Assembly (NCBI RefSeq): GCF_022815645.1
Contig: NZ_JALGRO010000016.1
Location: 1-64,000, forward strand
DNA: 64,000 nt
DNA from: Curtobacterium sp. VKM Ac-2922
GTDB taxonomy: Bacteria > Actinomycetota > Actinomycetes > Actinomycetales > Microbacteriaceae
Direction of reading: 5' to 3'
Shown: positions 1 to 64,000 of the stretch, one piece after another
Numbering within the stretch: position 1 is the first letter of the stretch
How the letters are laid out: every line of letters starts with the position of its first letter
Program-made: the position numbers and the translations under genes
Notes under the pieces: model-generated
Seen by the model: the letters and a program-made list of their open reading frames with translations, nothing else
Told to the model about the DNA's origin: nothing
Database searches by the model: none

Positions 1-39
1 CCTGTTCACGAAGACCTCACGGTCGAACTGACGCGACCG

Positions 40-77
40 ACAGGAGGCGCGGTGCCAGCTGGCACCGAGCCTCCTGT
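40..77. terminator. long GC hairpin 3' of the lacI-type gene
   Basis: A perfect-bottomed stem (ACAGGAGGC pairing with GCCTCCTGT) continues into CGGTGCC/GGCACCG around AGCT. It lies just past the stop of the LacI gene at 89. There is no T-run. It belongs to a family of ten near-identical palindromes in this window, all but one at 3' gene ends, so a terminator role is inferred from position and stem strength. Confidence 0.7.
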
Positions 78-88
78 CCGTCCGTGGG

Positions 89-1105
89 TCAGGACGAAGC
101 GACGGCCGTCGACTCGGCGACGCGCAACTCGCAGGGCAGCAGGAAGTGCGGCAGCTCGACCGAGGTGCCGTCCAACTGGTCGATCAGGGCGTCGGCGGCA
201 CGGACGCCGAGTTCGCGACCCGGGGCGACCATCGTCGACAGTCGCGGGTAGTGCTGGTCGCCGTTCGCGCTCGACGACGCGATGCTCAGCACCGAGACGT
301 CCTCGGGGACCCGGCGCCCGGCCGCGTACAGGCCGACGAGCAGCCCCGCCGACGAGTCGTCCTTCATGACGAGCACCGCGGTGACGTCGGAATCGACTTC
401 GAGCAGTCGGCGCGCCGCGGCACGACCGCCGTCGCTGCCACCGTCCGCGAAGACGATCGATCCGGTGCACCCGCGGTCGGCGACCGACCGGACGAACGTG
501 TCCTGGACGCGCTGGTGCGGTGCGTAGCCGGCCATCGGCGTGCCGTCCAGGTCCTCGAGCACGAGCCCGAACCGACGGTGCCCGAGCGCGGCGAGGTGGT
601 CGAGGCTGTCCTCGATCGTGGTCTCGAAGTCGATGTCGACGTACGGCAGCGCACTGCTGTCACGGGTCCGGCCGATCAGGGTGAAGGGCACCTGGAGCTC
701 GGTGAGCACGGCGACGCGGGGGTCGTCCATGCGCACCTCCATCAGGATCACGCCGTCGACCAGGCCGCCGGACACCAGGTCGTCCAGGTCGTCGCCGGCG
801 GGGTCGACCGGCCAGAGCACCAGGTGGTAGCCGCGCTCGGACGCCCGCTCGGCCGCGGCCATGAAGAACTCGGAGGTGGTCGGGCTGAAGCGGTTGCCGG
901 TGGTCGGGAACAGCAGCGCGATGATGCGTGTGCGTCGACTGGCCAGTGCCCGCGCGACGACGTTGTTGCGGAACTTCAGCTCGCGCATCGCGGCGGTGAC
1001 CCGCGCCGTGGTCTTCGGGGTGACGTACTTGGTGCCGTTCACCACGAAGGACACCGTGGCGATCGAGACACCGGCACGGTCCGCGACCTGTTGCATCGTG
1101 GCCAT
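89..1105 (-). CDS. LacI-family transcriptional repressor of the adjacent thu-like sugar operon
   Basis: A 338-residue protein of normal LacI length. Residues 1-55 form the helix-turn-helix and hinge (QQVADRAGVSIATVSFVVNG), followed by a periplasmic-binding-protein-like sensor domain. It is divergent from the binding-protein gene at 1261. The shared intergenic region carries two LacI-type AAAGCGCTTT palindromes inside symmetric promoters, so it probably represses both itself and the transport operon and is released by the imported sugar or a derivative. ATG at 1105 is chosen; an in-frame ATG at 1096 is possible. The effector is unknown. The family is certain, the target is inferred from position. 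Confidence 0.93.
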   Translation of the reverse strand: MATMQQVADRAGVSIATVSFVVNGTKYVTPKTTARVTAAMRELKFRNNVVARALASRRTRIIALLFPTTGNRFSPTTSEFFMAAAERASERGYHLVLWPVDPAGDDLDDLVSGGLVDGVILMEVRMDDPRVAVLTELQVPFTLIGRTRDSSALPYVDIDFETTIEDSLDHLAALGHRRFGLVLEDLDGTPMAGYAPHQRVQDTFVRSVADRGCTGSIVFADGGSDGGRAAARRLLEVDSDVTAVLVMKDDSSAGLLVGLYAAGRRVPEDVSVLSIASSSANGDQHYPRLSTMVAPGRELGVRAADALIDQLDGTSVELPHFLLPCELRVAESTAVASS

Positions 1106-1125
1106 GTGGTCAGCATAGCCACGAA

Positions 1126-1171
1126 CCGATACAGAAAAGCGCTTTACAAGTAAAGCGCTTCTCTGTTAGCT
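1126..1171. promoter_or_regulatory. divergent promoters with a double LacI operator
   Basis: An almost perfect 34-bp palindrome (1132-1165) has an 11-bp core arm AAGCGCTTTAC, an AA spacer and GTAAAGCGCTT (1137-1160). Each half is itself a LacI-like palindrome around AAAGCGCTTT, with centres 16 bp apart. For the rightward operon, -35 TTTACA (1143-1148), a 17-bp spacer and -10 TTAGCT (1166-1171) fit well. For the leftward lacI gene, TTTACT (1154-1149) and TATCGG (1131-1126), also with 17 bp, mirror it. The operators cover both -35 boxes. Confidence 0.8.
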
Positions 1172-1260
1172 TCTCGCCTCAAGAGCACAGCGACGACGAT
1201 GTCGAACGGCCTCGTCGGCGCGTGTCTGCCCCAAGACCCGCCCAAGAGAAGAGCTCTGCA

Positions 1261-2496
1261 ATGAAGCACAAGTTCACTTCCCCGTCGCGCCGGATGCGTG
1301 CGATCGTCGGCGCCGTCGCCGTCGTCGCCACGATCCCGCTGGTCCTGACCGGCTGCTCCGGTTCGGGCACCGCATCGTCGGGCTCCGGCTCGAAGAACCT
1401 CACGATCGAGGACTACTACGCGGCTAACTACAACCCGATCTACAAGCAGTGCGCCACGACCGTCGGCGCGAAGCTGACCATCAACCACGTCGCCGGTGCC
1501 GGTCTCATCGCGAAGGTGCTGCAGCAGGCATCGTCGAAGACCCTGCCCGACGTGCTCATGCTCGACAACCCCGACGTGCAGCAGATCGCATCGTCCGGTG
1601 CGCTGTCCGACCTCGGCGACTACAAGCTCGACGCGTCCGGCGACGTCCCCGGCGTCAAGGCGGCGAACACCTACAAGGGCAAGCTCTACGGCCTGCAGCC
1701 CGCCACCAACTCGATCGCGCTCTACTACAACAAGAAGATGCTCAGCGACGCCGGCATCACCCCGCCCAAGACGTGGGACGAGCTGCAGGCGGCGGCGAAG
1801 AAGCTGACCAGCGGCTCGACCTACGGCTTCGCGATGAGCAACATCAACACCTACGAGGGCACCTGGCAGTTCCTGCCGATGTTCTGGTCGAACGGCGGCA
1901 ACGAGAAGAACATCGACACCACGAAGGCCACGCAGGCACTCGAGTTCGTGAAGAGCCTGCAGGACGACGGCTCGATGTCGAAGAGCTCGATCAACTGGGC
2001 CCAGGCCGACGTGAACAACCAGTTCCTGGCCGGCAAGGCCGCGATGATGATCAACGGCCCGTGGCAGCTGCCGCTGCTCAACGCCAAGAAGAGCCTGCAG
2101 TTCGACTCCGTGCCGATCCCGACCCGCACCGGGTCCGAGACCGTCGCCCCGCTCGGCGGCGAGGCGTTCACCGTCCCGCAGACCGGCAACAAGGACACGA
2201 TGGCGCTCGCCGGCAAGTTCGTCGGCTGCCTGAACACCGTCAAGATGCAGAAGGTCATCGCCGGCGTCACCGGCAACGTCCCGACGAACATCGAGGCCGG
2301 CGCCGCATGGGCGACCGACCACCCGCAGGTCGCCTCGTTCGTGACCACGGTGAAGACGGCCCGCGCTCGCACCGGTGAGCTCGGACCCGACTGGCCCAAG
2401 GCCGCGACGAAGATCTACACCGCCGTGCAGCTCGCGCTGACCGGCAAGGCCGACCCCGCGGACGCCCTGAAGCAGGCGCAGTCGCAAGAGCAGTAG
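1261..2496 (+). CDS. sugar ABC transporter substrate-binding lipoprotein
   Basis: A 411-residue family 1 extracellular solute-binding protein, expected to be lipid-anchored outside the membrane and to deliver a sugar to the two permeases encoded next. The start at 1261 gives a classic lipoprotein signal: basic MKHKFTSPSRRMR, a hydrophobic stretch and lipobox LTGC with the acylated Cys at residue 32. An earlier in-frame start at 1222 would spoil the signal. Residues 45-400 match the maltose/trehalose-binding fold in length and motifs (LYYNKKML, TWDELQAAAKKL). The substrate cannot be read from sequence. The downstream ThuA and Gfo/Idh genes suggest a disaccharide or sugar alcohol. Confidence 0.93.
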   Translation: MKHKFTSPSRRMRAIVGAVAVVATIPLVLTGCSGSGTASSGSGSKNLTIEDYYAANYNPIYKQCATTVGAKLTINHVAGAGLIAKVLQQASSKTLPDVLMLDNPDVQQIASSGALSDLGDYKLDASGDVPGVKAANTYKGKLYGLQPATNSIALYYNKKMLSDAGITPPKTWDELQAAAKKLTSGSTYGFAMSNINTYEGTWQFLPMFWSNGGNEKNIDTTKATQALEFVKSLQDDGSMSKSSINWAQADVNNQFLAGKAAMMINGPWQLPLLNAKKSLQFDSVPIPTRTGSETVAPLGGEAFTVPQTGNKDTMALAGKFVGCLNTVKMQKVIAGVTGNVPTNIEAGAAWATDHPQVASFVTTVKTARARTGELGPDWPKAATKIYTAVQLALTGKADPADALKQAQSQEQ

Positions 2497-2502
2497 CACT
2501 CG

Positions 2503-2528
2503 GGGAGCCGGCCGTCCGGCCGGCTCCC
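2503..2528 (+). terminator. intra-operon hairpin after the binding-protein gene
   Basis: GGGAGCCGGCC, loop GTCC and GGCCGGCTCCC form a perfect 11-bp stem seven bases after the stop codon and before the permease ribosome binding site. It is probably a partial terminator or an mRNA 3'-end stabiliser that raises binding protein over permeases, a common arrangement in sugar importers. Confidence 0.6.
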
Positions 2529-2555
2529 TCCCGCGTGGAGGAAAGGACCCCCGGC

Positions 2556-3506
2556 GTGAGCGCCTCGACACAGACACGACCACGGACGACGCTGCCCGTG
2601 GTGACACCCCGACCCGGACAGCAACGTGCCCGGTTCCGATCCGGCGTGACCCGATGGCTCTTCGTGGTGCCGGCGGCGATCTTCGTGCTCGTGTTCTTCG
2701 GCTACCCCGTGGTCAAGAACATCATCATGTCCTTCCAGGACTACACGACCGCGACCTTCTTCACGGGCGAAGCGCCCTGGGTCGGCCTCGGCAACTACAT
2801 CCAGGTGTTCCAGAGCGCGGTCTTCACCACCAGCGTCGTGAACACCGCCCTGTTCACCGCCGGCTCGATCATCCTGCAGTTCGTCATCGGGCTCGCGCTG
2901 GCGCTGTTCTTCCGGCGGCACTTCCCGCTGTCGGGCTTCCTGCGCGGCCTGCTCCTGCTGCCGTGGCTGCTCCCCCTCATCGCCTCGAGCGCGGTGTGGA
3001 AGTGGCTGCTCGACCAGGACAGCGGCGCCCTGAACCAGCTGCTCGGCGTCGTCGGCATCGCCCCGGTGCCGTGGCTGGTCAGCCCGAGCCTGGCGCTCAT
3101 CGCCGTCATCGGCGTCAACGTCTGGCTCGGCATCCCGTTCAACACGACGATCCTGTACAGCGGGCTGCAGTCCGTGCCGCCCGAGCTCTACGAAGCCGCG
3201 TCCCTCGACGGTGCCACCGGGTGGAAGGCCTTCTGGCACATCACCTGGCCGAGCATCCGGAGCGTGGTCAGCGTCGTGATCGTGCTGGGGGTCGTCTACA
3301 CGCTGAAGGTCGTGGACATCATCCTCGGCCTGACCGGCGGCGGCCCGGCGAACTCGACGCAGACCCTCGCCACGAACGCCTACCACCAGTCGTTCATCAA
3401 CTTCCAGTTCGGCATCGGAGCCGCGGTCAGCAACGTGCTCATCGTCGTCTCGTTCGTCTTCGCCATGATCTACCTGGCCATCTCACGGAAGGCGGTCGAC
3501 GAATGA
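2556..3506 (+). CDS. sugar ABC transporter permease, MalF/ThuF type
   Basis: A 316-residue inner-membrane permease with about six membrane segments and the BPD_transp_1 fold. The EAA loop that docks the ATPase is visible near residues 212-231 (EAASLDGATGWKAFWHITWP). GTG at 2556 is preferred over an in-frame ATG at 2535, because the strong ribosome binding site GGAGGAAAGG (2537-2546) is correctly spaced only for the GTG. The 3' end overlaps the next permease by four bases (ATGA), so the pair is translationally coupled. No ATP-binding subunit is encoded in the operon. Confidence 0.93.
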   Translation: MSASTQTRPRTTLPVVTPRPGQQRARFRSGVTRWLFVVPAAIFVLVFFGYPVVKNIIMSFQDYTTATFFTGEAPWVGLGNYIQVFQSAVFTTSVVNTALFTAGSIILQFVIGLALALFFRRHFPLSGFLRGLLLLPWLLPLIASSAVWKWLLDQDSGALNQLLGVVGIAPVPWLVSPSLALIAVIGVNVWLGIPFNTTILYSGLQSVPPELYEAASLDGATGWKAFWHITWPSIRSVVSVVIVLGVVYTLKVVDIILGLTGGGPANSTQTLATNAYHQSFINFQFGIGAAVSNVLIVVSFVFAMIYLAISRKAVDE

Positions 3507-4393
3507 GCGTCGGCATCGCGAACCAGACCGTCACCGCCACCCGTGCGCTCACCACGAAGCGGACGGCCAAGGCACCGCGACCGCGCGGCACCGTCAAGGG
3601 CATCCCGTTCACGATCCTCGGCTGCCTGTTCCTGGCGATCATGGTGTTCCCCGTCTACTGGATGGTGAACACGAGCCTGCAGGCCACCTCGGGTGCGGCC
3701 ACCGCGACGTGGTTCCCGTGGAGCCCCACCTTCGCCGGGTACCAGGCGGCGTTCGCCCAGCAGGGGCAGAACTTCGTCACCAGCATGATCATCGGTCTCG
3801 GCACCGTGGTGCTGACGCTGGTCATCGCGACCCCGGCGGCCTACGGGCTGGCACGGTTCAAGATGCGCGGCACCGGGATCTTCATGCTGGTGCTCCTCAT
3901 CACGCAGATGATCCCCGCGATCGTCATCGCGAACGCGCTGTACACGCTGTTCAACAACGTGGGGCTGCTCAACAGCTACATCGGCCTGATCCTGGCCGAC
4001 AGTGCCGTGCAGGTGCCCTTCGCGATCCTGCTGATGCGCGCGTTCATGGAGTCGATCCCGCCGAGCCTGGTCGAAGCGGCCCTGGTCGACGGCGCCAGCG
4101 ACTTCCGCGCGTTCGTGTCGATCGTCGTGCCGATCAGCCGCAACGCGATCGTCACCGCGGCGCTGTTCACCTTCCTGGGTGCCTGGGGCGACTTCCTCAT
4201 CGCGCTGACCCTGACGTCGACGACCGCGGTCCGTCCGATCACCCTCGGCATCTACAACTACATCGGCTCGAACGTCACCGACTGGGGGCCCGTCATGGCG
4301 ACCTCGGTCCTGGCATCGCTGCCCGCCGCCGTCCTGCTGATCTTCGCGCAGAAGTACATCGCAGCCGGCGCCCTCGGCGGTGCGGTCAAGTGA
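3503..4393 (+). CDS. sugar ABC transporter permease, MalG/ThuG type
   Basis: A 296-residue second permease of the importer, with a cytoplasmic N-terminus of about 30 residues, six membrane segments and an EAA loop near residues 192-211 (EAALVDGASDFRAFVSIVVP). The ATG at 3503 overlaps the TGA of the preceding permease. The C-terminus ends AAGALGGAVK, like other MalG-type proteins. It forms the translocation pore with its neighbour. The 100-bp gap before the next gene contains a GGTCACGTGACC palindrome (4420-4431) of unknown meaning. Confidence 0.93.
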   Translation: MSVGIANQTVTATRALTTKRTAKAPRPRGTVKGIPFTILGCLFLAIMVFPVYWMVNTSLQATSGAATATWFPWSPTFAGYQAAFAQQGQNFVTSMIIGLGTVVLTLVIATPAAYGLARFKMRGTGIFMLVLLITQMIPAIVIANALYTLFNNVGLLNSYIGLILADSAVQVPFAILLMRAFMESIPPSLVEAALVDGASDFRAFVSIVVPISRNAIVTAALFTFLGAWGDFLIALTLTSTTAVRPITLGIYNYIGSNVTDWGPVMATSVLASLPAAVLLIFAQKYIAAGALGGAVK

Positions 4394-4493
4394 CGCGGCA
4401 CGGCGACGTGACGCGACGCGGTCACGTGACCGGTTCGGCCGAGCAGCACCTCCCATCACCGAACACCCCTGCGGGGGAAGAAAGCCGAACGAC

Positions 4494-5356
<863 letters not shown>

Positions 5357-5360
<4 letters not shown>

Positions 5361-6568
5361 CGCTCCGGGTGGTCCAGGTCGGCGCGGGCGGGATGGGCCG
5401 CGCCTGGCTCAGCACCGTCGCCGCCGACCCGGACGTTGAACTGGTCGGCATCGTCGACCTGGACCTCGACGTCGCCCGCGCCGGTGCCGAACTGGCCGGC
5501 GACGCGTCGATCCCCGTCGGACGGAGCCTGACCGAACTGGCTGCCGAGACGGGTGCCCAGGCGGTGCTCGACATCACCGTGCCGGTCGCCCACCACCCGA
5601 TCACGATGGAGGCCCTGCACGCCGGCCTGCCCGTCCTCGGCGAGAAGCCCGCGGCGCAGACCGTCGCCGAGGCCCTGTCGCTCGCCGCGGCAGCCGAGGC
5701 CACCGGGCAGCTGTTCATGGTGTCGCAGTCCCGTCGGTACAACGACCACCTGGTCGCGTTCCGGCAGCACCTGCGCGGCCTGGGCACCATCGGCACGCTG
5801 AGCACCCGGTTCGCCAAGGCCCCGCACTTCGGCGGCTTCCGCGAGGAGATGGACGACGTCCTGCTGCTCGACATGGCGATCCACCCGTTCGACTCCGCCC
5901 GGTACCTGCTCGAACGCGACCCGGTGTCGGTCTACTGCGAGTCGTACAACCCGTCGTGGTCCTGGTACCGCGGCGACGCGGCGGCCGCTGCGGTGTTCAC
6001 GTTCGAGGACGACATCCGCTACGTCTACGACGGCTCGTGGTGCGCCCCGGGTGCCGAGACGTCGTGGAACGGCGACTGGCGCGCATCGGGTGCGGACGGC
6101 GCAGCACTGTGGGACGGCGACCACGACCCGACGAGCGACCTCGACGGCACACCCGGCTCCCCCGGGTCCGCCCCGAGCGTCGGCACCGAGATCGCGGGCG
6201 CACTGGCCTCGTTCGTCCGCGCGCTCGGCTCCGGCACGACGCCCGACGGCGAGGTGCACGGCAACGTCATGAGCCTGGCGATGGTCGAGGCCGCGATCGC
6301 CTCGACCCGCACCGGGCAGCGCATCGTGATCGACGAGGTGCTCGAGCAGGCGCACGCCACCGCACTGCAGGACGAGCGGGACGACGCCGCCCGCGAGCGT
6401 CTGGCCGCCTGGGGTTCGGGCCGGACCGCACTGTCCACGTCGGGCGCGCCCGCCGGCTCGCCCCCCAACCGCGGGGCGGACGGGAGGCTCGGTGCCCGCT
6501 GCCACCGAGCCTCCCGTCCGTCACGGCGCGCGCATCTACGCACGGTGCCGATGTCGGCACCGTGCTGA
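5357..6568 (+). CDS. Gfo/Idh/MocA family NAD(P)-dependent oxidoreductase (ThuB-like)
   Basis: A 403-residue predicted sugar dehydrogenase, starting at ATG 5357 in a four-base overlap with thuA. The Rossmann motif VGAGGMGRAW is at residues 8-17, the family EKP motif at about 95-97 and the active-site-region HPFDSARYLL at about 176-185. It probably oxidises the sugar at C3 in partnership with ThuA. Oddly, the reading frame does not stop where homology should end, near residue 358. It runs on through the whole 6477-6520 terminator hairpin and ends at 6568, giving a low-complexity tail of about 45 residues. A lost stop or recent frameshift is likely. Confidence 0.88.
6477..6520. terminator. long palindromic terminator, family copy 2
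   Basis: CGGACGGGAGGCTCGGTG pairs perfectly with CACCGAGCCTCCCGTCCG around a loop of eight bases. It lies between the thu-like operon and the convergent MarR gene, inside the extended frame of the oxidoreductase gene. Confidence 0.75.
6540..6565. repeat. 12-bp perfect hairpin
   Basis: GCACGGTGCCGA, loop TG and TCGGCACCGTGC. It sits directly after the terminator and covers the extended stop of the oxidoreductase frame. It may act as a second stem of the terminator or as part of the dispersed repeat cluster that follows. Confidence 0.6.
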
Positions 6569-6597
6569 CTTGGCGGCCGGTGCGATCTCGTCCGCCC

Positions 6598-6662
6598 GGT
6601 GCGAGCCTGATTCCGCGCACGGTCCGATCAACCCGGCACCGAACCGCAACCTCGCACCGTGC
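6598..6662 (+). repeat. dispersed 65-bp repeat, copy A
   Basis: Begins GGTGCGAG and ends CTCGCACC(GTGC), so the ends are inverted repeats. The interior GCGCACGGTCC, CAACCCGGCACCG and CGCAACCTCGCACC is shared with copies at 10188-10252, 10296-10360 and, inverted, 19241-19302. No coding capacity is evident. It resembles a REP/MITE-like palindromic element. Confidence 0.75.
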
Positions 6663-6683
6663 TCGCCGGCGCCGGCGCCGGCG

Positions 6684-7148
6684 TCAGCGGCGGCGCACCG
6701 CCGCCCGCAACACGTCGTCGGCGCGGTCGTTCAACCGGCCGAGCAGCACGGCCAGCGCACGCAGGTCGTCGTCGGCGAACTCCCCCACGATGTCGTCGAA
6801 GGTCTCGTCCCCGTGCACGTCGAGCTGGTCGAGCAGGCGGCGCCCCACGGGAGCGAGCTCGAGCAGGCTGGCACGGCCGTCCTCGGGGTCGGGCGTCGTA
6901 CCGAGGTGCCCAGCGCTCACGAGTGACGCCACACGACGGCTGACGACCGGCCGGGACAGCCCGGTCAGCTCGGCGACCGTCGTGGCCCGAACGGGACCGA
7001 GTCGCTCGACGGCCCGCAGGATCACCCGCGCGGTCGGGTCGAGTCCGCCGCGGTCCTCGATCAGCACCGACCGCAGGGCCTGCCGGACCCAGAGCCGGTC
7101 GAGCTGCTGTCGGAGTGCTCGCTCGGAGTCGGCGCGGTCCTCGGTCAC
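6684..7148 (-). CDS. MarR-family transcriptional regulator
   Basis: A 154-residue winged-helix regulator. The DNA-binding region is at residues 40-100 (TTVAELTGLSRPVVSRRVASLVSAGHL, then DPEDGRAS in the wing). It is divergent from the drug exporter at 7317 and probably represses it, released by a small aromatic or toxic ligand as is usual for MarR proteins. GTG at 7148 is the start. A -10-like TAGGCT ends six bases upstream, so the message is probably leaderless. It is convergent with the thu-like operon. Confidence 0.9.
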   Translation of the reverse strand: MTEDRADSERALRQQLDRLWVRQALRSVLIEDRGGLDPTARVILRAVERLGPVRATTVAELTGLSRPVVSRRVASLVSAGHLGTTPDPEDGRASLLELAPVGRRLLDQLDVHGDETFDDIVGEFADDDLRALAVLLGRLNDRADDVLRAAVRRR

Positions 7149-7154
7149 ACCGCA

Positions 7155-7217
7155 AGCCTACGGTGACCATTTAGTTGCTTGCTGGAAGCACATGGTGTAA
7201 CTTTGCAGTCACTGCAA
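7155..7217. promoter_or_regulatory. marR/exporter divergent promoter and operator
   Basis: Rightward: -35 TTGCTT (7175-7180), a 17-bp spacer and -10 TAACTT (7198-7203), immediately followed by the perfect palindrome TTGCAGT-C-ACTGCAA (7203-7217) at the transcription start, a good MarR-type operator. Leftward: -10 TAGGCT (7160-7155), six bases before the marR GTG. Confidence 0.65.
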
Positions 7218-7316
7218 GGTCGAGTACCGGTGTCGCCGCCCACCCCACGGGTCTGCGCCTCGACACGTCCGGTCTCCCGAGCAGCCTCCAGAACCGCTCG
7301 AACCACGAAGGAACGC

Positions 7317-9476
7317 ATGTCAACCGCCACCGCACCCGTCCAGGTGCAGCGCGGGCGTCACGACGCCTCGGCCCCCGGCACCGCCGGACCCGGCCAGCAG
7401 CCGCTCATGACGCACCGCCAGATCCTGCTCGTCATCTACGGCCTGATGGCGGGGATGTTCCTGTCCTCGCTCGGGCAGACCGTCTTCGGCACCGCGATCC
7501 GCACGATCGGTGACGACCTGCACGGGCTGGACCAGCAGGCCTGGGTCACGACGGCGTACCTGATCACGTCGACGATCGCGACCCCGATCTACGGCAAGCT
7601 CTCCGACGTCTTCGGCCGCCGTCCCCTCTACATCTTCGGCATCGTCGTGTTCATCCTGGGCGCTGTGCTGTCGTCGATGTCCACGTCGATGCTCATGCTC
7701 GCCGGGTTCCGCGCGGTGCAGGGCATCGGCGCCGGCGCGCTGATGTCGCTGCCCCTGGCCATCATGGGCGACATCCTGGCTCCTCGTGAGCGCGCGAAGT
7801 ACCAGGGCTACTTCCTGGCCGTGTTCGGCATCTCGAGCGTCATCGGTCCGCTGATCGGTGGCCTGCTCGCCGGCACGAGCGAGATCCTGTTCGTCACCGG
7901 GTGGCGCTGGGTCTTGCTGATCAACGTCCCGATCGGCATCGCCGCGCTCGTCATGGTGATCGTGTTCCTGCACCTGCCGAAGGTGCACGACAAGACCGAC
8001 AAGCCCAAGGTCGACTGGTGGGGCGCGACCGCCGTCATCGTCACGCTCGTGCCGCTGCTGCTCGTCGCCGAGCAGGGACGCACCTGGGGCTGGGGCTCCC
8101 CGGCCGCCATCGCCTGCTACGTCATCGGTGTCGTCGGCCTGGTCACGCTGCTGATCGTCGAGTCGAAGACGGGCGACGCGGCGATCATCCCGCTCAAGCT
8201 CTTCCGCTCGGGCACGTTCTCGATGGCGACCGTCATCGGCTTCCTGGTCGGCTTCGCGATGTTCGGGGCCATGCTGACCATCCCGCTGTACCTGCAGATC
8301 GTCGTCGGCCTGAGCCCGACCCAGTCCGGCTTCGCCACGCTGCCGCTCGTGGGTGGCCTGATGATCGCGTCGATCACCTCCGGGCAGATCGTCGCCCGCG
8401 TCGGTCGCTACCGGATCTTCCCCGTCATCGGCACCGCACTGGTGTCGGCCGGCTACGTCGTCCTGACGTTCATGTCGATCGACAAGCCGCTGTGGTTCCT
8501 GATGATCGGCATGTTCCTGATCGGCCTGGGGCTCGGCTCGGTCATGCAGTCGCTGACCCTGGCATCCCAGGGTTCGGTCGAAGCGCGGGACATGGGCGTC
8601 GCGACGTCGTCCGCCACGTTCTTCCGCCAGATCGGTGGCACGCTCGGCACCGCCGTCCTGCTGTCGATCCTGTTCTCCGTCATGCCGGCGAACATCCTCA
8701 GCGCCACGGCGGACAAGGGCACCCTGTCCGACGGGCTCGACGCCGCGCTCAACCCGACGGTCGCCAGCGCCCAGCGCAACCAGGGCGTCATCGAGAAGAT
8801 CTGGCAGCCGATCACCGGCCCGGTCCAGCAGCAGGTGGCCGACGGCCTGGACGACGCCACCACCGATGCCAAGCAGGCCGCGGACGAGGCCGTCACGCAG
8901 CAGGTCACCGCCGCCGTGCAGGCGCAGGTCGCCGCCGGAACGGTCCCTGCAGCGGCAGCGCAGACGGTCATCGACCAGCAGGTCGCCGCCGCCACCCCGG
9001 CCGCCGAGGCCACCGCCCTGCAGACGGTCGCATCGAAGGCCCACGCCACGGTGCAGGACGGCGCACTCGTCGTCGACTGGTCGAACGCCTCCGACCGGCA
9101 GTACTACGTCGACCAGGCCGTGCCGTCGATCATCGACACGCTCGAGCAGCAGTCGACGGACAGCGGCTCCAGCGTGTCGAGCACGAACGACACCTCGTTC
9201 CTGACCGGCGCCGACGCCCGCCTGACCCGCCCGTTCATGGCCGGCTTCAACGCCTCGTCCGTCACGATCTACTGGGTCGGACTCGGCGTCATCCTGCTGG
9301 CGTTCGTGCTGAGCTGGTTCTTCAAGGTGCCGCCGCTGCGCGCACGGTCGGCACTGCAGGAGCGCGCGGACCTGTCCGCCGAGGCACAGCTCGAGGTCGA
9401 CGCGGGGCTCGCCGCCGCCGAGGCGGGGTCCTTCACCGGCCCGATGACCGGCTCCACGCCGACCGTCCGGCGGTGA
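7317..9476 (+). CDS. DHA2-type MFS multidrug exporter with a large external loop
   Basis: A 719-residue 14-helix major facilitator protein of the EmrB/QacA class, expected to export drugs or toxic metabolites using the proton gradient. ATG 7317 follows GAAGGA. Signatures include [15 protein letters not shown] (loop 2-3) and [16 protein letters not shown] with the [10 protein letters not shown] loop. Between the penultimate and last membrane helices (about residues 458-647) is an Ala/Gln/Asp-rich insert of roughly 190 residues, predicted extracytoplasmic, partly helical. The last helix ([18 protein letters not shown]) and a soluble tail follow. Such loops occur in some actinobacterial DHA2 proteins; their function is unclear. 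Confidence 0.92.
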
Positions 9477-9480
9477 CCCG

Positions 9481-10068
9481 GTGACCTCCGTCGAGACACC
9501 CACCGAAGCGGACGGTTCCTGCACGCTCCGCGAGCGGAAGAAGCAGCAGACCCGCCACGCGATCCACGACGCGGCAGCCCGGCTGGTCGGGGAGCAGGGA
9601 CTGGGCGGGGTCACCGTGGAGCAGATCTGCGCCGAGGCGGACGTCTCGCCGCGGACCTTCTTCAACTACTTCCCGTCGAAGGCCGACGCGGCGCTCGGGT
9701 TCCCGCCGAACTCCGTGCCCGGGCCGGTCCGGCAGCGCTTCCTGTCCTCGGACGGGCCGCTCGTACCGGACCTGTGCGACCTCGTCGCGCACACGGTCGC
9801 ACTCCCCCAGGACCGTGACCGCGCCCGGCAGCTCGTGCAGCGGCACCCCGAGGTGATGCCGACCATGCTCGACTGGATGGCGGCGACCCGCAGCGCCGTG
9901 ATCGAGGTCGCCGCCGAACGCACCGACACGCAGACCGCGCGCACCGCCGTCACCCTGGTGATGGCGGCACTCATCGAGGTCGCGCACCGCACGTCCGTCG
10001 CCGACGGCGACGAGCTCGCCACGGTGCTGGGCGACGTGGTGACGGAGATGGGCCGCATGGCGTCCTGA
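9481..10068 (+). CDS. TetR-family transcriptional regulator
   Basis: A 195-residue regulator with an N-terminal TetR helix-turn-helix (residues 18-64: [17 protein letters not shown], then [20 protein letters not shown]). The GTG start lies four bases after the exporter stop, so the two are co-transcribed and the protein may be a second, operon-borne regulator of the exporter. The C-terminal ligand-binding half is less conserved and gives no clue to the ligand. No clear ribosome binding site precedes the GTG, in keeping with translational coupling. Confidence 0.9.
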
Positions 10069-10080
10069 TCGCGACCACCT

Positions 10081-10128
10081 GACGGACGGGAGGCCCGGTG
10101 CCAGCTGGCACCGGGCCTCCCGTCCGTC
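10081..10128. terminator. 48-bp perfect palindrome, family copy 3
   Basis: GACGGACGGGAGGCCCGG, then TGCCAGCTGGCA, then CCGGGCCTCCCGTCCGTC form one uninterrupted perfect palindrome, 13 bp after the TetR stop and 3' of the convergent polysaccharide operon's direction. It is the archetype of the window's terminator family. Confidence 0.75.
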
Positions 10129-10161
10129 GCGTGGTGCGTCAGCGCGTCCGCTCTCGCTCTG

Positions 10162-10362
10162 TGCCCGTGGTGCGGCGTCAGCCGCGTGGTGCGAGACAAC
10201 AGGCGCGCACCGCGCCGTCAACCCGGCACCGGCGGCCAACCTCGCACCGTGCGCAGTCGCTTTGCCCTGTGCCCGTGGTGCGGCGTCAGCAGCGTGGTGC
10301 GAGACAACAGGCGCGCACCACGCCGTCAACCCGGCACCGGCGGCCAACCTCGCACCGTGCGC
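10162..10362 (+). repeat. tandem pair of the dispersed repeat (copies B and C)
   Basis: Two near-identical units of about 92 bp start at 10162 and 10270. The element cores lie at 10188-10252 and 10296-10360, with a period of 108 bp, and differ at only a few bases. Each core has GGTGCGAG and CTCGCACC ends. They fill the gap between the terminator at 10128 and the end of the acyltransferase gene at 10365. A short open frame across them is an artefact of the repeats. Confidence 0.85.
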
Positions 10363-10364
10363 GG

Positions 10365-12908
10365 TCAGCGCGGGATGACGCTGAACAGGAACTTCTTCCG
10401 GACCATGTACCACGCCAGCAGGATGAGGGCCGAGTGCACGACGAAGCCGATCCAGAAGTCGCCCCAGGGGACTCCCGGGATGGACGCGATGGCCAGCGCG
10501 AAGAACACCTGCCAGACGAACACGTAGAGACTGGCCTGCCCGATCGGGATCCACAGCCAGCCGATGGCGGCGGCGATCGGCTTCCAGAACACCGTCAGGA
10601 TGGCGTACGACACGATCGCGAAGAACGCGATGTCGACCAGGCGCCCCCACTGCAGGTCGACGCGCTGGTAGGCCGTGTTGTACAGGTCGTCGTACATCGA
10701 CGTGGGGAACGGCGTCGGGGTGAATCCCGCGTGGTTCGCCGCCCAGACGTAGACCAGGAACACCGCGTACCCGCCGATCGCGATCCCGATCAGGACCTTG
10801 CCGAGCCGACTGGTCAGCGCCCCGACGACCTGGCGGCGGTAGTACCCGAGCACCAGTCCGTGCGTGAACACCACCTGCCAGGTCAGCAGCGGGAAGACGG
10901 CGTTGAACTGCGAGTTCAGGGGTGCGAAGTCCGGGTTGAGGGCCTGGAACACGTAGAGCGCCCAGCTGACGATCAGCACCGCCCACCAGAAGCCGCGCCG
11001 GATCACCCAGAGCAGCAGCGGGATGAACAGACTCAGCACCACGAACAGGCCCATGATGTTGAACGGCCACGGGCCCATCTCGAGCAGCAGGAACTGCCGG
11101 ATCGCGAACCACGGCGGCGGGTAGGCCAGCAGCTGCATCGCGTTCGGGTACAGGTCGTACACGCGCCCCTCGGCACCCACACCCCCGGTGCCGGTGCCCC
11201 GGTCGGTGAACGTCGTGATCGCGTCGGTGTTCAGGAACGGGATGAAGCTCAGCGCGAAGACCACCGCGATCACCACGAGCGTGACGACGTACTGCTTGCG
11301 CGCACGTTTCAACGCCCCGACGGCGGCGACCCACTCGCCGAACTTCGCGATCGCCAGCGGGTAGGTCATGCCGAGCACCATGCCGGACAGGAACACGAAC
11401 ATCTCCGCGCCCGTGATCGCCCCGACGGCGTGCAACGTCAGGTACGAGTAGGGGCCACCGATCTCGATGTGGGTGATCACCACCGCCAGGATGATGAACC
11501 CGCGGAACAGGTCGAGGCGCAGGTCACGCCCGGCCTTGCCGTCGTCCGGGTACCGCCAGCTCGGCAGCAACCGGCCGAACAGTCCGCTCAGCAGGAACAC
11601 GGCCGCCAGCCCGGCGGCGCACCAGACGATCCACGCCATCTGGTCGCCGCCGGTGTCGAGCTGCTGGTTCGTCGCCGCGGCGCCGTCCTGCGGTGTCACG
11701 CGTTCGGTGACCGGACCGAACACGAACCGGTCGGTGCCCTGCAGGTCGGTGCGGAACGAGCCCGCGATCCCCGGCACCGCGGTGTCGCGCCAGTCGGCGA
11801 CCCGGTTGCCGGCCTCGGGCTCGCGACGGTTCGTCTCGAGGAAGGTGACCCCGCGGACGAGCGGCCGTGACTCGATCGCGCTGAAGACCTGCCGCCACCA
11901 CCCCTGCTTGACGTCGAGTTCGGCGGCGCCCTTGAGCGAGTGGTCGTACAGCGCACCCGTGTCGAGCAGCATCGGCCGGTCGTGCCCCGCGGCGAAGCGC
12001 GTGTAGAAGTCGCCCTGCTGCGGCTGCTGGTACCCCCACGTCTCGGCGAAGCGGGCAGCGACCTCGCCCGACTCGGGGACGTCGTTCGTCGTGAGCGGGA
12101 CGTCGCGTCCAGCGGCCTCGGTCGCCTTGCCCTTGCCGAAGTAGTACATCGACATGCCGACCCAGTCGACCGAGGAGTCGCCGGGCCAGTACGGCTGGTA
12201 GGGGTCGTCGGCCGCGGTGAGCTGGCCGTCGCCGTTCGTGTCGAGCTTGGCGGTGTCGGTGGCGGACAGGTCCTGCAACCGTCCCGCGGACTGGCCGAAC
12301 GGGTAGCCCGCGCCGTACGACGGGGACCAGACCATCAGGGCCTCGGAGGACCCCCGGTGGACCGCGGACGCCAGGGTCCGGAAGGCCTTGACGTACTGCG
12401 TGGGCTGCTGCCCCCAGCGCACCCACGTGCCGTTCATCTGCGGTGCGAACCGCACGAGCACCTGGGTGCGGTACTGCTGGTGTACCTGTTCGAGCAGGTC
12501 GTCGGCATGCCGTGCATCGGCTGCGGTCAGGGAGCGCAGGGCGACGTCGGGCTCGAGGCTGACCACGAGGGTCGCACCCTGCGCGGCGGCGGCCCGGGTC
12601 GCGCGGAGCAGCTGCTTCTGCGCGGCGGTGTCGATCGGGTAGTCGATCTCGACGGCGTAGCTGGACGGGACCGCTCCGAGCCGGCCCGCGTACCCGTCGG
12701 GTGCGTCGGAGCCCCAGTCGAGATCAGGGCCGAACCACGCCTTGTCGGACGCCGGGGCGATGGCGGCCGCTGTGATCGTCCTCGCCGTGGATGTCGTGGA
12801 TGTCCCGGAAGTCGCGGCGGTCGTGGCCTGGGCGGGCAGCGCTCCGCCGAGGGCGAGCGTGCCCGCGACGACCAGCATGGTGAGGATTCTGATGGCTGTG
12901 CGCCTCAC
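10365..12908 (-). CDS. exported GH26-like domain fused to OpgC-type membrane acyltransferase
   Basis: An 847-residue protein. GTG 12908 overlaps the upstream stop (GTGA) and gives a clean signal peptide ending ALPAQA near residue 28. Residues 50-400 resemble GH26 beta-mannanase-like barrels (EPDVALRSL, RFAPQMNGTWVRWG, SVDWVGMSMYYFG), but the usual HEMNG acid/base Glu reads Gln (about residue 156) and the likely nucleophile motif reads LLDTG. It may therefore bind glycan without cleaving it. After a helix at 420-445, residues 455-847 form the multi-helix OpgC domain (DLFRGFIILAVVITHIE), which in proteobacteria succinylates glucans. I infer acyl modification of the polymer made by the co-transcribed glycosyltransferase. 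Confidence 0.85.
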   Translation of the reverse strand: MRRTAIRILTMLVVAGTLALGGALPAQATTAATSGTSTTSTARTITAAAIAPASDKAWFGPDLDWGSDAPDGYAGRLGAVPSSYAVEIDYPIDTAAQKQLLRATRAAAAQGATLVVSLEPDVALRSLTAADARHADDLLEQVHQQYRTQVLVRFAPQMNGTWVRWGQQPTQYVKAFRTLASAVHRGSSEALMVWSPSYGAGYPFGQSAGRLQDLSATDTAKLDTNGDGQLTAADDPYQPYWPGDSSVDWVGMSMYYFGKGKATEAAGRDVPLTTNDVPESGEVAARFAETWGYQQPQQGDFYTRFAAGHDRPMLLDTGALYDHSLKGAAELDVKQGWWRQVFSAIESRPLVRGVTFLETNRREPEAGNRVADWRDTAVPGIAGSFRTDLQGTDRFVFGPVTERVTPQDGAAATNQQLDTGGDQMAWIVWCAAGLAAVFLLSGLFGRLLPSWRYPDDGKAGRDLRLDLFRGFIILAVVITHIEIGGPYSYLTLHAVGAITGAEMFVFLSGMVLGMTYPLAIAKFGEWVAAVGALKRARKQYVVTLVVIAVVFALSFIPFLNTDAITTFTDRGTGTGGVGAEGRVYDLYPNAMQLLAYPPPWFAIRQFLLLEMGPWPFNIMGLFVVLSLFIPLLLWVIRRGFWWAVLIVSWALYVFQALNPDFAPLNSQFNAVFPLLTWQVVFTHGLVLGYYRRQVVGALTSRLGKVLIGIAIGGYAVFLVYVWAANHAGFTPTPFPTSMYDDLYNTAYQRVDLQWGRLVDIAFFAIVSYAILTVFWKPIAAAIGWLWIPIGQASLYVFVWQVFFALAIASIPGVPWGDFWIGFVVHSALILLAWYMVRKKFLFSVIPR

Positions 12909-13306
12909 CGGGTGCACACCAGGGTCCACACGTTGTGACCGCCCTCGTGCCGGTGCTCGAGCCGGTCGAGCGCAGCGATCGCCAGGGCGAGTCCGCGGCC
13001 GCTCTCCGCATCGACGTCGGCCATGGTGACGGCGCTCAGGTCGATGTCGACCGGCAGCCCGTTGTCGCGGAGCACGGCGGTGAGCGCTCGGTCGGTGGCC
13101 TGGAGCTCGACGGTGTACCGCCGGCCGGCCTGGCGATCGGCGCGGGCGGTGTGCTCGACGATGTTCGCGGCGATCTCGGCCACCGCCGTCTCGAGTGCGA
13201 AGCGGTGCGCGGCGTCGTCGATGCCGAGCCCGTCCCACCAGGCGCCGAAGCGGTCCTGCACGGTGTCCAGGCTCTCGGGGACGGCGGGGACGTCGAACGC
13301 GGTCAC
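12905..13306 (-). CDS. RsbW-like HATPase_c protein (anti-sigma/switch kinase family)
   Basis: A small 133-residue GHKL ATPase of the RsbW/SpoIIAB type. The N-box VAEIAANIVEHTAR (about residues 48-61), the DNG of the G1 box (about 92) and ESGRGLALA (about 108-116) are present, so nucleotide binding is likely intact. RsbW-type proteins bind a sigma factor or a STAS antagonist. Here no sigma, STAS or phosphatase gene is adjacent. Instead it sits inside the polysaccharide operon with four-base overlaps (GTGA) on both sides, which implies tight stoichiometry with the glycosyltransferase and acyltransferase. Its partner is unknown. Confidence 0.85.
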   Translation of the reverse strand: MTAFDVPAVPESLDTVQDRFGAWWDGLGIDDAAHRFALETAVAEIAANIVEHTARADRQAGRRYTVELQATDRALTAVLRDNGLPVDIDLSAVTMADVDAESGRGLALAIAALDRLEHRHEGGHNVWTLVCTR

Positions 13307-15324
13307 AGGGGTCCTCCGGAGGTGGTCGACTCGTGCTCGGACTGGACGGTGCCGGGGCCGCGGTACAGGACGGCCCGGATCACGATGCTGAAGATGAACA
13401 GGTCGAACACCACCCAGGCGGTGTTGACCAGCGGTGCGATGCCGGCCGCCTGCCCGCTCAGGTAGCGGATCCCGATCAGCACCAGCGCGCCGACGAGCGC
13501 CCCCATCGCGAACAGCTGCGGTCGGACGAGGTCCCAGCGCGGCTTCGCCTGGGCGTCGTCGCGCACCTTCGGGGTGACCCGGAACCCCAGGGGCTTGCCG
13601 CGGAAGACGTTCTGGAACGCGCTGGTCACGCTCTCGATCCACACCGGGAACAGCGCCAGCGAGTACTGCTGCCCGCGCCAGGTCGGACGGCCCGCGGCCA
13701 CCACCCAGAACAGCAGCTGGTTGAGCACCAGGAACGGGATCAGCCGAGCGAAGAAGTCGACGCTGTAGGCCTGCACCGGCACGACCCCGAACGACAGGCA
13801 CAGCACCGGGGCCGCGATGTAGACGATCGCCGCGAAGCCGGACAGGTAGCTCCACATGGTCGAGAAGTACATGAGCCGCTGCCCGAACGACAGCCCCTTC
13901 TGCACCAGCGGGTTCTCGCGGAAGAACACCTGCATGGTGCCCTGCGCCCAGCGGAGCCGCTGCACCAGCATCGTCGGCAGGTCCTCGGGGGCCAGGCCCT
14001 TCGCCAGGATCTCGTCGTGGTACGCCGACTTCCACCCCAGCCCGTGCAGACGCATCGCGGTGGCCATGTCCTCGGTCACCGAGATCGTCGCCAGGGGCAT
14101 GACCGCCTGTGCTTCGTCGCCGCGGTTGACGTCGACCGCGCGGGCGAGCACAGCGATGGCCTCGATCGCGGCGACCGGTGATGCACCCCGCTGCCCGAGC
14201 ACGTCGAGCGCGGCGTCGTCGAGTCCGGCGAAGGTGTCGGCGTCGGTGGACAGGGCCGCGAGCTCCTGCAGGTCGCTGCGCACGGATTCGAGGTCGGCGG
14301 CGGCGAACCGGAACGCGATCGCGTCGATCCCGCGCTGGAACTCGTAGGTGACGTCGCCGAGCGGCTCGTCACGGCTCATCTGGTCGCGCGCGCGGTCCAC
14401 CACGCCCTGGGCGTCGTCGAGGGCCTCGATCACGCGCTGGTCGGTCTCGAGCTCACGTGCGCGGGACAGGAGCTTGCGCGAGGTGCGCAGGGTGCGTTCG
14501 ACCGAGGCCTCGACTTCGCGCACGTAGCGGGAGATGCCGAGCTGCATCAGGGCCTCGCGCCGCAGGATCGCGTTGGAGCCGCAGAAGAACGCCGCGTTCC
14601 AGCCGTCCTTCGACTGCTGGATCGGGCCGTAGAACAGGGGCGCCTGGCTGCCGAGCAGGTCGGCGTCGGGGACGTTCTCGAACCACTGCGGCGTCTGCAC
14701 GAGCGCCATCCGGGGGTCCTTGAAGTAGCCGAGCGTGCGGTCGAGGATCGCCGGGTCGGGGACCTGGTCGGCGTCGAGGATGAGCAGGAACTCGCCCTGC
14801 GTCGCCATCAGGGCGTTGTTGAGGTTGCCGGCCTTGGCGTGCCGGGGGCGATCGACCCAGTCCTGCCCGCGGGTGATCACACCGAGCCCCAGCTGCTCGG
14901 CCGCCTGACGCATCTCCGGGCGGTTGCCGTCGTCGAGGATCCACGTGCTGTGCGGGTAGCGGATCGCCTTCGCTGCGGTGGCGGTGCGCATCACCAGGTC
15001 GATCGGCTCGTTGTACGTGGTGATGAAGACGTCGACGGTGACCTCGGTCGCCGGGGTGGTCGGTGGTTCACCCCGCTCGCGCAGCCGCCACGCACCGAAC
15101 GCGAACAGCAGCGAGTCGATCACGCTGTAGGTCTCGGCCAGGATGAGCGGCACGGCGATCCACCACGAGTGCCAGTTCACGGATGCAGCCCACCGCCACA
15201 CGACGTAGTTCAGCCCGGCGAGCGATGCCAGCAGCGCCACCGTGCGGACGGCGATGATCCGTCGACGCGCGGTGCCCGTGGCGAGCCGCCTGCGGTCCTG
15301 GCGACTGAGGTCGAGCGCGGTCAT
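13303..15324 (-). CDS. BcsA-like family 2 processive glycosyltransferase with an internal helical insert
   Basis: A 673-residue membrane glycosyltransferase resembling cellulose/hyaluronan-type synthases. Helices at 22-70, then a GT2 core: TTYNEP (102-107), DDG (131-133), DAD metal motif (184-186), CGSNAILRR (248-256), TED (417-419) and QRLRW (455-459), then several C-terminal helices. It should polymerise and export a beta-linked glycan. Unlike classic BcsA there is an insert of about 150 residues between 262 and 412, charged and helical (EVEASVERTLRTSRKLLSRA), and I see no PilZ c-di-GMP domain at the C-terminus. ATG 15324 follows GGGAG. It is first gene of the operon with the RsbW-like and GH26/OpgC proteins. 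Confidence 0.88.
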   Translation of the reverse strand: MTALDLSRQDRRRLATGTARRRIIAVRTVALLASLAGLNYVVWRWAASVNWHSWWIAVPLILAETYSVIDSLLFAFGAWRLRERGEPPTTPATEVTVDVFITTYNEPIDLVMRTATAAKAIRYPHSTWILDDGNRPEMRQAAEQLGLGVITRGQDWVDRPRHAKAGNLNNALMATQGEFLLILDADQVPDPAILDRTLGYFKDPRMALVQTPQWFENVPDADLLGSQAPLFYGPIQQSKDGWNAAFFCGSNAILRREALMQLGISRYVREVEASVERTLRTSRKLLSRARELETDQRVIEALDDAQGVVDRARDQMSRDEPLGDVTYEFQRGIDAIAFRFAAADLESVRSDLQELAALSTDADTFAGLDDAALDVLGQRGASPVAAIEAIAVLARAVDVNRGDEAQAVMPLATISVTEDMATAMRLHGLGWKSAYHDEILAKGLAPEDLPTMLVQRLRWAQGTMQVFFRENPLVQKGLSFGQRLMYFSTMWSYLSGFAAIVYIAAPVLCLSFGVVPVQAYSVDFFARLIPFLVLNQLLFWVVAAGRPTWRGQQYSLALFPVWIESVTSAFQNVFRGKPLGFRVTPKVRDDAQAKPRWDLVRPQLFAMGALVGALVLIGIRYLSGQAAGIAPLVNTAWVVFDLFIFSIVIRAVLYRGPGTVQSEHESTTSGGPL

Positions 15325-15433
15325 CGTGCGGCTCCCGAGCCGACGTCCGACGTCGTGGTGCGCTGCAAGGTGTCTCCTGATCCGGCGGCGGTCTCGGTGC
15401 TCCGTCCGTCGGGTCGGGCTCGGCACCACGACC

Positions 15434-15462
15434 TGTCTACCTCAGGGACCGGGTGCTTGTCA
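15434..15462 (-). promoter_or_regulatory. promoter of the polysaccharide operon
   Basis: On the minus strand, -35 TGACAA (15462-15457), a 17-bp spacer and -10 TAGACA (15439-15434). The start would leave a leader of about 100 nt before ATG 15324. The leader contains GACGTC repeats that could pair; no known riboswitch was recognised. Confidence 0.5.
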
Positions 15463-15492
15463 GTGCGCCGCCCCGATCTGGGGACGCAACGG

Positions 15493-16251
15493 TCACGCCG
15501 ACGCGGATGCCGGACGCGCTCCCGCGGGCGCGGCCGCGGCCGCGAACCCGATGTCCGCCGCCAACCGCTCGGCCACCAGGTCGAAGTACCGCTCGTGGTC
15601 GCCCACCGACCCGACGTAGTGGCCGAACAACTCGAAGGACACCGTGCCGTACACCGCGGTCCACGCCATCAGGGTCCGCATCACCGCCTCGGCCGGAGTG
15701 TCCTCGCTGATCCCCCGCGACCGGATGTACGCGACAGCGCCGTCCACCACGGAGCCGACCGGCGCAGGCGGCGGGACGATCGACGACGGCGGTGTGTCCC
15801 CGCCGTCCATCGCGTCGATGACGGTCCGGACCAGCACCAGGACCACGCGGGTGGCGGGCACGATCGTCTCCTGGGGCGCAGCGTACCCGGGCACCGGCGA
15901 GCCGTACAGCAGCGCGAAGTCCCCGGGGTGCGCGAGCGACCACGTGCGGATCGCCCGGCACGCGGCCATCCACCGCCCGCCGACGTCGGATCGGTCGTGC
16001 GCGGCGTCGGCGGCCTCGACCGCGGCACCGAGCTCGTCGTAGTCCTGCACCAGCAGTGCGGTCAGCAGGTCGTCGCGGCTCGGGAAGTAGCGGTAGAGCG
16101 CCGACGACACCATGCCGACGTCGCGGGCGACGGCGCGCAGGCTCAGCTGGGCCGGCCCCTCGTCCGTCAGGCGCGCGCGGGCAGCGTCGATGATCCGCGT
16201 GCGGACGGTCTCGCGAGCCAGGTCGCGTGCGGTCGGTGTCCGGTCGGTCAT
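15493..16251 (-). CDS. TetR-family repressor divergent from an NAD-binding protein gene
   Basis: A 252-residue TetR protein. The start at ATG 16251 is chosen over an earlier GTG/ATG region, because MTDRTPTARDLARETVRTRI begins just before the helix-turn-helix (residues 18-60: AQLSLRAVARDVGMVSSALYRYF). Its C-terminal part is of the long type, ending in an Ala-rich tail. The divergent gene at 16377 and two identical AGAGCA-G-TGCTCT palindromes flanking its promoter strongly suggest direct repression of that gene and autoregulation. The ligand is unknown. Confidence 0.92.
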   Translation of the reverse strand: MTDRTPTARDLARETVRTRIIDAARARLTDEGPAQLSLRAVARDVGMVSSALYRYFPSRDDLLTALLVQDYDELGAAVEAADAAHDRSDVGGRWMAACRAIRTWSLAHPGDFALLYGSPVPGYAAPQETIVPATRVVLVLVRTVIDAMDGGDTPPSSIVPPPAPVGSVVDGAVAYIRSRGISEDTPAEAVMRTLMAWTAVYGTVSFELFGHYVGSVGDHERYFDLVAERLAADIGFAAAAAPAGARPASASA

Positions 16252-16289
16252 CCTTCCAGACTGCCACGCGAGATCACCGATCACAAACG

Positions 16290-16354
16290 AGAGCAGTGCT
16301 CTTGCATTTGCCGGGCAACGGTGCCATGCTCATCGAACCGAGAGCAGTGCTCTC
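16290..16354. promoter_or_regulatory. twin TetR operators bracketing a promoter
   Basis: The palindrome AGAGCA-G-TGCTCT occurs at 16290-16302 and again at 16341-16353 (15 bp GAGAGCA-G-TGCTCTC), with centres 51 bp apart. Between them lie -35 TTGCAT (16302-16307), a 17-bp spacer and -10 CATGCT (16325-16330), reading toward the gene at 16377. This fits cooperative repression at both ends of one promoter. Confidence 0.8.
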
Positions 16355-16376
16355 ACTTCGTACCGGGAGGAACCCC

Positions 16377-17318
16377 ATGTCGCAGCACCACGTCGTCGTC
16401 GGCGCCGGCCCCGTCGGCCGTCACGTCGCAGCACTGCTCGCCGAACGCGGTGAACAGGTCACCGTCGTCACCCGCTCGGGCCGCGACACCGGTCTGGCCG
16501 GGGTCACCCACCGCGCGCTCGACGCCTCGGACGCCGACGCCTTGAGCCGGGTCACCGAGGGCGCGTCGGTGCTCTACAACTGCGCGAACCCGGGCGACTA
16601 CACGCAGTGGGAGCGGACCTGGCCTCCGCTGGCGACGTCGTTGCTGACGACGGCGGAACGCACGGGCGCGGTCTACGCGATCACCGGCAACCTGTACCCG
16701 TACGGCCCGACGACCGGACCCATGCACGAGGGGCTGCCCGATGCGGCCACCGACCACAAGGGGGTCCTGCGCGCACGGATGTGGCAGGACGCACTCGACG
16801 CCCACCGCGCCGGACGCCTGCGCACCGTCGAGGTCCGCGCGTCGGACTACGTCGGCACCGGCATCGGCATGAACGGGCACGTCACCCGGGTGCTGCCCGG
16901 CGCACTGGCCGGCAAGGGCGTCTGGATGATCGGCCGCACCGACCTGCCGCACACCTTCACGGACGTGCTCGACGTGGCACGCACGCTGGTCGCCGCCGCT
17001 TCGGACACCGCAGCCTTCGGGCGCACGTGGATGGTGCCGTCGAACCCGCCGGTCTCGCAGACCCGGGCGCTGACGGACGTGCTCGCTGCCGCCGGCAAGC
17101 CCGCCGTGACCGTGCACCGACTGCCCGGACCGGCCCTGCGTGCGATCGGGGTGGTGTCGCCGATGATGCGGGAGATCGCCGAGATGGCCTACCAGTGGAC
17201 AGCACCGTACGTGGTCGACGACAGCGCAGCGCGCGAGCACTTCGGCATCCAGCCCACGCCGTGGGACGAAGTCTGCCGCCGGACCCTGGTCGGCGTCGCC
17301 GAGCCCGCCCGCGCGTAG
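16377..17318 (+). CDS. NAD(P)-binding epimerase/NmrA-like protein
   Basis: A 313-residue Rossmann-fold protein of the NAD-dependent epimerase/dehydratase superfamily. The dinucleotide motif VVVGAGPVGRHVA starts at residue 6. GNLYPYGPTTGP resembles the active-site region of atypical SDRs. ATG 16377 follows GGGAGGA. It is controlled by the divergent TetR gene through the operators at 16290-16354, so it probably handles a toxic or unusual small molecule, perhaps reducing a quinone or aldehyde. That is inference; no substrate residues are diagnostic. Confidence 0.88.
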   Translation: MSQHHVVVGAGPVGRHVAALLAERGEQVTVVTRSGRDTGLAGVTHRALDASDADALSRVTEGASVLYNCANPGDYTQWERTWPPLATSLLTTAERTGAVYAITGNLYPYGPTTGPMHEGLPDAATDHKGVLRARMWQDALDAHRAGRLRTVEVRASDYVGTGIGMNGHVTRVLPGALAGKGVWMIGRTDLPHTFTDVLDVARTLVAAASDTAAFGRTWMVPSNPPVSQTRALTDVLAAAGKPAVTVHRLPGPALRAIGVVSPMMREIAEMAYQWTAPYVVDDSAAREHFGIQPTPWDEVCRRTLVGVAEPARA

Positions 17319-17337
17319 GCGCGGGCCGAGACGGCCG

Positions 17338-17369
17338 GGAGGCCCGGTGCCAGCGGGCACCGGGCCTCC
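17338..17369. terminator. bidirectional terminator hairpin, family copy 4
   Basis: GGAGGCCCGGTGCC, loop AGCG and GGCACCGGGCCTCC. It separates the NAD-binding protein gene from the convergent DEAD-box gene, serving both strands. Confidence 0.75.
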
Positions 17370-17388
17370 TGTCCGTCAGGGGGTCGCG

Positions 17389-19158
17389 TCAGTAGCGCGG
17401 CCGACGCTCCGGACGCTCGTCGCGGTCCTCGCGCGGGCCGCGGCGGTAGCCGCCACCGGCGCCGCCACCACGACGGTCGGGCTTGATCTCGATCAGACGA
17501 CCGCTGATGCGGGTGTCGGAGAGCTTGCCGAGCACGTCGCCGGGCATGTCCGAGGGCAGCTCGACGATCGAGAAGTCCGGCTGGATGCGGATCGCACCGA
17601 AGTCGTCGCGACGCAGGCCGCCCTCGTTCGCCAGGGCACCGACGATCTGGCGCGGCTCGACGCGGTGGCGGCGGCCGACCTCGATGCGGTACGGCGTCAT
17701 CGGGACGGACCGGCGGCGGCGGTCGCCCCCGTCGTCCTCGCGGGTCTTGCGCTCGTCGCGACGCTGGTCGCGCTCCACCTGTCGGCGCAGTGCGTCCTCG
17801 GCGGGGTCGAGCAGCAGCGGGGTGTCACCCTGCGCGACCACGGCGAGCGCCGCGGCGACGTCCTGCTCGGGCACGTCGTGGTGCTCGACGTAGTGGGCGA
17901 TGATGTCGCGGAAGGCGTCGATGCGGTCGCGGGACTCGAGCGCCGCCGTGATGGCGTCGTCGAACCGGGTCAGGCGGGTGACGTTGACGTCCTCGACCGA
18001 GGGCAGCGTCATCTCGGTGAGGGGCTGGCGCGTGGCCTTCTCGATCGCGATGAGCAGGCGGCGCTCACGCGGGGTGACGAAGCTGATCGCGGCACCGCTG
18101 CGGCCGGCACGACCCGTGCGGCCGATCCGGTGGACGTAGGACTCGGTGTCGACGGGGATGTCGAAGTTGACCACGTGGGTGATGCGGTCGACGTCCAGCC
18201 CGCGGGCAGCGACGTCGGTGGCGACCAGGATGTCGAGCTTGCCGGACTTCAGCTGGTTGACCGTGCGCTCGCGCTGCGCCTGGGCGACGTCACCGCTGAT
18301 GGCCGCGGCCGCGTAGCCACGGGCGCGGAGCTTCTCGGCCAGGGTCTCGGTCTCGCTCTTGGTGCGGACGAAGATGATCAGGCCCTCGAAGTCCTCGACT
18401 TCGAGGATGCGGGTCAGCGCGTCGACCTTCTGCGCGTACGACACGATCAGGTAGCGCTGCGTCGTGTTGGCGGACGTGGTCGTCTTCGCCTTGACGGTGA
18501 TCTCGGCCGGGTCGTTGAGGTACTGCTTCGAGATGCGGCGGATCTGCGCGGGCATCGTCGCCGAGAACAGGGCGACCTGCTTGGTGTCCGGGGTCTCGGC
18601 GAGGATCGTCTCGACGTCCTCGGCGAAGCCCATCTTGAGCATCTCGTCGGCTTCGTCGAGCACCAGGTACTTCAGCTCGGACAGGTCGAGCGTGCCCTTG
18701 GCGATGTGGTCCATGATGCGGCCGGGCGTGCCCACGACGACGTCGACGCCACGACGGAGCGCGGACAGCTGCACGCCGTAGGCCTGGCCGCCGTACACGG
18801 GGAGCACGTGCACGCCGCGCATGTGCGACGCGTACTGCTCGAACGCCTCGCACACCTGCAGCGCGAGCTCGCGGGTGGGCGAGAGCACGAGGGCCTGGGG
18901 CAGCTTGCTGCCGGCTTCCATGCGGGACAGGACGGGCAGCGCGAAGGCCGCGGTCTTGCCGGTACCGGTCTGGGCCAGGCCCACGACGTCGCGGCCCGCG
19001 AGCAGGGTCGGGATGGTGGCAGCCTGGATCGCGGACGGGGTCTCGTACCCGATCTCCTTGACAGCCTTGAGCACGGGCTCGCTGAGCCCCAGGTCGGCGA
19101 ACGTCACCACGGGCCCCTCATCGATGGGGTCGGTGGTGCTGTTCGTTTCGGAGGTCAT
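17389..19158 (-). CDS. deaD: DEAD-box ATP-dependent RNA helicase, DeaD/CsdA type
   Basis: A 589-residue cytoplasmic RNA helicase for structured RNA, ribosome assembly or cold growth. ATG 19158 is chosen; the frame is open further upstream but into repeat sequence. All motifs are visible: Q-motif region, AQTGTGKT (62-69), PTRELA, DEAD (about 168), SAT (about 202), ARGLD and HRIGRTGRAGR (about 347). Residues 490-560 fit a DbpA-type RNA-binding domain (YRIEVGRRHRVEPRQIVGAL). The C-terminal tail is Arg/Gly-rich (RRGGGAGGGYRRG), a typical nonspecific RNA-binding extension. The gene is monocistronic between two family terminators. Confidence 0.95.
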   Translation of the reverse strand: MTSETNSTTDPIDEGPVVTFADLGLSEPVLKAVKEIGYETPSAIQAATIPTLLAGRDVVGLAQTGTGKTAAFALPVLSRMEAGSKLPQALVLSPTRELALQVCEAFEQYASHMRGVHVLPVYGGQAYGVQLSALRRGVDVVVGTPGRIMDHIAKGTLDLSELKYLVLDEADEMLKMGFAEDVETILAETPDTKQVALFSATMPAQIRRISKQYLNDPAEITVKAKTTTSANTTQRYLIVSYAQKVDALTRILEVEDFEGLIIFVRTKSETETLAEKLRARGYAAAAISGDVAQAQRERTVNQLKSGKLDILVATDVAARGLDVDRITHVVNFDIPVDTESYVHRIGRTGRAGRSGAAISFVTPRERRLLIAIEKATRQPLTEMTLPSVEDVNVTRLTRFDDAITAALESRDRIDAFRDIIAHYVEHHDVPEQDVAAALAVVAQGDTPLLLDPAEDALRRQVERDQRRDERKTREDDGGDRRRRSVPMTPYRIEVGRRHRVEPRQIVGALANEGGLRRDDFGAIRIQPDFSIVELPSDMPGDVLGKLSDTRISGRLIEIKPDRRGGGAGGGYRRGPREDRDERPERRPRY

Positions 19159-19240
19159 CCTGGTACGGTACCCGGTCGCGCGCCCTCGTATGAACTGCTC
19201 AGGCGGTTCGTCGCTCGTCCGGGGCGGTCCGCTGCCGGGT

Positions 19241-19302
19241 CCGTGCGAGGTTGCGGCCCGGTGCCGGGTTGTCGGGACCGTGCGCGGGAACAGGCTCCCA
19301 CC
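19241..19302 (-). repeat. dispersed repeat, inverted copy D
   Basis: The reverse complement matches copy A (6598-6662) closely: both contain GCGCACGGTCC, CAACCCGGCACCG and CCGCAACCTCGCAC. A further CTCGCACC follows at 19313-19320. It lies between the helicase start and the terminator at 19341, in a 240-bp gap with no gene. Confidence 0.7.
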
Positions 19303-19340
19303 GGGCGGACAAGCTCGCACCGGCGCCAACGCAGCACCGT

Positions 19341-19386
19341 GCGGACTGGAGGCGCGTGGCGGCGCCGCCACGGGCCTCCCGTCCGC
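19341..19386. terminator. long palindromic terminator, family copy 5
   Basis: GCGGACTGGAGGC and GCCTCCCGTCCGC arms enclose CGTGGCGG/CCGCCACG. This is the second subtype of the family (GTGGCG rather than GGTGCC near the loop). It lies just 3' of the membrane-protein pair. Confidence 0.7.
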
Positions 19387-19398
19387 ACCATCACCGGC

Positions 19399-19908
19399 TC
19401 AGGGCGCGGGCCATTCCCAGTCACTCGTGGCACGCACCGTGCGCGCAGCGCGACGCAGCGCGCCGTGCCGGGCCAGCGCGCCCGCTGCGCCGGCCGCGAG
19501 CGAGACCGGCGTGAAGAGCACCCAGGCGAAGGGGCCGAGCGCGAGTGGAACCGCCGCGAGTGTCCCCGCCAGCAAGCACGTCGCCAGGACGTGGAGGCCG
19601 GGTCGCCGGACCGGGCGCATCAGCAGGCCGAGCAGCATCGTGAACGGCAGCGCGACCACGGCGCCGACGACTGTCGGGATCGCACCGTAGACCTCCATCA
19701 TCGTCAGGACGACGAGGCCGTAGCCGACGTCACGGAACCCGGTCGACTCCCACCCCTCGGGCAGCACCGCCGGCACGGTCGCAGCGACGAGCATGCACAC
19801 GGTCGTCGCGACCGGCAGGGTCGCGCCGAGCATCCAGCCCAGCGCACGGAGCTCCAGCAGGATGCTCGCCCGCCAGGTCCACGTCGGCGCGGGCAGGTCC
19901 GTGTTCAT
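19399..19908 (-). CDS. predicted four-helix membrane protein (paralogue of its upstream neighbour)
   Basis: A 169-residue protein with about four hydrophobic helices. I do not recognise a family. The segment VVALPFTMLLGLLMRPVRRPGLHVLATCLLAGTLAAV closely parallels the corresponding part of the next protein, so the two arose by tandem duplication (compare VALPFT, HVLATCLLAGTLAAV). ATG 19908 overlaps the upstream stop by four bases. Co-transcription with a TetR gene suggests a regulated envelope function, perhaps transport or a two-subunit complex. No catalytic residues are evident. Confidence 0.8.
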   Translation of the reverse strand: MNTDLPAPTWTWRASILLELRALGWMLGATLPVATTVCMLVAATVPAVLPEGWESTGFRDVGYGLVVLTMMEVYGAIPTVVGAVVALPFTMLLGLLMRPVRRPGLHVLATCLLAGTLAAVPLALGPFAWVLFTPVSLAAGAAGALARHGALRRAARTVRATSDWEWPAP

Positions 19909-20396
19909 GCGGCCACCGCCGTGCGGTCGGCCCGCCGCAGCTCACGGTGTCGCGCGACTGCGGCGGCCGCCCCCGCGCCGAGGACGATGGTCGTCGACAG
20001 CGCCGACGGTGACAGCAGCGGCATCACCATCACTGCCGCGAGGGTCCCGGCGAGGGCCGAGGTCGCGACGACGTGCAGCGCTCGCGACCGGACGCGCCGG
20101 AGCGCCAGCGCGAGTCCACCGGTGAACGGCAGCGCGACGAGGGCTGCGACGAGACTGAACGGCACGGTGAGCAGGTCGATGCCGATCGTCCACGTGATCG
20201 CCGCCGGGATCGCGTGCGCCAGGTCGCTGACACTGCGGATCACGGGGTCCTCGTCGCCCCGGGACAGCAGGCGCCACGGCGTCAGCATGAAGCCGAACGC
20301 GACGATCGGCAGGGTGACCGCGACCATCCACACCCAGGCTCGCCGCTGCAGGGTGCACGCCTCGACGAACAGGTCCGGCGTGACGGCGCCACTCAT
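19905..20396 (-). CDS. predicted four-helix membrane protein, paralogous partner
   Basis: A 163-residue protein with about four helices, similar in its centre to the downstream protein (LVALPFTGGLALALRRVRS, then LHVVATSALAGTLAAV). It begins at ATG 20396, overlapping the TetR stop (ATGA), and ends overlapping the next start, so the three genes form a tightly coupled operon. The basic C-terminus (RHRELRRADRTAVAA) is probably cytoplasmic. Function unknown. A heteromeric membrane complex controlled by the TetR protein is the simplest reading. Confidence 0.8.
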   Translation of the reverse strand: MSGAVTPDLFVEACTLQRRAWVWMVAVTLPIVAFGFMLTPWRLLSRGDEDPVIRSVSDLAHAIPAAITWTIGIDLLTVPFSLVAALVALPFTGGLALALRRVRSRALHVVATSALAGTLAAVMVMPLLSPSALSTTIVLGAGAAAAVARHRELRRADRTAVAA

Positions 20397-21076
20397 GCGC
20401 CGCGCCCCGCGACGATGCCCACGATCTCGGTGACCGCACTGCGGAACGGGCGGATGCGCAGCATCGGCAGCGCGAACCGCAGCACCCCGAGCATCGCGTC
20501 GACGAGTCGCTCGGTGCGGCGCTGGCCCTCTGACGTGTCGTACGTCCAGAACAGTGCGAACAGCAGGTAGCCCATCCAGAGCGCCATCGGCAGGTCCTCG
20601 GCCAGGTCCACGGGCAGCTTCTGGCGTGATCCGGTGACGGCCTGGCGGAACAGGTCGAGCACCAGGTCACGTGCCTCGGACGACTCGGATGACAGCGGGT
20701 TGACCGGCGACCCGGGGGCCATCGCCGCGGTGAGGAACTGCGGCGCGATGGCGTGGTACTCGCGCAGGTTCGCAAGCCCGGTGCGGACCACGATGCCGAT
20801 CCGGGCGGTCAGGTCGTCGGTCGTGTCGAGCAGCGGGAGTGCCGCCGCCCGGTGCTCGTGCTGCACGTCGACGTAGAGCTCCTGCACCAGGTGGTCCTTG
20901 GTCGGGAAGTGGTAGTAGGCGTTGCCCACCGACAGGCCGGCCTGCTCCGCGATGCCACGCATGGTCGTGGCGTCGTAGCCCTGCTCGCGCAGGGAGCGGA
21001 TCGCCACGGCGCGGATGGTCGCCCGCGTGCGCTCCCGCTTCGGCAGCGGCTTCTCATCATTTTCGAACACGTTCAA
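20393..21076 (-). CDS. TetR-family regulator heading the membrane-protein operon
   Basis: A 227-residue TetR protein with helix-turn-helix at residues 15-60 (RATIRAVAIRSL, then TMRGIAEQAGLSVGNAYYHF). The frame begins with TTG at 21076; a GTG two codons later (21070) is an alternative start, and neither has a good ribosome binding site. The start is overlaid by the near-palindrome TTCGAACACGTTCAA, a likely autoregulatory operator. It is divergent from the VOC gene at 21130, which may be part of the same regulon. Confidence 0.88.
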   Translation of the reverse strand: MNVFENDEKPLPKRERTRATIRAVAIRSLREQGYDATTMRGIAEQAGLSVGNAYYHFPTKDHLVQELYVDVQHEHRAAALPLLDTTDDLTARIGIVVRTGLANLREYHAIAPQFLTAAMAPGSPVNPLSSESSEARDLVLDLFRQAVTGSRQKLPVDLAEDLPMALWMGYLLFALFWTYDTSEGQRRTERLVDAMLGVLRFALPMLRIRPFRSAVTEIVGIVAGRGA

Positions 21077-21123
21077 AAACTACGCGAAGCTGCCTGGAAC
21101 AGCAACCGCCGGAGGCGTACGGT
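21062..21123. promoter_or_regulatory. tetR operator and leaderless promoter of the VOC gene
   Basis: TTCGAACACGTTCAA (21062-21076) has GAAC-N2-GTTC symmetry over the tetR start. Rightward, -35 TGGAAC (21095-21100), a 17-bp spacer and -10 TACGGT (21118-21123) end six bases before ATG 21130, implying a leaderless message. Confidence 0.55.
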
Positions 21124-21129
21124 TGCCGC

Positions 21130-21501
21130 ATGACGACCGTGCGCGAGTTCCAGGTCACCTTCGACTGCGCCGATCCCGCCAGGCTCGCGCGCTTCTGGGC
21201 CGATGTCCTGGGCTACGCACTGCAGGGTGACGGCACGGCGTGCGTCGACCCGACGGGCGTGGGCCCGCGCATCTGGTTCCAGCAGGTCCCCGAGGGCAAG
21301 GTCGTCAAGAACCGGCTGCACCTGGACGTGCGGGTCGCCACCGGCCTGGTCGGTGACGAGCGGCTGCAGGCGCTCGAGACCGAGGGCTCACGAGTCGAAG
21401 CCCTCGGCGCAACCCGGGTGCGCATGCTGCTGGCCGACGGCGACGAGGAGTCGTGTCTGGTGATGCAGGACATCGAGGGCAACGAATTCTGCCTGGACTG
21501 A
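21130..21501 (+). CDS. VOC/glyoxalase-like domain protein
   Basis: A 123-residue single vicinal-oxygen-chelate-fold protein of the glyoxalase_6 type (FDCADPARLARFWADVLGY at residues 10-28, NRLHLDV in the middle, MQDIEGNEFCLD at the end). The terminal Glu-x-Phe-Cys pattern is typical of this subgroup. Substrate unknown. Such proteins often act on small reactive or antibiotic-like molecules or are of unknown activity. It is divergent from a TetR gene and upstream of the GMC oxidoreductase, with a 12-bp tandem repeat (CGAACTCGGACA twice, 21514-21537) in the short gap. Confidence 0.88.
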   Translation: MTTVREFQVTFDCADPARLARFWADVLGYALQGDGTACVDPTGVGPRIWFQQVPEGKVVKNRLHLDVRVATGLVGDERLQALETEGSRVEALGATRVRMLLADGDEESCLVMQDIEGNEFCLD

Positions 21502-21553
21502 CGACCGCCGACCCGAACTCGGACACGAACTCGGACACGCCGAAGGAGTCGAT

Positions 21554-23554
21554 GTGCGCCAGGACCTGAACGACCGGCTGACCGCGTTGGTCGACGTCGT
21601 CGTGCCGGAAGACGACCACCCGTCCGCCAGCCAGGCCGGCGCGCTGGGGTTCCTGGACTCGGTGCTGGCGGATCGCCCCGACTGGCTGGCGCGCTTCGAG
21701 GACGTCGCCGCGCACGGCACCGGCAGCACCCACTGGGACTGGTTCGCCGAACTCGTGGTGGGCGGGTACTACGCCGACCCGGGCAACGGCGGCAACGCGG
21801 ACCGAGTGTCCTGGCGCATGGTCGACTGGCAGCCGGAGCCGCTCGGCGGTTGGCCGACGGCGGTGCCGGTCGACACCGACCGCCCCGTGACGGTGCACCC
21901 GTCCGCACTCCGGGACCGGTACGACGCGGTCGTCATCGGTTCCGGAGCCGGAGGCGGCGTCGCTGCGTGTGGCCTCGCCGAAGCGGGTCGACACGTCCTG
22001 GTCGTCGAGGCCGGGGGCTGGCCGGAGACCGCCGAGCTCGACCACGACCACCTGCGGAACCCGCGCTCCGACTGGGGGCTCGCGCCGCGTTCGGGTCCCA
22101 CCGACGACCGCGACGTCCGGGTGCGTGACGACGGCCGGACCCGGCTGACGATCCGCCCCGCGGACCCCGGCTGGAACGCGAACGCCTGGACCGCCGGCGG
22201 CGGTACCCGCGTGTACGGCGCGCAGGCGTGGCGATTCGCGCCGCTCGACCTGCGGATGGCGTCGACGTACGGGGTACCGGACGGCAGCGCCCTGCGGGAC
22301 TGGCCGATCAGCTACGACGACCTTGAGCCGTACTACGCCCGGGCCGAGTGGGAGGTCGGCGTCAGCGGCGGTGCCGACGACGGGCGCTGGGCCGGCCCAC
22401 GCTCGCGTGCGCTGCCGATGCCCCCCCTGCCCGCTGGCCCGTCGCGGGACCGGCTGGCGGCAGCGGCGACATCGCTCGGGTTCGGCACCGTGCACGTACC
22501 GCTCCTGGTCAACAGCACGCCGTGGCTCGGCCGTCGCGCCTGCGCCGGGTGCAACCAGTGCGTCGGGTTCGCGTGCCCGGTCGACGCCAAGAACGGCTCG
22601 CAGAACACCATGCTCACGCGCGCCTTCGCGACCGGACGGGCCCGGATCGTCCTGCGCACCCGCGCCGCCCGGCTCCGCACCGATGCCACCGGCCGCGTGG
22701 TCGGGGTCACGCTCGTCGGGACCACGGACGGGCGTGACTTCCAGCACGACGTCGACGCCGCCGAGGTGGTCGTCGCCGCGGGGGCGATCGAGTCGGCGCG
22801 GCTGCTGCTGAACAGCCGGAGCGACCGCGAGCCGACGGGCATCGGGAACCGGGCGGACCTGGTCGGACGCCACCTGCAGGGACACGTGTACGGCGGGGCG
22901 ACGGGGATCTTCGACGACATGGTCGAGGACCTGGTCGGTCCGGGCCCCTCGATCGCGACGACCGACCACCGGCACGGCACCGCGGGCATCGTCGGCGGCG
23001 GGATGATCGCGAACGAGTTCGTCGCGACGCCGTCCAACACCTACCGCTACCTGGTCGCCGCAGGACTGCTCCCGCGTGCTGGCGCCGAGTCGAAAGCGGG
23101 CATGCGGCACCTGGTCCGGCGCACGATGCGGTTGATGGGTCCGATCCAGGAGATGACGTCGGCGGACTCACGCGTCCGCGTGGACGACGGGGTGCTCGAC
23201 CGGTACGGCATCCCGGTCGCCCGGCTCAGCGGCAGCGTGCACCCGGAGGACCTGCGTGCCCGTGACGCGACGAGCGCCCGCAGTGCCGCATGGCTGCGCG
23301 CCGCCGGAGCGGTCCGCGTCGCCGAGGTCGGCGGCACCCCGGAGGGCCCCTCCGGTGGGCAGCACCAGGCGGGGACGCTCCGGATGGGAAGCGACCCGGC
23401 GCACTCGGTCGTCGACGAGTACGGCCGGGTGTGGGGACACGACAACCTGCGGGTGACGGACGGGTCCGTGCACGTGACGAACGGCGGGGTGAACCCGGTG
23501 CTGACGATCCTGGCGACGGCGATGCGGAGCGTGGAGCACATGACCCGGCCCTGA
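21554..23554 (+). CDS. GMC-family flavin oxidoreductase with an N-terminal gluconate 2-dehydrogenase subunit 3-like region
   Basis: A 666-residue protein. GTG 21554 follows GAAGGAG. Residues 1-95 look like the small subunit 3 of membrane gluconate/sorbitol dehydrogenases (LNDRLTALVDVVVPEDDHPSA). The GMC FAD domain begins at about 127 with VVIGSGAGGG. A cysteine cluster (CAGCNQCVGFACPVDAKNG, about 333-351) is typical of the cytochrome-linked GMC subgroup. The catalytic His/Asn region lies in QHQAGTLRMG (about 602) and NGGVNPVLTI (about 643). Normally these are two polypeptides, so this is a natural fusion. No Tat signal or cytochrome gene is seen. Probable sugar/alcohol dehydrogenase. Confidence 0.88.
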   Translation: MRQDLNDRLTALVDVVVPEDDHPSASQAGALGFLDSVLADRPDWLARFEDVAAHGTGSTHWDWFAELVVGGYYADPGNGGNADRVSWRMVDWQPEPLGGWPTAVPVDTDRPVTVHPSALRDRYDAVVIGSGAGGGVAACGLAEAGRHVLVVEAGGWPETAELDHDHLRNPRSDWGLAPRSGPTDDRDVRVRDDGRTRLTIRPADPGWNANAWTAGGGTRVYGAQAWRFAPLDLRMASTYGVPDGSALRDWPISYDDLEPYYARAEWEVGVSGGADDGRWAGPRSRALPMPPLPAGPSRDRLAAAATSLGFGTVHVPLLVNSTPWLGRRACAGCNQCVGFACPVDAKNGSQNTMLTRAFATGRARIVLRTRAARLRTDATGRVVGVTLVGTTDGRDFQHDVDAAEVVVAAGAIESARLLLNSRSDREPTGIGNRADLVGRHLQGHVYGGATGIFDDMVEDLVGPGPSIATTDHRHGTAGIVGGGMIANEFVATPSNTYRYLVAAGLLPRAGAESKAGMRHLVRRTMRLMGPIQEMTSADSRVRVDDGVLDRYGIPVARLSGSVHPEDLRARDATSARSAAWLRAAGAVRVAEVGGTPEGPSGGQHQAGTLRMGSDPAHSVVDEYGRVWGHDNLRVTDGSVHVTNGGVNPVLTILATAMRSVEHMTRP

Positions 23555-23610
23555 CCGGCAGGGCGTACCGTCGTGCCAGCCGCACCGAAGCGCGCCGGAA
23601 GGACCAGCAC

Positions 23611-24996
23611 ATGACCCTGACGAACCCCATCGACACCACCGCTCTCGAGCAGTCGATCCCCGCCGACCGGGTCCTGCGCGATCCGGAGTCCCTCGACCGC
23701 TACAGCCACGACGACGCCGAGTGGGCCGAGTACCACCGCCCCCTGGCCGTCGTGCTCGTCCGCAGCACCGAGGACGTCGTCGCCACGGTCCGCTGGGCCG
23801 CAGCCAACGGGGTCCGGGTCGTCCCACGCGGTGCCGGCACGGGACTGTCGGGCGGCGCGAACGCGGTCGAGCACTCGGTCGTCGTGTCGATGGAGCTGAT
23901 GGACGCCGTGCTCGAGGTGAACACGGACGAGCGGTACGCCGTCACCCAGCCGGGCGTGATCAACGACGCCCTGCGCGCCCGGGTCGCCCAGGACGGCCTG
24001 TGGTACCCGCCGGACCCGGCCAGCTCGGCGATCTCGACGATCGGCGGCAACGTCGCCACCAACGCCGGCGGGATCTGCTGCGTCAAGTACGGCGTGACGC
24101 GGGACTACGTGCTCGGTCTGACCGTGGTGCTCGCCGACGGCTCCGTCGTGCAGCTCGGTCGGCGGACGGCAAAGGGCGTCGCCGGGTACGACCTGACCGC
24201 GCTGATGGTCGGTTCCGAGGGCACGCTCGGCATCGTGACGAGCGTCACCGTGAAGCTGCTCCCCCTGGCCGGACGCGACGAGCGCGCCGTGATCGGGTAC
24301 TTCCCGTCGCTCAGCGCGGCCGGGGACGCCGTCGCCGCGATCTCGCGCGCCGGGATCATCCCCGCGGCGCTGGAGATCGTCGACCGCACCTGCCTGCGCG
24401 CGGTCGACGACTGGATGCACCTGGGCCTGCCGTCCGAGGTCGACACCCTGCTGCTCGCGCGCATCGATGAACGCGGCGCTGCCGGGGACGACATCGCCGA
24501 CCACGTCGCCGGGGTCTTCGCCGACGCCGGTGGCACCGACGTCGAGCGGGCGACCGACCCGGACGAGATCGACCGGCTGTTCCAGGCCCGACGTCTGGCG
24601 TACCCGGCGCTCGAGCGGCTGGGTCCGGTGCTCACCGAGGACATCTGCGTGTCGCGCAGCGCCGTCCCCGAGATGCTCCGCCGCATCCAGGCGACCGCGG
24701 CCGCGAACGACGTCACCATCGCGAACATCGCCCACGCCGGTGACGGCAACCTGCACCCGCTGATCATCGCGCCCGAGGGCGACACCGCCGCGAAGGGCCG
24801 CGCGAAGGCCGCCTTCGACCGGATCGTCGCCGACTGCCTGGCGCTCGGCGGCACCGTGACCGGCGAGCACGGCGTCGGGTTGCTCAAGCTGCCCGGGCTG
24901 CGCGAGGAACTCGGCGAACGGGTCGTCGCGATGCACCGGTCGGTCAAGGACGCCCTGGACCCGGCCGGCACGCTGAACCCCGGCAAGGCGTTCTGA
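23611..24996 (+). CDS. GlcD-like FAD-binding oxidase (glycolate/D-lactate dehydrogenase family)
   Basis: A 461-residue flavoprotein with an FAD_binding_4 domain (about 40-175; PRGAGTGLSGGAN at about 72-84, ISTIGGNVATNAGG) and a FAD-oxidase C-terminal domain (NIAHAGDGNLHP, GEHGVGLLK). Members oxidise 2-hydroxy acids such as glycolate or D-lactate. ATG 23611 follows GGAAGGA. It lies downstream of the GMC gene and its TGA overlaps the next ATG (TGATG), so a three-gene oxidative operon is likely. The exact hydroxy acid cannot be assigned. Confidence 0.9.
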   Translation: MTLTNPIDTTALEQSIPADRVLRDPESLDRYSHDDAEWAEYHRPLAVVLVRSTEDVVATVRWAAANGVRVVPRGAGTGLSGGANAVEHSVVVSMELMDAVLEVNTDERYAVTQPGVINDALRARVAQDGLWYPPDPASSAISTIGGNVATNAGGICCVKYGVTRDYVLGLTVVLADGSVVQLGRRTAKGVAGYDLTALMVGSEGTLGIVTSVTVKLLPLAGRDERAVIGYFPSLSAAGDAVAAISRAGIIPAALEIVDRTCLRAVDDWMHLGLPSEVDTLLLARIDERGAAGDDIADHVAGVFADAGGTDVERATDPDEIDRLFQARRLAYPALERLGPVLTEDICVSRSAVPEMLRRIQATAAANDVTIANIAHAGDGNLHPLIIAPEGDTAAKGRAKAAFDRIVADCLALGGTVTGEHGVGLLKLPGLREELGERVVAMHRSVKDALDPAGTLNPGKAF

Positions 24997-25832
24997 TGCC
25001 GTCGTTCACGTCGACGGACGGCGCCCGCCTGGCCTACACCGACACCACACCGGAGACGAGCACCACACCCGAGACGAGCACCACTGCCCGCCGCACCGTC
25101 GTCCTGGTCGCCGGCTACGCCATGCCGGCGACGGGCTGGGCCCTGCAGCAGGACGCCCTGCTCGCCGCCGGGCACCGCGTCGTCGCCTTCGACCGTCGCA
25201 GCCACGGCGACAGCGACGACGTGCTCTGGGGCCAGCGCGTCGCCCGCCACGGCGCGGACCTGCACGAACTGCTCGTCCACCTCGACCTGCGCGACGTGCT
25301 GCTGGTCGGGCAGTCGATGGGCGCCTCGACGATCTGGGCCATGGTCGACCTGTTCGGCACCACGCGCGTGGGCAGGGTCCTGACGATCGACCAGACGCCC
25401 AAGCTCGTCAACGACGACACCTGGCAGCACGGCTTCACCGGCATGACCCCGGAGAACAGCGGCACCTTCTTCGACGACGGGATCCCGGACACCGGCCGCG
25501 GGCTGCGCGTCGACCCGGAGAACCCCGGCGTCCTGCGACTGATCGAGCGGATCGGCGGGTTCCCGGCGGTACGCACCCCGAATGCGCCCGAGACCGTCCG
25601 GTTGCTCCGCGACCACGGCCTGCAGGACTGGCGCGACGTCGTGGCACGACTCGACGTGCCGTTCACGATGGTCGCCGGCCGGGGCAGCCAGCTGTGGCCG
25701 TGCTCGCACGCCCAGGCCGCCGTCGGGACGAACCCGAACGGTCGGGTCGTGGTGCTCGAGGACGCAGGCCACGCGACGAACCTGGACCAGCCCGACGCGT
25801 TCAACGAGGTGCTGCTCGGCTTCGCCGCGTAG
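24996..25832 (+). CDS. alpha/beta-fold hydrolase
   Basis: A 278-residue alpha/beta hydrolase. The nucleophile elbow GQSMGAS is near residue 106, and the catalytic His is in DAGHATNLDQP near 257. The oxyanion region is VVLVAGYAMPATGW. It resembles small esterases and haloperoxidase-like hydrolases; no substrate can be assigned. An in-frame 18-bp duplication near the start makes TPETSTTPETSTT (residues 18-30), apparently a recent tandem expansion in a surface loop. Its start overlaps the stop of the flavoprotein gene. Confidence 0.88.
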   Translation: MPSFTSTDGARLAYTDTTPETSTTPETSTTARRTVVLVAGYAMPATGWALQQDALLAAGHRVVAFDRRSHGDSDDVLWGQRVARHGADLHELLVHLDLRDVLLVGQSMGASTIWAMVDLFGTTRVGRVLTIDQTPKLVNDDTWQHGFTGMTPENSGTFFDDGIPDTGRGLRVDPENPGVLRLIERIGGFPAVRTPNAPETVRLLRDHGLQDWRDVVARLDVPFTMVAGRGSQLWPCSHAQAAVGTNPNGRVVVLEDAGHATNLDQPDAFNEVLLGFAA

Positions 25833-25841
25833 ACCGGAGTC

Positions 25842-26354
25842 ATGACTCCTCGCTGGCCCGGACACCCCGCCCCGATCACCCCCGGCCCCGGGCAGGAGTC
25901 GGTGTGGGACTACCCGCGTCCACCGCGGCTCGAGCCGACCGACGAGCGCATCGTCGTGCGCCTGGGCGGCCAGGTGATCGCGGACACGACGAACGCCGTG
26001 CGCGTGCTCGAGACGAGTCACCCGCCGGTCTACTACCTGCCCGTCGAGGACTTCGTCGACGGTGCGCTCACCCCGACCAGCGGCACGAGCATGTGCGAGT
26101 TCAAGGGCCGGGCGAAGTACGACGACGTGCACGGCGGGGGCGTCACGGTACCGCGCGCCGCCTGGTACTACCCCACGCCGGAGCCCGGGTACGGCGAGCT
26201 GGTCGGCCGGGTGGCGGTCTACCCGAGCCGGATGGACTCGTGCGAGGTCGCCGGCGAACGGGTGCAGTCCCAGGCCGGCGACTTCTACGGCGGGTGGATC
26301 ACCGCGAAGGTGGTCGGGCCGTTCAAGGGCGAGCCGGGCACGCTCGGCTGGTGA
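25842..26354 (+). CDS. DUF427 domain protein
   Basis: A 170-residue protein matching the DUF427 family: IVVRLGGQVIADTTNAVRVL, VYYLPVEDF, TSMCEFKGRAKYDDV and AWYYPTPEPGYGELVGRVAVYP are the recognisable blocks in order. The family is a small beta-rich fold of unknown biochemical role, widespread in actinobacteria. ATG 25842 lies nine bases after the hydrolase stop, so it is probably the last gene of that operon, which ends at the family terminator at 26362. Confidence 0.88.
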   Translation: MTPRWPGHPAPITPGPGQESVWDYPRPPRLEPTDERIVVRLGGQVIADTTNAVRVLETSHPPVYYLPVEDFVDGALTPTSGTSMCEFKGRAKYDDVHGGGVTVPRAAWYYPTPEPGYGELVGRVAVYPSRMDSCEVAGERVQSQAGDFYGGWITAKVVGPFKGEPGTLGW

Positions 26355-26361
26355 CCCCAGA

Positions 26362-26405
26362 CGGACGGGAGGCGCGTGGCGGGCCCGCCACGGGCCTCCC
26401 GTCCG
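26362..26405. terminator. long palindromic terminator, family copy 6
   Basis: CGGACGGGAGGC and GCCTCCCGTCCG arms with CGTGGCGGG/CCCGCCACG near the loop, one internal mismatch. It ends the DUF427 operon. Confidence 0.75.
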
Positions 26406-26423
26406 CCGTCGGTCACCGACACC

Positions 26424-26446
26424 CCGTCACCCGAACGGGGTGACGG
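26424..26446 (+). promoter_or_regulatory. hairpin in the leader of the phosphatase gene
   Basis: CCGTCACCC, loop GAACG and GGGTGACGG, a perfect 9-bp stem about 30 bp before the GTG start of the phosphatase. It may be an operator or an mRNA leader structure. Role unknown. Confidence 0.45.
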
Positions 26447-26477
26447 CCGGATCGGCGTCTCCGGGGTACGGTGCGGT

Positions 26478-27236
26478 GTGGCCTTTGCACACGAGGTGTT
26501 CGACGACGAGGCCGACGGCCTCGACCTCGACCTCGCCGTTCGCCTGCAGGTCGTGCAGTCGGCGCTGCTGCCGCTGACCGGTGCGGTCCAGGGGTGGTCT
26601 GCCGCGCACGCCTGGCGCGCCGCCGCGGGACTGTCCGGTGACTTCGCCGAGTGGTGCGTCGCCGATGACGGGCGCACCGCGACGGCGACGGTCGGCGACG
26701 TCATGGGCAAGGGGACGCCTGCCGCCCTGCTCGCGACCCACATCGCGGGTGCGCTGGCGACCCAGCGGCACGAGGTCCCCGCGGTCGCGGTCGACGCGGC
26801 GGAGACCGCGGTCCGCGATCGCCTCGAACGCGCCTCGGCCTTCGCGACCCTGTTCCACGGACGGCTGCGGTTCACCGACGGCGCCGTGGACTTCATCGAC
26901 GCAGGACACGGCTTCGCCGCGATCGGACACGCGGCAGGTGACGCCGAGCACATCCGGTCAGCGGACCTGCCCGTCGGCCTGCAACCCCGCGGGTTCCCGC
27001 GCATGCCCCGTCGGGTCGACATCGGTCCCGGTGACGTGCTGCTCATCGCATCGGACGGCATCCTCGAGCTGCCGGGCGCGACCTTCGACACCCTGACCGA
27101 GCTGGCGACCGAGCTCACCCGGGTGCCGACCCTCGACGACGGCCTCGGTGACTTCGTCGGCGCCGTCGGCGGGCGGGTCGACGACGACCTGACGCTGCTC
27201 GCGATCCGTCGGGACGCCGCAGAGGAGCACCGATGA
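26478..27236 (+). CDS. SpoIIE/RsbU-type PP2C serine phosphatase
   Basis: A 252-residue protein that is almost entirely a PPM/SpoIIE phosphatase domain: SGDFAEW (about residue 52), GDVMGKGTPAALLA (about 72-85), DAGHGFA (about 139), ASDGILELPG (about 192) and DDDLTLLAI at the end hold the Asp metal ligands. Such enzymes dephosphorylate STAS anti-anti-sigma proteins in partner switching. There is no attached sensor domain. It shares an ATGA overlap with the BLUF-TetR gene, so sensing is probably by that partner. GTG 26478 is chosen since upstream frame is terminator sequence. No STAS or RsbW gene is adjacent; the RsbW-like gene at 12905 is 13 kb away. Confidence 0.88.
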   Translation: MAFAHEVFDDEADGLDLDLAVRLQVVQSALLPLTGAVQGWSAAHAWRAAAGLSGDFAEWCVADDGRTATATVGDVMGKGTPAALLATHIAGALATQRHEVPAVAVDAAETAVRDRLERASAFATLFHGRLRFTDGAVDFIDAGHGFAAIGHAAGDAEHIRSADLPVGLQPRGFPRMPRRVDIGPGDVLLIASDGILELPGATFDTLTELATELTRVPTLDDGLGDFVGAVGGRVDDDLTLLAIRRDAAEEHR

Positions 27237-28246
27237 CCCTGCGATCGCTCGTCTTCACCTGCGCCCGGACCGGCCGGTTCTCCGTCGACGACCTGGTCGG
27301 GATGCTGCCGACGGCCGCGGCCCGGAACGCCGACCTCGGTGTGACCGGCATCCTGGCGATGCACGACGACAACGTGATGGGTGTGCTCGAGGGACCCGAG
27401 GACGTCGTGCGCGCGCAGTTCGCCGAGGTGGCAGCCGATCCCGCGAACCTCGACGTGCAGGTCCTGTGCGACGACCCGATCGCGGCGAGCACGTTCGCGT
27501 CGTGGTCGCTCGCACTCCGCACCGACGACCCGCGGCTCCTGGCGACCCCCGGCTTCGTGGACCTGTTCGACCCGCGCAGGGCGCAGGACCCCGAGGCAGC
27601 GACGTCGCGGGCGCACGCACTGCTCGAGTGGTTCCGCCGGACGCCCCCGGTCCAGCTGTCGACGCGACGGCTCGTCGCACCGGCCCAGGAGCGCGCGGTG
27701 ACGGCGACGATCGAGCTGCTGCGGGAGATCGGACCGGCGCGGTGCACCCTGGGTGCCGTCGCCACCCGGGCGGGGCTCCCGCCGGAACAGCTCGCTGCGC
27801 TGTTCCCCACCGTGCACCACCTGCTCGCCGCGGCGCTCGGCACCTGGTTGGGATCGGTGTCGGCTCCGCTCGCGCACGTCGCCACCGAACAGGGCACGAT
27901 CCCCTGGCTCCGCGCCATGGTGGTCGCCCTGTCCAGCGAGCCGGCACTCGACCGGTTGATCGTCTTCGCGCTGGCGACCGCCGCCGACGCCGGTGACACG
28001 GCAGCCGAGCCGTTCCTGGCGACGTACCGCGCCTTCCGCGCCGGCATCCGGCAGGCGCTCGAAGCGGACATCGCCGCAGGACGCGAGCCGGCTTCGACCG
28101 ACCCGGTGCGGGGCGCGCGGCAGCTGCTGGCGTTGTTCGACGGGCTCCGGATCCAGAACCTGTTCGATCCGGAACCCGACGTCGCCGACGCGTTCCACCG
28201 CGCCGCCGAGCAGCTGCGCACCGGCTGGTCACACGACCAGCACTGA
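27233..28246 (+). CDS. BLUF-like domain fused to a TetR-like domain, photoactive residues lost
   Basis: A 337-residue protein. Residues 1-95 align without gaps to BLUF blue-light sensors: GVTGIL at 36-41, VLEG at 51-54, the flavin-contacting Asn at 32 and Trp at 91 in WSL. However the tyrosine at position 8 is Phe, the essential glutamine at 50 is Gly (VMGVLEG) and the Met two after Trp is Leu. These changes should abolish the normal photocycle. Residues 155-200 look like a TetR helix-turn-helix (CTLGAVATRAGLPPEQLAALF), followed by an all-helical TetR-like C-terminus. Translationally coupled to the phosphatase. It may sense flavin or another ligand. Confidence 0.82.
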   Translation: MTLRSLVFTCARTGRFSVDDLVGMLPTAAARNADLGVTGILAMHDDNVMGVLEGPEDVVRAQFAEVAADPANLDVQVLCDDPIAASTFASWSLALRTDDPRLLATPGFVDLFDPRRAQDPEAATSRAHALLEWFRRTPPVQLSTRRLVAPAQERAVTATIELLREIGPARCTLGAVATRAGLPPEQLAALFPTVHHLLAAALGTWLGSVSAPLAHVATEQGTIPWLRAMVVALSSEPALDRLIVFALATAADAGDTAAEPFLATYRAFRAGIRQALEADIAAGREPASTDPVRGARQLLALFDGLRIQNLFDPEPDVADAFHRAAEQLRTGWSHDQH

Positions 28247-28257
28247 CGCCGTCCGGG

Positions 28258-29139
28258 TCAGGGCTCGATCGTCTCCAGGTCCGCCAGCAGGCTCGGGTGG
28301 GTGGGTTCCCACCCGAGCGCCCGGCGGGTGTGCTCGCTCGATGCGGGCTGGTCCATCGCGAAGATCGGGCCGAACGGGCCGAAGGTCTCGTCCGCCACGC
28401 GCTCGACCGGCAGGCCGAGCCGCCGGCCGATGACCTCGACCAGGTCGATCACGCGGTCGCCCTGGTCGGCGACCGCGTGCCAGACGCTGCCCGCCGGAGC
28501 CGACTCGAGCGCGAGCCGGAACAGCACGGCTGCGTCGCGGGCGTGGACGGCGGGCCAGCGCTGCGCACCGTCGCCCGGGTGACCGGCCACGCCGCTCTGC
28601 CGAGCTGCCTGCGTCAGGAGTCCGGCGAACCCGCCGGCCCCGTCCGCGTGCACGGTGCGCGGCAGGCGGATCGCCGACACCCGGACGCCGCGGTCGGCCA
28701 GGGCGAGCGCGGCCAGCACCGAACGGGCACGGCCGGCGACCGGCCCCTCGAGCGGCAGCGGATCGGTCTCGAGCGCGGCACGGCCCTGGACCCAGGGCGT
28801 CCCCGACACGACGACGAACGGCCGGTCGGAGTCGACGAGTGCGGACCCCAGGGCCGTCATCGCCCGGGACTCCTGCTCGATGGCCGCGGCGAGCCCCTCG
28901 GCGCTGTCGTACTCGTTCGGGAACGCCAGGCTGACGACGCCCTGGGCTGCGGCAGCCTGGGTGTGCAGCAGGTCGACGTCGTCGATCGAGCCGGGAACGG
29001 GCGTGGCGCCCATCGCGGTGAGCTTGGCGGCCGAGGCGTCGGACCGGGCCAGGGCGGACACGGTGTGCCCGGCAGCGGTGAACTCGGCGACGACGGCGGT
29101 GCCGATGGTGCCGGTGCCGCCGGTGATGAAGACGTGCAT
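28258..29139 (-). CDS. SDR-family NAD(P)-dependent epimerase-like protein
   Basis: A 293-residue atypical SDR with dinucleotide motif TGGTGTIG at residues 6-13. ATG 29139 has a good site (GAGGAG). The fold is of the extended/atypical type (GTPWVQGRAALETD, RLPRTVHADG, VHARDAAVLFRLAL), seen in many TetR-controlled detoxification oxidoreductases. It diverges from a TetR gene with GGGACA/TGTCCC operators in between, so it is likely induced by that regulator's ligand. Substrate unknown. The active-site Tyr-x3-Lys is not clearly placed, as in other atypical members. Confidence 0.88.
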   Translation of the reverse strand: MHVFITGGTGTIGTAVVAEFTAAGHTVSALARSDASAAKLTAMGATPVPGSIDDVDLLHTQAAAAQGVVSLAFPNEYDSAEGLAAAIEQESRAMTALGSALVDSDRPFVVVSGTPWVQGRAALETDPLPLEGPVAGRARSVLAALALADRGVRVSAIRLPRTVHADGAGGFAGLLTQAARQSGVAGHPGDGAQRWPAVHARDAAVLFRLALESAPAGSVWHAVADQGDRVIDLVEVIGRRLGLPVERVADETFGPFGPIFAMDQPASSEHTRRALGWEPTHPSLLADLETIEP

Positions 29140-29164
29140 GGGTGCTCCTCGAAGTGATGCGACT

Positions 29165-29216
29165 ATTGTCCCGTCACGGTACACCTGCGATGGGACATTT
29201 GTCCCGTCGGTATGAT
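29165..29216. promoter_or_regulatory. TetR operators and leaderless tetR promoter
   Basis: GGGACA-TT-TGTCCC (29192-29205) is a clear palindrome. TTGTCCCGTC occurs as a direct repeat at 29166 and 29199, 33 bp apart. The -10 TATGAT (29211-29216) ends six bases before ATG 29223, so tetR mRNA is probably leaderless and the operator sits in its -35 region. Confidence 0.65.
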
Positions 29217-29222
29217 CGACCC

Positions 29223-29801
29223 ATGGCACGCTGGGAACCCGGAGCTCGCGAACGGATGGTGCTGGCTGCCGTCGACCTGTTCTCGGACCAGGGCTACGAC
29301 GAGACGACCGTCACCCAGATCGCCGAGCGTGCCGGGGTGACCAAGAGCACGTTCTTCCGGCACTTCCCCGACAAGCGCGAACTCCTGGTCGCCGGGCAGG
29401 AGACCCTGAGCCGGCTGCTGGCGGACGGCATCACCGAGGCACCGGACGGCAGCACGCCGCTGGCCGCGGTCGCCGCGGGGCTGGAACGCGCGTCGGCCGA
29501 GATGGGCCCGACGAACCGCGAGCTCGGACCGCGCCTGCGGGTCGCCGTCGCGGCGAGCGCCGAGCTGCAGGAACGGGATGCGCTGAAGTCCGTCGGCATG
29601 GCGGCCGCGATGACCGACGCACTCGTCGCCCGCGGCATAGCCGAGGTGCCGGCGCGGCTGGCGGCCGAGATGGGCGTGCTCGCGTTCAAGCAGGGGTTCG
29701 AGCGGTGGTCGGGCACCCCGTCCGGCGCCGACGACGACCTCGCGCAGCACGCACTGGCAGCGCTGACCGAACTCCGTGCGGCCGCGGCCGGGCTGGGCTG
29801 A
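29223..29801 (+). CDS. TetR-family transcriptional regulator
   Basis: A 192-residue TetR protein: helix-turn-helix at residues 10-55 (RERMVLAAVDLFSDQGYDE, then TVTQIAERAGVTKSTFFRHF). ATG 29223 is supported by the TATGAT box seven bases before it. It probably represses itself and the divergent SDR gene through the GGGACA-type operator. The GTG of the next gene lies four bases after its stop, so the membrane phosphatase-like gene is co-transcribed, though a functional link is not evident. Confidence 0.92.
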   Translation: MARWEPGARERMVLAAVDLFSDQGYDETTVTQIAERAGVTKSTFFRHFPDKRELLVAGQETLSRLLADGITEAPDGSTPLAAVAAGLERASAEMGPTNRELGPRLRVAVAASAELQERDALKSVGMAAAMTDALVARGIAEVPARLAAEMGVLAFKQGFERWSGTPSGADDDLAQHALAALTELRAAAAGLG

Positions 29802-29805
29802 GGCC

Positions 29806-30786
29806 GTGCGCACAGGGTCGGTCATCCGGTGGACGCTGTCCACCGTCGTCATCGCGGTGAGCCTGGTGCTGCTCGCCCCGGCGGTCGTCGGTGTGTCCAC
29901 GCTCGTGGGCCCCGCGCAGCTCGTGGCCCTGCGGGGCGTCACGGCGATCGGGCTGCTCGTCGGCGCCGGGTTCGTCCTGCTGCTCGCGGTCGTGGTCCGC
30001 CTGTTCCGCGGCCGCATCGCCTGGCTGGTGGTCCCCGCACTCGTGCTCGTGCTGAGTGCCGTCGCGCAGGTCGGCGTGGGCACCGTCCGGTCGTTCACCC
30101 CCGGCGCCGTGCAGGCCCGGTCCGACCTGGTCGTCGCAGGTCTCAACACCGAGCACGGGCTGGTCGGCGACGACGAGTTCGTGCGGTTCGTCCGCAGCGA
30201 GGGCCTCCAGGTCGTCGCGATGCCCGAGACGGACGCCACCCGGGCCGCGGCCCTGCAGCGGGCACTGGCCCGTGCCGGACTCGACTTCCAGCGGTTCGGG
30301 GTGCAGACCGGCGACACCGCGAGCACGGCGACGAGCCTGTTGGTCGACCGACGTCTGGGCGCCTACCGCCAGGCGCGCGCGGCCGCCACGACGCTGGGGT
30401 CCGTCGCTGCCGTGCCGGTCGACGGCGACGGCCCGCGGTTCGTGGCCGTGCACACGAACCCGCCGATCCCGACGTCGGCCGACATGCGCCGCTGGCGGCA
30501 CGACGTCCCCGCGGGGCTGTCGGGGTGCCACGGCGACGCCGTCGTGGCCGGAGACTTCAACGCGACGGTCGACCACGCGGTCTTCGCTGTGCCCGACGGG
30601 TGCCGCGACGCAGCCGCCAGCACGACGAGCACGGCGACCTGGCCGACCTCGGCACCGACCTGGATGGGCGGCGCCATCGACCACGTCCTGGCGACCACCC
30701 AGTGGCGCCCCGTCAGCACCGAGGTCCGGGTCGTGGGCGGCAGCGACCACCGCGCGATCATCGCGCACCTGCACCGGGTCGGCTGA
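29806..30786 (+). CDS. membrane-anchored endonuclease/exonuclease/phosphatase family protein
   Basis: A 326-residue protein with three N-terminal helices (about 5-30, 38-60, 65-85) and an extracytoplasmic EEP-fold domain. Catalytic blocks are NTEHG, MPETD (Glu), HTNPP, GDFNATVDH (about 249-257) and GGSDHRAI (about 311-318). Members cleave phosphodiester bonds in nucleic acids or phospholipids. The membrane-anchored actinobacterial type is poorly characterised. GTG 29806 is four bases after the TetR stop. The gene end is followed by GC-rich direct repeats before the convergent anti-sigma gene. Confidence 0.87.
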   Translation: MRTGSVIRWTLSTVVIAVSLVLLAPAVVGVSTLVGPAQLVALRGVTAIGLLVGAGFVLLLAVVVRLFRGRIAWLVVPALVLVLSAVAQVGVGTVRSFTPGAVQARSDLVVAGLNTEHGLVGDDEFVRFVRSEGLQVVAMPETDATRAAALQRALARAGLDFQRFGVQTGDTASTATSLLVDRRLGAYRQARAAATTLGSVAAVPVDGDGPRFVAVHTNPPIPTSADMRRWRHDVPAGLSGCHGDAVVAGDFNATVDHAVFAVPDGCRDAAASTTSTATWPTSAPTWMGGAIDHVLATTQWRPVSTEVRVVGGSDHRAIIAHLHRVG

Positions 30787-30850
30787 CCGCCCCAGGCTGA
30801 CCCGACCGCCCCAGGCCGCCCGGGCGCCTGCCGGCTGACCCGGGCCGCCC

Positions 30851-30886
30851 GGGCGCCTACAGGTCGACGGGCGCCTACAGGTCGAC
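30851..30886. repeat. 18-bp perfect tandem duplication at the anti-sigma gene end
   Basis: GGGCGCCTACAGGTCGAC occurs twice in direct tandem. The second copy holds the real stop codon and last codons of the anti-sigma gene, the first is a duplicate lying beyond it. Similar short duplications (CCGCCCCAGGC, CCGCCCGGGCGCCT) precede it at 30789-30858. Confidence 0.85.
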
Positions 30887-31600
30887 GCCGGCGAGCACGA
30901 CCTGCTGCCCACGCAGCCGCACCTGCACGCTCGCGATGTCCGACCGGGCGATCTCCGTCGACGCGGACAGCCCGTGGGCATCGGCCCCCGCCGCGGTCCA
31001 CGACGCCACGGTCGACGTGCTGCCGTCGGTGCGCACCACGACCAGGTCGTACATCACCGACCCGTCCGCGGCCCAGCTCTTGCCGCCGTACGAGCACCCC
31101 CAGTCGAACCGGGTGCCCCACTGCTCGCCACTGACCGCCAGGTCGACGTCGAGCCCCTGCTGGCCGACCATGTCGTACCGGTCGGCGACCGCCGAGGCGG
31201 TGGTGGTCGCTCCGGCCCGGACGGACCCGACACGGTCACCGGCGGTGCCGACGGCCAGTCCACCGAGCACGGCGACCACGACCGCCAGCCCCGCGGTGGC
31301 GCCGACCCAGACCCGGCGACGACGCCGACGGTGCCGGACGCGGTGCGCCACGGCGGCGAGGGTGCTGTCGGACCGCGTGTCGGGCCTCCCGTCCGGTTCC
31401 GCGATCTCGACCGCCTGGTCCGCCGGCAGCTTGCCGAGCAGACCGGGCAGGCCGACCAGTTCGGACACGGCGGCCGTGCAGCGGTCGCACGTCTCGAGGT
31501 GTCGTTCGTACTCCAGCCGCTCGTGCGGCGGGAGCGAACCGAGCACGTAGGCCGCGTCCCACTCCACGTACCGGTCGTCAGGCGTCGGGTCGCCGTTCAT
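30875..31600 (-). CDS. zinc-finger (ZAS) transmembrane anti-sigma factor, RskA-like
   Basis: A 241-residue membrane anti-sigma factor. The cytoplasmic N-terminus carries the ZAS motif HLETCDRC (His34, Cys38, Cys41), one membrane helix at about 93-115 follows an Arg-rich stop-transfer stretch, and the C-terminal half is outside. It overlaps the ECF sigma gene by four bases (ATGA) and should hold that sigma inactive until released by regulated proteolysis. The external domain resembles RskA-type C-terminal regions (ASWTAAGADAHGLSASTEI). The linker (near residue 70) contains half of a family terminator palindrome. Confidence 0.92.
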   Translation of the reverse strand: MNGDPTPDDRYVEWDAAYVLGSLPPHERLEYERHLETCDRCTAAVSELVGLPGLLGKLPADQAVEIAEPDGRPDTRSDSTLAAVAHRVRHRRRRRRVWVGATAGLAVVVAVLGGLAVGTAGDRVGSVRAGATTTASAVADRYDMVGQQGLDVDLAVSGEQWGTRFDWGCSYGGKSWAADGSVMYDLVVVRTDGSTSTVASWTAAGADAHGLSASTEIARSDIASVQVRLRGQQVVLAGVDL

Positions 31601-32121
31601 CGGGTCACTCCTCGTTCTTGCAGTGCGAGCCGGATGGCCCGCAACCCGTAGTGCAGCCGTGACTTCACGGTGCCCTCCGGGACGTCGTGGCGTCGGGCGA
31701 TCTCCGGCACGGTGTGACCGAGCCAGTAGGCGTCCACGACGACACGACGGTGGTCCGGCGTCAACGAGGCGAGCGCGTCGGCGACGATGATCCGGTCGAG
31801 CACGGCGTCGGTGCGGTCGGACTCGGCGCCCTCGACCGTCCACTCCGAGCCGGTCTCACGGCGGTTGCGCGCCGAGCGGGCCTCGTCGACGACCAGGTTG
31901 CGGGCCACGGTGAACAGCCAGGCGCGGGCACTGTCGGGCGCCCGCTCCAGCACGTTGGGGCGCTGCCATGCACGGACCATGGTCTCCTGCACGACGTCCT
32001 CGACCGCCTCGGCGCCCGAGCCGCCCCGCGTGAGGTGCCGCACGTACCGCGTGAGCGCGTCACCGTGCTCGCGGTACAGCGCCTGCAGCAGCTCGTCGGC
32101 GGAACGGCTCGTCACGGTCAC
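31597..32121 (-). CDS. ECF-family RNA polymerase sigma factor
   Basis: A 174-residue sigma-70 group 4 factor with region 2 (about 15-85; VEDVVQETMVRAWQRP, ARAWLFTVARNLVVDEAR) and region 4 (about 112-165; DHRRVVVDAYWLGHTVPEIA, VPEGTVKSRLHYGLRAI). It is closest in layout to SigK/SigL-type factors paired with RskA-like anti-sigmas. GTG 32121 overlaps the YceI stop (GTGA), so all three genes are one operon. The GAACC/CGTTG promoter upstream of YceI suggests autoregulation. Confidence 0.93.
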   Translation of the reverse strand: MTVTSRSADELLQALYREHGDALTRYVRHLTRGGSGAEAVEDVVQETMVRAWQRPNVLERAPDSARAWLFTVARNLVVDEARSARNRRETGSEWTVEGAESDRTDAVLDRIIVADALASLTPDHRRVVVDAYWLGHTVPEIARRHDVPEGTVKSRLHYGLRAIRLALQERGVTR

Positions 32122-32804
32122 TTCCCGAGGTCGAGGGAGAACTCGACGGAGCCCTTCCCGTCCACGGTCACGAAGCCGAGCGACGGTGCGGTCACGCCGT
32201 AGTCCTGGAAGGTGATCGGCACGGAGCCGACGACCTGCACGGTGCCGCTCTTGCCGACCGCGACCTGCGCATCGGCGGTGACGGGCTTCTCGACACCGTG
32301 CAGGTCCATCGTGCCGGTCAGCGTGACGTCCTGCTTCGTTCCGTCGAGCGCCTGTGCCACGTCGACCGGCTTGGTCAGCGTGAACGTCGCGGTGGGGTAC
32401 TTGTCGGTCTCGAGTGCCTTGGTGCGGAAGTACTCGTCACGTGCGGACTCCGGCGTGGAGATCTTGCCGACCTGCACGGTGACGGTCGCCGTCGTGAGCT
32501 TCCCGCTCGACACGGCGACCTTCCCCTCGACGTCCTTCGTGCGTCCGACCACGTTCACATCATTCCCCTGCAGGACCTCGTGCACCCGGTAGCCGGCGTA
32601 CGAGCCGCTCTGGCTGGTCCAGGTGCCGTCGGCATCCGCCGCGTCGAGCTTGCCCGACGAGCTGGCGCTGAGCGAGGGCGCGGCTGCGGCCTGCCCGTTG
32701 ACGGTGTTCGCGTAGATGACCGGGCCGACGACAGCTGCCGCAGCGATGACGACGACGCCCGAGGCGATGCCGATGACGATCTTGGTGCGCTTGGTGAGTG
32801 CCAT
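32118..32804 (-). CDS. membrane-anchored YceI-family protein
   Basis: A 228-residue protein. An N-terminal helix (residues 9-30) anchors an extracytoplasmic YceI lipocalin-like barrel (GTWTSQSGSYAGYRVHEVL, DEYFRTKALETDKYPTATF, MDLHGVEKPVT). YceI proteins bind isoprenoid-type lipids, and many are stress-induced. ATG 32804 is chosen because an ECF-type -10 ends seven bases before it. As first gene of the sigma operon it is the likely effector or sensor of the envelope stress handled by the sigma/anti-sigma pair. Confidence 0.9.
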   Translation of the reverse strand: MALTKRTKIVIGIASGVVVIAAAAVVGPVIYANTVNGQAAAAPSLSASSSGKLDAADADGTWTSQSGSYAGYRVHEVLQGNDVNVVGRTKDVEGKVAVSSGKLTTATVTVQVGKISTPESARDEYFRTKALETDKYPTATFTLTKPVDVAQALDGTKQDVTLTGTMDLHGVEKPVTADAQVAVGKSGTVQVVGSVPITFQDYGVTAPSLGFVTVDGKGSVEFSLDLGK

Positions 32805-32811
32805 ACCCGGA

Positions 32812-32837
32812 CAACGGGACAGCGGCCCGGATGGTTC
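32812..32837 (-). promoter_or_regulatory. ECF-type promoter of the yceI-sigma operon
   Basis: On the minus strand, -35 GAACC (32837-32833), a 16-bp spacer and -10 CGTTG (32816-32812), close to the general ECF pattern of GAAC...CGTT. Only seven bases separate the -10 from ATG 32804, so the message is predicted leaderless and driven by the operon's own sigma factor. Confidence 0.6.
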
Positions 32838-32855
32838 AGAACTGGTTGCGGACAT

Positions 32856-32895
32856 GACGGGAGGCCCGGTGCCAGCTGGCACCGGGCCTCCCGTC
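32856..32895. terminator. 40-bp perfect palindrome, family copy 7
   Basis: GACGGGAGGCCCGGTGCC, AGCT and GGCACCGGGCCTCCCGTC without a mismatch. It ends the Ugp-like operon and lies just upstream of the yceI promoter. Confidence 0.75.
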
Positions 32896-32928
32896 CGCCC
32901 CGTTCTCAGGATGCCGCGGGGCGGCTGC

Positions 32929-34263
32929 TCACTTGCCGGCGGCCTGGTTGTAGGACGCGATCTGCGACTTCGCCTGCTGCTCGGCAGTCTGCATCGTGGC
33001 GCGGACGTCCGCGCCCTCGACCACGCGGTTGAACGCGCCGATCACCGTGGCGCGCACGGTCGGGAACGCGCCGGTCACGCAGCCGGCAGCCGCGGTGCTC
33101 GACGGGTCGGCCGTCAGCTGCTGGTACATGGTCGCGACGTTCGGGTCCGCCAGGGACTGCTTGCCGACGCTGGTGTCCGCTGCCCCGGTGTCCATCGCCA
33201 GGTAGCCGGTGGCCTTCGCCCACTTCGCCTGCACGTCGGGCGTCTGGAGCCACTTCGCGAAGTCGAACGACGCCTTCTGCTGGGCGGACGAGTGGCCCTT
33301 GCCGGAGATCCACAGCGCGTTGCCGCCGATGACCTGCCCGGCGTCCGACGACGACGCGGTGGTCGGGAACCGGGCGACGACGGACTTCGAGCCGTCCGGG
33401 TCGACCGTCGTGTACGCGCCGGACGAGGTCAGGAGCATGCCGACCTTGCCGCTGGCGAAGGCCGAGTTCATCGCGGCGGAGTCGGCGCCCGGGTTGAGCG
33501 CGACACCCTGCTGGTAGAGCGACTGCAGCGTCGTCATGAAGTCGACCTGCGTGTCCGAGGTCAGGGAGACGCCCGTCACCGTCTTCGACCCGCGGCCGTT
33601 GTCCGGCGTGCAGAACGCCTTGCCACCGGAGGCCGACAGCTCCTCGAGCATCCACGAGTCGCCAATGTTCATGCTGAAGCCGTAGGCGCCGCTGGCCTGG
33701 TGGATCCGCTTCGCCCACGTCGCGACCTCGGCCAGGGTCTTCGGCGGCGAGGACGGGTCGAGGCCGGCCTTCGTGGCGAGCGCCTTGTCGATGTACAGCA
33801 CCGGCATCGAGACCGAGAACGGCATCGCTGCCAGCCCGTCCTTGCCGCTGTAGTAGCGCTTGGCGGCGGGGGCCATCGTCGAGGTGTCGACCTTGCCCAG
33901 CGTCGACGGTGCCACGGTCTGCCCGGAGTCCATCATGAAGCCGGTCGAGACGTCGTTCATCATGAGCAGGTCGGGCGTCGACGAGGACTGCACCGCGGCG
34001 GTGTACTTCGTCTGCACCGCGGCGTAGTCGCCCTGGAACGACGCCTTCACGGTGGCGTGGTCGGTGTTGTCGGCGTTGTACTCGCTGACGAGCGAGTCAA
34101 GCTCGGTGGCCGCGGGACCGGCCATGGCGTGCCAGAACTGCACCGTGACGGGGCCGGACGACGCGGGGCTGGCGGACCCGGAGGCGGAGCACCCGGTCAG
34201 GGCGACGGCGACTGCGGCGGTGACGCCGAGCACGAGGACGGCGGAGGAACGGCGAGACGGCAT
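32929..34263 (-). CDS. UgpB-like ABC transporter substrate-binding lipoprotein
   Basis: A 444-residue family 1 solute-binding lipoprotein. Start ATG 34263 gives MPSRRSSA, a hydrophobic core and lipobox LTGC with Cys25. VQFWHAMAGPAATELDSLVSEYN at about 40-62 and DVSTGFMMDSG are very like UgpB, the glycerol-3-phosphate/glycerophosphodiester binding protein, so an organic phosphate ester or a related polyol is a plausible ligand. It is the third gene of an operon with two permeases and no ATPase. The operator and PHO-box context supports the phosphate link. A plain oligosaccharide ligand remains possible. Confidence 0.88.
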   Translation of the reverse strand: MPSRRSSAVLVLGVTAAVAVALTGCSASGSASPASSGPVTVQFWHAMAGPAATELDSLVSEYNADNTDHATVKASFQGDYAAVQTKYTAAVQSSSTPDLLMMNDVSTGFMMDSGQTVAPSTLGKVDTSTMAPAAKRYYSGKDGLAAMPFSVSMPVLYIDKALATKAGLDPSSPPKTLAEVATWAKRIHQASGAYGFSMNIGDSWMLEELSASGGKAFCTPDNGRGSKTVTGVSLTSDTQVDFMTTLQSLYQQGVALNPGADSAAMNSAFASGKVGMLLTSSGAYTTVDPDGSKSVVARFPTTASSSDAGQVIGGNALWISGKGHSSAQQKASFDFAKWLQTPDVQAKWAKATGYLAMDTGAADTSVGKQSLADPNVATMYQQLTADPSSTAAAGCVTGAFPTVRATVIGAFNRVVEGADVRATMQTAEQQAKSQIASYNQAAGK

Positions 34264-34331
34264 GGGGCTGCTTCCTGTCGTGGGAGTGGGTGTGGTGGGG
34301 ATGCGTGGTGCGGGGACGGATGCGGGGCGGG

Positions 34332-35162
34332 TCACTTGAGTGCGCCGGCGGTCAGGCCACCGGCCAGCAACCGCTGGGCGAGCAGGACCAGGACCAGCAC
34401 GGGGAGCGTGACCATCGCCGCCCCGGCCAGCACGACCCCGACGTCCGAGGCCTGGGCGTCCGCCAGCTGGGCGATCCCGACCTGCACGGTGCGGTTCTCG
34501 GGCGAGTTCGTCACCAGCAGCGGCCAGAAGAACCCGTTCCACGCGGCCGTGGCGGACACCAGGGTCACGGACACCAGGGTCGGCCGGGTGATCGGCAGCA
34601 GCATCGACCGGATGAAGCGGAAGTGCCCGGCACCGTCGAGCACGGCGGCTTCGCGCAGCTCGTCGGGGAAGCTCAGGAACGCCTGGCGGAACAGGAAGAT
34701 CGTCAGCGCCGAGGCGACGAAGGGCAGGAACACGACCAGCAGGGTGTCGATGAGGTGCCACGACGACACGGTCAGGTAGTTCGCGATGAGGGTCGTCTCG
34801 CCCGGGATCATCATGCTGGCGAGCAGCACGAGGAACAGTGCGCGGGTCCCCCGCATCCGGCAGAACACCAGCGCGTACGCGGTCATGATGCCGATCGTGA
34901 CCTGCAGCACCGTCTGGCAGAGCGTCACGACGACGCTGTTCAGGAACTGCTGGCCGAGCGGCACGACCTGGGTGGCACGGACCAGGTTGTCGAGCGTCAG
35001 GTGGATCGGGAGCAGTCCGGGGAGGCCCTGCTCCAGGAAGCGGGTCGGCGTCAGTGCGCCCTCGAACACGTAGTACAGCGGGAAGCACACGACGACGACC
35101 GCGACGACGAGCCAGGCGTACACGAACGCGCTGCGGAAGCGGCGGGCGGTGACCGGGCGCAT
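34332..35162 (-). CDS. UgpE/MalG-type ABC transporter permease
   Basis: A 276-residue six-helix permease with the EAA docking loop (EAAVLDGAGHFRFIRSMLLP, about residues 172-191) and a C-terminus ending AGGLTAGALK. ATG 35162 shares its A with the stop of the upstream permease (TGATG), a coupled pair. Together with the preceding gene it forms the membrane pore for the UgpB-like binding protein. The 68-bp gap to the binding-protein gene holds only its GC-rich leader; no strong hairpin was noticed there. Confidence 0.92.
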   Translation of the reverse strand: MRPVTARRFRSAFVYAWLVVAVVVVCFPLYYVFEGALTPTRFLEQGLPGLLPIHLTLDNLVRATQVVPLGQQFLNSVVVTLCQTVLQVTIGIMTAYALVFCRMRGTRALFLVLLASMMIPGETTLIANYLTVSSWHLIDTLLVVFLPFVASALTIFLFRQAFLSFPDELREAAVLDGAGHFRFIRSMLLPITRPTLVSVTLVSATAAWNGFFWPLLVTNSPENRTVQVGIAQLADAQASDVGVVLAGAAMVTLPVLVLVLLAQRLLAGGLTAGALK

Positions 35163-36103
35163 CAGTAGTTCACCCGCTTCTCGAGCACGCCGAACTGCAC
35201 GAGCGACAGCCCGAGCACCAGCAGGAACAGCATGACCCCGAGCGCGGCGGCGAGCCCGAAGTTCGCACTCGCCGAGCCGAACGCCTGCTGGTAGATCGCG
35301 TAGACCAGGGTCCGCGACGAGTTCGCCGGGCCGCCCCCGGTCAGGATCTGGATCTGGCCGAAGGTCGTCAGCGCCTCGACGGTGCCCGTGACGACCACGA
35401 AGAACAGCGTCGGCGTCACGAGCGGCAGCGACACCGACCAGAACGTGCGCACCGGTCCGGCGCCGTCCAGGTGCGCGGCTTCGACGACGTCCTGGTCGAT
35501 CGCCCCGAAGGCCCCGACCAGCAGCAGGACGGTGAACCCGAGCGAGCCCCAGACCGTGACGACGATGACGCTCGCCAGGGCCCAATGGGTGTCCGTCAGC
35601 CACGGCACGCCCTGACCGCCGGACTGCCGGATGACCGTGTTGACCAGGCCGGTGCCCGGCGCGAGCATCGCCGCGAACGCGACCGACCCCGCCGACACCG
35701 AGACGACCATCGGCGAGGTGAGCAGCGCCTGGAACACCGCGGTCCCCCGCAGCTTGGCGGTGAGCGGCACGACGATGAGCAGCCCGAACACGATCCGGCC
35801 CGCGACGACCCCCGTGCAGAACAGCGCGGTGTTGCCCATCGTCTGGGCGAAGTCCGGGTCGGTGAGGGTCCGGACGTAGTTCTGCAGACCGACCGACCCG
35901 GCGGGCTGGCCGAAGATGTCGGTGCCCTGCGTGCTGAGCACGATGACGCGCACGAGTGGGTAGAACACGAACACGCCGAACACGACCAGCGCGGGCAGCA
36001 GCAGGACAGTGCCGACGCGGCGGTCGGACCGCAGCCAGGCACCCGATGTCGGTGCGGGGCGGGCGGGACCGGCGAGCAGGCCGGGCCGGACGGAGACCGT
36101 CAT
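35162..36103 (-). CDS. UgpA/MalF-type ABC transporter permease
   Basis: A 313-residue permease, first gene of the Ugp-like operon. Six or so helices begin at residue 30, and the EAA loop EAAHLDGAGPVRTFWSVSLP is at about 213-232. ATG 36103 has an upstream GGAGGT. Its promoter region carries the TAGGGAACGTTCCCTA palindrome shared with the 2H phosphoesterase promoter at 43665, so the LacI protein encoded at 41962 is the predicted repressor of this operon. Confidence 0.92.
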   Translation of the reverse strand: MTVSVRPGLLAGPARPAPTSGAWLRSDRRVGTVLLLPALVVFGVFVFYPLVRVIVLSTQGTDIFGQPAGSVGLQNYVRTLTDPDFAQTMGNTALFCTGVVAGRIVFGLLIVVPLTAKLRGTAVFQALLTSPMVVSVSAGSVAFAAMLAPGTGLVNTVIRQSGGQGVPWLTDTHWALASVIVVTVWGSLGFTVLLLVGAFGAIDQDVVEAAHLDGAGPVRTFWSVSLPLVTPTLFFVVVTGTVEALTTFGQIQILTGGGPANSSRTLVYAIYQQAFGSASANFGLAAALGVMLFLLVLGLSLVQFGVLEKRVNY

Positions 36104-36121
36104 GGGGTGTCCACCTCCGAG

Positions 36122-36183
36122 TAGGGAACGTTCCCTATCCGGGAACGGACTCCACTGTGCGGGCGGTCCGGTGAGCCGGTCAA
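36122..36183 (-). promoter_or_regulatory. promoter of the Ugp-like operon with LacI operator
   Basis: On the minus strand, -35 TTGACC (36183-36178), an 18-bp spacer and -10 CACAGT (36159-36154). The perfect palindrome TAGGGAACGTTCCCTA (36122-36137) lies about ten bases downstream of the expected start site, a standard roadblock position. The same 16 bp occur at 43667-43682. Confidence 0.75.
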
Positions 36184-36209
36184 GCGCGGTCAGCGACCGG
36201 CCGCCGTCC

Positions 36210-36317
36210 GTTCACGCCGTGTTCAACGGACGCGGGCACCGACCCAGCAGGGAGTCGTGTGCACGACACGGTCGTTCACCGCCGGTTCCACCGACGGGCC
36301 ACGGCGGTTCACCGTCC
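36210..36317 (+). promoter_or_regulatory. PHO-box-like 11-bp direct repeats upstream of the IMPase gene
   Basis: GTTCACGCCGT (36210-36220) is followed at once by GTTCAACGGAC (36221-36231). A second array has GTTCACCGCCG (36274-36284) and GTTCCACCGAC (36285-36295), and GTTCACCGTCC (36307-36317), which is exactly in 11-base phase (offset 33). Actinobacterial PhoP boxes are 11-nt direct repeats with the core GTTCACC. The last unit overlaps the -35 position of a -10 TACACC (36334-36339), six bases before ATG 36346. Confidence 0.75.
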
Positions 36318-36345
36318 ACGTCGGCCGTGCCGCTACACCGGGGGC

Positions 36346-37242
36346 ATGAGTCACTCCCCCGATGCCCCCGCACCAGCGGCGCTCCGAGCCGCCGCCGAGA
36401 CCGCCTGCCGCCAGGTCGCCCCGCAGCTGCTCGCCGCGTTCCGCGCCGACATGACCGTGGCGACCAAGCGCGACGCCCACGACGTCGTCACCGTGCACGA
36501 CCGCGCGGCCGAGGAGACGATCACCCGGTCGCTGACGTCGGCGTTCCCCGGGTCGGTCGTGCTGGGCGAAGAGGGCGGCAGCACGGGGGACGCCGGACTG
36601 CGGTGGATCGTCGACCCGATCGACGGCACCGCGAACTTCGCGCGCGGTCTGGCGTACTGGTGCGTCTCGATCGCGGCCGAGGTCGACGGGGTCGTCGTGG
36701 CCGGGGTGGTGTACGACCCGGTCGCCGACCACCTGTTCGCCGCCGACGACACCGGCGCCACGCTGGACGGCGCGCCGATCCGTGCTGCCGCCCTGCCCGA
36801 GGCCGATGCCACGGTCCTGACGAGCTTCCCCGTCCAGCAGGACCTCGAGCTGCTGGGCGAGGACGCCGCGTTCGCCCTGCTGCGCGAGATGACCCTGCGC
36901 TACCGACACCACCACAGCACGGGCAGCGGCGCCCTCAACCTGGCACACGTCGCCGCCGGCTGGTCCGACGTCACGATGGGCTTCGCGACGCACGCGTGGG
37001 ACGTCGCCGCCGGTGCGTTCGTCCTGCAGCAGGCCGGCGGGTGGTTCCACGGCAGCGTCGGCGGCGCCCCGACCGACCGACCGCAGGACGCCGAGGACTA
37101 CGTCGCCGGCGGTGGCGGCGACGAGCACGGCTTCCTGGTGGATCGGGTCCGCGCACTCTCGGCGACGATCGTTCACCGCGCGTCCGCCACCGGTTCGCCC
37201 ACCGTCGCTAGCGTGCGGAGCCGTGCAGAACCCTCTTCGTGA
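36346..37242 (+). CDS. inositol-monophosphatase-family phosphatase
   Basis: A 298-residue magnesium-dependent phosphomonoesterase. Metal sites are DAHDVVTVHD (about 42-51), GEEGG (74-78), WIVDPIDGTANFARG (87-101) and HAWDVAAGAFVLQQAGG (about 216-232), the full family set. It may dephosphorylate inositol phosphate, histidinol phosphate, PAP or a phosphorylated product imported by the divergent Ugp-like transporter; substrate choice is not readable. ATG 36346 is six bases after a -10 box, suggesting leaderless translation. Preceded by PHO-box-like repeats. The 3' end carries the PHO box of the next gene. Confidence 0.9.
   Translation: MSHSPDAPAPAALRAAAETACRQVAPQLLAAFRADMTVATKRDAHDVVTVHDRAAEETITRSLTSAFPGSVVLGEEGGSTGDAGLRWIVDPIDGTANFARGLAYWCVSIAAEVDGVVVAGVVYDPVADHLFAADDTGATLDGAPIRAAALPEADATVLTSFPVQQDLELLGEDAAFALLREMTLRYRHHHSTGSGALNLAHVAAGWSDVTMGFATHAWDVAAGAFVLQQAGGWFHGSVGGAPTDRPQDAEDYVAGGGGDEHGFLVDRVRALSATIVHRASATGSPTVASVRSRAEPSS
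37171..37214 (+). promoter_or_regulatory. PHO-box-like triple repeat and promoter of the metallophosphoesterase gene
   Basis: Three contiguous 11-bp units, GTTCACCGCGC (37171-37181), GTCCGCCACCG (37182-37192) and GTTCGCCCACC (37193-37203), occupy the -35 region of -10 TAGCGT (37209-37214). The GTG start follows after eight bases (37223). This is the layout of PhoP-activated promoters. It lies inside the last codons of the IMPase gene. Confidence 0.7.
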
Positions 37243-39157
37243 CGATGCCCGGAACCCCCTCTCGCGCCGCGGTTTCCTGGTCGGGACCGGCCTGGCCGGT
37301 GCCGCCGGGATCGCCGCCTCGGCCGGCCTGCCAGACGGTGCGGCGGCGGCCGATGCGCTGACCGCCCCCGCCGCGGCGGGGACACCGCCGACCGCCGCCG
37401 CACAGACAGCGGCCTCGTCGGGGCGTCCGGGCCGCTGGCGTCCGGACACCGCATCGCCGCGGTTCACCGTGGCCGTGATGCCGGACACGCAGTACATGTT
37501 CGACGGCGCCGCGGTCGACCCCGCCCCGATGCGCGCCTCGATGGAGTACGTCGTCCGTGAACAGACGCGGCACAACACCGTGTTCCTGGTGCACCTCGGC
37601 GACCTGACCCAGAACGGCGCCGCGTCCGAGATGCAGGCAGCCGGTGCCGTGTTCGACGTGCTGGACCGTGCGGGAGCGCCCTACAGCGTGCTCGCCGGCA
37701 ACCACGACGTGGTGTCGTCGACGGACGACCAGCGCGGCCCGACCCCGTACCTCGACGTCTTCGGGCCGAAGCGGTTCCGGCGGGCGCCCGGCTTCATCGG
37801 TTCGAGCCCGGACGGCTACAACACCGCGCACGCCTTCACGGCCGCCGGACGCGAGTGGGTCGTCCTGGCGCTCGACTGGAAGACGAGTGCGAGCGGTCTC
37901 GCCTGGGCCCGCTCCGTGCTCGCCGCCCGCCCGCACGCGCCCGTGATCCTGACGACCCACGCGATCGTCGACTCGGACGCCTCCGGAGGCGCCGTGTTCG
38001 ACGTGTACGGCCAGCAGCTGTGGGACACGTTCATCGCCGATCAGGACCAGGTGTTCCTGACGCTGAACGGCCACTACTGGGGGCCGGGTCGCACAACCCG
38101 GAAGAACGCCGCCGGCCACGACGTCGAGCTGCACCTGACGAACTACCAGAACCGGTACTACGGCGGCGCCGCGATGATCCGGCTGTACCACGTGGACCTC
38201 GACCGGAACGTGATCGACGTCGAGACCCTGTCGCCGTTCGTGCTCGGTGGCGGCCTGGGCGACGACAACGCGCTGGCAGACGAGGAACGCACCCTGAGCG
38301 GCGACGTCGACCGGTTCACGGTGGCCGTGGACTTCACCGCGCGCTTCGCGGGCTTCGCGCCGGTCGCACCACGGGCCTCCCGTCCGGCGTCCGCGATGCT
38401 GGTGCCGGGGACGATGGCGTACTGGCGCTTCGACGGCACCACCGACGGCGCAACGGTCGCCCCCGCGACGCGGGTCCGTGACCAGACCGGCCGCGGCAAC
38501 GACCTGGTCGTCGCGCAGCGTCCCGGAGCCGTGCCGGGCGCGCTGCGCTGGTCGAGCGCGCACCACCCGGACCAGCCGGGCGCCGGCAGCCTGGCGCTGC
38601 AGGGTGGCAAGCCCGGTGGAGACCACCTGCTGACGGTCGACGGCGCGCCGATCAACCGCGCACGGTTCGCGGACGGGTACACCGTCGAGGCGTTCTTCCT
38701 GCTGCCGACCACGTTCGACCCGGACGCCAACGGGTTCAGCGCGCTGTTCTCGCAGTCCTCGAGCGCCGGTGACGTCGGGAAGGCCCGCTCGGACGACGGG
38801 GACCCGCAGGAGCCCGCGGTCACCCTGAGTCTGTCCGGCGACCGCGAGCTGCAGTGGTGCGTGTACCCGACCAGCCAGGACGGATCACTGACGAACTGGG
38901 GCCACGAGCTGCCGCTCGGCCGCTGGTGGCACGTCGCGGTGGTCAACGACCGGTCGCACACGGTCATGTACGTGGACGGGTGCCCCGTCGTGCGGAACCC
39001 GTCGACCCGGAACCGCGGCCTGAGCACCGCCGGACAGCCCTGGCTGCTGGGCGGCTACCGGTACGGCGGCGTGCTCGACCAGGTGTTCGTCGGGTCGATC
39101 GGCGACGTCCGGGTCGTCGGCCGGGCGCTGCGCCCCGAGGAGTTCATGATCACCTGA
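37223..39157 (+). CDS. Tat-exported calcineurin-like metallophosphoesterase with C-terminal LamG domain
   Basis: A 644-residue secreted enzyme. A Tat signal lies at the N-terminus (SRRGFLVGTGLAGAAG, twin Arg at 15-16). The metallophosphatase core shows MPDTQYM (about 86), HLGDLTQNG (about 124), GNHD (about 159), THAI (about 246) and NGHYWG (about 282). From about residue 395 a concanavalin/LamG-type domain follows (MAYWRFDG, YTVEAFFLL, WWHVAVVND, MYVDGCPV), a likely carbohydrate or surface binder. GTG 37223 follows the PHO-box promoter. It should release phosphate from extracellular esters. The inter-domain linker contains half a terminator palindrome (38371-38387). Confidence 0.9.
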   Translation: MQNPLRDDARNPLSRRGFLVGTGLAGAAGIAASAGLPDGAAAADALTAPAAAGTPPTAAAQTAASSGRPGRWRPDTASPRFTVAVMPDTQYMFDGAAVDPAPMRASMEYVVREQTRHNTVFLVHLGDLTQNGAASEMQAAGAVFDVLDRAGAPYSVLAGNHDVVSSTDDQRGPTPYLDVFGPKRFRRAPGFIGSSPDGYNTAHAFTAAGREWVVLALDWKTSASGLAWARSVLAARPHAPVILTTHAIVDSDASGGAVFDVYGQQLWDTFIADQDQVFLTLNGHYWGPGRTTRKNAAGHDVELHLTNYQNRYYGGAAMIRLYHVDLDRNVIDVETLSPFVLGGGLGDDNALADEERTLSGDVDRFTVAVDFTARFAGFAPVAPRASRPASAMLVPGTMAYWRFDGTTDGATVAPATRVRDQTGRGNDLVVAQRPGAVPGALRWSSAHHPDQPGAGSLALQGGKPGGDHLLTVDGAPINRARFADGYTVEAFFLLPTTFDPDANGFSALFSQSSSAGDVGKARSDDGDPQEPAVTLSLSGDRELQWCVYPTSQDGSLTNWGHELPLGRWWHVAVVNDRSHTVMYVDGCPVVRNPSTRNRGLSTAGQPWLLGGYRYGGVLDQVFVGSIGDVRVVGRALRPEEFMIT

Positions 39158-39170
39158 CACGGGCGCGGGC

Positions 39171-39238
39171 GTGTGCGTGTGCGTGTGCGTCCCCGCGCTC
39201 GCGCTCGCGCTCGTGCTCGTGCTCGTGCTCGTGCTCGT
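39171..39238. repeat. hexanucleotide microsatellites between the phosphoesterase and marR
   Basis: GTGTGC repeated three times (39171-39190), then GCGCTC/GTGCTC units about seven times (39195-39238). On the minus strand this is the same GAGCAC hexamer found in thuA, here immediately beyond the marR stop codon. Replication slippage could change the spacing of these convergent gene ends. Confidence 0.85.
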
Positions 39239-39708
39239 CAGCGGGAGGCGGACACGCTGTCCAGTCCCGCCGCGAGACGCACGAACCGGGTGCCGATCCG
39301 TTCCCAGTCACCGTGCGGGAACGCGTCCTCGAACACCGAGAAGTAGACCGACCGGACCCGCTCACGACACCGTTCCCCCGCGACGCCGAGCCGGACGAGC
39401 ACGCTGCGGCGGTCGTCCGGGTTGGGGACGGACACGACGATGTCCCGGGGCGTCAGGCGGTTGAGCATGATCGTCACGGCCCCGGTGGTGACGTCGAGCG
39501 CGCGGGCGACCCGGGTCGGTGTGAGCCCGCCGGTGTCCGGCCCGGACAGCAGCAGCACCAGACGGATGTCGGTCTCGTTGAGGCCCTCGTCCGCCAGCAG
39601 GCGGCGCAGGACACGCAGGTGCGCGAGCTCGAACTGACGGAACGCGCTGAGCAGCTCGTCGAAGGTCTCGTCGTCGTCGCGCAGACCGCGATCCGTGTGC
39701 GCGTCCAT
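39238..39708 (-). CDS. MarR-family transcriptional regulator
   Basis: A 156-residue winged-helix regulator: helix-turn-helix at about 63-85 (TPTRVARALDVTTGAVTIML) and wing NPDDRRSVLVRL. ATG 39708. It diverges from the TasA-like/SipW-like pair, with several inverted repeats in the intergenic region, so it may regulate that surface-protein operon. Its stop lies in a GAGCAC microsatellite. Had the stop been lost, the frame would continue into a Glu-His repeat like the tail of the ThuA protein. Confidence 0.9.
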   Translation of the reverse strand: MDAHTDRGLRDDDETFDELLSAFRQFELAHLRVLRRLLADEGLNETDIRLVLLLSGPDTGGLTPTRVARALDVTTGAVTIMLNRLTPRDIVVSVPNPDDRRSVLVRLGVAGERCRERVRSVYFSVFEDAFPHGDWERIGTRFVRLAAGLDSVSASR

Positions 39709-39725
39709 GTCGACGACACTAGTCG

Positions 39726-39792
39726 ATCACCTGAGTGCTCTTTCCGAGTTTCCTGGACATCAGGTGATTGAGCGAGTAGTTTAGGTACTCAA
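39726..39792. promoter_or_regulatory. inverted repeats between marR and the TasA-like gene
   Basis: ATCACCTGA (39726-39734) is inverted as TCAGGTGAT (39760-39768) 25 bp away. GAGTA-N7-TACTC (39774-39790) is a MarR-sized palindrome, nested in TTGAG...CTCAA (39768-39792). These are the best operator candidates for the MarR protein at both promoters. Confidence 0.55.
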
Positions 39793-39876
39793 CCACCTGT
39801 GCATCCCGTGTCATCCCTGGCGCGCTGCGGACACAGCCTCTCGTCGCTTCGTCGACACCTGCTCTGGAGCTGCCCC

Positions 39877-40476
39877 ATGCCCCGATCCATCCCCCTCACC
39901 GCGAAGATCATCGCCGGCGTCGGCATCCCGGTCGCGCTCGTCGCCTCTGGGCTGGTCGTCTCGACCGCGTCCTACTCCGCCTTCTCGGCGACCACCGCCA
40001 ACCCGACCAGCAACTGGTCGACCGGAACGGTCAGCCTGACCGACGACGACGCGAACACCGCGCTGTTCACGGCCACGAACCTCAAACCCGGATCGACCGG
40101 CACGAACTGCATCACCGTGACCTCGAACGGCTCGCTCGCGTCGGCCGTGAAGCTGTACGGCACAGCACCGAGCACGACGAACGCCCTGTCGTCGTACGTC
40201 ACCCTGACCGTGCTGCAGGGCACCGGCGGCGGCTTCGGGTCGTGCTCGGGATTCACCCCGCTGTCCACGAACGGCACGCTGTACTCCGGCACGCTCGCCG
40301 CCTTCGGGTCGGGCTCGAGCAACTACGCCACCGGGATCGGCACGTGGACGCCCACGGGCGCGACGCCGGAGTCCCGCGTGTACCAGGTGACGTACACCGT
40401 CGCCTCGTCCACCCCGAACACGGCCCAGGCCGGCTCCGCGGCACTCGGCCTGACCTGGGAAGCACAGAACAGCTAG
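39877..40476 (+). CDS. TasA/camelysin-like secreted protein with SipW-type signal
   Basis: A 199-residue secreted protein. After MPRSIPLTAK a hydrophobic helix (residues 11-33) ends in STASYSAFSATT, the pattern cleaved by SipW-type ER-like signal peptidases, and such a peptidase is encoded next. The mature part is Thr/Ser/Gly-rich beta-type sequence (NWSTGTVSLTDDD, ATNLKPGSTGTNCITVTSNG), as in TasA/CalY fibre or camelysin-like proteins. It probably forms a surface or matrix layer. ATG 39877 follows CTGGAG. It is co-transcribed with the peptidase, whose start abuts its stop. Confidence 0.87.
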   Translation: MPRSIPLTAKIIAGVGIPVALVASGLVVSTASYSAFSATTANPTSNWSTGTVSLTDDDANTALFTATNLKPGSTGTNCITVTSNGSLASAVKLYGTAPSTTNALSSYVTLTVLQGTGGGFGSCSGFTPLSTNGTLYSGTLAAFGSGSSNYATGIGTWTPTGATPESRVYQVTYTVASSTPNTAQAGSAALGLTWEAQNS

Positions 40477-41952
40477 GTGATGACGACCATCGCCGCACCC
40501 GCCGCCGCGAGGGCGAGGACGTCACTGCCCGACGTCCTCGCCCTCGCGCGCGTCGTCGTGGCGACGATGGCACGCGGCGTGGTCGTCATGGTGCTCGGGC
40601 TCGCACTCTGGGCAGCGGTCCCGGCGGCGATCGGCTGGCAGCCCACCACGGAGATGACCGGCTCGATGGAACCCCGGCTGACCCCGGGTGACGTCGTGGT
40701 CTCGCGCCCGGTGGCCGCGAGCGCGCTGCACGTCGGGCAGGTCCTGCTCGCCGAGGACCCGGACCGGAGCGGAGCACTGCGCCTGCACCGGTTCGTCGCG
40801 ACCGGCCCCGACAGCGCGCTCATCACCAAGGGCGACGCGAACCCGGACGACGACTCCACCCCGGTGCGCCGTTCCGCCGTGCACGGTGTGGCGGTGCTCC
40901 GAGTGCCGTTCGTCGGCCTGCCGGTCCTGTGGATCCGCGACCACGAGTGGAGCAAGCTGCTGCTGCTCGCGGTCGGCGCGGCCGTCGTGCTCGCCGTGAC
41001 CACGATCGACCGACGCGTCCGGAACCCCGCCCACCCGGTCACGAACGGGACAGCCGCCACACCAGCCGTGCGTGTCCGGCGCACCCCCGCGGACCCGGAC
41101 ACCCGACGAGGCCGACGCCGCACCGAACGACGACACCGTCGCGTCGTGCGGATCGGAACGATCGCCGCCGTGCTGCTCGTCACCGGTGGGCTCACCGTCG
41201 GCCCGGCTGCAGCGGTGGCCGCGGGCTTCGGCAGCATCAGCGCCGACCCGACGTCGACCCTGCGCGCCGCCACGACCTTCCCGTGTCTCGCGCGGACGGT
41301 CACGAACAGCCCCACCTTCAGCTACCAGTTCAGCGCCGCGACCGGCACGATCGAGGCGGATGCGGCCGGCAACGGTCGGACGGGCACCCTGGCCTCCGGG
41401 GCGACCCGCGTCGGTGGCACCTGCGCAGACAGCCCGTACGTCACGCTCGACGGCGTCTCCGGACAGGTCACCGGCGCCAGCAACGCCCGGGTGACGGCGC
41501 CGACGACGTTCTCGCTCGAGGCGTGGATCCGCACGACGGGTGGCGGCGACGTCATCAGTTTCGGTGACAGCCAGTCGGGGACGTCGTCCGCCTACGACCG
41601 GACGCTCTACATCGCCTCGAACGGCCGGGCGTCCTTCGGGGTCTACAACGACTCCACCGAGGTCGTCCTCGCGCCGCACGGCTCGGTCGCCGACGGCCAG
41701 TGGCACCACCTCGTCGCCACCCTCGGCGCCGGCACGATGACCGTCTACGTCGACGGTGTCGCAACCGGCAGCACCACCGGCGTGGCCCCGCCGACCTACT
41801 CCGGCTGGTGGCGCGTCGGGTACGACAACCTGGCGACGTGGCAGGACCGTCCGAGCACCGACGCGTTCGCCGGCGACCTCGACGACGTCACGGTCTACCC
41901 CACGGCGCTCACGGCAGCGCAGGTCGCGACACTCGACCGGCAGGGCCGCTGA
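40477..41952 (+). CDS. SipW-like signal peptidase I fused to a LamG domain
   Basis: A 491-residue membrane protein. Helix 1 is at about 33-52. The ER-type peptidase site has Ser63 in TGSMEP, His104 in LHRF and Asp in TKGDANPDDD (119-126), i.e. Ser-His-Asp rather than Ser-Lys. A second helix is at about 155-175 and a third at about 224-250. Residues 290-485 form a LamG/concanavalin-like domain (TFSLEAWIRTTGGGDVISFG, WHHLVATLGAGTMTVYVDG). Fusion of a TasA-type peptidase to a surface-binding domain is unusual. GTG 40477 directly follows the upstream stop; ATG 40480 is also possible. Confidence 0.87.
   Translation: MMTTIAAPAAARARTSLPDVLALARVVVATMARGVVVMVLGLALWAAVPAAIGWQPTTEMTGSMEPRLTPGDVVVSRPVAASALHVGQVLLAEDPDRSGALRLHRFVATGPDSALITKGDANPDDDSTPVRRSAVHGVAVLRVPFVGLPVLWIRDHEWSKLLLLAVGAAVVLAVTTIDRRVRNPAHPVTNGTAATPAVRVRRTPADPDTRRGRRRTERRHRRVVRIGTIAAVLLVTGGLTVGPAAAVAAGFGSISADPTSTLRAATTFPCLARTVTNSPTFSYQFSAATGTIEADAAGNGRTGTLASGATRVGGTCADSPYVTLDGVSGQVTGASNARVTAPTTFSLEAWIRTTGGGDVISFGDSQSGTSSAYDRTLYIASNGRASFGVYNDSTEVVLAPHGSVADGQWHHLVATLGAGTMTVYVDGVATGSTTGVAPPTYSGWWRVGYDNLATWQDRPSTDAFAGDLDDVTVYPTALTAAQVATLDRQGR
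40506..40548 (+). repeat. 18-bp perfect inverted repeat inside the peptidase gene
   Basis: CGCGAGGGCGAGGACGTC (40506-40523), a 7-base loop and GACGTCCTCGCCCTCGCG (40531-40548), within codons 10-24 of the peptidase gene. The mRNA hairpin would be very stable and sits just after the abundant substrate's gene, so it may attenuate or protect the upstream message. Role inferred from position. Confidence 0.8.
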
Positions 41953-41961
41953 CCGACGGGC

Positions 41962-42978
41962 TCAGGCCCGTGCCGCTGCCAGCAGCGGCACGCTCGAGCC
42001 CCGCGGCTGCAGCGCCGTCGGCAGGACCTCGTGCCGGTCGACCCGCCGCCCGCGCAACTGCTCCACGACGAGCTCGACGACGCGGGCACCCATCCGTCGC
42101 CGGGGCTGGTCGACGGTCGTCAGGTCGAGTCGCGCCGCCAGGGCCGTGCCGTCGAACCCGGTCACGGCGGCCAGTCGCGGCAGGTCGAGCCCGGCGTCGT
42201 GCGCGGCACCGAGCAACCGAGCGGCGGTCGAGTCGTTCGCGGCGACGAACGCGGTCGCGCCCTGGTCCAGGTGGCGGGCGATCCGTCCGGGGTCGACGAC
42301 CAGCGCGTCGACGTCGTCGGTCCGCACCGCACCGAGCGCCCCGAGCCGTCCGGCGACCTCGGCGTGCACGAGCGCGCGACGCGTGGTGGACGGGTGGCCG
42401 GACTCCGCGACGAAGCAGGTGCGGACGTGCCCGAGCGACGCCAGGTGCAGCAGCAGCCCGCGCATGCCCGTCTCCTCGTCGGCGCTGACCGTGTCCACGC
42501 CGGTGCCCCGGGCCCGGACCGCGCCGGAGCCGAGGACGGCGACCGGCAGGTCCGCGGCGACCGCCGCCAGCCGTACCGGGTCGAGTCGGCTGCTGACCAC
42601 CGCGACCCCGAGGACACCGTCGGCCGACCCGTGGCAGGCGTGCAGAGCCTCCAGTCCGGCGGCCAGCCGGAGGTCGTCGCGGAAGCCGTCCACGACGCGC
42701 AGGTCGAAGCCGAGGGTCGCCGCGGTCGCGTGCGCACTCGCCAGGACCTCGGCGTGGAAGGGGTTCGCGGCCTCGGTGACGAGCACCCCGATGACCAGCG
42801 GCCCGTCGTCGGCGCGGCGGCGCGCGAGGTCGCCGACCGGCAGACCCAGGGCGTCAGCTGCACGCACCGCATCTGCCCGTCGGCGCGCGGACACGCCGTC
42901 GTCGCCGCGCAGGGCGAGGGACACCAGCGAACGGGACATCCCGGTCGCGCTGGCGACGTCCGCCAACGTGACGGTCAC
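41962..42978 (-). CDS. LacI-family repressor, candidate regulator of the phosphoester regulon
   Basis: A 338-residue LacI protein; helix-turn-helix at residues 3-25 (VTLADVASATGMSRSLVSLAL) then sensor domain (PLVIGVLVTEAANPFHAEVL). GTG 42978 overlaps the 2H phosphoesterase stop (GTGA), so both are one operon. The promoter of that operon and that of the Ugp-like importer carry the same GGGAACGTTCCC palindrome, centred as LacI operators are. I infer that this protein controls both, with an imported ligand as inducer. It ends nine bases from the convergent peptidase gene. Confidence 0.92.
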   Translation of the reverse strand: MTVTLADVASATGMSRSLVSLALRGDDGVSARRRADAVRAADALGLPVGDLARRRADDGPLVIGVLVTEAANPFHAEVLASAHATAATLGFDLRVVDGFRDDLRLAAGLEALHACHGSADGVLGVAVVSSRLDPVRLAAVAADLPVAVLGSGAVRARGTGVDTVSADEETGMRGLLLHLASLGHVRTCFVAESGHPSTTRRALVHAEVAGRLGALGAVRTDDVDALVVDPGRIARHLDQGATAFVAANDSTAARLLGAAHDAGLDLPRLAAVTGFDGTALAARLDLTTVDQPRRRMGARVVELVVEQLRGRRVDRHEVLPTALQPRGSSVPLLAAARA

Positions 42979-43625
42979 GCCAGCGTCCAGGTGCGGACGT
43001 GCTCCCACGTCATGGTGTGCCACCAGCGACCGCTCCAGTCCGGGCTGGCCGTGCGGTACAGCACCACCGTGTCGCCGCGGAAGCCGGACGGCACGTCGAC
43101 GCCGAGGTCGCGGATGAACGCGCCGACCTCGTCGTGCAGGTCCGGCCGGCCGTACAGGTCGTGCGAGGCGAGCGACAGGTGCCCGCGCCAGTGCTCCGGG
43201 TCGTAGTCGTTCGACAGCGGCGAGTGCATCGGCACGCGGAACGGGGCCACCGCGGCATCGACGTCCGCGGCCAGGCGCACGAAGTCCTGGTTCACCGAGC
43301 CGTCCGGGCGCTCGGCGACGTCGTACACGTAGCCGATGCCCTGCTCGCGGACGCCGGCGTTGTGCACGTCGAACGCCGGCCGGTCCCGCAACAGGGTGGT
43401 CAGGGCGGCCTCGACGTCGGCGATGTCGCCGCCGAAGGGCTGGCTGCCGACCAGGGTGGCGTGGGGCGGGAACGCGCCGGCGGACACCAGGCCGTACTGG
43501 GCGCGGAGCTGGTCGGTGACCACCGTGACCGCCCGGCACGTGCGGGCGTCGGGGCGCAGGTAGACGCCGTAGCGGTAGGGGTCGCCCGCGTCGAGGGGGC
43601 GCTTGGCAGGGTGCGTGTGGGACAT
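42975..43625 (-). CDS. 2H phosphoesterase (2'-5' RNA ligase-like) family protein
   Basis: A 216-residue protein with the two HxT/Sx motifs of the 2H superfamily: HATL (His55, in AFPPHATLVGS) and HLSL (His149, in WRGHLSLAS). These paired histidines open cyclic phosphates or 2'-5' linkages. ATG 43625. It is co-transcribed with a LacI repressor and shares its operator with a UgpB-like importer, which suggests a cyclic phosphodiester in a catabolic pathway rather than RNA repair. PHO-box-like repeats lie upstream. The residues around HATL fit the family; substrate unproven. Confidence 0.87.
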   Translation of the reverse strand: MSHTHPAKRPLDAGDPYRYGVYLRPDARTCRAVTVVTDQLRAQYGLVSAGAFPPHATLVGSQPFGGDIADVEAALTTLLRDRPAFDVHNAGVREQGIGYVYDVAERPDGSVNQDFVRLAADVDAAVAPFRVPMHSPLSNDYDPEHWRGHLSLASHDLYGRPDLHDEVGAFIRDLGVDVPSGFRGDTVVLYRTASPDWSGRWWHTMTWEHVRTWTLA

Positions 43626-43664
43626 GGTCTCCGTCCGGTGGCCGGTCTGTGGGCCGTCGCGTGA

Positions 43665-43684
43665 GATAGGGAACGTTCCCTATC
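43665..43684. promoter_or_regulatory. 20-bp LacI operator upstream of the 2H phosphoesterase
   Basis: GATAGGGAACGTTCCCTATC, a perfect 20-bp palindrome 40 bp upstream of ATG 43625. Its 16-bp core is identical to that at 36122-36137. Twin use of one operator by two transcripts 7.5 kb apart defines a small regulon. Confidence 0.85.
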
Positions 43685-43716
43685 GTGCTCGGGATGCGCG
43701 CGGGTCGCATCCGTCT

Positions 43717-43749
43717 GGACGGCGACGCCCCGGTGAACGGCGGGTGACG
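43717..43749 (-). promoter_or_regulatory. PHO-box-like repeats upstream of the 2H phosphoesterase
   Basis: On the minus strand three contiguous 11-bp units read CGTCACCCGCC (43749-43739), GTTCACCGGGG (43738-43728) and CGTCGCCGTCC (43727-43717), oriented toward the gene at 43625. The central unit is a perfect GTTCACC core; the outer two match 5 and 4 of 7 positions. Weaker than the arrays at 36.2 and 37.2 kb. Confidence 0.5.
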
Positions 43750-43760
43750 TGGCGCGCTCC

Positions 43761-43812
43761 GCGCCGGACGGGAGGCCCGGTGCCAGCCCGCCACGGGCCT
43801 CCTGTCCGGCGC
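43761..43812. terminator. long palindromic terminator, family copy 8
   Basis: GCGCCGGACGGGAGGCCCG pairs with CGGGCCTCCTGTCCGGCGC with one mismatch; loop of 14. It follows the stop of the LacI gene at 43825. Its apical part mixes the GGTGCC and GCCACG subtypes, a recombinant-looking loop. Confidence 0.75.
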
Positions 43813-43824
43813 GCCGAGCGCTGG

Positions 43825-44838
43825 TCAGCGCCGCGCGAGCGTGCGGCCGGCGACCAGGGCGCCGTCGATCGCGGTGTGGGTCGCGCTCGAGGTCCGGCCG
43901 TCGATCTGGTCGACGACGTCGTCCACCGAGAGCGCGCCGATCACGCCCAGGGGCTGCCGCCACGACGTGATGCCGAGCAGTTCCGTGGCGTACGGCAGGA
44001 TCCCGTCGTACCCGGTGACCGACAGGTCGGCCGGCGCCTGGAGCCCCCGTCGGCGCATCGCCTCGAGCACCCCGACGGCCCACAGGTCGCTCGGCGCCAT
44101 GACCGCCGTGACGCCCCCGGCCTGCAGCAGCTGGTCAATGAACGAGTCCAGGGAACGAGGGTCGGCGCCGTGGTCCTCGGAGCGGATGCGCAGCACGTCG
44201 ACACCGCGGGCGCGGAGCCGCCGCACCATCGCATCGGTCCGTGCGGACTGGGTCAACGAGCCGGACGGCGACACCGTCAGCACCGCGACGCGCTCGTGCC
44301 CGAGGTCCGCGACCCGGTCGGCCAGCGCCCGCCCGCCGCCGCGTTCGTCGCAGTACACGCTGCTGACCGACTCGTCGCGCTCCGGGCGCCCCGCGACCAC
44401 GGTCGGGATGCGGCGCGCGAACGGCAGCACGTCCTCGACGGGCAGAGCCCCACTGCAGACGATCAAGCCCTCGACGCGCAGTGACACCAGGGTCTCGAGG
44501 GCGCGGCGTTCCTCGGCGATCGGGAACGAACCGGCACCCGTTGCCGTGACGACCCGGTAGCCACGCTCGGCTGCGCGCAGCTGGAACGCGGTCAGCAGGT
44601 GCCCGTAGAACGGCGTCGAGGCGTCGCGGACGAACGCGCCGAGCGTGTGCGTCCGGTGCGCCGACATGCCCCGGGCGTTCGCGTTCGCCACGTAGCCCAG
44701 GTCGATGGCGGCCTGTTTCACGCGGTCGACGGTCGCGGGCGCCACGCCGTACGCCCCGGCGAGCGCGCGTGACACGACGGACTTCGAGACGCCGGCGGCT
44801 GCGGCGACGTCGAGGATCGTCGGGACCGCGCTGCTCAC
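43825..44838 (-). CDS. LacI-family transcriptional regulator near the hydroxycinnamate genes
   Basis: A 337-residue LacI protein: helix-turn-helix at residues 6-30 (PTILDVAAAAGVSKSVVSRALAG cut to its first part) and a sensor domain (HTLGAFVRDASTPFYGHLL). GTG 44838 is used; an upstream ATG on the same strand is out of frame and stops at once. It lies 68 bp after the alpha/beta hydrolase and reads the same way, so it may be read through from the decarboxylase operon or have its own promoter (TAGCGT about 30 bp upstream). Target and ligand unknown. Confidence 0.9.
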   Translation of the reverse strand: MSSAVPTILDVAAAAGVSKSVVSRALAGAYGVAPATVDRVKQAAIDLGYVANANARGMSAHRTHTLGAFVRDASTPFYGHLLTAFQLRAAERGYRVVTATGAGSFPIAEERRALETLVSLRVEGLIVCSGALPVEDVLPFARRIPTVVAGRPERDESVSSVYCDERGGGRALADRVADLGHERVAVLTVSPSGSLTQSARTDAMVRRLRARGVDVLRIRSEDHGADPRSLDSFIDQLLQAGGVTAVMAPSDLWAVGVLEAMRRRGLQAPADLSVTGYDGILPYATELLGITSWRQPLGVIGALSVDDVVDQIDGRTSSATHTAIDGALVAGRTLARR

Positions 44839-44906
44839 CGCGTGGGCCGTCGTCTGGTCATGCCCTCACGCTAGCGGCGACTCGTCGCGGCCGGGGTCGA
44901 TCGCGG

Positions 44907-45707
44907 TCAGAGTCCGGTGAACGCCAGGAGTCGACGGAGCAGGTCCTGACGGAGCGGGACTGACGACCAGCCGTGGTCGGCGCCCTGGACGGAGACGAAC
45001 GTCGCACCGGGCAGCAGTTCGCCGTAGCGCTGGCCGTACTCGACGGGGACGATCGTGTCGGCCGTGCCGTGCACGACCATCGCCGGCCCGCGGTAGCCCA
45101 CAGCGACACCGTACGGGTCGAGCCCCGCCTGGACCTCGTCGATGAACGCCGGCCCGAGTGCGGTGCCGCCGAAGTCGAACCAGCCGCGCTGGCGGACCGG
45201 GGCGATGGGCTGGCCCATGATCGCGTCGTGCACGGTGATGTCGTCGATCACGACACCGGCGGGCGACCACAGTGTCAGGGACCGGACCAGGTCGGGCACG
45301 CCGGCCGCGGCCATCGCCGACTCGACCGCACCCAGGCTGTGCGCGACGACGTGCACCGGCGCCCCGGCGTCGGCGGCGAGCTGCTGGACCATGGCGGTGA
45401 CCTGGGCGACCTCGTCCCCGATGGTGATCCGGGCGAAGTCCCCGTCACTGACACCGTGCCCGAGCCGGGAGTACGAGCGCACCCCGACGCCACGCTCGGC
45501 CAGGACACGCGCAGTCTGCACGAACAGCTGGCGCGCACCGGTGTCGGTGTCGCCGAACCCGTGCACGAGCAGGACAGCCGGGGCGCCGGGTCGGACCCCG
45601 CCGTACTCCCAGCCACGCAACAGTCGGCCGCGGTGGTCGAGGGTGATCGCGGTGGTCGGGACGCTGCCGGTGTCAGCGCCGGTCCCCGGCTCGAGCAGGT
45701 CGGCCAT
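44907..45707 (-). CDS. alpha/beta-fold hydrolase, esterase-like
   Basis: A 266-residue alpha/beta hydrolase: HGFGDTDTGARQLF (oxyanion region, about 44-58), nucleophile in VAHSLGAVES (Ser near 122), HGTADTIVP (Asp region near 213) and the catalytic His in GADHGWSS (near 247). The gene begins at ATG 45707, two bases after the stop of phenolic acid decarboxylase. That coupling suggests a feruloyl- or coumaroyl-esterase that releases the acid used by the decarboxylase. This is inference from context; the fold alone does not show it. Confidence 0.88.
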   Translation of the reverse strand: MADLLEPGTGADTGSVPTTAITLDHRGRLLRGWEYGGVRPGAPAVLLVHGFGDTDTGARQLFVQTARVLAERGVGVRSYSRLGHGVSDGDFARITIGDEVAQVTAMVQQLAADAGAPVHVVAHSLGAVESAMAAAGVPDLVRSLTLWSPAGVVIDDITVHDAIMGQPIAPVRQRGWFDFGGTALGPAFIDEVQAGLDPYGVAVGYRGPAMVVHGTADTIVPVEYGQRYGELLPGATFVSVQGADHGWSSVPLRQDLLRRLLAFTGL

Positions 45708-45709
45708 GG

Positions 45710-46237
45710 TCAGTTGCTCCGGTCGGCGAAGCCCGCGGGCAGGTCGGCGGGCGCGGTGTCGATCACGGTCTCGTCGTCCTGACCGACGTGCTCGAACAGC
45801 GTGATGTGCGCGAACTCCGGCACGACGTAGATCGGGTACGTCGGACCCTGGTCGCGGTACTCCCGCATCCGGTCCAGGTGGTCGTTCTGGAACAGCACCG
45901 TCTTGCTGCCGTCCTGCTCCACCCAGTGCGGGAAGAAGATCGTGCCGTGCAGCACGCGCTCGCCGGGGACGACGTTCACGACGACGCTGGTGCCGGTGGG
46001 CTCGTTCCACGACACCTTGTAGACACCCTCGGTCAGGACGACCAGGTCGACCTGCTGGTCCTTGACCCAGCGGCCGCCGACCATGCCGGTGTGGATGCGG
46101 TAGTCGATCGTGGTGGCGTTCTTGACGTACATCTCGTACTGCCAGCCGTTGGCGTAGGTGTAGATGAACCGGTGTCCGACGATGCCGGAGAGGTCCTGGG
46201 TCGGGACGGGGTGCGCAACGCTCGTGGTGATGTCCAT
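45710..46237 (-). CDS. padC: phenolic acid decarboxylase
   Basis: A 175-residue cofactor-free decarboxylase converting ferulic, p-coumaric or caffeic acid to vinyl phenols. Family blocks are [20 protein letters not shown] (about 19-38), [41 protein letters not shown] and [15 protein letters not shown], with the active-site Tyr and Glu in the first and third. Length fits the family. ATG 46237 lies opposite a MarR gene; the intergenic nested inverted repeat suggests repression relieved by the phenolic acid, as for PadR-controlled genes elsewhere. It marks a plant-associated lifestyle. Confidence 0.95.
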
Positions 46238-46252
46238 GCATCTGAGTTTGCC

Positions 46253-46307
46253 GTCGAATTGCGTTTGTTGCAAGCGTAGTTCGACGACAACTGCCCGTGA
46301 GTACGCT
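46253..46307. promoter_or_regulatory. padC/marR intergenic operator and leaderless marR promoter
   Basis: Nested inverted repeats: GTCGAA (46253-46258) with TTCGAC (46280-46285) outside, TTGC (46259-46262) with GCAA (46270-46273) inside. Rightward, -35 TTCGAC (46280-46285), a 16-bp spacer and -10 TACGCT (46302-46307) end six bases before ATG 46314. Confidence 0.6.
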
Positions 46308-46313
46308 GACCGG

Positions 46314-46775
46314 ATGACCCCGCGCACGCCCGACCCCGACCTGCCCCTGGCGGCGCGGCTGCTCAGCGCGGAGATCGGGCCGCTCCGTCGGGCGCTCCTG
46401 ACCACGGCGCGGAGGAGCGGAGCACTGCCCGAGATCCCCGACGCGCAGATCGAGGTGCTGCGTCGCCTGGACGAGGACGGCTGGTCCAGCCCGACACAAC
46501 TCGGTCGGACCCTGGGCCTGGCTCGCTCCACGGTGAGCAACCTCGTCGCCGCGATGCAGCGCGACGGCCTGGTCGAACGACGCCTGGCCGCAGGCGACGG
46601 GCGGAGCACCGAGGTCGGACTGACCGAACTGGCCCGCGAGCGCCTGACGGTCTACGACGCCGCCGCCGAGCGCGTGCTCGTCGCGGCGATCGGCAGTCTG
46701 CCCGTCGAGGCCCAGCACGCCCTGGCCGCCGCCGTGCCCCACCTGGGCGACCTGCGACGCGCGCTGGAGACCTGA
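46314..46775 (+). CDS. MarR-family regulator divergent from padC
   Basis: A 153-residue MarR protein: helix-turn-helix at about 58-80 ([20 protein letters not shown]) and wing [16 protein letters not shown] 46314, predicted leaderless from the adjacent TACGCT box. It is the obvious candidate repressor of the padC operon, with a hydroxycinnamate as ligand. The gap downstream (46776-47006) holds a long inverted repeat and the fucosidase promoter. Confidence 0.9.
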
Positions 46776-46801
46776 CGCGGCCACGCGCAGTCGAGCCCCG
46801 C

Positions 46802-46869
46802 CGAGTCTCGGCCCCGCGGACAGATCGCGCCCGTCGCACGCCGCATCCTGTCCGCCCGGCCGAGACTCG
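46802..46869. repeat. 22-bp arm inverted repeat
   Basis: CGAGTCTCGGCC, then CCGCGGACAG (46802-46823) is inverted at 46848-46869, with two central mismatches and a 24-base loop. It is unlike the terminator family. A direct repeat CGCTGGCCGCGGCG (46871 and 46898 region) follows. It may end the marR transcript or be a mobile palindromic element. Confidence 0.65.
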
Positions 46870-46931
46870 CCGCTGGCCGCGGCGTCGGGACACCGGCGCT
46901 GGCCGCGGCGGGGCTGCCGCGCGCGACCGGG

Positions 46932-46964
46932 TGACAGCGAGCACCGCGCAGACATAGGATGTCT
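46932..46964 (+). promoter_or_regulatory. promoter and operator of the fucosidase gene
   Basis: -35 TGACAG (46932-46937), a 17-bp spacer and -10 TAGGAT (46955-46960). The palindrome AGACAT-AGG-ATGTCT (46950-46964) is centred on the -10, a strong repressor-site candidate. No regulator gene for it is recognised next to the fucosidase. Confidence 0.65.
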
Positions 46965-47006
46965 GTGCTCGCGGCATCGGCGCCGCGCAACCGATCGGAG
47001 CACCTC

Positions 47007-48551
47007 GTGCACGAACCGCTGACCCCGCTCGACCCGACCTCGCTGCCCGCACCCGTCGACGTGTCGGACAACACCGCCGCCCTCGCGGAGGTCGACGCCG
47101 TGATCGACGCAGGACCCTTCGACGCCACGTGGGAGTCCCTGCAGCAGTACCGCACGCCGCTCTGGTACCAGGACGCCAAGTTCGGGATCTTCATCCACTG
47201 GGGCGTCTTCTCGGTACCGGCGTTCCGGAACGAGTGGTACTCCCGCGACATGTACCGCGCCGGCACCCCCGAGTACGAGCACCACGTCGCGACCTACGGG
47301 CCGCAGGACACCTTCGGCTACAAGGACTTCATCCCGTCGTTCACGATGGAGCACTTCGACGCGGCCGAGTGGGTACGGGTCTTCCGCCAGGCCGGTGCGC
47401 AGTTCGTCGTCCCGGTCGCCGAGCACCACGACGGCTTCGCGATGTACGACACCGCCCGGTCGCGGTGGAACGCGGCGCAGCTCGGCCCGCGGCGTGACGT
47501 GCTGGGCGAGCTCCTCGGCGCCGCGGACGACGCCTGGATGGTCCGTGGGGCATCGTCGCACCGTGCCGAGCACTGGTTCTTCATGAACGGCGGCACGAAG
47601 TTCCCCTCCGACGTGCTGGACCCGGCGTACGCCGACTTCTACGGCCCGGCGCAGCGCGAGGAGACGGCGCCGAACGAGCGCTTCCTGGAGGACTGGCTGC
47701 TGCGCACCGTCGAGCTCATCGACCGGTACCGCCCGCAGGTGCTGTGGTTCGACTGGTGGATCGAGCAGCCCGCGTTCCAGCCGTACGTCCGACGTCTGGC
47801 CGCGTACTACTACAACCGTGCGGCCGAGTGGGGTCGCGAGGTCGTCATCAACTACAAGTGGGAGACCTTCGCCCCGGGCAGCGCCGTGTACGACATCGAG
47901 CGCGGCGCGATGGGCAGCACGCCGGAGATGGTCTGGCAGAACGACACCGCGATCTCGAAGACCGCCTGGAGCTGGGTCGAGGGGCACGACTACAAGACCA
48001 CGCGCGACCTGGTCGCCGAGCTGGTCGACGTCGTCGCGAAGAACGGCGTGCTGCTGCTCAACACCGGTCCGAAGTCCGACGGCACCCTGCCCGAGGACGA
48101 GGTGCGCGTGCTGCAGGGCATCGGCACCTGGCTCGCGCGCAACGGCGAGGCGATCTACGGCACCCGACCGTGGACGATCTCCGGCGAGGGCCCGACGACA
48201 CGTCCGGCGGGGTCGTTCGTCGATGCCGAGGCGATCGCGTACACCGCTCAGGACGTCCGCTTCACCGTGCGCCACGACGTCACCGGCCAGGCCGTCTACG
48301 CCACGCTGCTCGACGACCCGACGGACGGCACCGCGGTGATCCGGGCGCTCGGGTCGGCCTCCGGCCTGCTCGGCAGCGCGATCCGGTCCGTGGCCGTCCT
48401 GGGGCACGATGGTGACGTCGCGTGGGAGCAGCGCCCCGATGGGCTCGTGGTGCAGCTCGACGGCATCGAGAGCGTCGACTCCGGACCGGTGGTCCGGGTC
48501 CGGCTCGCGCCGACCGTGGTTCCGGAGCGGACCGACTTCCTGCACCAGTGA
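47007..48551 (+). CDS. alpha-L-fucosidase, family GH29
   Basis: A 514-residue intracellular GH29 enzyme releasing L-fucose from glycans such as xyloglucan. GTG 47007 is chosen: CGGAG is spaced correctly, while an upstream in-frame ATG (46959) lies in the -10 box. GH29 blocks: YQDAKFGIFIHWGVFSVPAF (about 53-72), VAEHHDGFAMYDT (about 137-149), VLWFDWW with the nucleophile Asp near 249, then NTGPKSDGTLPEDE and AIYGTRPW (about 390). No signal peptide, so it probably acts on imported oligosaccharides. It stands alone between its own promoter and a family terminator. Confidence 0.93.
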   Translation: MHEPLTPLDPTSLPAPVDVSDNTAALAEVDAVIDAGPFDATWESLQQYRTPLWYQDAKFGIFIHWGVFSVPAFRNEWYSRDMYRAGTPEYEHHVATYGPQDTFGYKDFIPSFTMEHFDAAEWVRVFRQAGAQFVVPVAEHHDGFAMYDTARSRWNAAQLGPRRDVLGELLGAADDAWMVRGASSHRAEHWFFMNGGTKFPSDVLDPAYADFYGPAQREETAPNERFLEDWLLRTVELIDRYRPQVLWFDWWIEQPAFQPYVRRLAAYYYNRAAEWGREVVINYKWETFAPGSAVYDIERGAMGSTPEMVWQNDTAISKTAWSWVEGHDYKTTRDLVAELVDVVAKNGVLLLNTGPKSDGTLPEDEVRVLQGIGTWLARNGEAIYGTRPWTISGEGPTTRPAGSFVDAEAIAYTAQDVRFTVRHDVTGQAVYATLLDDPTDGTAVIRALGSASGLLGSAIRSVAVLGHDGDVAWEQRPDGLVVQLDGIESVDSGPVVRVRLAPTVVPERTDFLHQ

Positions 48552-48572
48552 CCGGGAGGTGACCCGACGACG

Positions 48573-48612
48573 GACGGGAGGCCCGTGGCGACGTCGCCAC
48601 GGGCCTCCCGTC
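48573..48612. terminator. 40-bp perfect palindrome, family copy 9
   Basis: GACGGGAGGCCCGTGGCG, ACGT and CGCCACGGGCCTCCCGTC with no mismatch. It serves both convergent genes and overlaps the stop codon (48613-48611) of the molybdoenzyme gene. Confidence 0.78.
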
Positions 48613-50905
48613 AGGCCGCCGTGGGCGTCAGCCGGACCGGCACCGCCTTGGACACCGGGGTGTTGCTGCCCTTGGCAGCGCTGTCGAGCGGGACGAGCAC
48701 GTTCGCCTCGGGGAAGTAGGCGGCCGCACAGCCGCGCGCGCTCGGGTACTCCACCACGCGCCAGCCGCGCAGCACGCGCTCCAGGTCGTCGTGCCAGACG
48801 GTCGTGATGTCGACGTGCTGGCCGTCGGTCAGGCCCAGCTCGGCCAGGTCGAGCGGGTTGACGAACACGACCTGCCGGCCCTTCTTGATGCCGCGGTAGC
48901 GGTCGTTCAGGCTGTAGATCGTGGTGTTGTACTGGTCGTGCGAGCGCAGCGTCTGCAGCAGCAGCGTGCCCTCGGGGCGCTCGACGTGCTCGAGCTCGTT
49001 GACCGTGATCATCGCCTTGCCGGTCTCGGTCGCGAACGTGCGCGAGTCGCGCGGGCCGTTCGGCAGGACGAAGCCCTCCTTGCTGCCGGCGCGGCGGGAG
49101 TAGTCGTCGAACCCGGGCACGACACGGCTGATGTGGTCGCGGACGACCCCGTAGTCGGCCTGCATCGCGGACCAGTCGATCGCCACACGGTCGCCGAGCG
49201 TGGCGCGGGCGAGCTCGCAGACGATCGCCACCTCGGACAGCAGCCCCGGAGCGACCGGGGGCACCTGGCCGTGGCTGCCGTGCACGGAGCAGACGGTGTC
49301 CTCGACCGAGACGAACTGCGGCCCGGACGCCTGCACGTCGATCTCGGTACGGCCCATCGTCGGCAGGATCAGCGCCTCGTCGCCGACGACCGCGTGCGAG
49401 CGGTTGAGCTTCGTCGACACCTGCACGGTCATCTCGGTGCCGCGGAACGCCGCCTCGGCCAGCTGCGTGTCCGAGATCGCGGCGACGAGGTTGCCGCCCA
49501 TGCCCATCCAGAACTTGACCTCGCCGCGCTGCATCGCCTGGATGCCCTTGAGCGCGTCGACACCGTGCTCGCGCGGGGGCTCGAAGTGGAACTCCTTGCC
49601 GAGGGCGTCGAGGAACGAGTCCGGCATCTGCTCCCAGATGCCCATCGTGCGGTCACCCTGCACGTTGCTGTGGCCGCGGATGGGCGAGGCGCCGGCACCG
49701 GGACGCCCGATGTTCCCGCGCAGCAGCAGCAGGTTGATGATCTCCTTGATCGTGTCGACGGCCTTGGTGTGCTGGGTGATGCCCATCGCCCACGTGATGA
49801 TCGTCCGGTTCGACCGGATGTAGCGGTCGGCGACCTCGTCGATCTCTTCGACGGTCAGGCCGGTCGCACGGACCACCTCGTCGTCGTCGACCTGCAGCGC
49901 GTGCTCGACGAACGCGTCGTAGCCGCTGGTGTGCTCGGCGATGAAGGCGTGGTCGACGACCGTGCCCGGTGCGGCGAGCTCGGCCTGGATGACGCGCTTG
50001 GACATCGCCTGCAGCAGGGCCATGTCGCCGCCCAGGCGGATCTGCAGGAACTGGTCGGCGATCTCGGTGCCGTGGCCGACGACCCCGCGGACCTTCTGCG
50101 GGTTCTTGTAGCGGCGCAGGCCGGCCTCGGGCAGCGGGTTCACCGCGACGATCGAGGCGCCGTTCTGCTTGGCGTCCTCGAGCGCGGTGAGCATGCGGGG
50201 GTGGTTCGTCCCCGGGTTCTGGCCCATCACGATGATGAGCTCGGTCTCCTCGAAGTCGTCGTACGCGATCGTCGACTTGCCGATGCCGACGACCTCGGCC
50301 ATCGCCAGGCTCGTCGACTCGTGGCACATGTTCGAGCAGTCCGGCAGGTTGTTGGTGCCGAAGGCCCGGACGAACAGCTGGTAGACGAAGGCCGCCTCGT
50401 TCGAGGTGCGACCGGACGTGTAGAACGACGCCTGGTCGGGGCTGTCCAGGCCGGTGAGCTTCGCCGCGATCAGCTCGAACGCCTTCTGCCAGCTGACGGG
50501 CTCGTAGTGGTCCGACCCGGCGGGCTTCCACACGGGCTCGGTCAGACGGCCCTGCATGCCCAACCAGTACTCGGTCTTGTCGAGCAGGTCGGTGATCGAG
50601 TGCTCCGACCAGAACGTGCGCGGCACCAGCACCGGCGTGGCCTCCCACACGACCGCCTTGCCGCCGTTCTCGCAGAACTCGGCGACCTTGCGCTTGTCCG
50701 GGTCGGGCCAGGCGCAGCTCATGCAGTCGAACCCACCCTTCTGGTTCAGCGAGGTCATGAGCTTGAGCGTGCGGGCGACGCCGAGCTGCTCGATCGCCGG
50801 GCCCATCGAGTGCAGCACACCGGGGACGCCGGCCGCCCACTCCTTCGGTTCGCCGACGGTGATGTCGGCGTCGGTCACGTCGGCGACGGGGGGCTTCTCG
50901 GTCAT
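48611..50905 (-). CDS. FdhF/YdeP-family molybdopterin oxidoreductase (formate dehydrogenase-like)
   Basis: A 764-residue bis-MGD enzyme of the FdhF/YdeP class. An N-terminal Cys cluster ([15 protein letters not shown], then EFCENGG) could bind an Fe-S cluster; [39 protein letters not shown] and the C-terminal molydop-binding domain ([19 protein letters not shown]) are family marks. It probably oxidises formate or a related compound in the cytoplasm. ATG 50905 overlaps the FdhD stop (ATGA). No diaphorase or membrane subunit is adjacent, typical of YdeP-like proteins whose electron acceptor is unknown. Confidence 0.92.
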
Positions 50906-51801
50906 GATGCGCTCACTGTCTCGGTCGCGTGATGTGGCTCGGTCGCGTGGTGGGTCTCGTCCGCGGCGGTCGCCTCGGTGATGCGGTCGGGTCGGCTGTA
51001 GACGACCATGCTCTGGCCCCGCAGGAACCCGACGATCGTCACACCCACCTCGGTCGCCAGGTCGACGGCCAGCGAGGACGGCGCCGACACCGCCGCCATG
51101 ACGGGGATGCCAGCCATCGACGCCTTCTGTGTCAGTTCGAAGCTGGCACGACCGGAGACCATGAGCACCATGCCGGTCAGCGGCAGCAGGTCCTCCTTGA
51201 CCGCCCACCCGATGACCTTGTCGACGGCGTTGTGGCGGCCGACGTCCTCGCGCAGCACGAGCATGCGACCCGTCCGTCCGTCGAACAGTGCCGCGGCGTG
51301 CAGCCCGCCGGTCTTCTCGAACACGGCCTGCTCGGCGCGCAGCACGTCGGGGAACGTCGCCAGCAGGGCCGGGTCCACCACCAGGTCGTCGTGCAGGACG
51401 GCGTGCTGGGACTTCGTGCGGACGGCGTCGATGCTGGCCTTGCCGCACAGCCCGCACGAGCTGGTCGTGTAGAACGCGCGCTCCAGGCTGGGGTCGGGCG
51501 CGGGCACACCGGCGGCCAGGGTGACGTCGAGCACGTTGTAGGTGTTGAGCCCCTCGTCCGTCGCACCCGCGCAGTACCGGGCCGCGGCGAAGTCGTCGCC
51601 CTGCGCGATGACCCCCTCGCTGACCAGGAACCCGGCGGCCAGGTCGAAGTCGTGCCCGGGTGTCCGCATGGTGATCGCGAGCGCCGAGCCCCCAACGCGG
51701 ATCTCGAGTGGCTCCTCGACCGCCAGGACGTCGTCGCGCACGGCCCTCGAGGTCCCGACGGTGACGCGGGTGACACGCTTGCGCGCGGTGATCCGGTTCA
51801 T
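50902..51801 (-). CDS. fdhD: FdhD sulfurtransferase for formate dehydrogenase
   Basis: A 299-residue FdhD, which passes sulfur to the molybdenum of formate-dehydrogenase-type enzymes. The conserved [13 protein letters not shown] (Cys pair about 114-117) carries the sulfur, with [16 protein letters not shown] and [12 protein letters not shown]. The C-terminal tail has a duplicated [12 protein letters not shown] motif. ATG 51801 with the molybdoenzyme following by a four-base overlap makes an obvious enzyme-maturase pair. Confidence 0.94.
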
Positions 51802-51859
51802 GGGTCGGGTCTACCACCCGCGGGGGCGCTGACCAAGGGCGACCCTCAGCCGACGCGCA

Positions 51860-53053
51860 TCACGACCAGGGCAGCCGCAGCGTCGGGACCACGTCGCCCG
51901 CGCTCGCGCCGCCGGTCGGCACCACCATGAGCCCGTCCGCATCGGCGAGTCCCCGCAGCATCGCCGACGTCTGGCGGTTCGCCGGGACGGCGCGGTGGTC
52001 ACGGTCGTCGCCGTCGGGGTGGTCGTCGAGCACGTACGCCAGCACCAGCGCGCCCGGCCGGTCGTTCGGCACGTCGACCGCCAGGCGCACCGTCGACGTC
52101 GGCGCCGGCGGACGCCCCAGCAGCCCCGCCACCAGGGGCTCGCCGAGCAGCACGGCCCCGACCATGGCGGCCATCGGGTTGCCGGGCAGACACAGGTACA
52201 GGGTGTCGTCGCGGCGCGCCAACAGCATCGGGCGACCGGGGCGCACCTCGACCCGGTCGAGCAGCAGCTGCGCGCCGATCGCATCGAGGGCCCCGCGCAC
52301 GTGGTCGGTCGACGAGCCCGCCGTCCCGCCGGTCGTCACGACCAGTCGGGCGCCGGTGCCGGCGAGCGCAGCCGTCGTCGCGGCGCGGTCGTCGGGCACC
52401 CGCACGGCCCCGACCGGGTCGGCGCCGAACGAGCGCAGGATCCCGGGCAGCGTGTGCGTGAACACGTCCCGCACCTGCCCGGGCTGCGGGACACCGGCGC
52501 CGACGATCTCGTCGCCGAGCACCGCGACCCGCACGGTCGGCGCCGGGGCCAGGGACACCCGGTCGACACCGGAGGCCGCGGCGAGCGCTGCCCGCGGCGG
52601 GGTCAGCACGCTGCCTGCTCGCACCAGCAGGTCGCCGAGCGTCACCTCTTCGCCCGCGGGTCGGATGTGCCGTCGGGTCGACACGGTGTCCTGCACGAGC
52701 CGGCCGGTGTCGTCGACGTGGGCGTCCTCGGACCGCACGACGCTCGTCGTGCCGGGTGGGACGGGCGCCCCGGTGGTGACGGGGCGGGCGTGCCCGGGCT
52801 CGAGGGTCCGGGTCGACGGAGCCGCACCGGCGACGATCGCCGCACCGAGCCTCCAGGGTGGGGCGCCCGCGACGGCCCAGCCGTCCATCGCCGCGCCGTC
52901 GTGTGCCGGCACGGCACCGGGTGCCCGCACGTCGGCGGCGAGGGTCCGGCCCAGGCTGGCGACCAGGTCGAGCGTGACGGGCGCGCCGGTCAGCAGGCTG
53001 CCCTGGCGATGTGCCTCGTCGCGTGCCGCCGACCACGACAGGTGCGACGTCAC
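51860..53053 (-). CDS. moeA: molybdopterin molybdenumtransferase
   Basis: A 397-residue MoeA that inserts molybdenum into adenylylated molybdopterin. Recognisable blocks: PAHDGAAMDGWAVAG (about 49-63), PVTTGAPVPPGTTSVVRSED, IRPAGEEV, VAVLGDEIVGAG, the MoCF domain TTGGTAGSSTDHV and the PGNPMAAMVG loop. It is a little short in the N-terminal domain II but complete. GTG 53053 overlaps the stop of the small gene upstream (GTGA). It is part of the mobA-DUF6457-moeA block serving the neighbouring molybdoenzyme. Confidence 0.93.
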   Translation of the reverse strand: MTSHLSWSAARDEAHRQGSLLTGAPVTLDLVASLGRTLAADVRAPGAVPAHDGAAMDGWAVAGAPPWRLGAAIVAGAAPSTRTLEPGHARPVTTGAPVPPGTTSVVRSEDAHVDDTGRLVQDTVSTRRHIRPAGEEVTLGDLLVRAGSVLTPPRAALAAASGVDRVSLAPAPTVRVAVLGDEIVGAGVPQPGQVRDVFTHTLPGILRSFGADPVGAVRVPDDRAATTAALAGTGARLVVTTGGTAGSSTDHVRGALDAIGAQLLLDRVEVRPGRPMLLARRDDTLYLCLPGNPMAAMVGAVLLGEPLVAGLLGRPPAPTSTVRLAVDVPNDRPGALVLAYVLDDHPDGDDRDHRAVPANRQTSAMLRGLADADGLMVVPTGGASAGDVVPTLRLPWS

Positions 53054-53322
53054 TGCGCGGTGTCGCCGTCCGTGCCGTGGGCGAGCGCCCTGTCGGTCGC
53101 GGTCCGGGCTGCGTCGGTGACGTCCGCCGGGGCGCCTCCACGCAGGCCGGCGGCGTAGCCGACCAGGAACGTGGTGAGCGGTGCAGCGGGTCGGGCGACC
53201 CCGTGTGCGGCGTCGCGGGCCAGGTCGAGCACGACGTCGAGGTCGAGTTCGAAGCCGTCGGGCAGCGCGAGTGCCTCGGCGAGCTCGGCCGTCCACGCGG
53301 TCAGGACGTCGTTGGTGGTCAT
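53050..53322 (-). CDS. small DUF6457-like protein of the molybdenum cofactor operon
   Basis: A 90-residue acidic helical protein (VLTAWTAELAEALALPDGFELDLDVVLDLARDAAHG cut to its core; PAAPLTTFLVGYAAGLRG). It resembles small actinobacterial proteins encoded between mobA and moeA, annotated as DUF6457. No catalytic residues. Its place, with a GTGA overlap to moeA, suggests an accessory role in cofactor insertion. ATG 53322 is four bases from the mobA stop. Confidence 0.82.
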   Translation of the reverse strand: MTTNDVLTAWTAELAEALALPDGFELDLDVVLDLARDAAHGVARPAAPLTTFLVGYAAGLRGGAPADVTDAARTATDRALAHGTDGDTAQ

Positions 53323-53326
53323 GGGT

Positions 53327-53929
53327 TCAGTCAAGCAGCCGGTCGGCGTCCTCGGCGCTGTCGATGTCCGCGCACAGCACCGAGGGCAGCACGACCTCGA
53401 CCAGGTCGAGCGCTGCCAGCAGTCGTCGCATGGACAGGTCCTCGAGCGTGCCCGACGTCGCACGGAGCCGGTCGAGGGCGTCGCGGAGCGCTGCCGTGCG
53501 GTACAGCGCGAGCAGGGGTTGGCGGCGGCCGGCCTGGTCGACGGCGATGAGACCGTCGTGTGGGGCGTGCCGCTCGGGCGCCGCGAGCAGCGCGGCCGCC
53601 GCCTGCTGCGGGCGGACGAGGTCGCAGGCCAGGACGAGGGTGAACGGCGCGGAGCCCGGGAGCGCTCCGAGGCCGGCATCGAGCGCTGCGACCGGGCCGG
53701 CGAAGGGCGGGTCCTCACGGGCACGGATGACGTGGTCGGGTGCGGCCCGTCCGTGGCGCAGGCCGACCACCACGACGTGGGTCGCACCGTCGGCCGCGGC
53801 GAGCGCGTGGTCGAACAGGGTGGTGCCGCCCGTCACGAGCGCCGTCTTGTCGACGCCGCCGAGCCGGGAGGCCCGTCCCCCGGCCAGCAGGACCGCGTCA
53901 TGGGGCAGGGCGGTGGCGTCGTCGACCAT
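53327..53929 (-). CDS. mobA: molybdenum cofactor guanylyltransferase-like protein
   Basis: A 200-residue NTP-transferase of the MobA family that attaches GMP (or CMP) to the molybdenum cofactor. The nucleotide motif AVLLAGGRASRLGGVDK is at residues 12-28; VLACDLVRP holds the metal-binding Asp, and DGLIAVDQAGRRQPLLALYR is the family substrate loop. ATG 53929 is chosen; a -10 TAGGGT (53942-53937) seven bases upstream implies leaderless translation. First gene of the mobA-DUF6457-moeA block. Confidence 0.9.
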   Translation of the reverse strand: MVDDATALPHDAVLLAGGRASRLGGVDKTALVTGGTTLFDHALAAADGATHVVVVGLRHGRAAPDHVIRAREDPPFAGPVAALDAGLGALPGSAPFTLVLACDLVRPQQAAAALLAAPERHAPHDGLIAVDQAGRRQPLLALYRTAALRDALDRLRATSGTLEDLSMRRLLAALDLVEVVLPSVLCADIDSAEDADRLLD

Positions 53930-54241
53930 GCTCCGCACCCTACGCGGGAGCGTTCGGTTCCCGCGGGCAGCGTCGCCGGGCGCGCGCTGGACCACCGCGG
54001 CCCCGCCGTGTTGTCGGCAGCGGGGAACGCGGCGTCTCCAGCTCGTGCTCCCGCGTGGGCCACGACCACGTGCTGCGCCAGCGATGGCCGATCCGGTCGA
54101 AGATCCTCGGGGATCGTGCACCAGATCGGCCAGCCGCGCGATCGCGATCCCGGTCCGGGTGGGCGGCTGCGCGCGATGACGGACGGTCGGCGCTCGGCAG
54201 CCACGGCGTCCACATCGCTGTGGCGGACGACGTCGTCCGCC
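53930..54241. other. 312-bp gap without a supported gene
   Basis: Only the mobA promoter region is readable: -10 TAGGGT at 53942-53937 and an overlapping inverted repeat CGCGGGA-N9-TCCCGCG (53943-53965), a possible operator. The frames open across the rest have no start signal or recognisable protein. A palindrome adjoins the histidine kinase stop. Confidence 0.6.
54222..54241. terminator. perfect 20-bp palindrome abutting the kinase stop
   Basis: GGCGGACGACGTCGTCCGCC lies directly after the histidine kinase stop codon (54244-54242). Position suggests a terminator; it is not of the window's main family. Confidence 0.5.
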
Positions 54242-55360
54242 CTACGTGGAAGCGTCGCCGCCCTGGTCGTGGGCGGCGAAGCGGACCGCAACGACCAGCC
54301 CGCCCCCGTCCCGCGCGGCCACCGTGAGCTCCGCCCCGTGCGCCGTCGCGATGCTCTGCACGAGCGCGAGCCCGAGCCCGTGCCCGCTGCCGGCGCTGCG
54401 CGTCCGCTGCATCCGGTGGAACGGCTCGACCAGTCGGGGGACCTCGGCGGCGGGGATGACCGGGCCGGTGTTCTCCACGGTCAGCTGCACGCCGTCAGAG
54501 TCGTCCACCGTGACCACGACCCAGCCGTCCCGGTGGTTGTGCACGATCGCGTTCCGGACCAGGTTCGCGACGAGTTGCCGGACCAGGGCACGCGATCCGA
54601 GCACGACGCCCTCGTCGAGCGCCACCCGCACCGCGACGCCCGCGGCGGTGAGCGCCGGCGCCTCTGCCTGCACCACTGCCGCGACCTCGGTGCGCAGTGA
54701 GACGGGATGGGTCTCGGTGTCCGGAGCGCCACGGGCCAGATCGAGCAGCGCGTTCGTGATCGCGGTCATCTGGTCGGCCGTCGTCGCGACCCGGGTCAAC
54801 GTCCGGATCGTGTCCGGCTCGGTCGCGGTCCGCAGTGCCACCTGCGCCATCGTCTTGATCGTCGCCAGCGGTGTCCGCAGCTCGTGCGCGGCGCTCGCGG
54901 CGAACCGGCCGCGCGCCGTCATCGACGCCTCGAGCCGGTCGAGCATCGCGTTGATCGTCGCGCCCAGGTCGTGGATCTCGTCGTGCGCGCCCGACACGGT
55001 GATCCGGGCGTCGAGGTTCGTCTCGTCCAACAGCTCCGCGGTGCGGACGACGTCCTGCAGCGGTCGGAGCAGCCGTCCTGCGACGACCCAGCTCACGACA
55101 CCGCCGATGCCGCCGACCACCAGCAGTGCCGGGACGGCAACGATCACGAACAACCGCAGCACGTCGGCGCGGTCGTGCACCGTGTACAGGTCGCCGCCGG
55201 TTCTGCCGTACGGGAAGGGCCCGGCGGTGAAGGCGTACCCGGGGACGATGGCGAGCACCGCGAACACCACGGCCAGCAGGGAGGCGCCGGTGAGCAGGAT
55301 CAGCAGCGTGTAGGTCAGTGTCAGACGCAGGCGGATGGACAGGCGCCGGGGGCGGTTCAC
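54242..55360 (-). CDS. two-component sensor histidine kinase
   Basis: A 372-residue membrane kinase. Helices are at about 8-32 and 68-92, with a short external loop (GPFPYGRTGGDLYTVHD) between; HAMP is at about 92-145, the H-box ASAAHELRTPL has His159, and the ATPase has the N-box LVRNAIVHN, ENTGP, and GSGHGLGLALVQSI. The small external loop suggests it senses the membrane or an ion rather than a large ligand. GTG 55360 overlaps the response regulator stop (GTGA). Target unknown; the nearby acyltransferase gene is on the other strand. Confidence 0.93.
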   Translation of the reverse strand: MNRPRRLSIRLRLTLTYTLLILLTGASLLAVVFAVLAIVPGYAFTAGPFPYGRTGGDLYTVHDRADVLRLFVIVAVPALLVVGGIGGVVSWVVAGRLLRPLQDVVRTAELLDETNLDARITVSGAHDEIHDLGATINAMLDRLEASMTARGRFAASAAHELRTPLATIKTMAQVALRTATEPDTIRTLTRVATTADQMTAITNALLDLARGAPDTETHPVSLRTEVAAVVQAEAPALTAAGVAVRVALDEGVVLGSRALVRQLVANLVRNAIVHNHRDGWVVVTVDDSDGVQLTVENTGPVIPAAEVPRLVEPFHRMQRTRSAGSGHGLGLALVQSIATAHGAELTVAARDGGGLVVAVRFAAHDQGGDAST

Positions 55361-56031
55361 ACGCCCGCCCGGTCCGGATCGACGACGTATCCGACGCCCG
55401 GCACGGTGTGCAGGACGGCGGGGTCGCCGAGCTTCTTGCGGAGCGTCGAGATCGTGATGCGGACGGCGTTGGTGAACGGGTCGGCGGACTCGTCCCACCC
55501 CTTCTCGAGCAGCTGCTCGGCGCTGACGACGCCGCCCTCGGCCCGCAGCAACAGCTCGAGCACGGCGAACTCCTTGCGACTGAGGTGCAGGTAGCGACCC
55601 GCACGGTAGGCCTCACGGCGGAAGGGGTCGAGCCGCACGTCGCCGGACTCCAGCACGGGCGGCAGTGCGGGACGGCTCCGACGGTTCAGCGCGCGGATCC
55701 GGGCGATGAGCTCCTCGAGCTCGAACGGCTTGCCGAGGTAGTCGTCCGCCCCGAGCTGCAGGCCCGCCACCCGGTCCGACAGCTCGGCGGCGGCCGTCAA
55801 CATGAGGATGCGCGGCGAGGTGGGGTCCGCCACGAGGGCCCGGCACACATCGTCACCGTGCAGCACCGGCAGGTCGCGGTCGAGCACCACCACGTCGTAG
55901 TCGTTGATCGAGACCAGCTCGAGCGCGCGTTCGCCGTCGCCGGCGACGTCAGCGGCGATGGCCTCGAGCCGCAGCGCGGTCTGGACGGCCTCGGCGAGGA
56001 ACACCTCGTCCTCGACGATGAGCACCCGCAT
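55357..56031 (-). CDS. OmpR-family response regulator
   Basis: A 224-residue regulator: receiver domain with the acidic pocket EDE (7-9), phospho-acceptor Asp51 (VVVLDRDLPV), Thr in LMLTAAAE and Lys in GKPF (about 103), then an OmpR/PhoB winged helix (LHLSRKEFAVLELLLRAEGG, RITISTLRKKLG, VGYV). ATG 56031. It is transcribed first and coupled to its kinase. Its sequence gives no link to phosphate control, so it is not obviously the PhoP that would read the PHO boxes in this window. Confidence 0.94.
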   Translation of the reverse strand: MRVLIVEDEVFLAEAVQTALRLEAIAADVAGDGERALELVSINDYDVVVLDRDLPVLHGDDVCRALVADPTSPRILMLTAAAELSDRVAGLQLGADDYLGKPFELEELIARIRALNRRSRPALPPVLESGDVRLDPFRREAYRAGRYLHLSRKEFAVLELLLRAEGGVVSAEQLLEKGWDESADPFTNAVRITISTLRKKLGDPAVLHTVPGVGYVVDPDRAGV

Positions 56032-56167
56032 GAGCCACCTCCTGGTCAGTTCGCTCAGTCCACCACACCGCGGGTACGGCCAGCGTCTGCGATTCGCCGG
56101 ACGCTGCCCGAACACCGCGCTCGGTCTCATGGACTCCGATGCGGCACCCGCCGCGGATCGGACCACC

Positions 56168-57310
56168 ATGACGACGAACGTCTCCCCAGCTCCCCGGGAC
56201 TCTCACCTGCCGTCCCTGACCGGGCTGCGGTGGATCGCCGCGGGGACGGTCTTCGCCTTCCACCTGACGACCGTCGGCTTCTTCACCGGGAAGGCGGCGA
56301 CCCTGCTGAGCGGACTGGCCGGAGCCGGCGCCACGGGCGTGTCCCTGTTCTTCATGCTGTCCGGGTTCGTCCTCGCGTGGACCGACGCGCCGGGGACCGG
56401 TCCGCTGCGGTTCTGGCGTCGCCGGATCGCACGCGTGGTGCCGCTGCACCTGGTCACCGTGGCGCTCGCCCTGGTCGTGGCGGCGACCCTCGTGCCGAGC
56501 ATCGCGACCCTGAGCGCCAGGGCCCTGGTGGCGAACGTCCTGCTCGTGAGCGCCTGGCATGCACCGTGGTGGCAGGCAGGCAACCCGGTGTCGTGGTCGT
56601 TGGTGTGCGAGGCCTTCTTCTACGCCGTGTTCCCGTTCCTGATGGTGCCGCTGCGCCGAGCTCCCGCGTGGGCGCTGTGGACCGTCGGCGCGCTCGCCCT
56701 GGCCGCGGTGCTGCTCGTGCCGACGTCGCTGCACCTGCTGCCTGGCGACCTGTCCACCGACACGTGGCCGCCGGCGCGGTTCCCGGAGTTCGTGCTCGGC
56801 GTCGTCGGTGCGTGTCTGGTGCGCTCCGGCGCGTGGCGGGGACCGCGCCTGCCCGTGCCGCTCACCCTGACCGTGCTCGGGTTCGCCGTGGCGAACCTGC
56901 TGCGGAGCACGCCGCTCGCCCTCACCGGGTACACGGCGATCGGGTTCGCGCTGCTGCTGCCCGCGCTCGCTCGGTGGGACCGCGAGCGCCGGCCGTCCGT
57001 GCTCGCCTCACCGCTGCTGGTGGGCCTCGGTGAACGCTCGTTCGCCTTCTACCTGGTGCACGTGCTCGTGCTGCAGAGCGTGCTGGCGTCGCTCCCCGCA
57101 GCGGCGACCCGCACCGCTCCGGAGAACGCGCTGGTGGCCGCAGCGGCGTTCGTCACCGCCCTCGGACTCGCCAGCGTGCTGCACGTGCTGATCGAGGTGG
57201 CGGCACGCCAGGTGATCGCGGGGTCCGGCCGGACGGGACCGCAGCGGAGGAGCCGTGTCGGACTCGCAGGTCGGACGGACGTCCCGATGCCGACGACACC
57301 GACCCGGTGA
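56168..57310 (+). CDS. acyltransferase-3 family membrane protein
   Basis: A 380-residue ten-helix O-acyltransferase. The N-terminal LPSLTGLRWIAAGTVFAFHL with the catalytic His near residue 37, and VSLFFMLSGFVLAW then RFWRRRIARVVPLHLV, are the family marks. It should transfer an acetyl or other acyl group to an envelope sugar. ATG 56168 is preferred; an in-frame ATG at 56129 would add 13 residues without known homology. Divergent from the two-component system. The C-terminal tail is short, basic and cytoplasmic. Confidence 0.88.
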   Translation: MTTNVSPAPRDSHLPSLTGLRWIAAGTVFAFHLTTVGFFTGKAATLLSGLAGAGATGVSLFFMLSGFVLAWTDAPGTGPLRFWRRRIARVVPLHLVTVALALVVAATLVPSIATLSARALVANVLLVSAWHAPWWQAGNPVSWSLVCEAFFYAVFPFLMVPLRRAPAWALWTVGALALAAVLLVPTSLHLLPGDLSTDTWPPARFPEFVLGVVGACLVRSGAWRGPRLPVPLTLTVLGFAVANLLRSTPLALTGYTAIGFALLLPALARWDRERRPSVLASPLLVGLGERSFAFYLVHVLVLQSVLASLPAAATRTAPENALVAAAAFVTALGLASVLHVLIEVAARQVIAGSGRTGPQRRSRVGLAGRTDVPMPTTPTR

Positions 57311-57375
57311 CGCGCAGCCGGTCGGCGAGAACCATGCGGCGGTGATGGTCATGTGCGAGCAACGGCGGCGATCGC

Positions 57376-57573
57376 TCAGCGCTTCGTGAGCCGACCCAAC
57401 CGCTCGGCCTCGACGTTGCGCTCGTACCCCAGGTACGCGATGACGGCCAGCACCCGCTGCCGGGTGACGGGCGCGACGGTCGTGGGCGTGTTCAGCACCC
57501 GCGACACCGTCTGGTGCGACACCCCCGCCACGGTCGCCACGTCGTAGATCGTGGGACGTCCGGAGTCGATCAC
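57376..57573 (-). pseudogene. LacI helix-turn-helix fragment
   Basis: A 65-codon frame (GTG 57573) that is just a LacI DNA-binding domain: PTIYDVATVAGVSHQTVSRV, then VTRQRVLAVIAYLGYERNVE and a stop where the hinge should lead into the sensor domain. No sensor-domain sequence follows in any frame, only 65 bp to the acyltransferase end. It is most likely the remnant of a deleted second lacI gene, though an expressed DNA-binding-only peptide cannot be excluded. It lies 14 bp past the intact LacI gene. Confidence 0.75.
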
Positions 57574-57587
57574 GGCGGCGGATCGGT

Positions 57588-58607
57588 TCAGTCCGACGCG
57601 GCCGGGGCAGCGGTGCTCTCGCGGATCAGCACCGGGGGGTCGACGGTCTCGAGCGCGAGCGGGGCGGCACCGGTCAGCAGTGCGTCGAGCTGCGCCATCC
57701 CGTGGCGTCCGAGCTCGGCGAAGTCCTGCCGCGCGGTGGTCAGCGACGGCACGAACATCGCGGCGAGCGGGTGGTCGTCGAACCCGGCCACGCTGACGTC
57801 GGCCGGCACGCGCTTGCCCGCGTCGTGCAGCCCGCGGATGAGTCCCATCGCGGTCTCGTCGTTGCCGCACAGCACCGCTGTGACGTCGGGTTCGGCGGCC
57901 ATGACACGGCCGACCTCGTAGGCGCTGCGCGGGTCCCACGACACGTCGCGGACCGGCGGCAGGACGGCACCCGCCTCGAGCAACGCACGGCGCCAACCCG
58001 AGGTACGACCGTCCTCCTTCCCCGAGGGCGGGACGCGGACGTGGTGCACGGTCCGGTGCCCGAGTCCGAGCAGGTGCCGGGTGAGCGCGGCGGCCGCGTG
58101 CGACTCGTCGAGGACCGCCTGGGGCACCCCGCTCTCGGGCACCCCGGACAGCGCCACGACCGGGATGTGCGGTTGGAGCGCGGCCAGGGCGGCGACGCCG
58201 GGCGGGTCGAACTTCAGCACGACGACCCCGGCCGGCGACTGGCGCAGCACGGCGTCGGTCGCCGCGGTGACGTCGGCGTCGCCGACGGTCTCGACGACCA
58301 CGATGAAGCTCAGGAAGCCCGCGGTGCGTGCGGCTTCCTCGACCCCGCGGATCGCCTCGGCGTACCCGTAGCGCGAGGTGTTGCCCGCGACGATCCCGAT
58401 GACGTTCGACCGCCTGGACGCCAGGGCCTGCGCCGCGGCACTCGGCCGGTACCCCAGGCTCGCGATGGCGTCGAGCACTCGGCGGTGGCGTTCCTCGCTG
58501 ACCTTCGCCGCCCCGGTGAGCACGCGGGAGACCGTGGGGACGGAGACGCCGGCGAGCTTCGCCACGTCGCTGATCGTCACTGGCTTGTCGCGGCGTGGCG
58601 GGGTCAT
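57588..58607 (-). CDS. LacI-family regulator of the alpha-galactoside operon
   Basis: A 339-residue LacI protein: helix-turn-helix at residues 9-33 (VTISDVAKLAGVSVPTVSRV) and a full sensor domain (VIGIVAGNTSRYGYAEAIRG, VLCGNDETAMGLIRGLHDAG, GFDDHPLAAMFVPSLTT). ATG 58607 lies 35 bp after the second permease gene, in the same direction, so it is the last intact gene of the alpha-galactoside operon and probably its repressor. No AAGCGCTT-type operator falls inside the window for it; the operon promoter is beyond position 64000. Confidence 0.92.
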   Translation of the reverse strand: MTPPRRDKPVTISDVAKLAGVSVPTVSRVLTGAAKVSEERHRRVLDAIASLGYRPSAAAQALASRRSNVIGIVAGNTSRYGYAEAIRGVEEAARTAGFLSFIVVVETVGDADVTAATDAVLRQSPAGVVVLKFDPPGVAALAALQPHIPVVALSGVPESGVPQAVLDESHAAAALTRHLLGLGHRTVHHVRVPPSGKEDGRTSGWRRALLEAGAVLPPVRDVSWDPRSAYEVGRVMAAEPDVTAVLCGNDETAMGLIRGLHDAGKRVPADVSVAGFDDHPLAAMFVPSLTTARQDFAELGRHGMAQLDALLTGAAPLALETVDPPVLIRESTAAPAASD

Positions 58608-58642
58608 CGTGCCATCACGATACGACCTGCCGACGACCACGC

Positions 58643-59491
58643 TCACTTGACCGCGCCGCTGGTGATCCCGGCGATGATCTTCCGCTGCATCACCACGAAG
58701 GTGACCAGCAGCGGCAGGCTCATCAGGATGATGTAGGCGAAGATCAGGTGCCAGTTCTGCAGGTACAGCCCGCTCGACGCCACCTGGTACAGGTTGAGCG
58801 GCAGGGTGTCGAGCCGCCCGCCCACGACGAACAGGGCGTAGAAGACGTCGTTCCAGATGTACAGGCAGATCAGGATCGTCGCCGTGGCCAGCGTCGGGCC
58901 GAGCAGCGGCAGGATGATCCGGACGAACACCCGCACGGGCCCGGCACCGTCGACGCGCGCGGCCTCCTCGAGCTCGACCGGGATGGTGCGGACGAACCCG
59001 GTGACGAAGAAGATCACCGTCGACAGGTACATGCCCATGTAGACACCGATCATGCCGACCGCGGTGCCGGCCAGGCCGAGCTGGCGGAGCAGCAGCACGA
59101 TCGTCACGACGGCCGGCGGCAGCACGATGCCGCTGATGCCGAGCGCGTAGACGACCGACACCAGCCGGCTCTTGCGGCGGGCGAGCACCCACGACGCCAT
59201 CGAGCCGAGCACCAGCACGCCGATCACTGACGGCACCATGACGAGCATGCTGCCCAGGAACGCGGGCACCATGCGGCCCTGGCTGAGCACGGTGCCGAAG
59301 TTCTGCAGCAGCTGCCAGTGGCTCGGCAGCGACAGGTTCGGGTCGAGCGCCTCGGCCTGGGTCTTGCCGGCGGTCACGACGACCATCCAGAACGGCACGC
59401 CGAGCAGCACGACGACGAGCAGGAGCGCGACCACGGGCTGCACCCATCGGATGCGGGGACGACGTCGGAGCGGGAACTGGGCGACGGTCAT
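58643..59491 (-). CDS. sugar ABC transporter permease, MalG type (alpha-galactosides)
   Basis: A 282-residue permease: six helices, EAA loop EEAARVDGAGPVRVFVRIIL (about residues 178-197), C-terminus AGITSGAVK. ATG 59491 overlaps the stop of the partner permease (ATGA). It belongs with the binding protein at 60549 and alpha-galactosidase at 61967, so melibiose, raffinose or related alpha-galactosides are the likely cargo. No ATPase is encoded; a shared MsmK/MsiK-like ATPase elsewhere must energise it. Confidence 0.92.
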   Translation of the reverse strand: MTVAQFPLRRRPRIRWVQPVVALLLVVVLLGVPFWMVVVTAGKTQAEALDPNLSLPSHWQLLQNFGTVLSQGRMVPAFLGSMLVMVPSVIGVLVLGSMASWVLARRKSRLVSVVYALGISGIVLPPAVVTIVLLLRQLGLAGTAVGMIGVYMGMYLSTVIFFVTGFVRTIPVELEEAARVDGAGPVRVFVRIILPLLGPTLATATILICLYIWNDVFYALFVVGGRLDTLPLNLYQVASSGLYLQNWHLIFAYIILMSLPLLVTFVVMQRKIIAGITSGAVK

Positions 59492-60441
59492 GAGAGCACG
59501 TCCTCTCGCTTGCGCAGGAAGTAGATGACGGGGAAGGCGAGCAGGGTGACCATCACGAACAGCGACAGGCTCATCGTGGTGGCCTGGGCGAAGAGCCCCT
59601 GCCCGAAGGTGCGGAAGATGAAGATGTTGAGCAGCTCGGTGGTGCCGCCGGGACCTCCGGCGGTGGTGGCCTGCACGATGTCGAAGCCGTTCATCGACCC
59701 GAGCAGTGCCGTCGCGACGTTGAACGTCACGGCCGGCGCGAGCAGCGGGAAGCGGATGGACCGGAAGGTGCTCCACCAGCCGGACCCGTCGATCCGCGCG
59801 GCCTCGAGCACGTCGCCGGGGATGGTCTTCAGCCCGGCCAGGTAGATGAGCATCGACAGCCCCATCCACTTCCACGCGTGGATGAGCGCGACGACCAGCA
59901 GCGTCCAGGTGGTGCTGCCGAGCCAGGCGATCGACACCTCGTGACCGAGCAGTGTGCCGAGGATCGCGTTGAGGCCACCCGTCGGCTTGAGCAGCGCCTG
60001 GAAGATGTACCCGACGGCCAGCGCGGACATCACGACCGGCACGAAGAACGCCGTGCGGGCGATGCGGTTGACCCGGGTGTCGGCTTCGAGCACGAGCGCC
60101 AGCACCAGTCCGAACAGGTTCTGGAAGACCGCGACGAGCACGGCGTAGACCAGCGTGGTGCGCAGGTCGGCGATGAGCGTGCCGTTCTGGAACAGCGCCG
60201 CGAAGTTGTCACCGCCGACGAACGCGATGTCGCTGTGGAAGCTCGACCAGTTCGTGAACGCGTAGACGAAGTTGAACAGCGTCGGGATGAAGAAGAACAC
60301 CACCAGGACCACGAGCGCGGGCACCAGGAACCACAGGGGGTGGTCCTGCCGGCGGGCGCGGCCCGGCGTCGGGACGCGGGTGCTGGTCGGCGGCTCCGGC
60401 CGGGACGGCCGGGTCCGCCGGGGGGTGAGCTGTGCGGTCAT
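59488..60441 (-). CDS. sugar ABC transporter permease, MalF type (alpha-galactosides)
   Basis: A 317-residue permease with a Pro/Arg-rich cytoplasmic start, about six helices from residue 37 (LWFLVPALVVLVVFFF) and EAA loop EAARIDGSGWWSTFRSIRFP (about 213-232). ATG 60441. A terminator-family hairpin (60490-60529) separates it from the upstream binding-protein gene, so its expression is probably lower than that of the binding protein. Confidence 0.92.
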   Translation of the reverse strand: MTAQLTPRRTRPSRPEPPTSTRVPTPGRARRQDHPLWFLVPALVVLVVFFFIPTLFNFVYAFTNWSSFHSDIAFVGGDNFAALFQNGTLIADLRTTLVYAVLVAVFQNLFGLVLALVLEADTRVNRIARTAFFVPVVMSALAVGYIFQALLKPTGGLNAILGTLLGHEVSIAWLGSTTWTLLVVALIHAWKWMGLSMLIYLAGLKTIPGDVLEAARIDGSGWWSTFRSIRFPLLAPAVTFNVATALLGSMNGFDIVQATTAGGPGGTTELLNIFIFRTFGQGLFAQATTMSLSLFVMVTLLAFPVIYFLRKREDVLS

Positions 60442-60489
60442 GAGGGTCCTCTGGTGCTGGTGGTGCGCTCGTGGGGTGGGCGGCTGTCG

Positions 60490-60529
60490 GACGGGAGGCT
60501 CGGTGCGGGACCGCCACGAGCCTCCCGTC
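60490..60529. terminator. terminator-family palindrome inside the alpha-galactoside operon, copy 10
   Basis: GACGGGAGGCTCG pairs with CGAGCCTCCCGTC around an imperfect apical GCGGGACCGC. It is the only family copy located within an operon (between binding protein and permeases), where it may allow partial read-through. Confidence 0.65.
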
Positions 60530-60548
60530 GGTCGTCAGCCGGCTGGGC

Positions 60549-61865
60549 TCAGAAGCCCTTGGCGCCCTGCGCCTTGGCGAGCTGCGCGAACTGCTGCTGC
60601 GTCGCCTGGGTGACCTGGTCCGGGGTCTTGGTGCCCTGGATCATGTCGGCCAGGTAGATGTACAGGTCGGGGTTCGCGATCGCCTCGGCCTGCATCGACC
60701 CGACGGCGTCCGGCACCGCTGCTGCGGCGTCCTTCAGCGCGGTCGGGACGGTCGACGGGGTGTCGACGCCCTTCTCGATGGACACCGTCGCCTGGTCCTT
60801 CACGAATCCGGCGTAGCCCTTGCCCATCCAGTACGACAGGAACTGGCGCGACGCGGCTTCCTGCTTGTCGTTGCCGGTCTTGAAGGCCACCAGCGCGTTG
60901 CTCTGGTCCGGGATGAAGGTGCCGACGTTGCCGGACGGCGAGATCGGGAAGAAGCCGATCTTGCTGTTGAGCTCGCTGGTGTTGGCCAGCGTCTGCAGCT
61001 GGTTGAAGTACGAGTTGACCTGGATGACCATGCCCGCGTCGCCGGCCAGCAACGCCTTGCCCTGGTCCTCGAACGTGGCGGTCTTGATGTCGCTGTTGAA
61101 CATGCCCTGCTTGATCAGGTCGTCGTAGTTGTCGACGGCCTTCTGCACGGTCGCGTCGGTGAACTTCGTCGAGCCGTCGTTGATGCCCTTCCACAGGCCC
61201 CGCTTGGCGGCGTCGGCGAGCTGGACCTGCACCCACCACTGGGTGGCCCACTTGTCGCCGCCCATCTCGAAGAACGGCGTGACGCCCTTGCTCTTCAGGG
61301 TCTTCGCGTCGGCCAGGAACGCGTCCCAGTCCTTCGGCGTCGAGGTGATGCCGGCCTTCGCCAGGACGTCCTTGTTGTAGTAGACGCCCTCGACCGCGGG
61401 GGTGCTGACGAGTGCGGCGTACCGGGTGCCGTCGAGCTTGCCGGTGATGTCGGCCAGGTTGGCGGTGTACTTCGACGTCCACGGGGCGCCGGTCAGCGGC
61501 TGCAGGTTCTGCTTCGCGTTGAGCGAGGTGAGCTCGGACGCGGTGGGCTGCCAGAACGCCAGATCGGGCTTGTCCCCTGTGGCGACCTTGGTCTGGACAC
61601 CCTGCTCGTACGGATCGGGGATGGTGACGACCTTGACGGTCGCGCCCGTGGCCTTCTCGAAGCCGCTGATCACCGACGCGGGGGTCTTGTTCGAGTTCTG
61701 CGCCGCCCAGATGGTCAGCGTGGTGCCCTTCAGGTCGGCGGTCTGGCTCGGCCAGGTGACCGAGCCGGAGCCCGTCGTCGTGCCGGATCCGGGGTCGCTG
61801 CAACCGGTGAGGAGGGCAGCGGTCACGGCGGCGACGGCGACGGCGCCCTTCCATGCGTGCTTCAT
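60549..61865 (-). CDS. sugar ABC transporter substrate-binding lipoprotein (alpha-galactosides)
   Basis: A 438-residue solute-binding lipoprotein. ATG 61865 gives MKHAWKGAVAVAAVTAALLTGC with Cys22 in lipobox LTGC (signal kept short, typical). The mature protein (LTIWAAQNSNKTPASVISGF, DKPDLAFWQPTASELTSL, WDAFLADAKTLKSKG) fits family 1 sugar-binding proteins. It is second in an operon led by alpha-galactosidase, so it probably binds raffinose-type sugars. Confidence 0.92.
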   Translation of the reverse strand: MKHAWKGAVAVAAVTAALLTGCSDPGSGTTTGSGSVTWPSQTADLKGTTLTIWAAQNSNKTPASVISGFEKATGATVKVVTIPDPYEQGVQTKVATGDKPDLAFWQPTASELTSLNAKQNLQPLTGAPWTSKYTANLADITGKLDGTRYAALVSTPAVEGVYYNKDVLAKAGITSTPKDWDAFLADAKTLKSKGVTPFFEMGGDKWATQWWVQVQLADAAKRGLWKGINDGSTKFTDATVQKAVDNYDDLIKQGMFNSDIKTATFEDQGKALLAGDAGMVIQVNSYFNQLQTLANTSELNSKIGFFPISPSGNVGTFIPDQSNALVAFKTGNDKQEAASRQFLSYWMGKGYAGFVKDQATVSIEKGVDTPSTVPTALKDAAAAVPDAVGSMQAEAIANPDLYIYLADMIQGTKTPDQVTQATQQQFAQLAKAQGAKGF

Positions 61866-61893
61866 GTTCGTCCTTGGTGTGAGGTGTGCGGGA

Positions 61894-61956
61894 GGTGTTC
61901 GGGGTGTCTGTCGTGCTGGGGGTGTTCGGTCGTGCTCGGGTGTTCGGTCGTGCTCG
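61894..61956. repeat. tandem repeats in the alpha-galactosidase/binding-protein gap
   Basis: GGTGTTCGGTCGTGCTCG occurs twice in perfect tandem (61921-61938, 61939-61956), preceded by a degenerate third copy starting at 61894 (GGTGTTCGGGGTGTC...GTCGTGCT). It fills most of the 101-bp gap before the binding-protein start. It may affect message processing; no function known. Confidence 0.85.
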
Positions 61957-61966
61957 TGGTGGTTCC

Positions 61967-64000
61967 TCAGTCCGACGGCGCCGTCGGCGTGAGGGTGAGG
62001 GTCCGCGCCGTCGGGGGTGTGACGGTGGAGCGGACCGACAGGGTGCCGGTGGTGGCATCCCACGCGGCCTGCCACGTCGGCAGGTCGCGCGGGAAGATCG
62101 TGGTGACCCGCAGGTCGCGCCCCGCGAGCTCGGGGAAGCGCAGCTCGGTCTCGCCGACGCCGGTTCCGCGGTCCCAGACGGACACGACGGTCCGGTCGGG
62201 CGCGTGCCGGGCGGCGGCGACCCAGCGGTCGGTCCAGCCGGGCAGTCCGAGTGGCCAGGCGGGCGTGCCGTCGGCCAGGTCGCGGTGCAGGTCGCGGGCG
62301 GTGCTGACGGCCTGGCACACCAGGTCGAGCTGGTCGTCGGTCATGCGGTCGAGGTGCCCGGACAGGTAGAACCGTCCGGACAGCCCCGTCACCAGCGTGA
62401 ACGCGTTCTGCTCGTCGGTCAGGTCGGGCTGCGGGTAGGCCCAGTTCGCCGCCTGTTCGGGCAGCATCGACAGCCCGGCGGACGCGGCGATCGGCGGGTA
62501 GCGCATCGGGTCCTGCTGGTCGGACGTCGACTGCAGCTGCGTGCGGGACAGCAGCGCGGCGTCCATCCGCATCGCCCCCGACGAGCAGTTCTCGAGCACG
62601 AGCGTCGGGTGCCGCTCGATGACCTCGTCGAGCCAGGCCTGGTGCGCCCGGTTGTGCTCGAGCAGGCCCATCCCGACGCTGTCCGCGTCGCGGTCGGTGC
62701 CCGGGCCGCCGTCGATGTTGTAGTCGAGCTTGAAGAACCCGATGCCGAAGTCCTGCACGAGCCGGTCGACGACGGCGTCCAAGTGTGCCCGAGCGGCGGG
62801 GTGCCGCAGGTCCAGGTGGAACCGGCGGTGCTCCTCGACCCGCTGGCCACGGCGCTGCAGGAAGGCCTCGGGCGGCAGGGTGTCGGCGACGGGGCTGTCC
62901 ACCCCGACGACCTCGGGCTCGAGCCACAGCCCGGGCGTCATGCCGGCGGCCCGGATGGCGTCGCTGACCTCGGCCAGGCCGTTCGGGAAGCGCGTGGTCG
63001 ACGGCTGCCAGGCCCCGACCGTGTCCCACCAGTCCGGGGCGTCGGAGTACCAGCCGGCGTCGATGCAGAACGTGTCGGCGCCCACGCGAGCCGCTGCAGC
63101 GACGAGCGGCAGCAGCTTCGCGGTGGTCGGGTCGCCGTCGAGCGTGTTCATGTAGTCGTTGAACACGATGCTCGGCCGGGTGTTGTCCGGGTGTGCGACA
63201 CGGTTCCGTCGGCGCGCACCCGTCAGGGCAGCGACCGCCGTCGGCAGGTCCGCGCCGAGGGTCACGGTGACCGGCACGGTGGTGAACGTCTCGTCCGGCG
63301 CCAGGGCGAGCGACCACTGGTGATCGCGGTCGGTGGGCCCGGACAGCGCGAGGTAGCAGTCGTCGATGTGCTGGCCGACCTCCCAGCGCCACGGTCCGTT
63401 GTGCTCGATCTCCCACAGCCAGGTCAGGCCAGGCGACGACAGCGCCGCGACGGGCAGGTCCCCGCCGGTCGACCAGGTGCCGACTGCCGTGCGGACGACG
63501 GCGGAGCGCGGGGTGTTGCCGGTGAGTGACTCGTGCAGGTCCGGCAGCAGGTCGCCACGGAGCGGGGTCGTGGACCAGCGCCCCTCGCCCAGCCAGTCGT
63601 TCGTGCCCGCGACGAGCGACCAGTCCGCGGCGTCGAGTACCCGAGCCGTCGACGCGGTGCTGGCGGCCGGTCGTCCGACGCCGCTCACCCAGCTGGTCAC
63701 GGCGGTCAGCACCAGCGGCGCGCTGCCGGTGTTGTGCACGGTCGACACGACCCGGACGGCGCCGTCGGCCGCGCGCAGGACGACCTCGACCGACACCGCT
63801 CGGGGGCCCGGTGCCGTGGCCAGCTGCAGCACCAGGGTGTCGCCGGCCTGTCGCTCGTCCTCGATCGCGTGCGACCGGTAACGGAGCGCCGCGCCGATCG
63901 AGGTCTGCACCAGACGGTCGTTCGCGAGCGTGTGACCGAGCCCGACGGCCAGGACCTCGACGAGCGGCACGCCGTCACCCAGGCACGCATCGGCTGCGAC
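61967..64000 (-). CDS. alpha-galactosidase, family GH36 (5' end beyond the window)
   Basis: Partial gene: 677 codons before the stop, open to the window edge, so the N-terminus is missing. The N-terminal beta-supersandwich (to about local residue 270) is followed by the barrel: FNDYMNTLDGDPTTAKLLPL, DTFCIDAGWYSD, GLWLEPEVVG, GIGFFKLDYNIDGGPG with the catalytic nucleophile Asp, LENCSSGAMRMDAALL and QSTSDQQDPMRYP, with the acid/base Asp. This is the bacterial GH36 type acting inside the cell on imported raffinose or melibiose. First known gene of the operon with binding protein, two permeases and LacI. Confidence 0.93.
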   Translation of the reverse strand, partial: VAADACLGDGVPLVEVLAVGLGHTLANDRLVQTSIGAALRYRSHAIEDERQAGDTLVLQLATAPGPRAVSVEVVLRAADGAVRVVSTVHNTGSAPLVLTAVTSWVSGVGRPAASTASTARVLDAADWSLVAGTNDWLGEGRWSTTPLRGDLLPDLHESLTGNTPRSAVVRTAVGTWSTGGDLPVAALSSPGLTWLWEIEHNGPWRWEVGQHIDDCYLALSGPTDRDHQWSLALAPDETFTTVPVTVTLGADLPTAVAALTGARRRNRVAHPDNTRPSIVFNDYMNTLDGDPTTAKLLPLVAAAARVGADTFCIDAGWYSDAPDWWDTVGAWQPSTTRFPNGLAEVSDAIRAAGMTPGLWLEPEVVGVDSPVADTLPPEAFLQRRGQRVEEHRRFHLDLRHPAARAHLDAVVDRLVQDFGIGFFKLDYNIDGGPGTDRDADSVGMGLLEHNRAHQAWLDEVIERHPTLVLENCSSGAMRMDAALLSRTQLQSTSDQQDPMRYPPIAASAGLSMLPEQAANWAYPQPDLTDEQNAFTLVTGLSGRFYLSGHLDRMTDDQLDLVCQAVSTARDLHRDLADGTPAWPLGLPGWTDRWVAAARHAPDRTVVSVWDRGTGVGETELRFPELAGRDLRVTTIFPRDLPTWQAAWDATTGTLSVRSTVTPPTARTLTLTPTAPSD

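Follow-up and report, generated by a model that had tools for sequence, protein, structure and literature searches.

A phosphatase gene overlapping a BLUF-TetR fusion gene

The stretch of DNA analysed here, 64,000 nucleotides from the genome of Curtobacterium sp. VKM Ac-2922 (hereafter the window), carries on its forward strand two genes that share four bases. The upstream gene codes for a phosphatase of the RsbU type, and the downstream one for a protein in which a BLUF-derived domain precedes a TetR-like domain. The preliminary description of this locus had proposed both the fusion and the overlap, and the features listed below agree with it.

26467..26472, + strand: -10-like hexamer TACGGT (TANNNT), 5 bases from the phosphatase GTG (a consensus match, not proof)
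26478..27236, + strand: gene for a PP2C/SpoIIE-type (RsbU-like) phosphatase, 252 aa, GTG start (Pfam PF07228 SpoIIE, E 2.4e-24)
27233..27236, + strand: shared ATGA, start/stop codon overlap of 4 bp (ORF coordinates)
27233..28246, + strand: BLUF-TetR fusion gene, 337 aa, ATG start (Pfam, alignment, structure model)
27233..27517, + strand: BLUF-derived domain, residues 1-95 (PF04940 E 6.2e-15; fold in model)
27254..27256, + strand: Phe8 codon (Tyr in 58/58 intact BLUFs compared)
27380..27382, + strand: Gly50 codon (Gln in 58/58 intact BLUFs compared)
27518..27682, + strand: linker with BLUF C-terminal helices, residues 96-150 (structure model)
27683..27826, + strand: degenerate TetR helix-turn-helix (HTH) region, residues 151-198 (model helices; TetR_N match absent)
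27827..28228, + strand: TetR C-terminal (dimer/ligand) domain, residues 199-332 (TetR_C_6 E 2.3e-6; FadR-like fold)

The phosphatase is bare: Pfam finds in it the SpoIIE domain and neither a sensor nor a response-regulator domain. NCBIfam matches for the proteins of the locus all stay under the cut-offs. In six of the seven orthologous loci a TANNNT hexamer starts 11-13 bases upstream of the phosphatase GTG; in the seventh (L070) it starts 18 bases upstream, with another in-frame GTG 6 bases ahead of the start. This placement is compatible with, and suggests, a leaderless transcript of the phosphatase and BLUF-TetR pair. Here and below, genes were called with a simple in-house caller, on which the intergenic distances depend.

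A BLUF fold without its photoswitch residues

The N-terminal domain of the fusion belongs to the BLUF family by profile (PF04940, 55.5 bits for a cut-off of 25, residues 5-93), and a sequence search of the PDB retrieves BlrB (9.1e-8), BlrP1 (2.9e-7), as well as Tll0078 and AppA. A structure model built from a 42-sequence alignment has a mean pLDDT of 91.0, with a pTM of 0.58 that leaves the arrangement of the domains unfixed; it replaces an earlier model from 16 sequences, which was weak over the BLUF part. Absence of a BLUF fold from a predicted structure had been named beforehand as an observation that would overturn the whole idea. The fold is there: the BLUF part of the model matches the AppA BLUF domain 1yrx (Foldseek E 2.6e-7, TM 0.75 by target length). 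It is followed by a linker with helices at 100-103, 120-123, 126-136 and 139-142, where residues 146-148 form the sole segment with pLDDT below 50.

Alignment with relatives places Phe at residue 8, Asn at 32, Gly at 50 and Trp at 91, exactly as first described. The protein thus has neither the photoactive tyrosine (position 8) nor the switch glutamine (position 50), the latter being replaced by glycine in all 63 fusions that we collected, while the flavin-binding Asn32 is present in every one of them. Asp69 is retained too, together with Asn32 and Trp91. Further changes affect positions 10, 48 (Val), 71 (Ala), 72 (Asn) and 93 (Leu). For comparison we assembled unfused BLUF proteins of the genus, the family and the class, from the best-scoring loci returned by the searches and from 19 hand-chosen Curtobacterium loci (21 BLUFs); 43 intact rows with repeats and these 21 reduce to 58 distinct sequences. 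All 58 have Tyr8, Asn32, Gln50, Trp91 and Met93, a uniformity to be read with the reservation that, the set being mostly best-scoring, altered unfused BLUFs may have escaped it. Orthologues of the fusion with both Tyr and Gln intact were also looked for, as the preliminary description had advised, and none came to light: Gly50 is found in 63/63 fusions and Phe8 in 7/7 members of the VKM Ac-2922 clade.

The fusions fall into two main classes and a small further clade, with Tyr at position 8 in 53 and Phe in ten. The main class, with 53 members, keeps Tyr8, Ser10, Asn32, Asp69, Arg71, His72, Trp91 and Met93 without exception, and its third strand reads Asn47-Cys48-x-Gly50 in 53/53, at a place where intact BLUFs have Phe48 (57/58) and Gln50 (58/58). 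The class of VKM Ac-2922, with seven members, has Phe8, Val48 instead of Cys48, Gly50, Ala or Gly at 71 and Asn72, and Ser10 has given way to Thr, Ala, Cys or Val. The three remaining Phe8 proteins (L101-L103) make a third small clade, more altered still, one member of which is changed even at Trp91.

What these changes mean for the flavin can be gauged from AppA, the numbering of which we take to be offset by 13, so that positions 8, 50, 71 and 72 of the fusion would be Tyr21, Gln63, Arg84 and His85. According to a simulation of AppA, Tyr21, Gln63 and Asn45 are the principal flavin-interacting residues, and the route of the light signal includes His85, Arg84 and Asp82 (PMC10278134). In the VKM Ac-2922 class the switch and two of the three residues of that route are gone, which makes flavin binding doubtful. 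Of the light-independent flavin or ligand sensing proposed earlier, the flavin option is in doubt for this clade, where the positions of Tyr8, Ser10, Phe48, Gln50, Arg71 and His72 are all altered. Phe8 by itself would not disrupt the fold, since structures of Y8F mutants of PixD proteins have been solved (PDB titles). Profile and fold are those of a BLUF photoreceptor; with two defining residues absent, the protein is best named a BLUF derivative rather than a photoreceptor. RefSeq-derived tables label such fusions 'BLUF domain-containing protein'.

Extent and descent of the family

A search of 66 Curtobacterium genomes yielded 62 more BLUF-TetR genes, hence 63 with the one in the window. Counted among the matches listed, they occur in 45 of the 66 genomes, and VKM Ac-2922 itself has a second copy, 20 kb past the end of the window (contig C8, 83,921-84,973), which belongs to the class with Tyr8, Cys48 and Gly50. 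One of the 63 (L100) runs off its contig and the match of another (L104) stops at residue 231; none contains an internal stop. Among the matches listed for 398 genomes of the family and 394 of the class, with no more than five candidates scored in any genome, there is no full-length fusion outside Curtobacterium. Confinement to that genus is nevertheless ruled out by a Frigoribacterium plasmid with an intact gene, the product of which is 67% identical to the L076 protein. Further copies lie on six plasmids of the crop pathogen C. flaccumfaciens and on one other Curtobacterium plasmid: the family is patchy, multi-copy and in part plasmid-borne.

Repeated, convergent fusion can be set aside, because a tree of the BLUF part (28 of the 63 fusions and 35 unfused BLUFs) places the fusions in a single group (99/93). 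That group sits beside a short BLUF protein (L232; 97/91) which keeps both Tyr and Gln. Most simply, then, the sequences would have lost the glutamine once, at or near the fusion event. The tyrosine would apparently have been lost later, in two events, as the two Phe8 clades stay separate in the midpoint-rooted full-length tree; one loss followed by a regain is the alternative.

The domains do not evolve alike. Over 14 pairs, dN/dS ranges from 0.05 to 0.41 in the BLUF part, which indicates purifying selection, and from 0.03 to 0.40 in the TetR C-terminal part. In the HTH part it reaches 0.81; seven pairs have their highest value of the four parts there, and one its lowest. Mean pairwise identity is lowest in the HTH part (HTH 0.516, linker 0.601, TetR C-terminal part 0.678, BLUF part 0.684; means over 61 of the 63 fusions, L100 and L104 being dropped). 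A single decayed gene is ruled out by this purifying selection, together with Gly50 in 63/63 fusions.

A TetR fold with a degenerate recognition helix

That a TetR-like domain makes the second half of the protein is borne out by its C-terminal profile (TetR_C_6, 28.2 bits for a cut-off of 27, residues 225-321), by a PDB sequence match of residues 156-316 to the TetR-type regulator 2gfn (9e-4) and by the fold of residues 144-335, which superposes on FadR with Z 18.2 and an rmsd of 3.1 over 179 residues. The VIA-align list consists of TetR chains and is uninformative for the BLUF part. The C-terminal domain and overall fold are thus those of a TetR regulator. The DNA-binding profile TetR_N is another matter: none is listed for the VKM Ac-2922 fusion with E up to 10 (the filters let few matches above about 0.1 through), while it is matched in 11 of 16 fusions scanned (E up to 1).

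In the model the HTH region does fold, as helices 151-166, 173-180 and 184-190. Yet its recognition helix, GLPPEQLAALFPTVHHLL, has neither the aromatic residue nor the lysine usual in TetR regulators, the places of which we take to be 188 and 194, partly from a neighbouring TetR. Residue 188 is aromatic in 0/63 fusions (Arg in 22/63) and residue 194 is Lys in 0/63 (Arg in 18/63, Glu in 25/63). The net charge of the helix averages -1.37 and is positive in 4/63 fusions; in ordinary TetR controls it averages +1 and is positive in 4/8, a comparison resting on eight proteins, several of them orthologues. Unfused TetR-like relatives have the same odd helix. The ordinary TetR encoded next door (29256-29801) has a recognition helix identical in 5/5 orthologues.

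An operator was looked for upstream of the pair. Positions 26424-26446 contain a perfect 9-bp inverted repeat, but it is absent upstream of the other six phosphatase genes of the clade, and the seven upstream regions have no perfect inverted repeat in common, which disposes of a conserved operator of that kind while being weak evidence on operators at large. In favour of the 'DNA-binding' label in the preliminary description are the fold and the TetR_N matches of relatives; with a degenerate recognition helix in the least conserved region of the protein, binding of the fusion to DNA is doubtful.

A conserved association with the phosphatase

The pairing with a PP2C phosphatase, first noticed in one sequence, extends to relatives. 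In all seven members of the VKM Ac-2922 clade the fusion gene overlaps a phosphatase gene by 4 bp, and the pair occurs in three or more genomic settings (the VKM Ac-2922 window, L066, and L067-L071). Taken from the phosphatase side, the enzyme and its ten nearest relatives in the 66 genomes (50-66% identity) all adjoin a BLUF-TetR gene, seven of these 11 pairs being overlapping and four divergent. The divergent arrangement belongs to a separate fusion clade, in which four of seven members have a related phosphatase some 370-400 bp away; one such pair sits on a named plasmid. The acidic motifs [ST]GD, GDVMGKG, [ST]DG and DD[LT]T, which we take to be the catalytic metal-binding ones, are aligned in 11/11 of these phosphatases.

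Beyond this group the association fades. Nineteen more distant phosphatases (at most 47% identity), the loci of which were read, include none that adjoins a BLUF-TetR gene, and 18 of them are 371-401 aa long. It is tempting to equate a bare phosphatase with a BLUF-TetR partner, but L213 (256 aa, 41% identity) is bare and has no such neighbour; the rule holds down to 50% identity, in 11 members. Two loci of the main class have other SpoIIE-type phosphatases, apparently membrane-bound as judged by eye: one about 65 bp upstream of L072 (SpoIIE 7.8e-28), the other about 0.7 kb or more downstream of L110b (tblastn 1.7e-19). The other 50 BLUF-TetR loci out of 63 showed no phosphatase gene over flanks of up to about 6 kb, some of them limited by the contig, so that the fusion can function alone.

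Distances between phosphatases closely follow those between their BLUF-TetR neighbours (Mantel r 0.987, p 0.0001 for the 11 pairs; r 0.96, exact p 0.0008 for the seven overlapping ones), a correlation for which the species tree, or shared descent alone, could be a sufficient cause. The link between the two genes is real: it exists in two orientations, and the partners co-diverge. We take phosphatase and BLUF-TetR protein to be an inherited two-gene signalling unit.

Enzymes of the RsbU kind belong to partner-switching systems. There is no STAS or RsbW-like kinase gene beside the pair. The VKM Ac-2922 genome has four SpoIIE matches over the cut-off, including the phosphatase discussed here, and one free-standing STAS gene (RsbV type, DSSGLG; contig C5, about 58.6-58.9 kb), which overlaps an RsbW-like HATPase gene on a contig without any SpoIIE match. 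A second STAS match falls inside a frame of 630 aa, and another RsbW-like gene (12905-13306) lies 13 kb from the pair.

What the pair might do

Our own proposal, tentative and put at somewhat less than an even chance, is that the two proteins form a light-independent contact switch which sets the activity of the phosphatase on the RsbV/RsbW-like pair of the genome, DNA binding being minor or lost. In this scheme the VKM Ac-2922 fusion would no longer operate via the BLUF photocycle; its conserved BLUF-derived and TetR C-terminal domains would make it a dimeric sensor or adaptor, which would bind the co-translated phosphatase and set its activity. The signal would not be light but a small molecule, lodged in the TetR-type pocket or perhaps in the altered BLUF pocket. 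The phosphatase would then dephosphorylate the RsbV-like protein of the sole RsbV/RsbW-like pair, with release of a sigma factor as the outcome, and whatever binding to DNA the degenerate HTH might still allow would be a minor or lost activity. Both the target of the phosphatase and the role of the fusion as its regulator, by contact and in response to a signal other than light, are what we infer from the genes at hand.

A more conventional account, which we consider unlikely while giving it about one chance in four, would make the fusion a one-component transcription regulator, the TetR part of which binds DNA in an altered way, at its own operon or at other genes, with the BLUF-derived part as a dimer or ligand module and the phosphatase merely in the same operon. 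The FadR-like fold speaks for it, as do the TetR_N matches in relatives and the arginines found at 188 and 194 in some of them. Divergent gene arrangements are common for autoregulators, and four of the 13 phosphatase neighbours are divergent across gaps of about 370-400 bp; the inverted repeat before the phosphatase gene might be added, were it not missing before the other six. This account has to face the missing TetR_N match in VKM Ac-2922 itself, a recognition helix with a negative mean net charge, and an HTH that is the least conserved part of the protein when that of the ordinary TetR nearby is invariant at its recognition helix. Should the phosphatase instead be a neighbour hitch-hiking on a mobile stretch, and the BLUF-derived domain a decaying remnant, the patchy, multi-copy and partly plasmid-borne distribution would be readily understood, and so would the more altered L101-L103 clade. 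The low dN/dS of the BLUF part, the 63 matches all devoid of internal stops, and a pairing that persists across three or more settings and in both orientations leave this explanation a very slim chance.

Two further possibilities keep the flavin. The protein could still sense light or redox state without the Tyr-Gln switch, by photoreduction of a flavin or, in its relatives, by thiol chemistry at Cys48. Asn32, Asp69 and Trp91 are retained, the 53 main-class relatives keep the eight residues listed above for their class along with Cys48, and natural Gln-deficient LOV receptors are described as likely bona fide photoreceptors (PMC9098866). In the VKM Ac-2922 clade, however, Tyr8, Phe48, Gln50, Arg71 and His72 are gone and Cys48 is not there either; moreover, BlsA reportedly requires Y7, Q51 and W92 both to regulate motility by light and to be soluble (PMC6695109). 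We find this improbable. Of much the same standing, and if anything slightly further from our expectations, is the bolder idea of a new class of flavin sensors, in which the Asn-Cys-x-Gly strand would have replaced the Tyr-Gln switch. Cys48, by the alternation of the strand on the same face as the former glutamine, would there engage in photochemistry like that of the LOV cysteine, or in redox chemistry, and the VKM Ac-2922 clade would have arisen later as a flavin-free form, its role passed on to the co-translated phosphatase.

Relation to known systems and significance

With short BLUF photoreceptors (PixD/Slr1694, BlrB, BlsA, the N-domain of AppA) the VKM Ac-2922 protein shares profile, fold, Asn32, Asp69 and Trp91; it differs from them by Phe8, Val48, Gly50, Ala71, Asn72 and Leu93, and by its fusion to a TetR-like domain. 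Another parallel is BluF (YcgF) of Escherichia coli, in which a BLUF domain is joined to a degenerate EAL domain and which, acting by protein contact, is reported to antagonise the repressor BluR (PMC3509220). Here too a BLUF-type domain is joined to a degenerate effector, which is TetR-like rather than EAL; the photoswitch residues are lost, and the neighbour is a phosphatase in place of a MerR-like repressor. That phosphatase resembles the RsbU/SpoIIE-type PP2C enzymes of partner switching by its SpoIIE domain with acidic motifs, and departs from them in that no sensor or response-regulator domain was found in it, that its gene overlaps that of the BLUF-TetR protein and that no STAS or anti-sigma kinase gene adjoins it. 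The second half of the fusion, with the fold and TetR_C_6 profile of FadR/KstR/QacR-type regulators, is set apart from these by its degenerate recognition helix and by the BLUF-derived domain in front. The Gln-less LOV receptors offer another likeness, that of a flavin photosensor fold naturally missing its key glutamine; they differ from BLUF-TetR proteins in fold and chemistry and are reported to signal (PMC9098866), which makes a BLUF counterpart a sharp test case.

Such a counterpart is easily overlooked. According to a 2014 survey of BLUF proteins, 64% are short and 34% carry an EAL domain, and the signature by which it recognizes BLUF domains requires both Tyr and Gln (PMC4844311). Run on our sequences, this signature matches all 58 intact BLUFs but none of the 63 fusions in the BLUF part, its lone match among the latter (L098) falling within the TetR part; a survey built on it would therefore overlook the family. 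In the literature searched, from which subscription journals are largely absent, we found nothing on BLUF-TetR proteins or on natural Gln-less BLUFs. Published work gives the glutamine a central part in the response of BLUF domains to light (PMC4780082, PMC9853863). The 63 natural Gly50 fusions, 53 of which keep the tyrosine while two clades have lost it, thus make a ready series for testing what a BLUF domain can do without its glutamine, and the phosphatase link supplies the BLUF-TetR protein with a partner that can be tested.

Residue conservation and annotation of the fusions

Tyr8 and the remaining conserved pocket residues are retained in the main class of BLUF-TetR fusions (n = 53), beside an Asn47-Cys48-x-Gly50 strand that is strictly conserved across all 53 loci. 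On a Frigoribacterium plasmid, the annotated gene start falls within an intact BLUF-TetR frame, leaving most of the BLUF part out of the annotation.

L065, 5922-6974: main-class BLUF-TetR example
L234, 5001-6059: intact BLUF-TetR frame, Frigoribacterium plasmid

Surroundings of the phosphatase and Rsb-like genes

Sigma-factor-like genes adjoin the phosphatase at some loci; at three loci of the window clade (L067, L068 and L071), putative sigma-factor-like and anti-sigma-like genes, read by eye, lie upstream of it. A perfect inverted repeat found shortly upstream of the window phosphatase gene was not found upstream of any of the other six clade phosphatase genes. Elsewhere in the window, a cellulose-synthase-like glycosyltransferase gene shares a 4-bp overlap with an RsbW-like HATPase gene (PF13581, 4.6e-13), an unusual gene pair. 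The sole free-standing RsbV-like gene of this genome overlaps an RsbW-like gene at L250, and no phosphatase was found near that pair within the 8 kb fetched.

L235, 3099-3659: sigma-factor-like gene adjoining the phosphatase, from annotation
Window, 26424-26446: 9-bp inverted repeat, CCGTCACCC-5-GGGTGACGG
Window, 12905-15324 (-): RsbW-like HATPase and glycosyltransferase genes
L250, 3684-4435 (-): RsbV-like STAS gene overlapping an RsbW-like gene

Unfused parts

TetR-like relatives also occur unfused. At L142 one is convergent with what appears, by eye, to be the final part of a SpoIIE phosphatase gene, and match coordinates suggest the same arrangement in genome G056. In genome G044 (locus L233), another such relative lies within 2 kb of sequence that also holds an intact short BLUF gene and, judged by eye, a putative sigma-factor-like gene, a set which is possibly a picture of the parts before BLUF-TetR fusion.

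L142, 423-1061 and 1247-1453: TetR-like relative; apparent phosphatase gene end
L233, 279-704, 928-1509 and 1563-2240: short BLUF; sigma-factor-like gene; TetR-like relative
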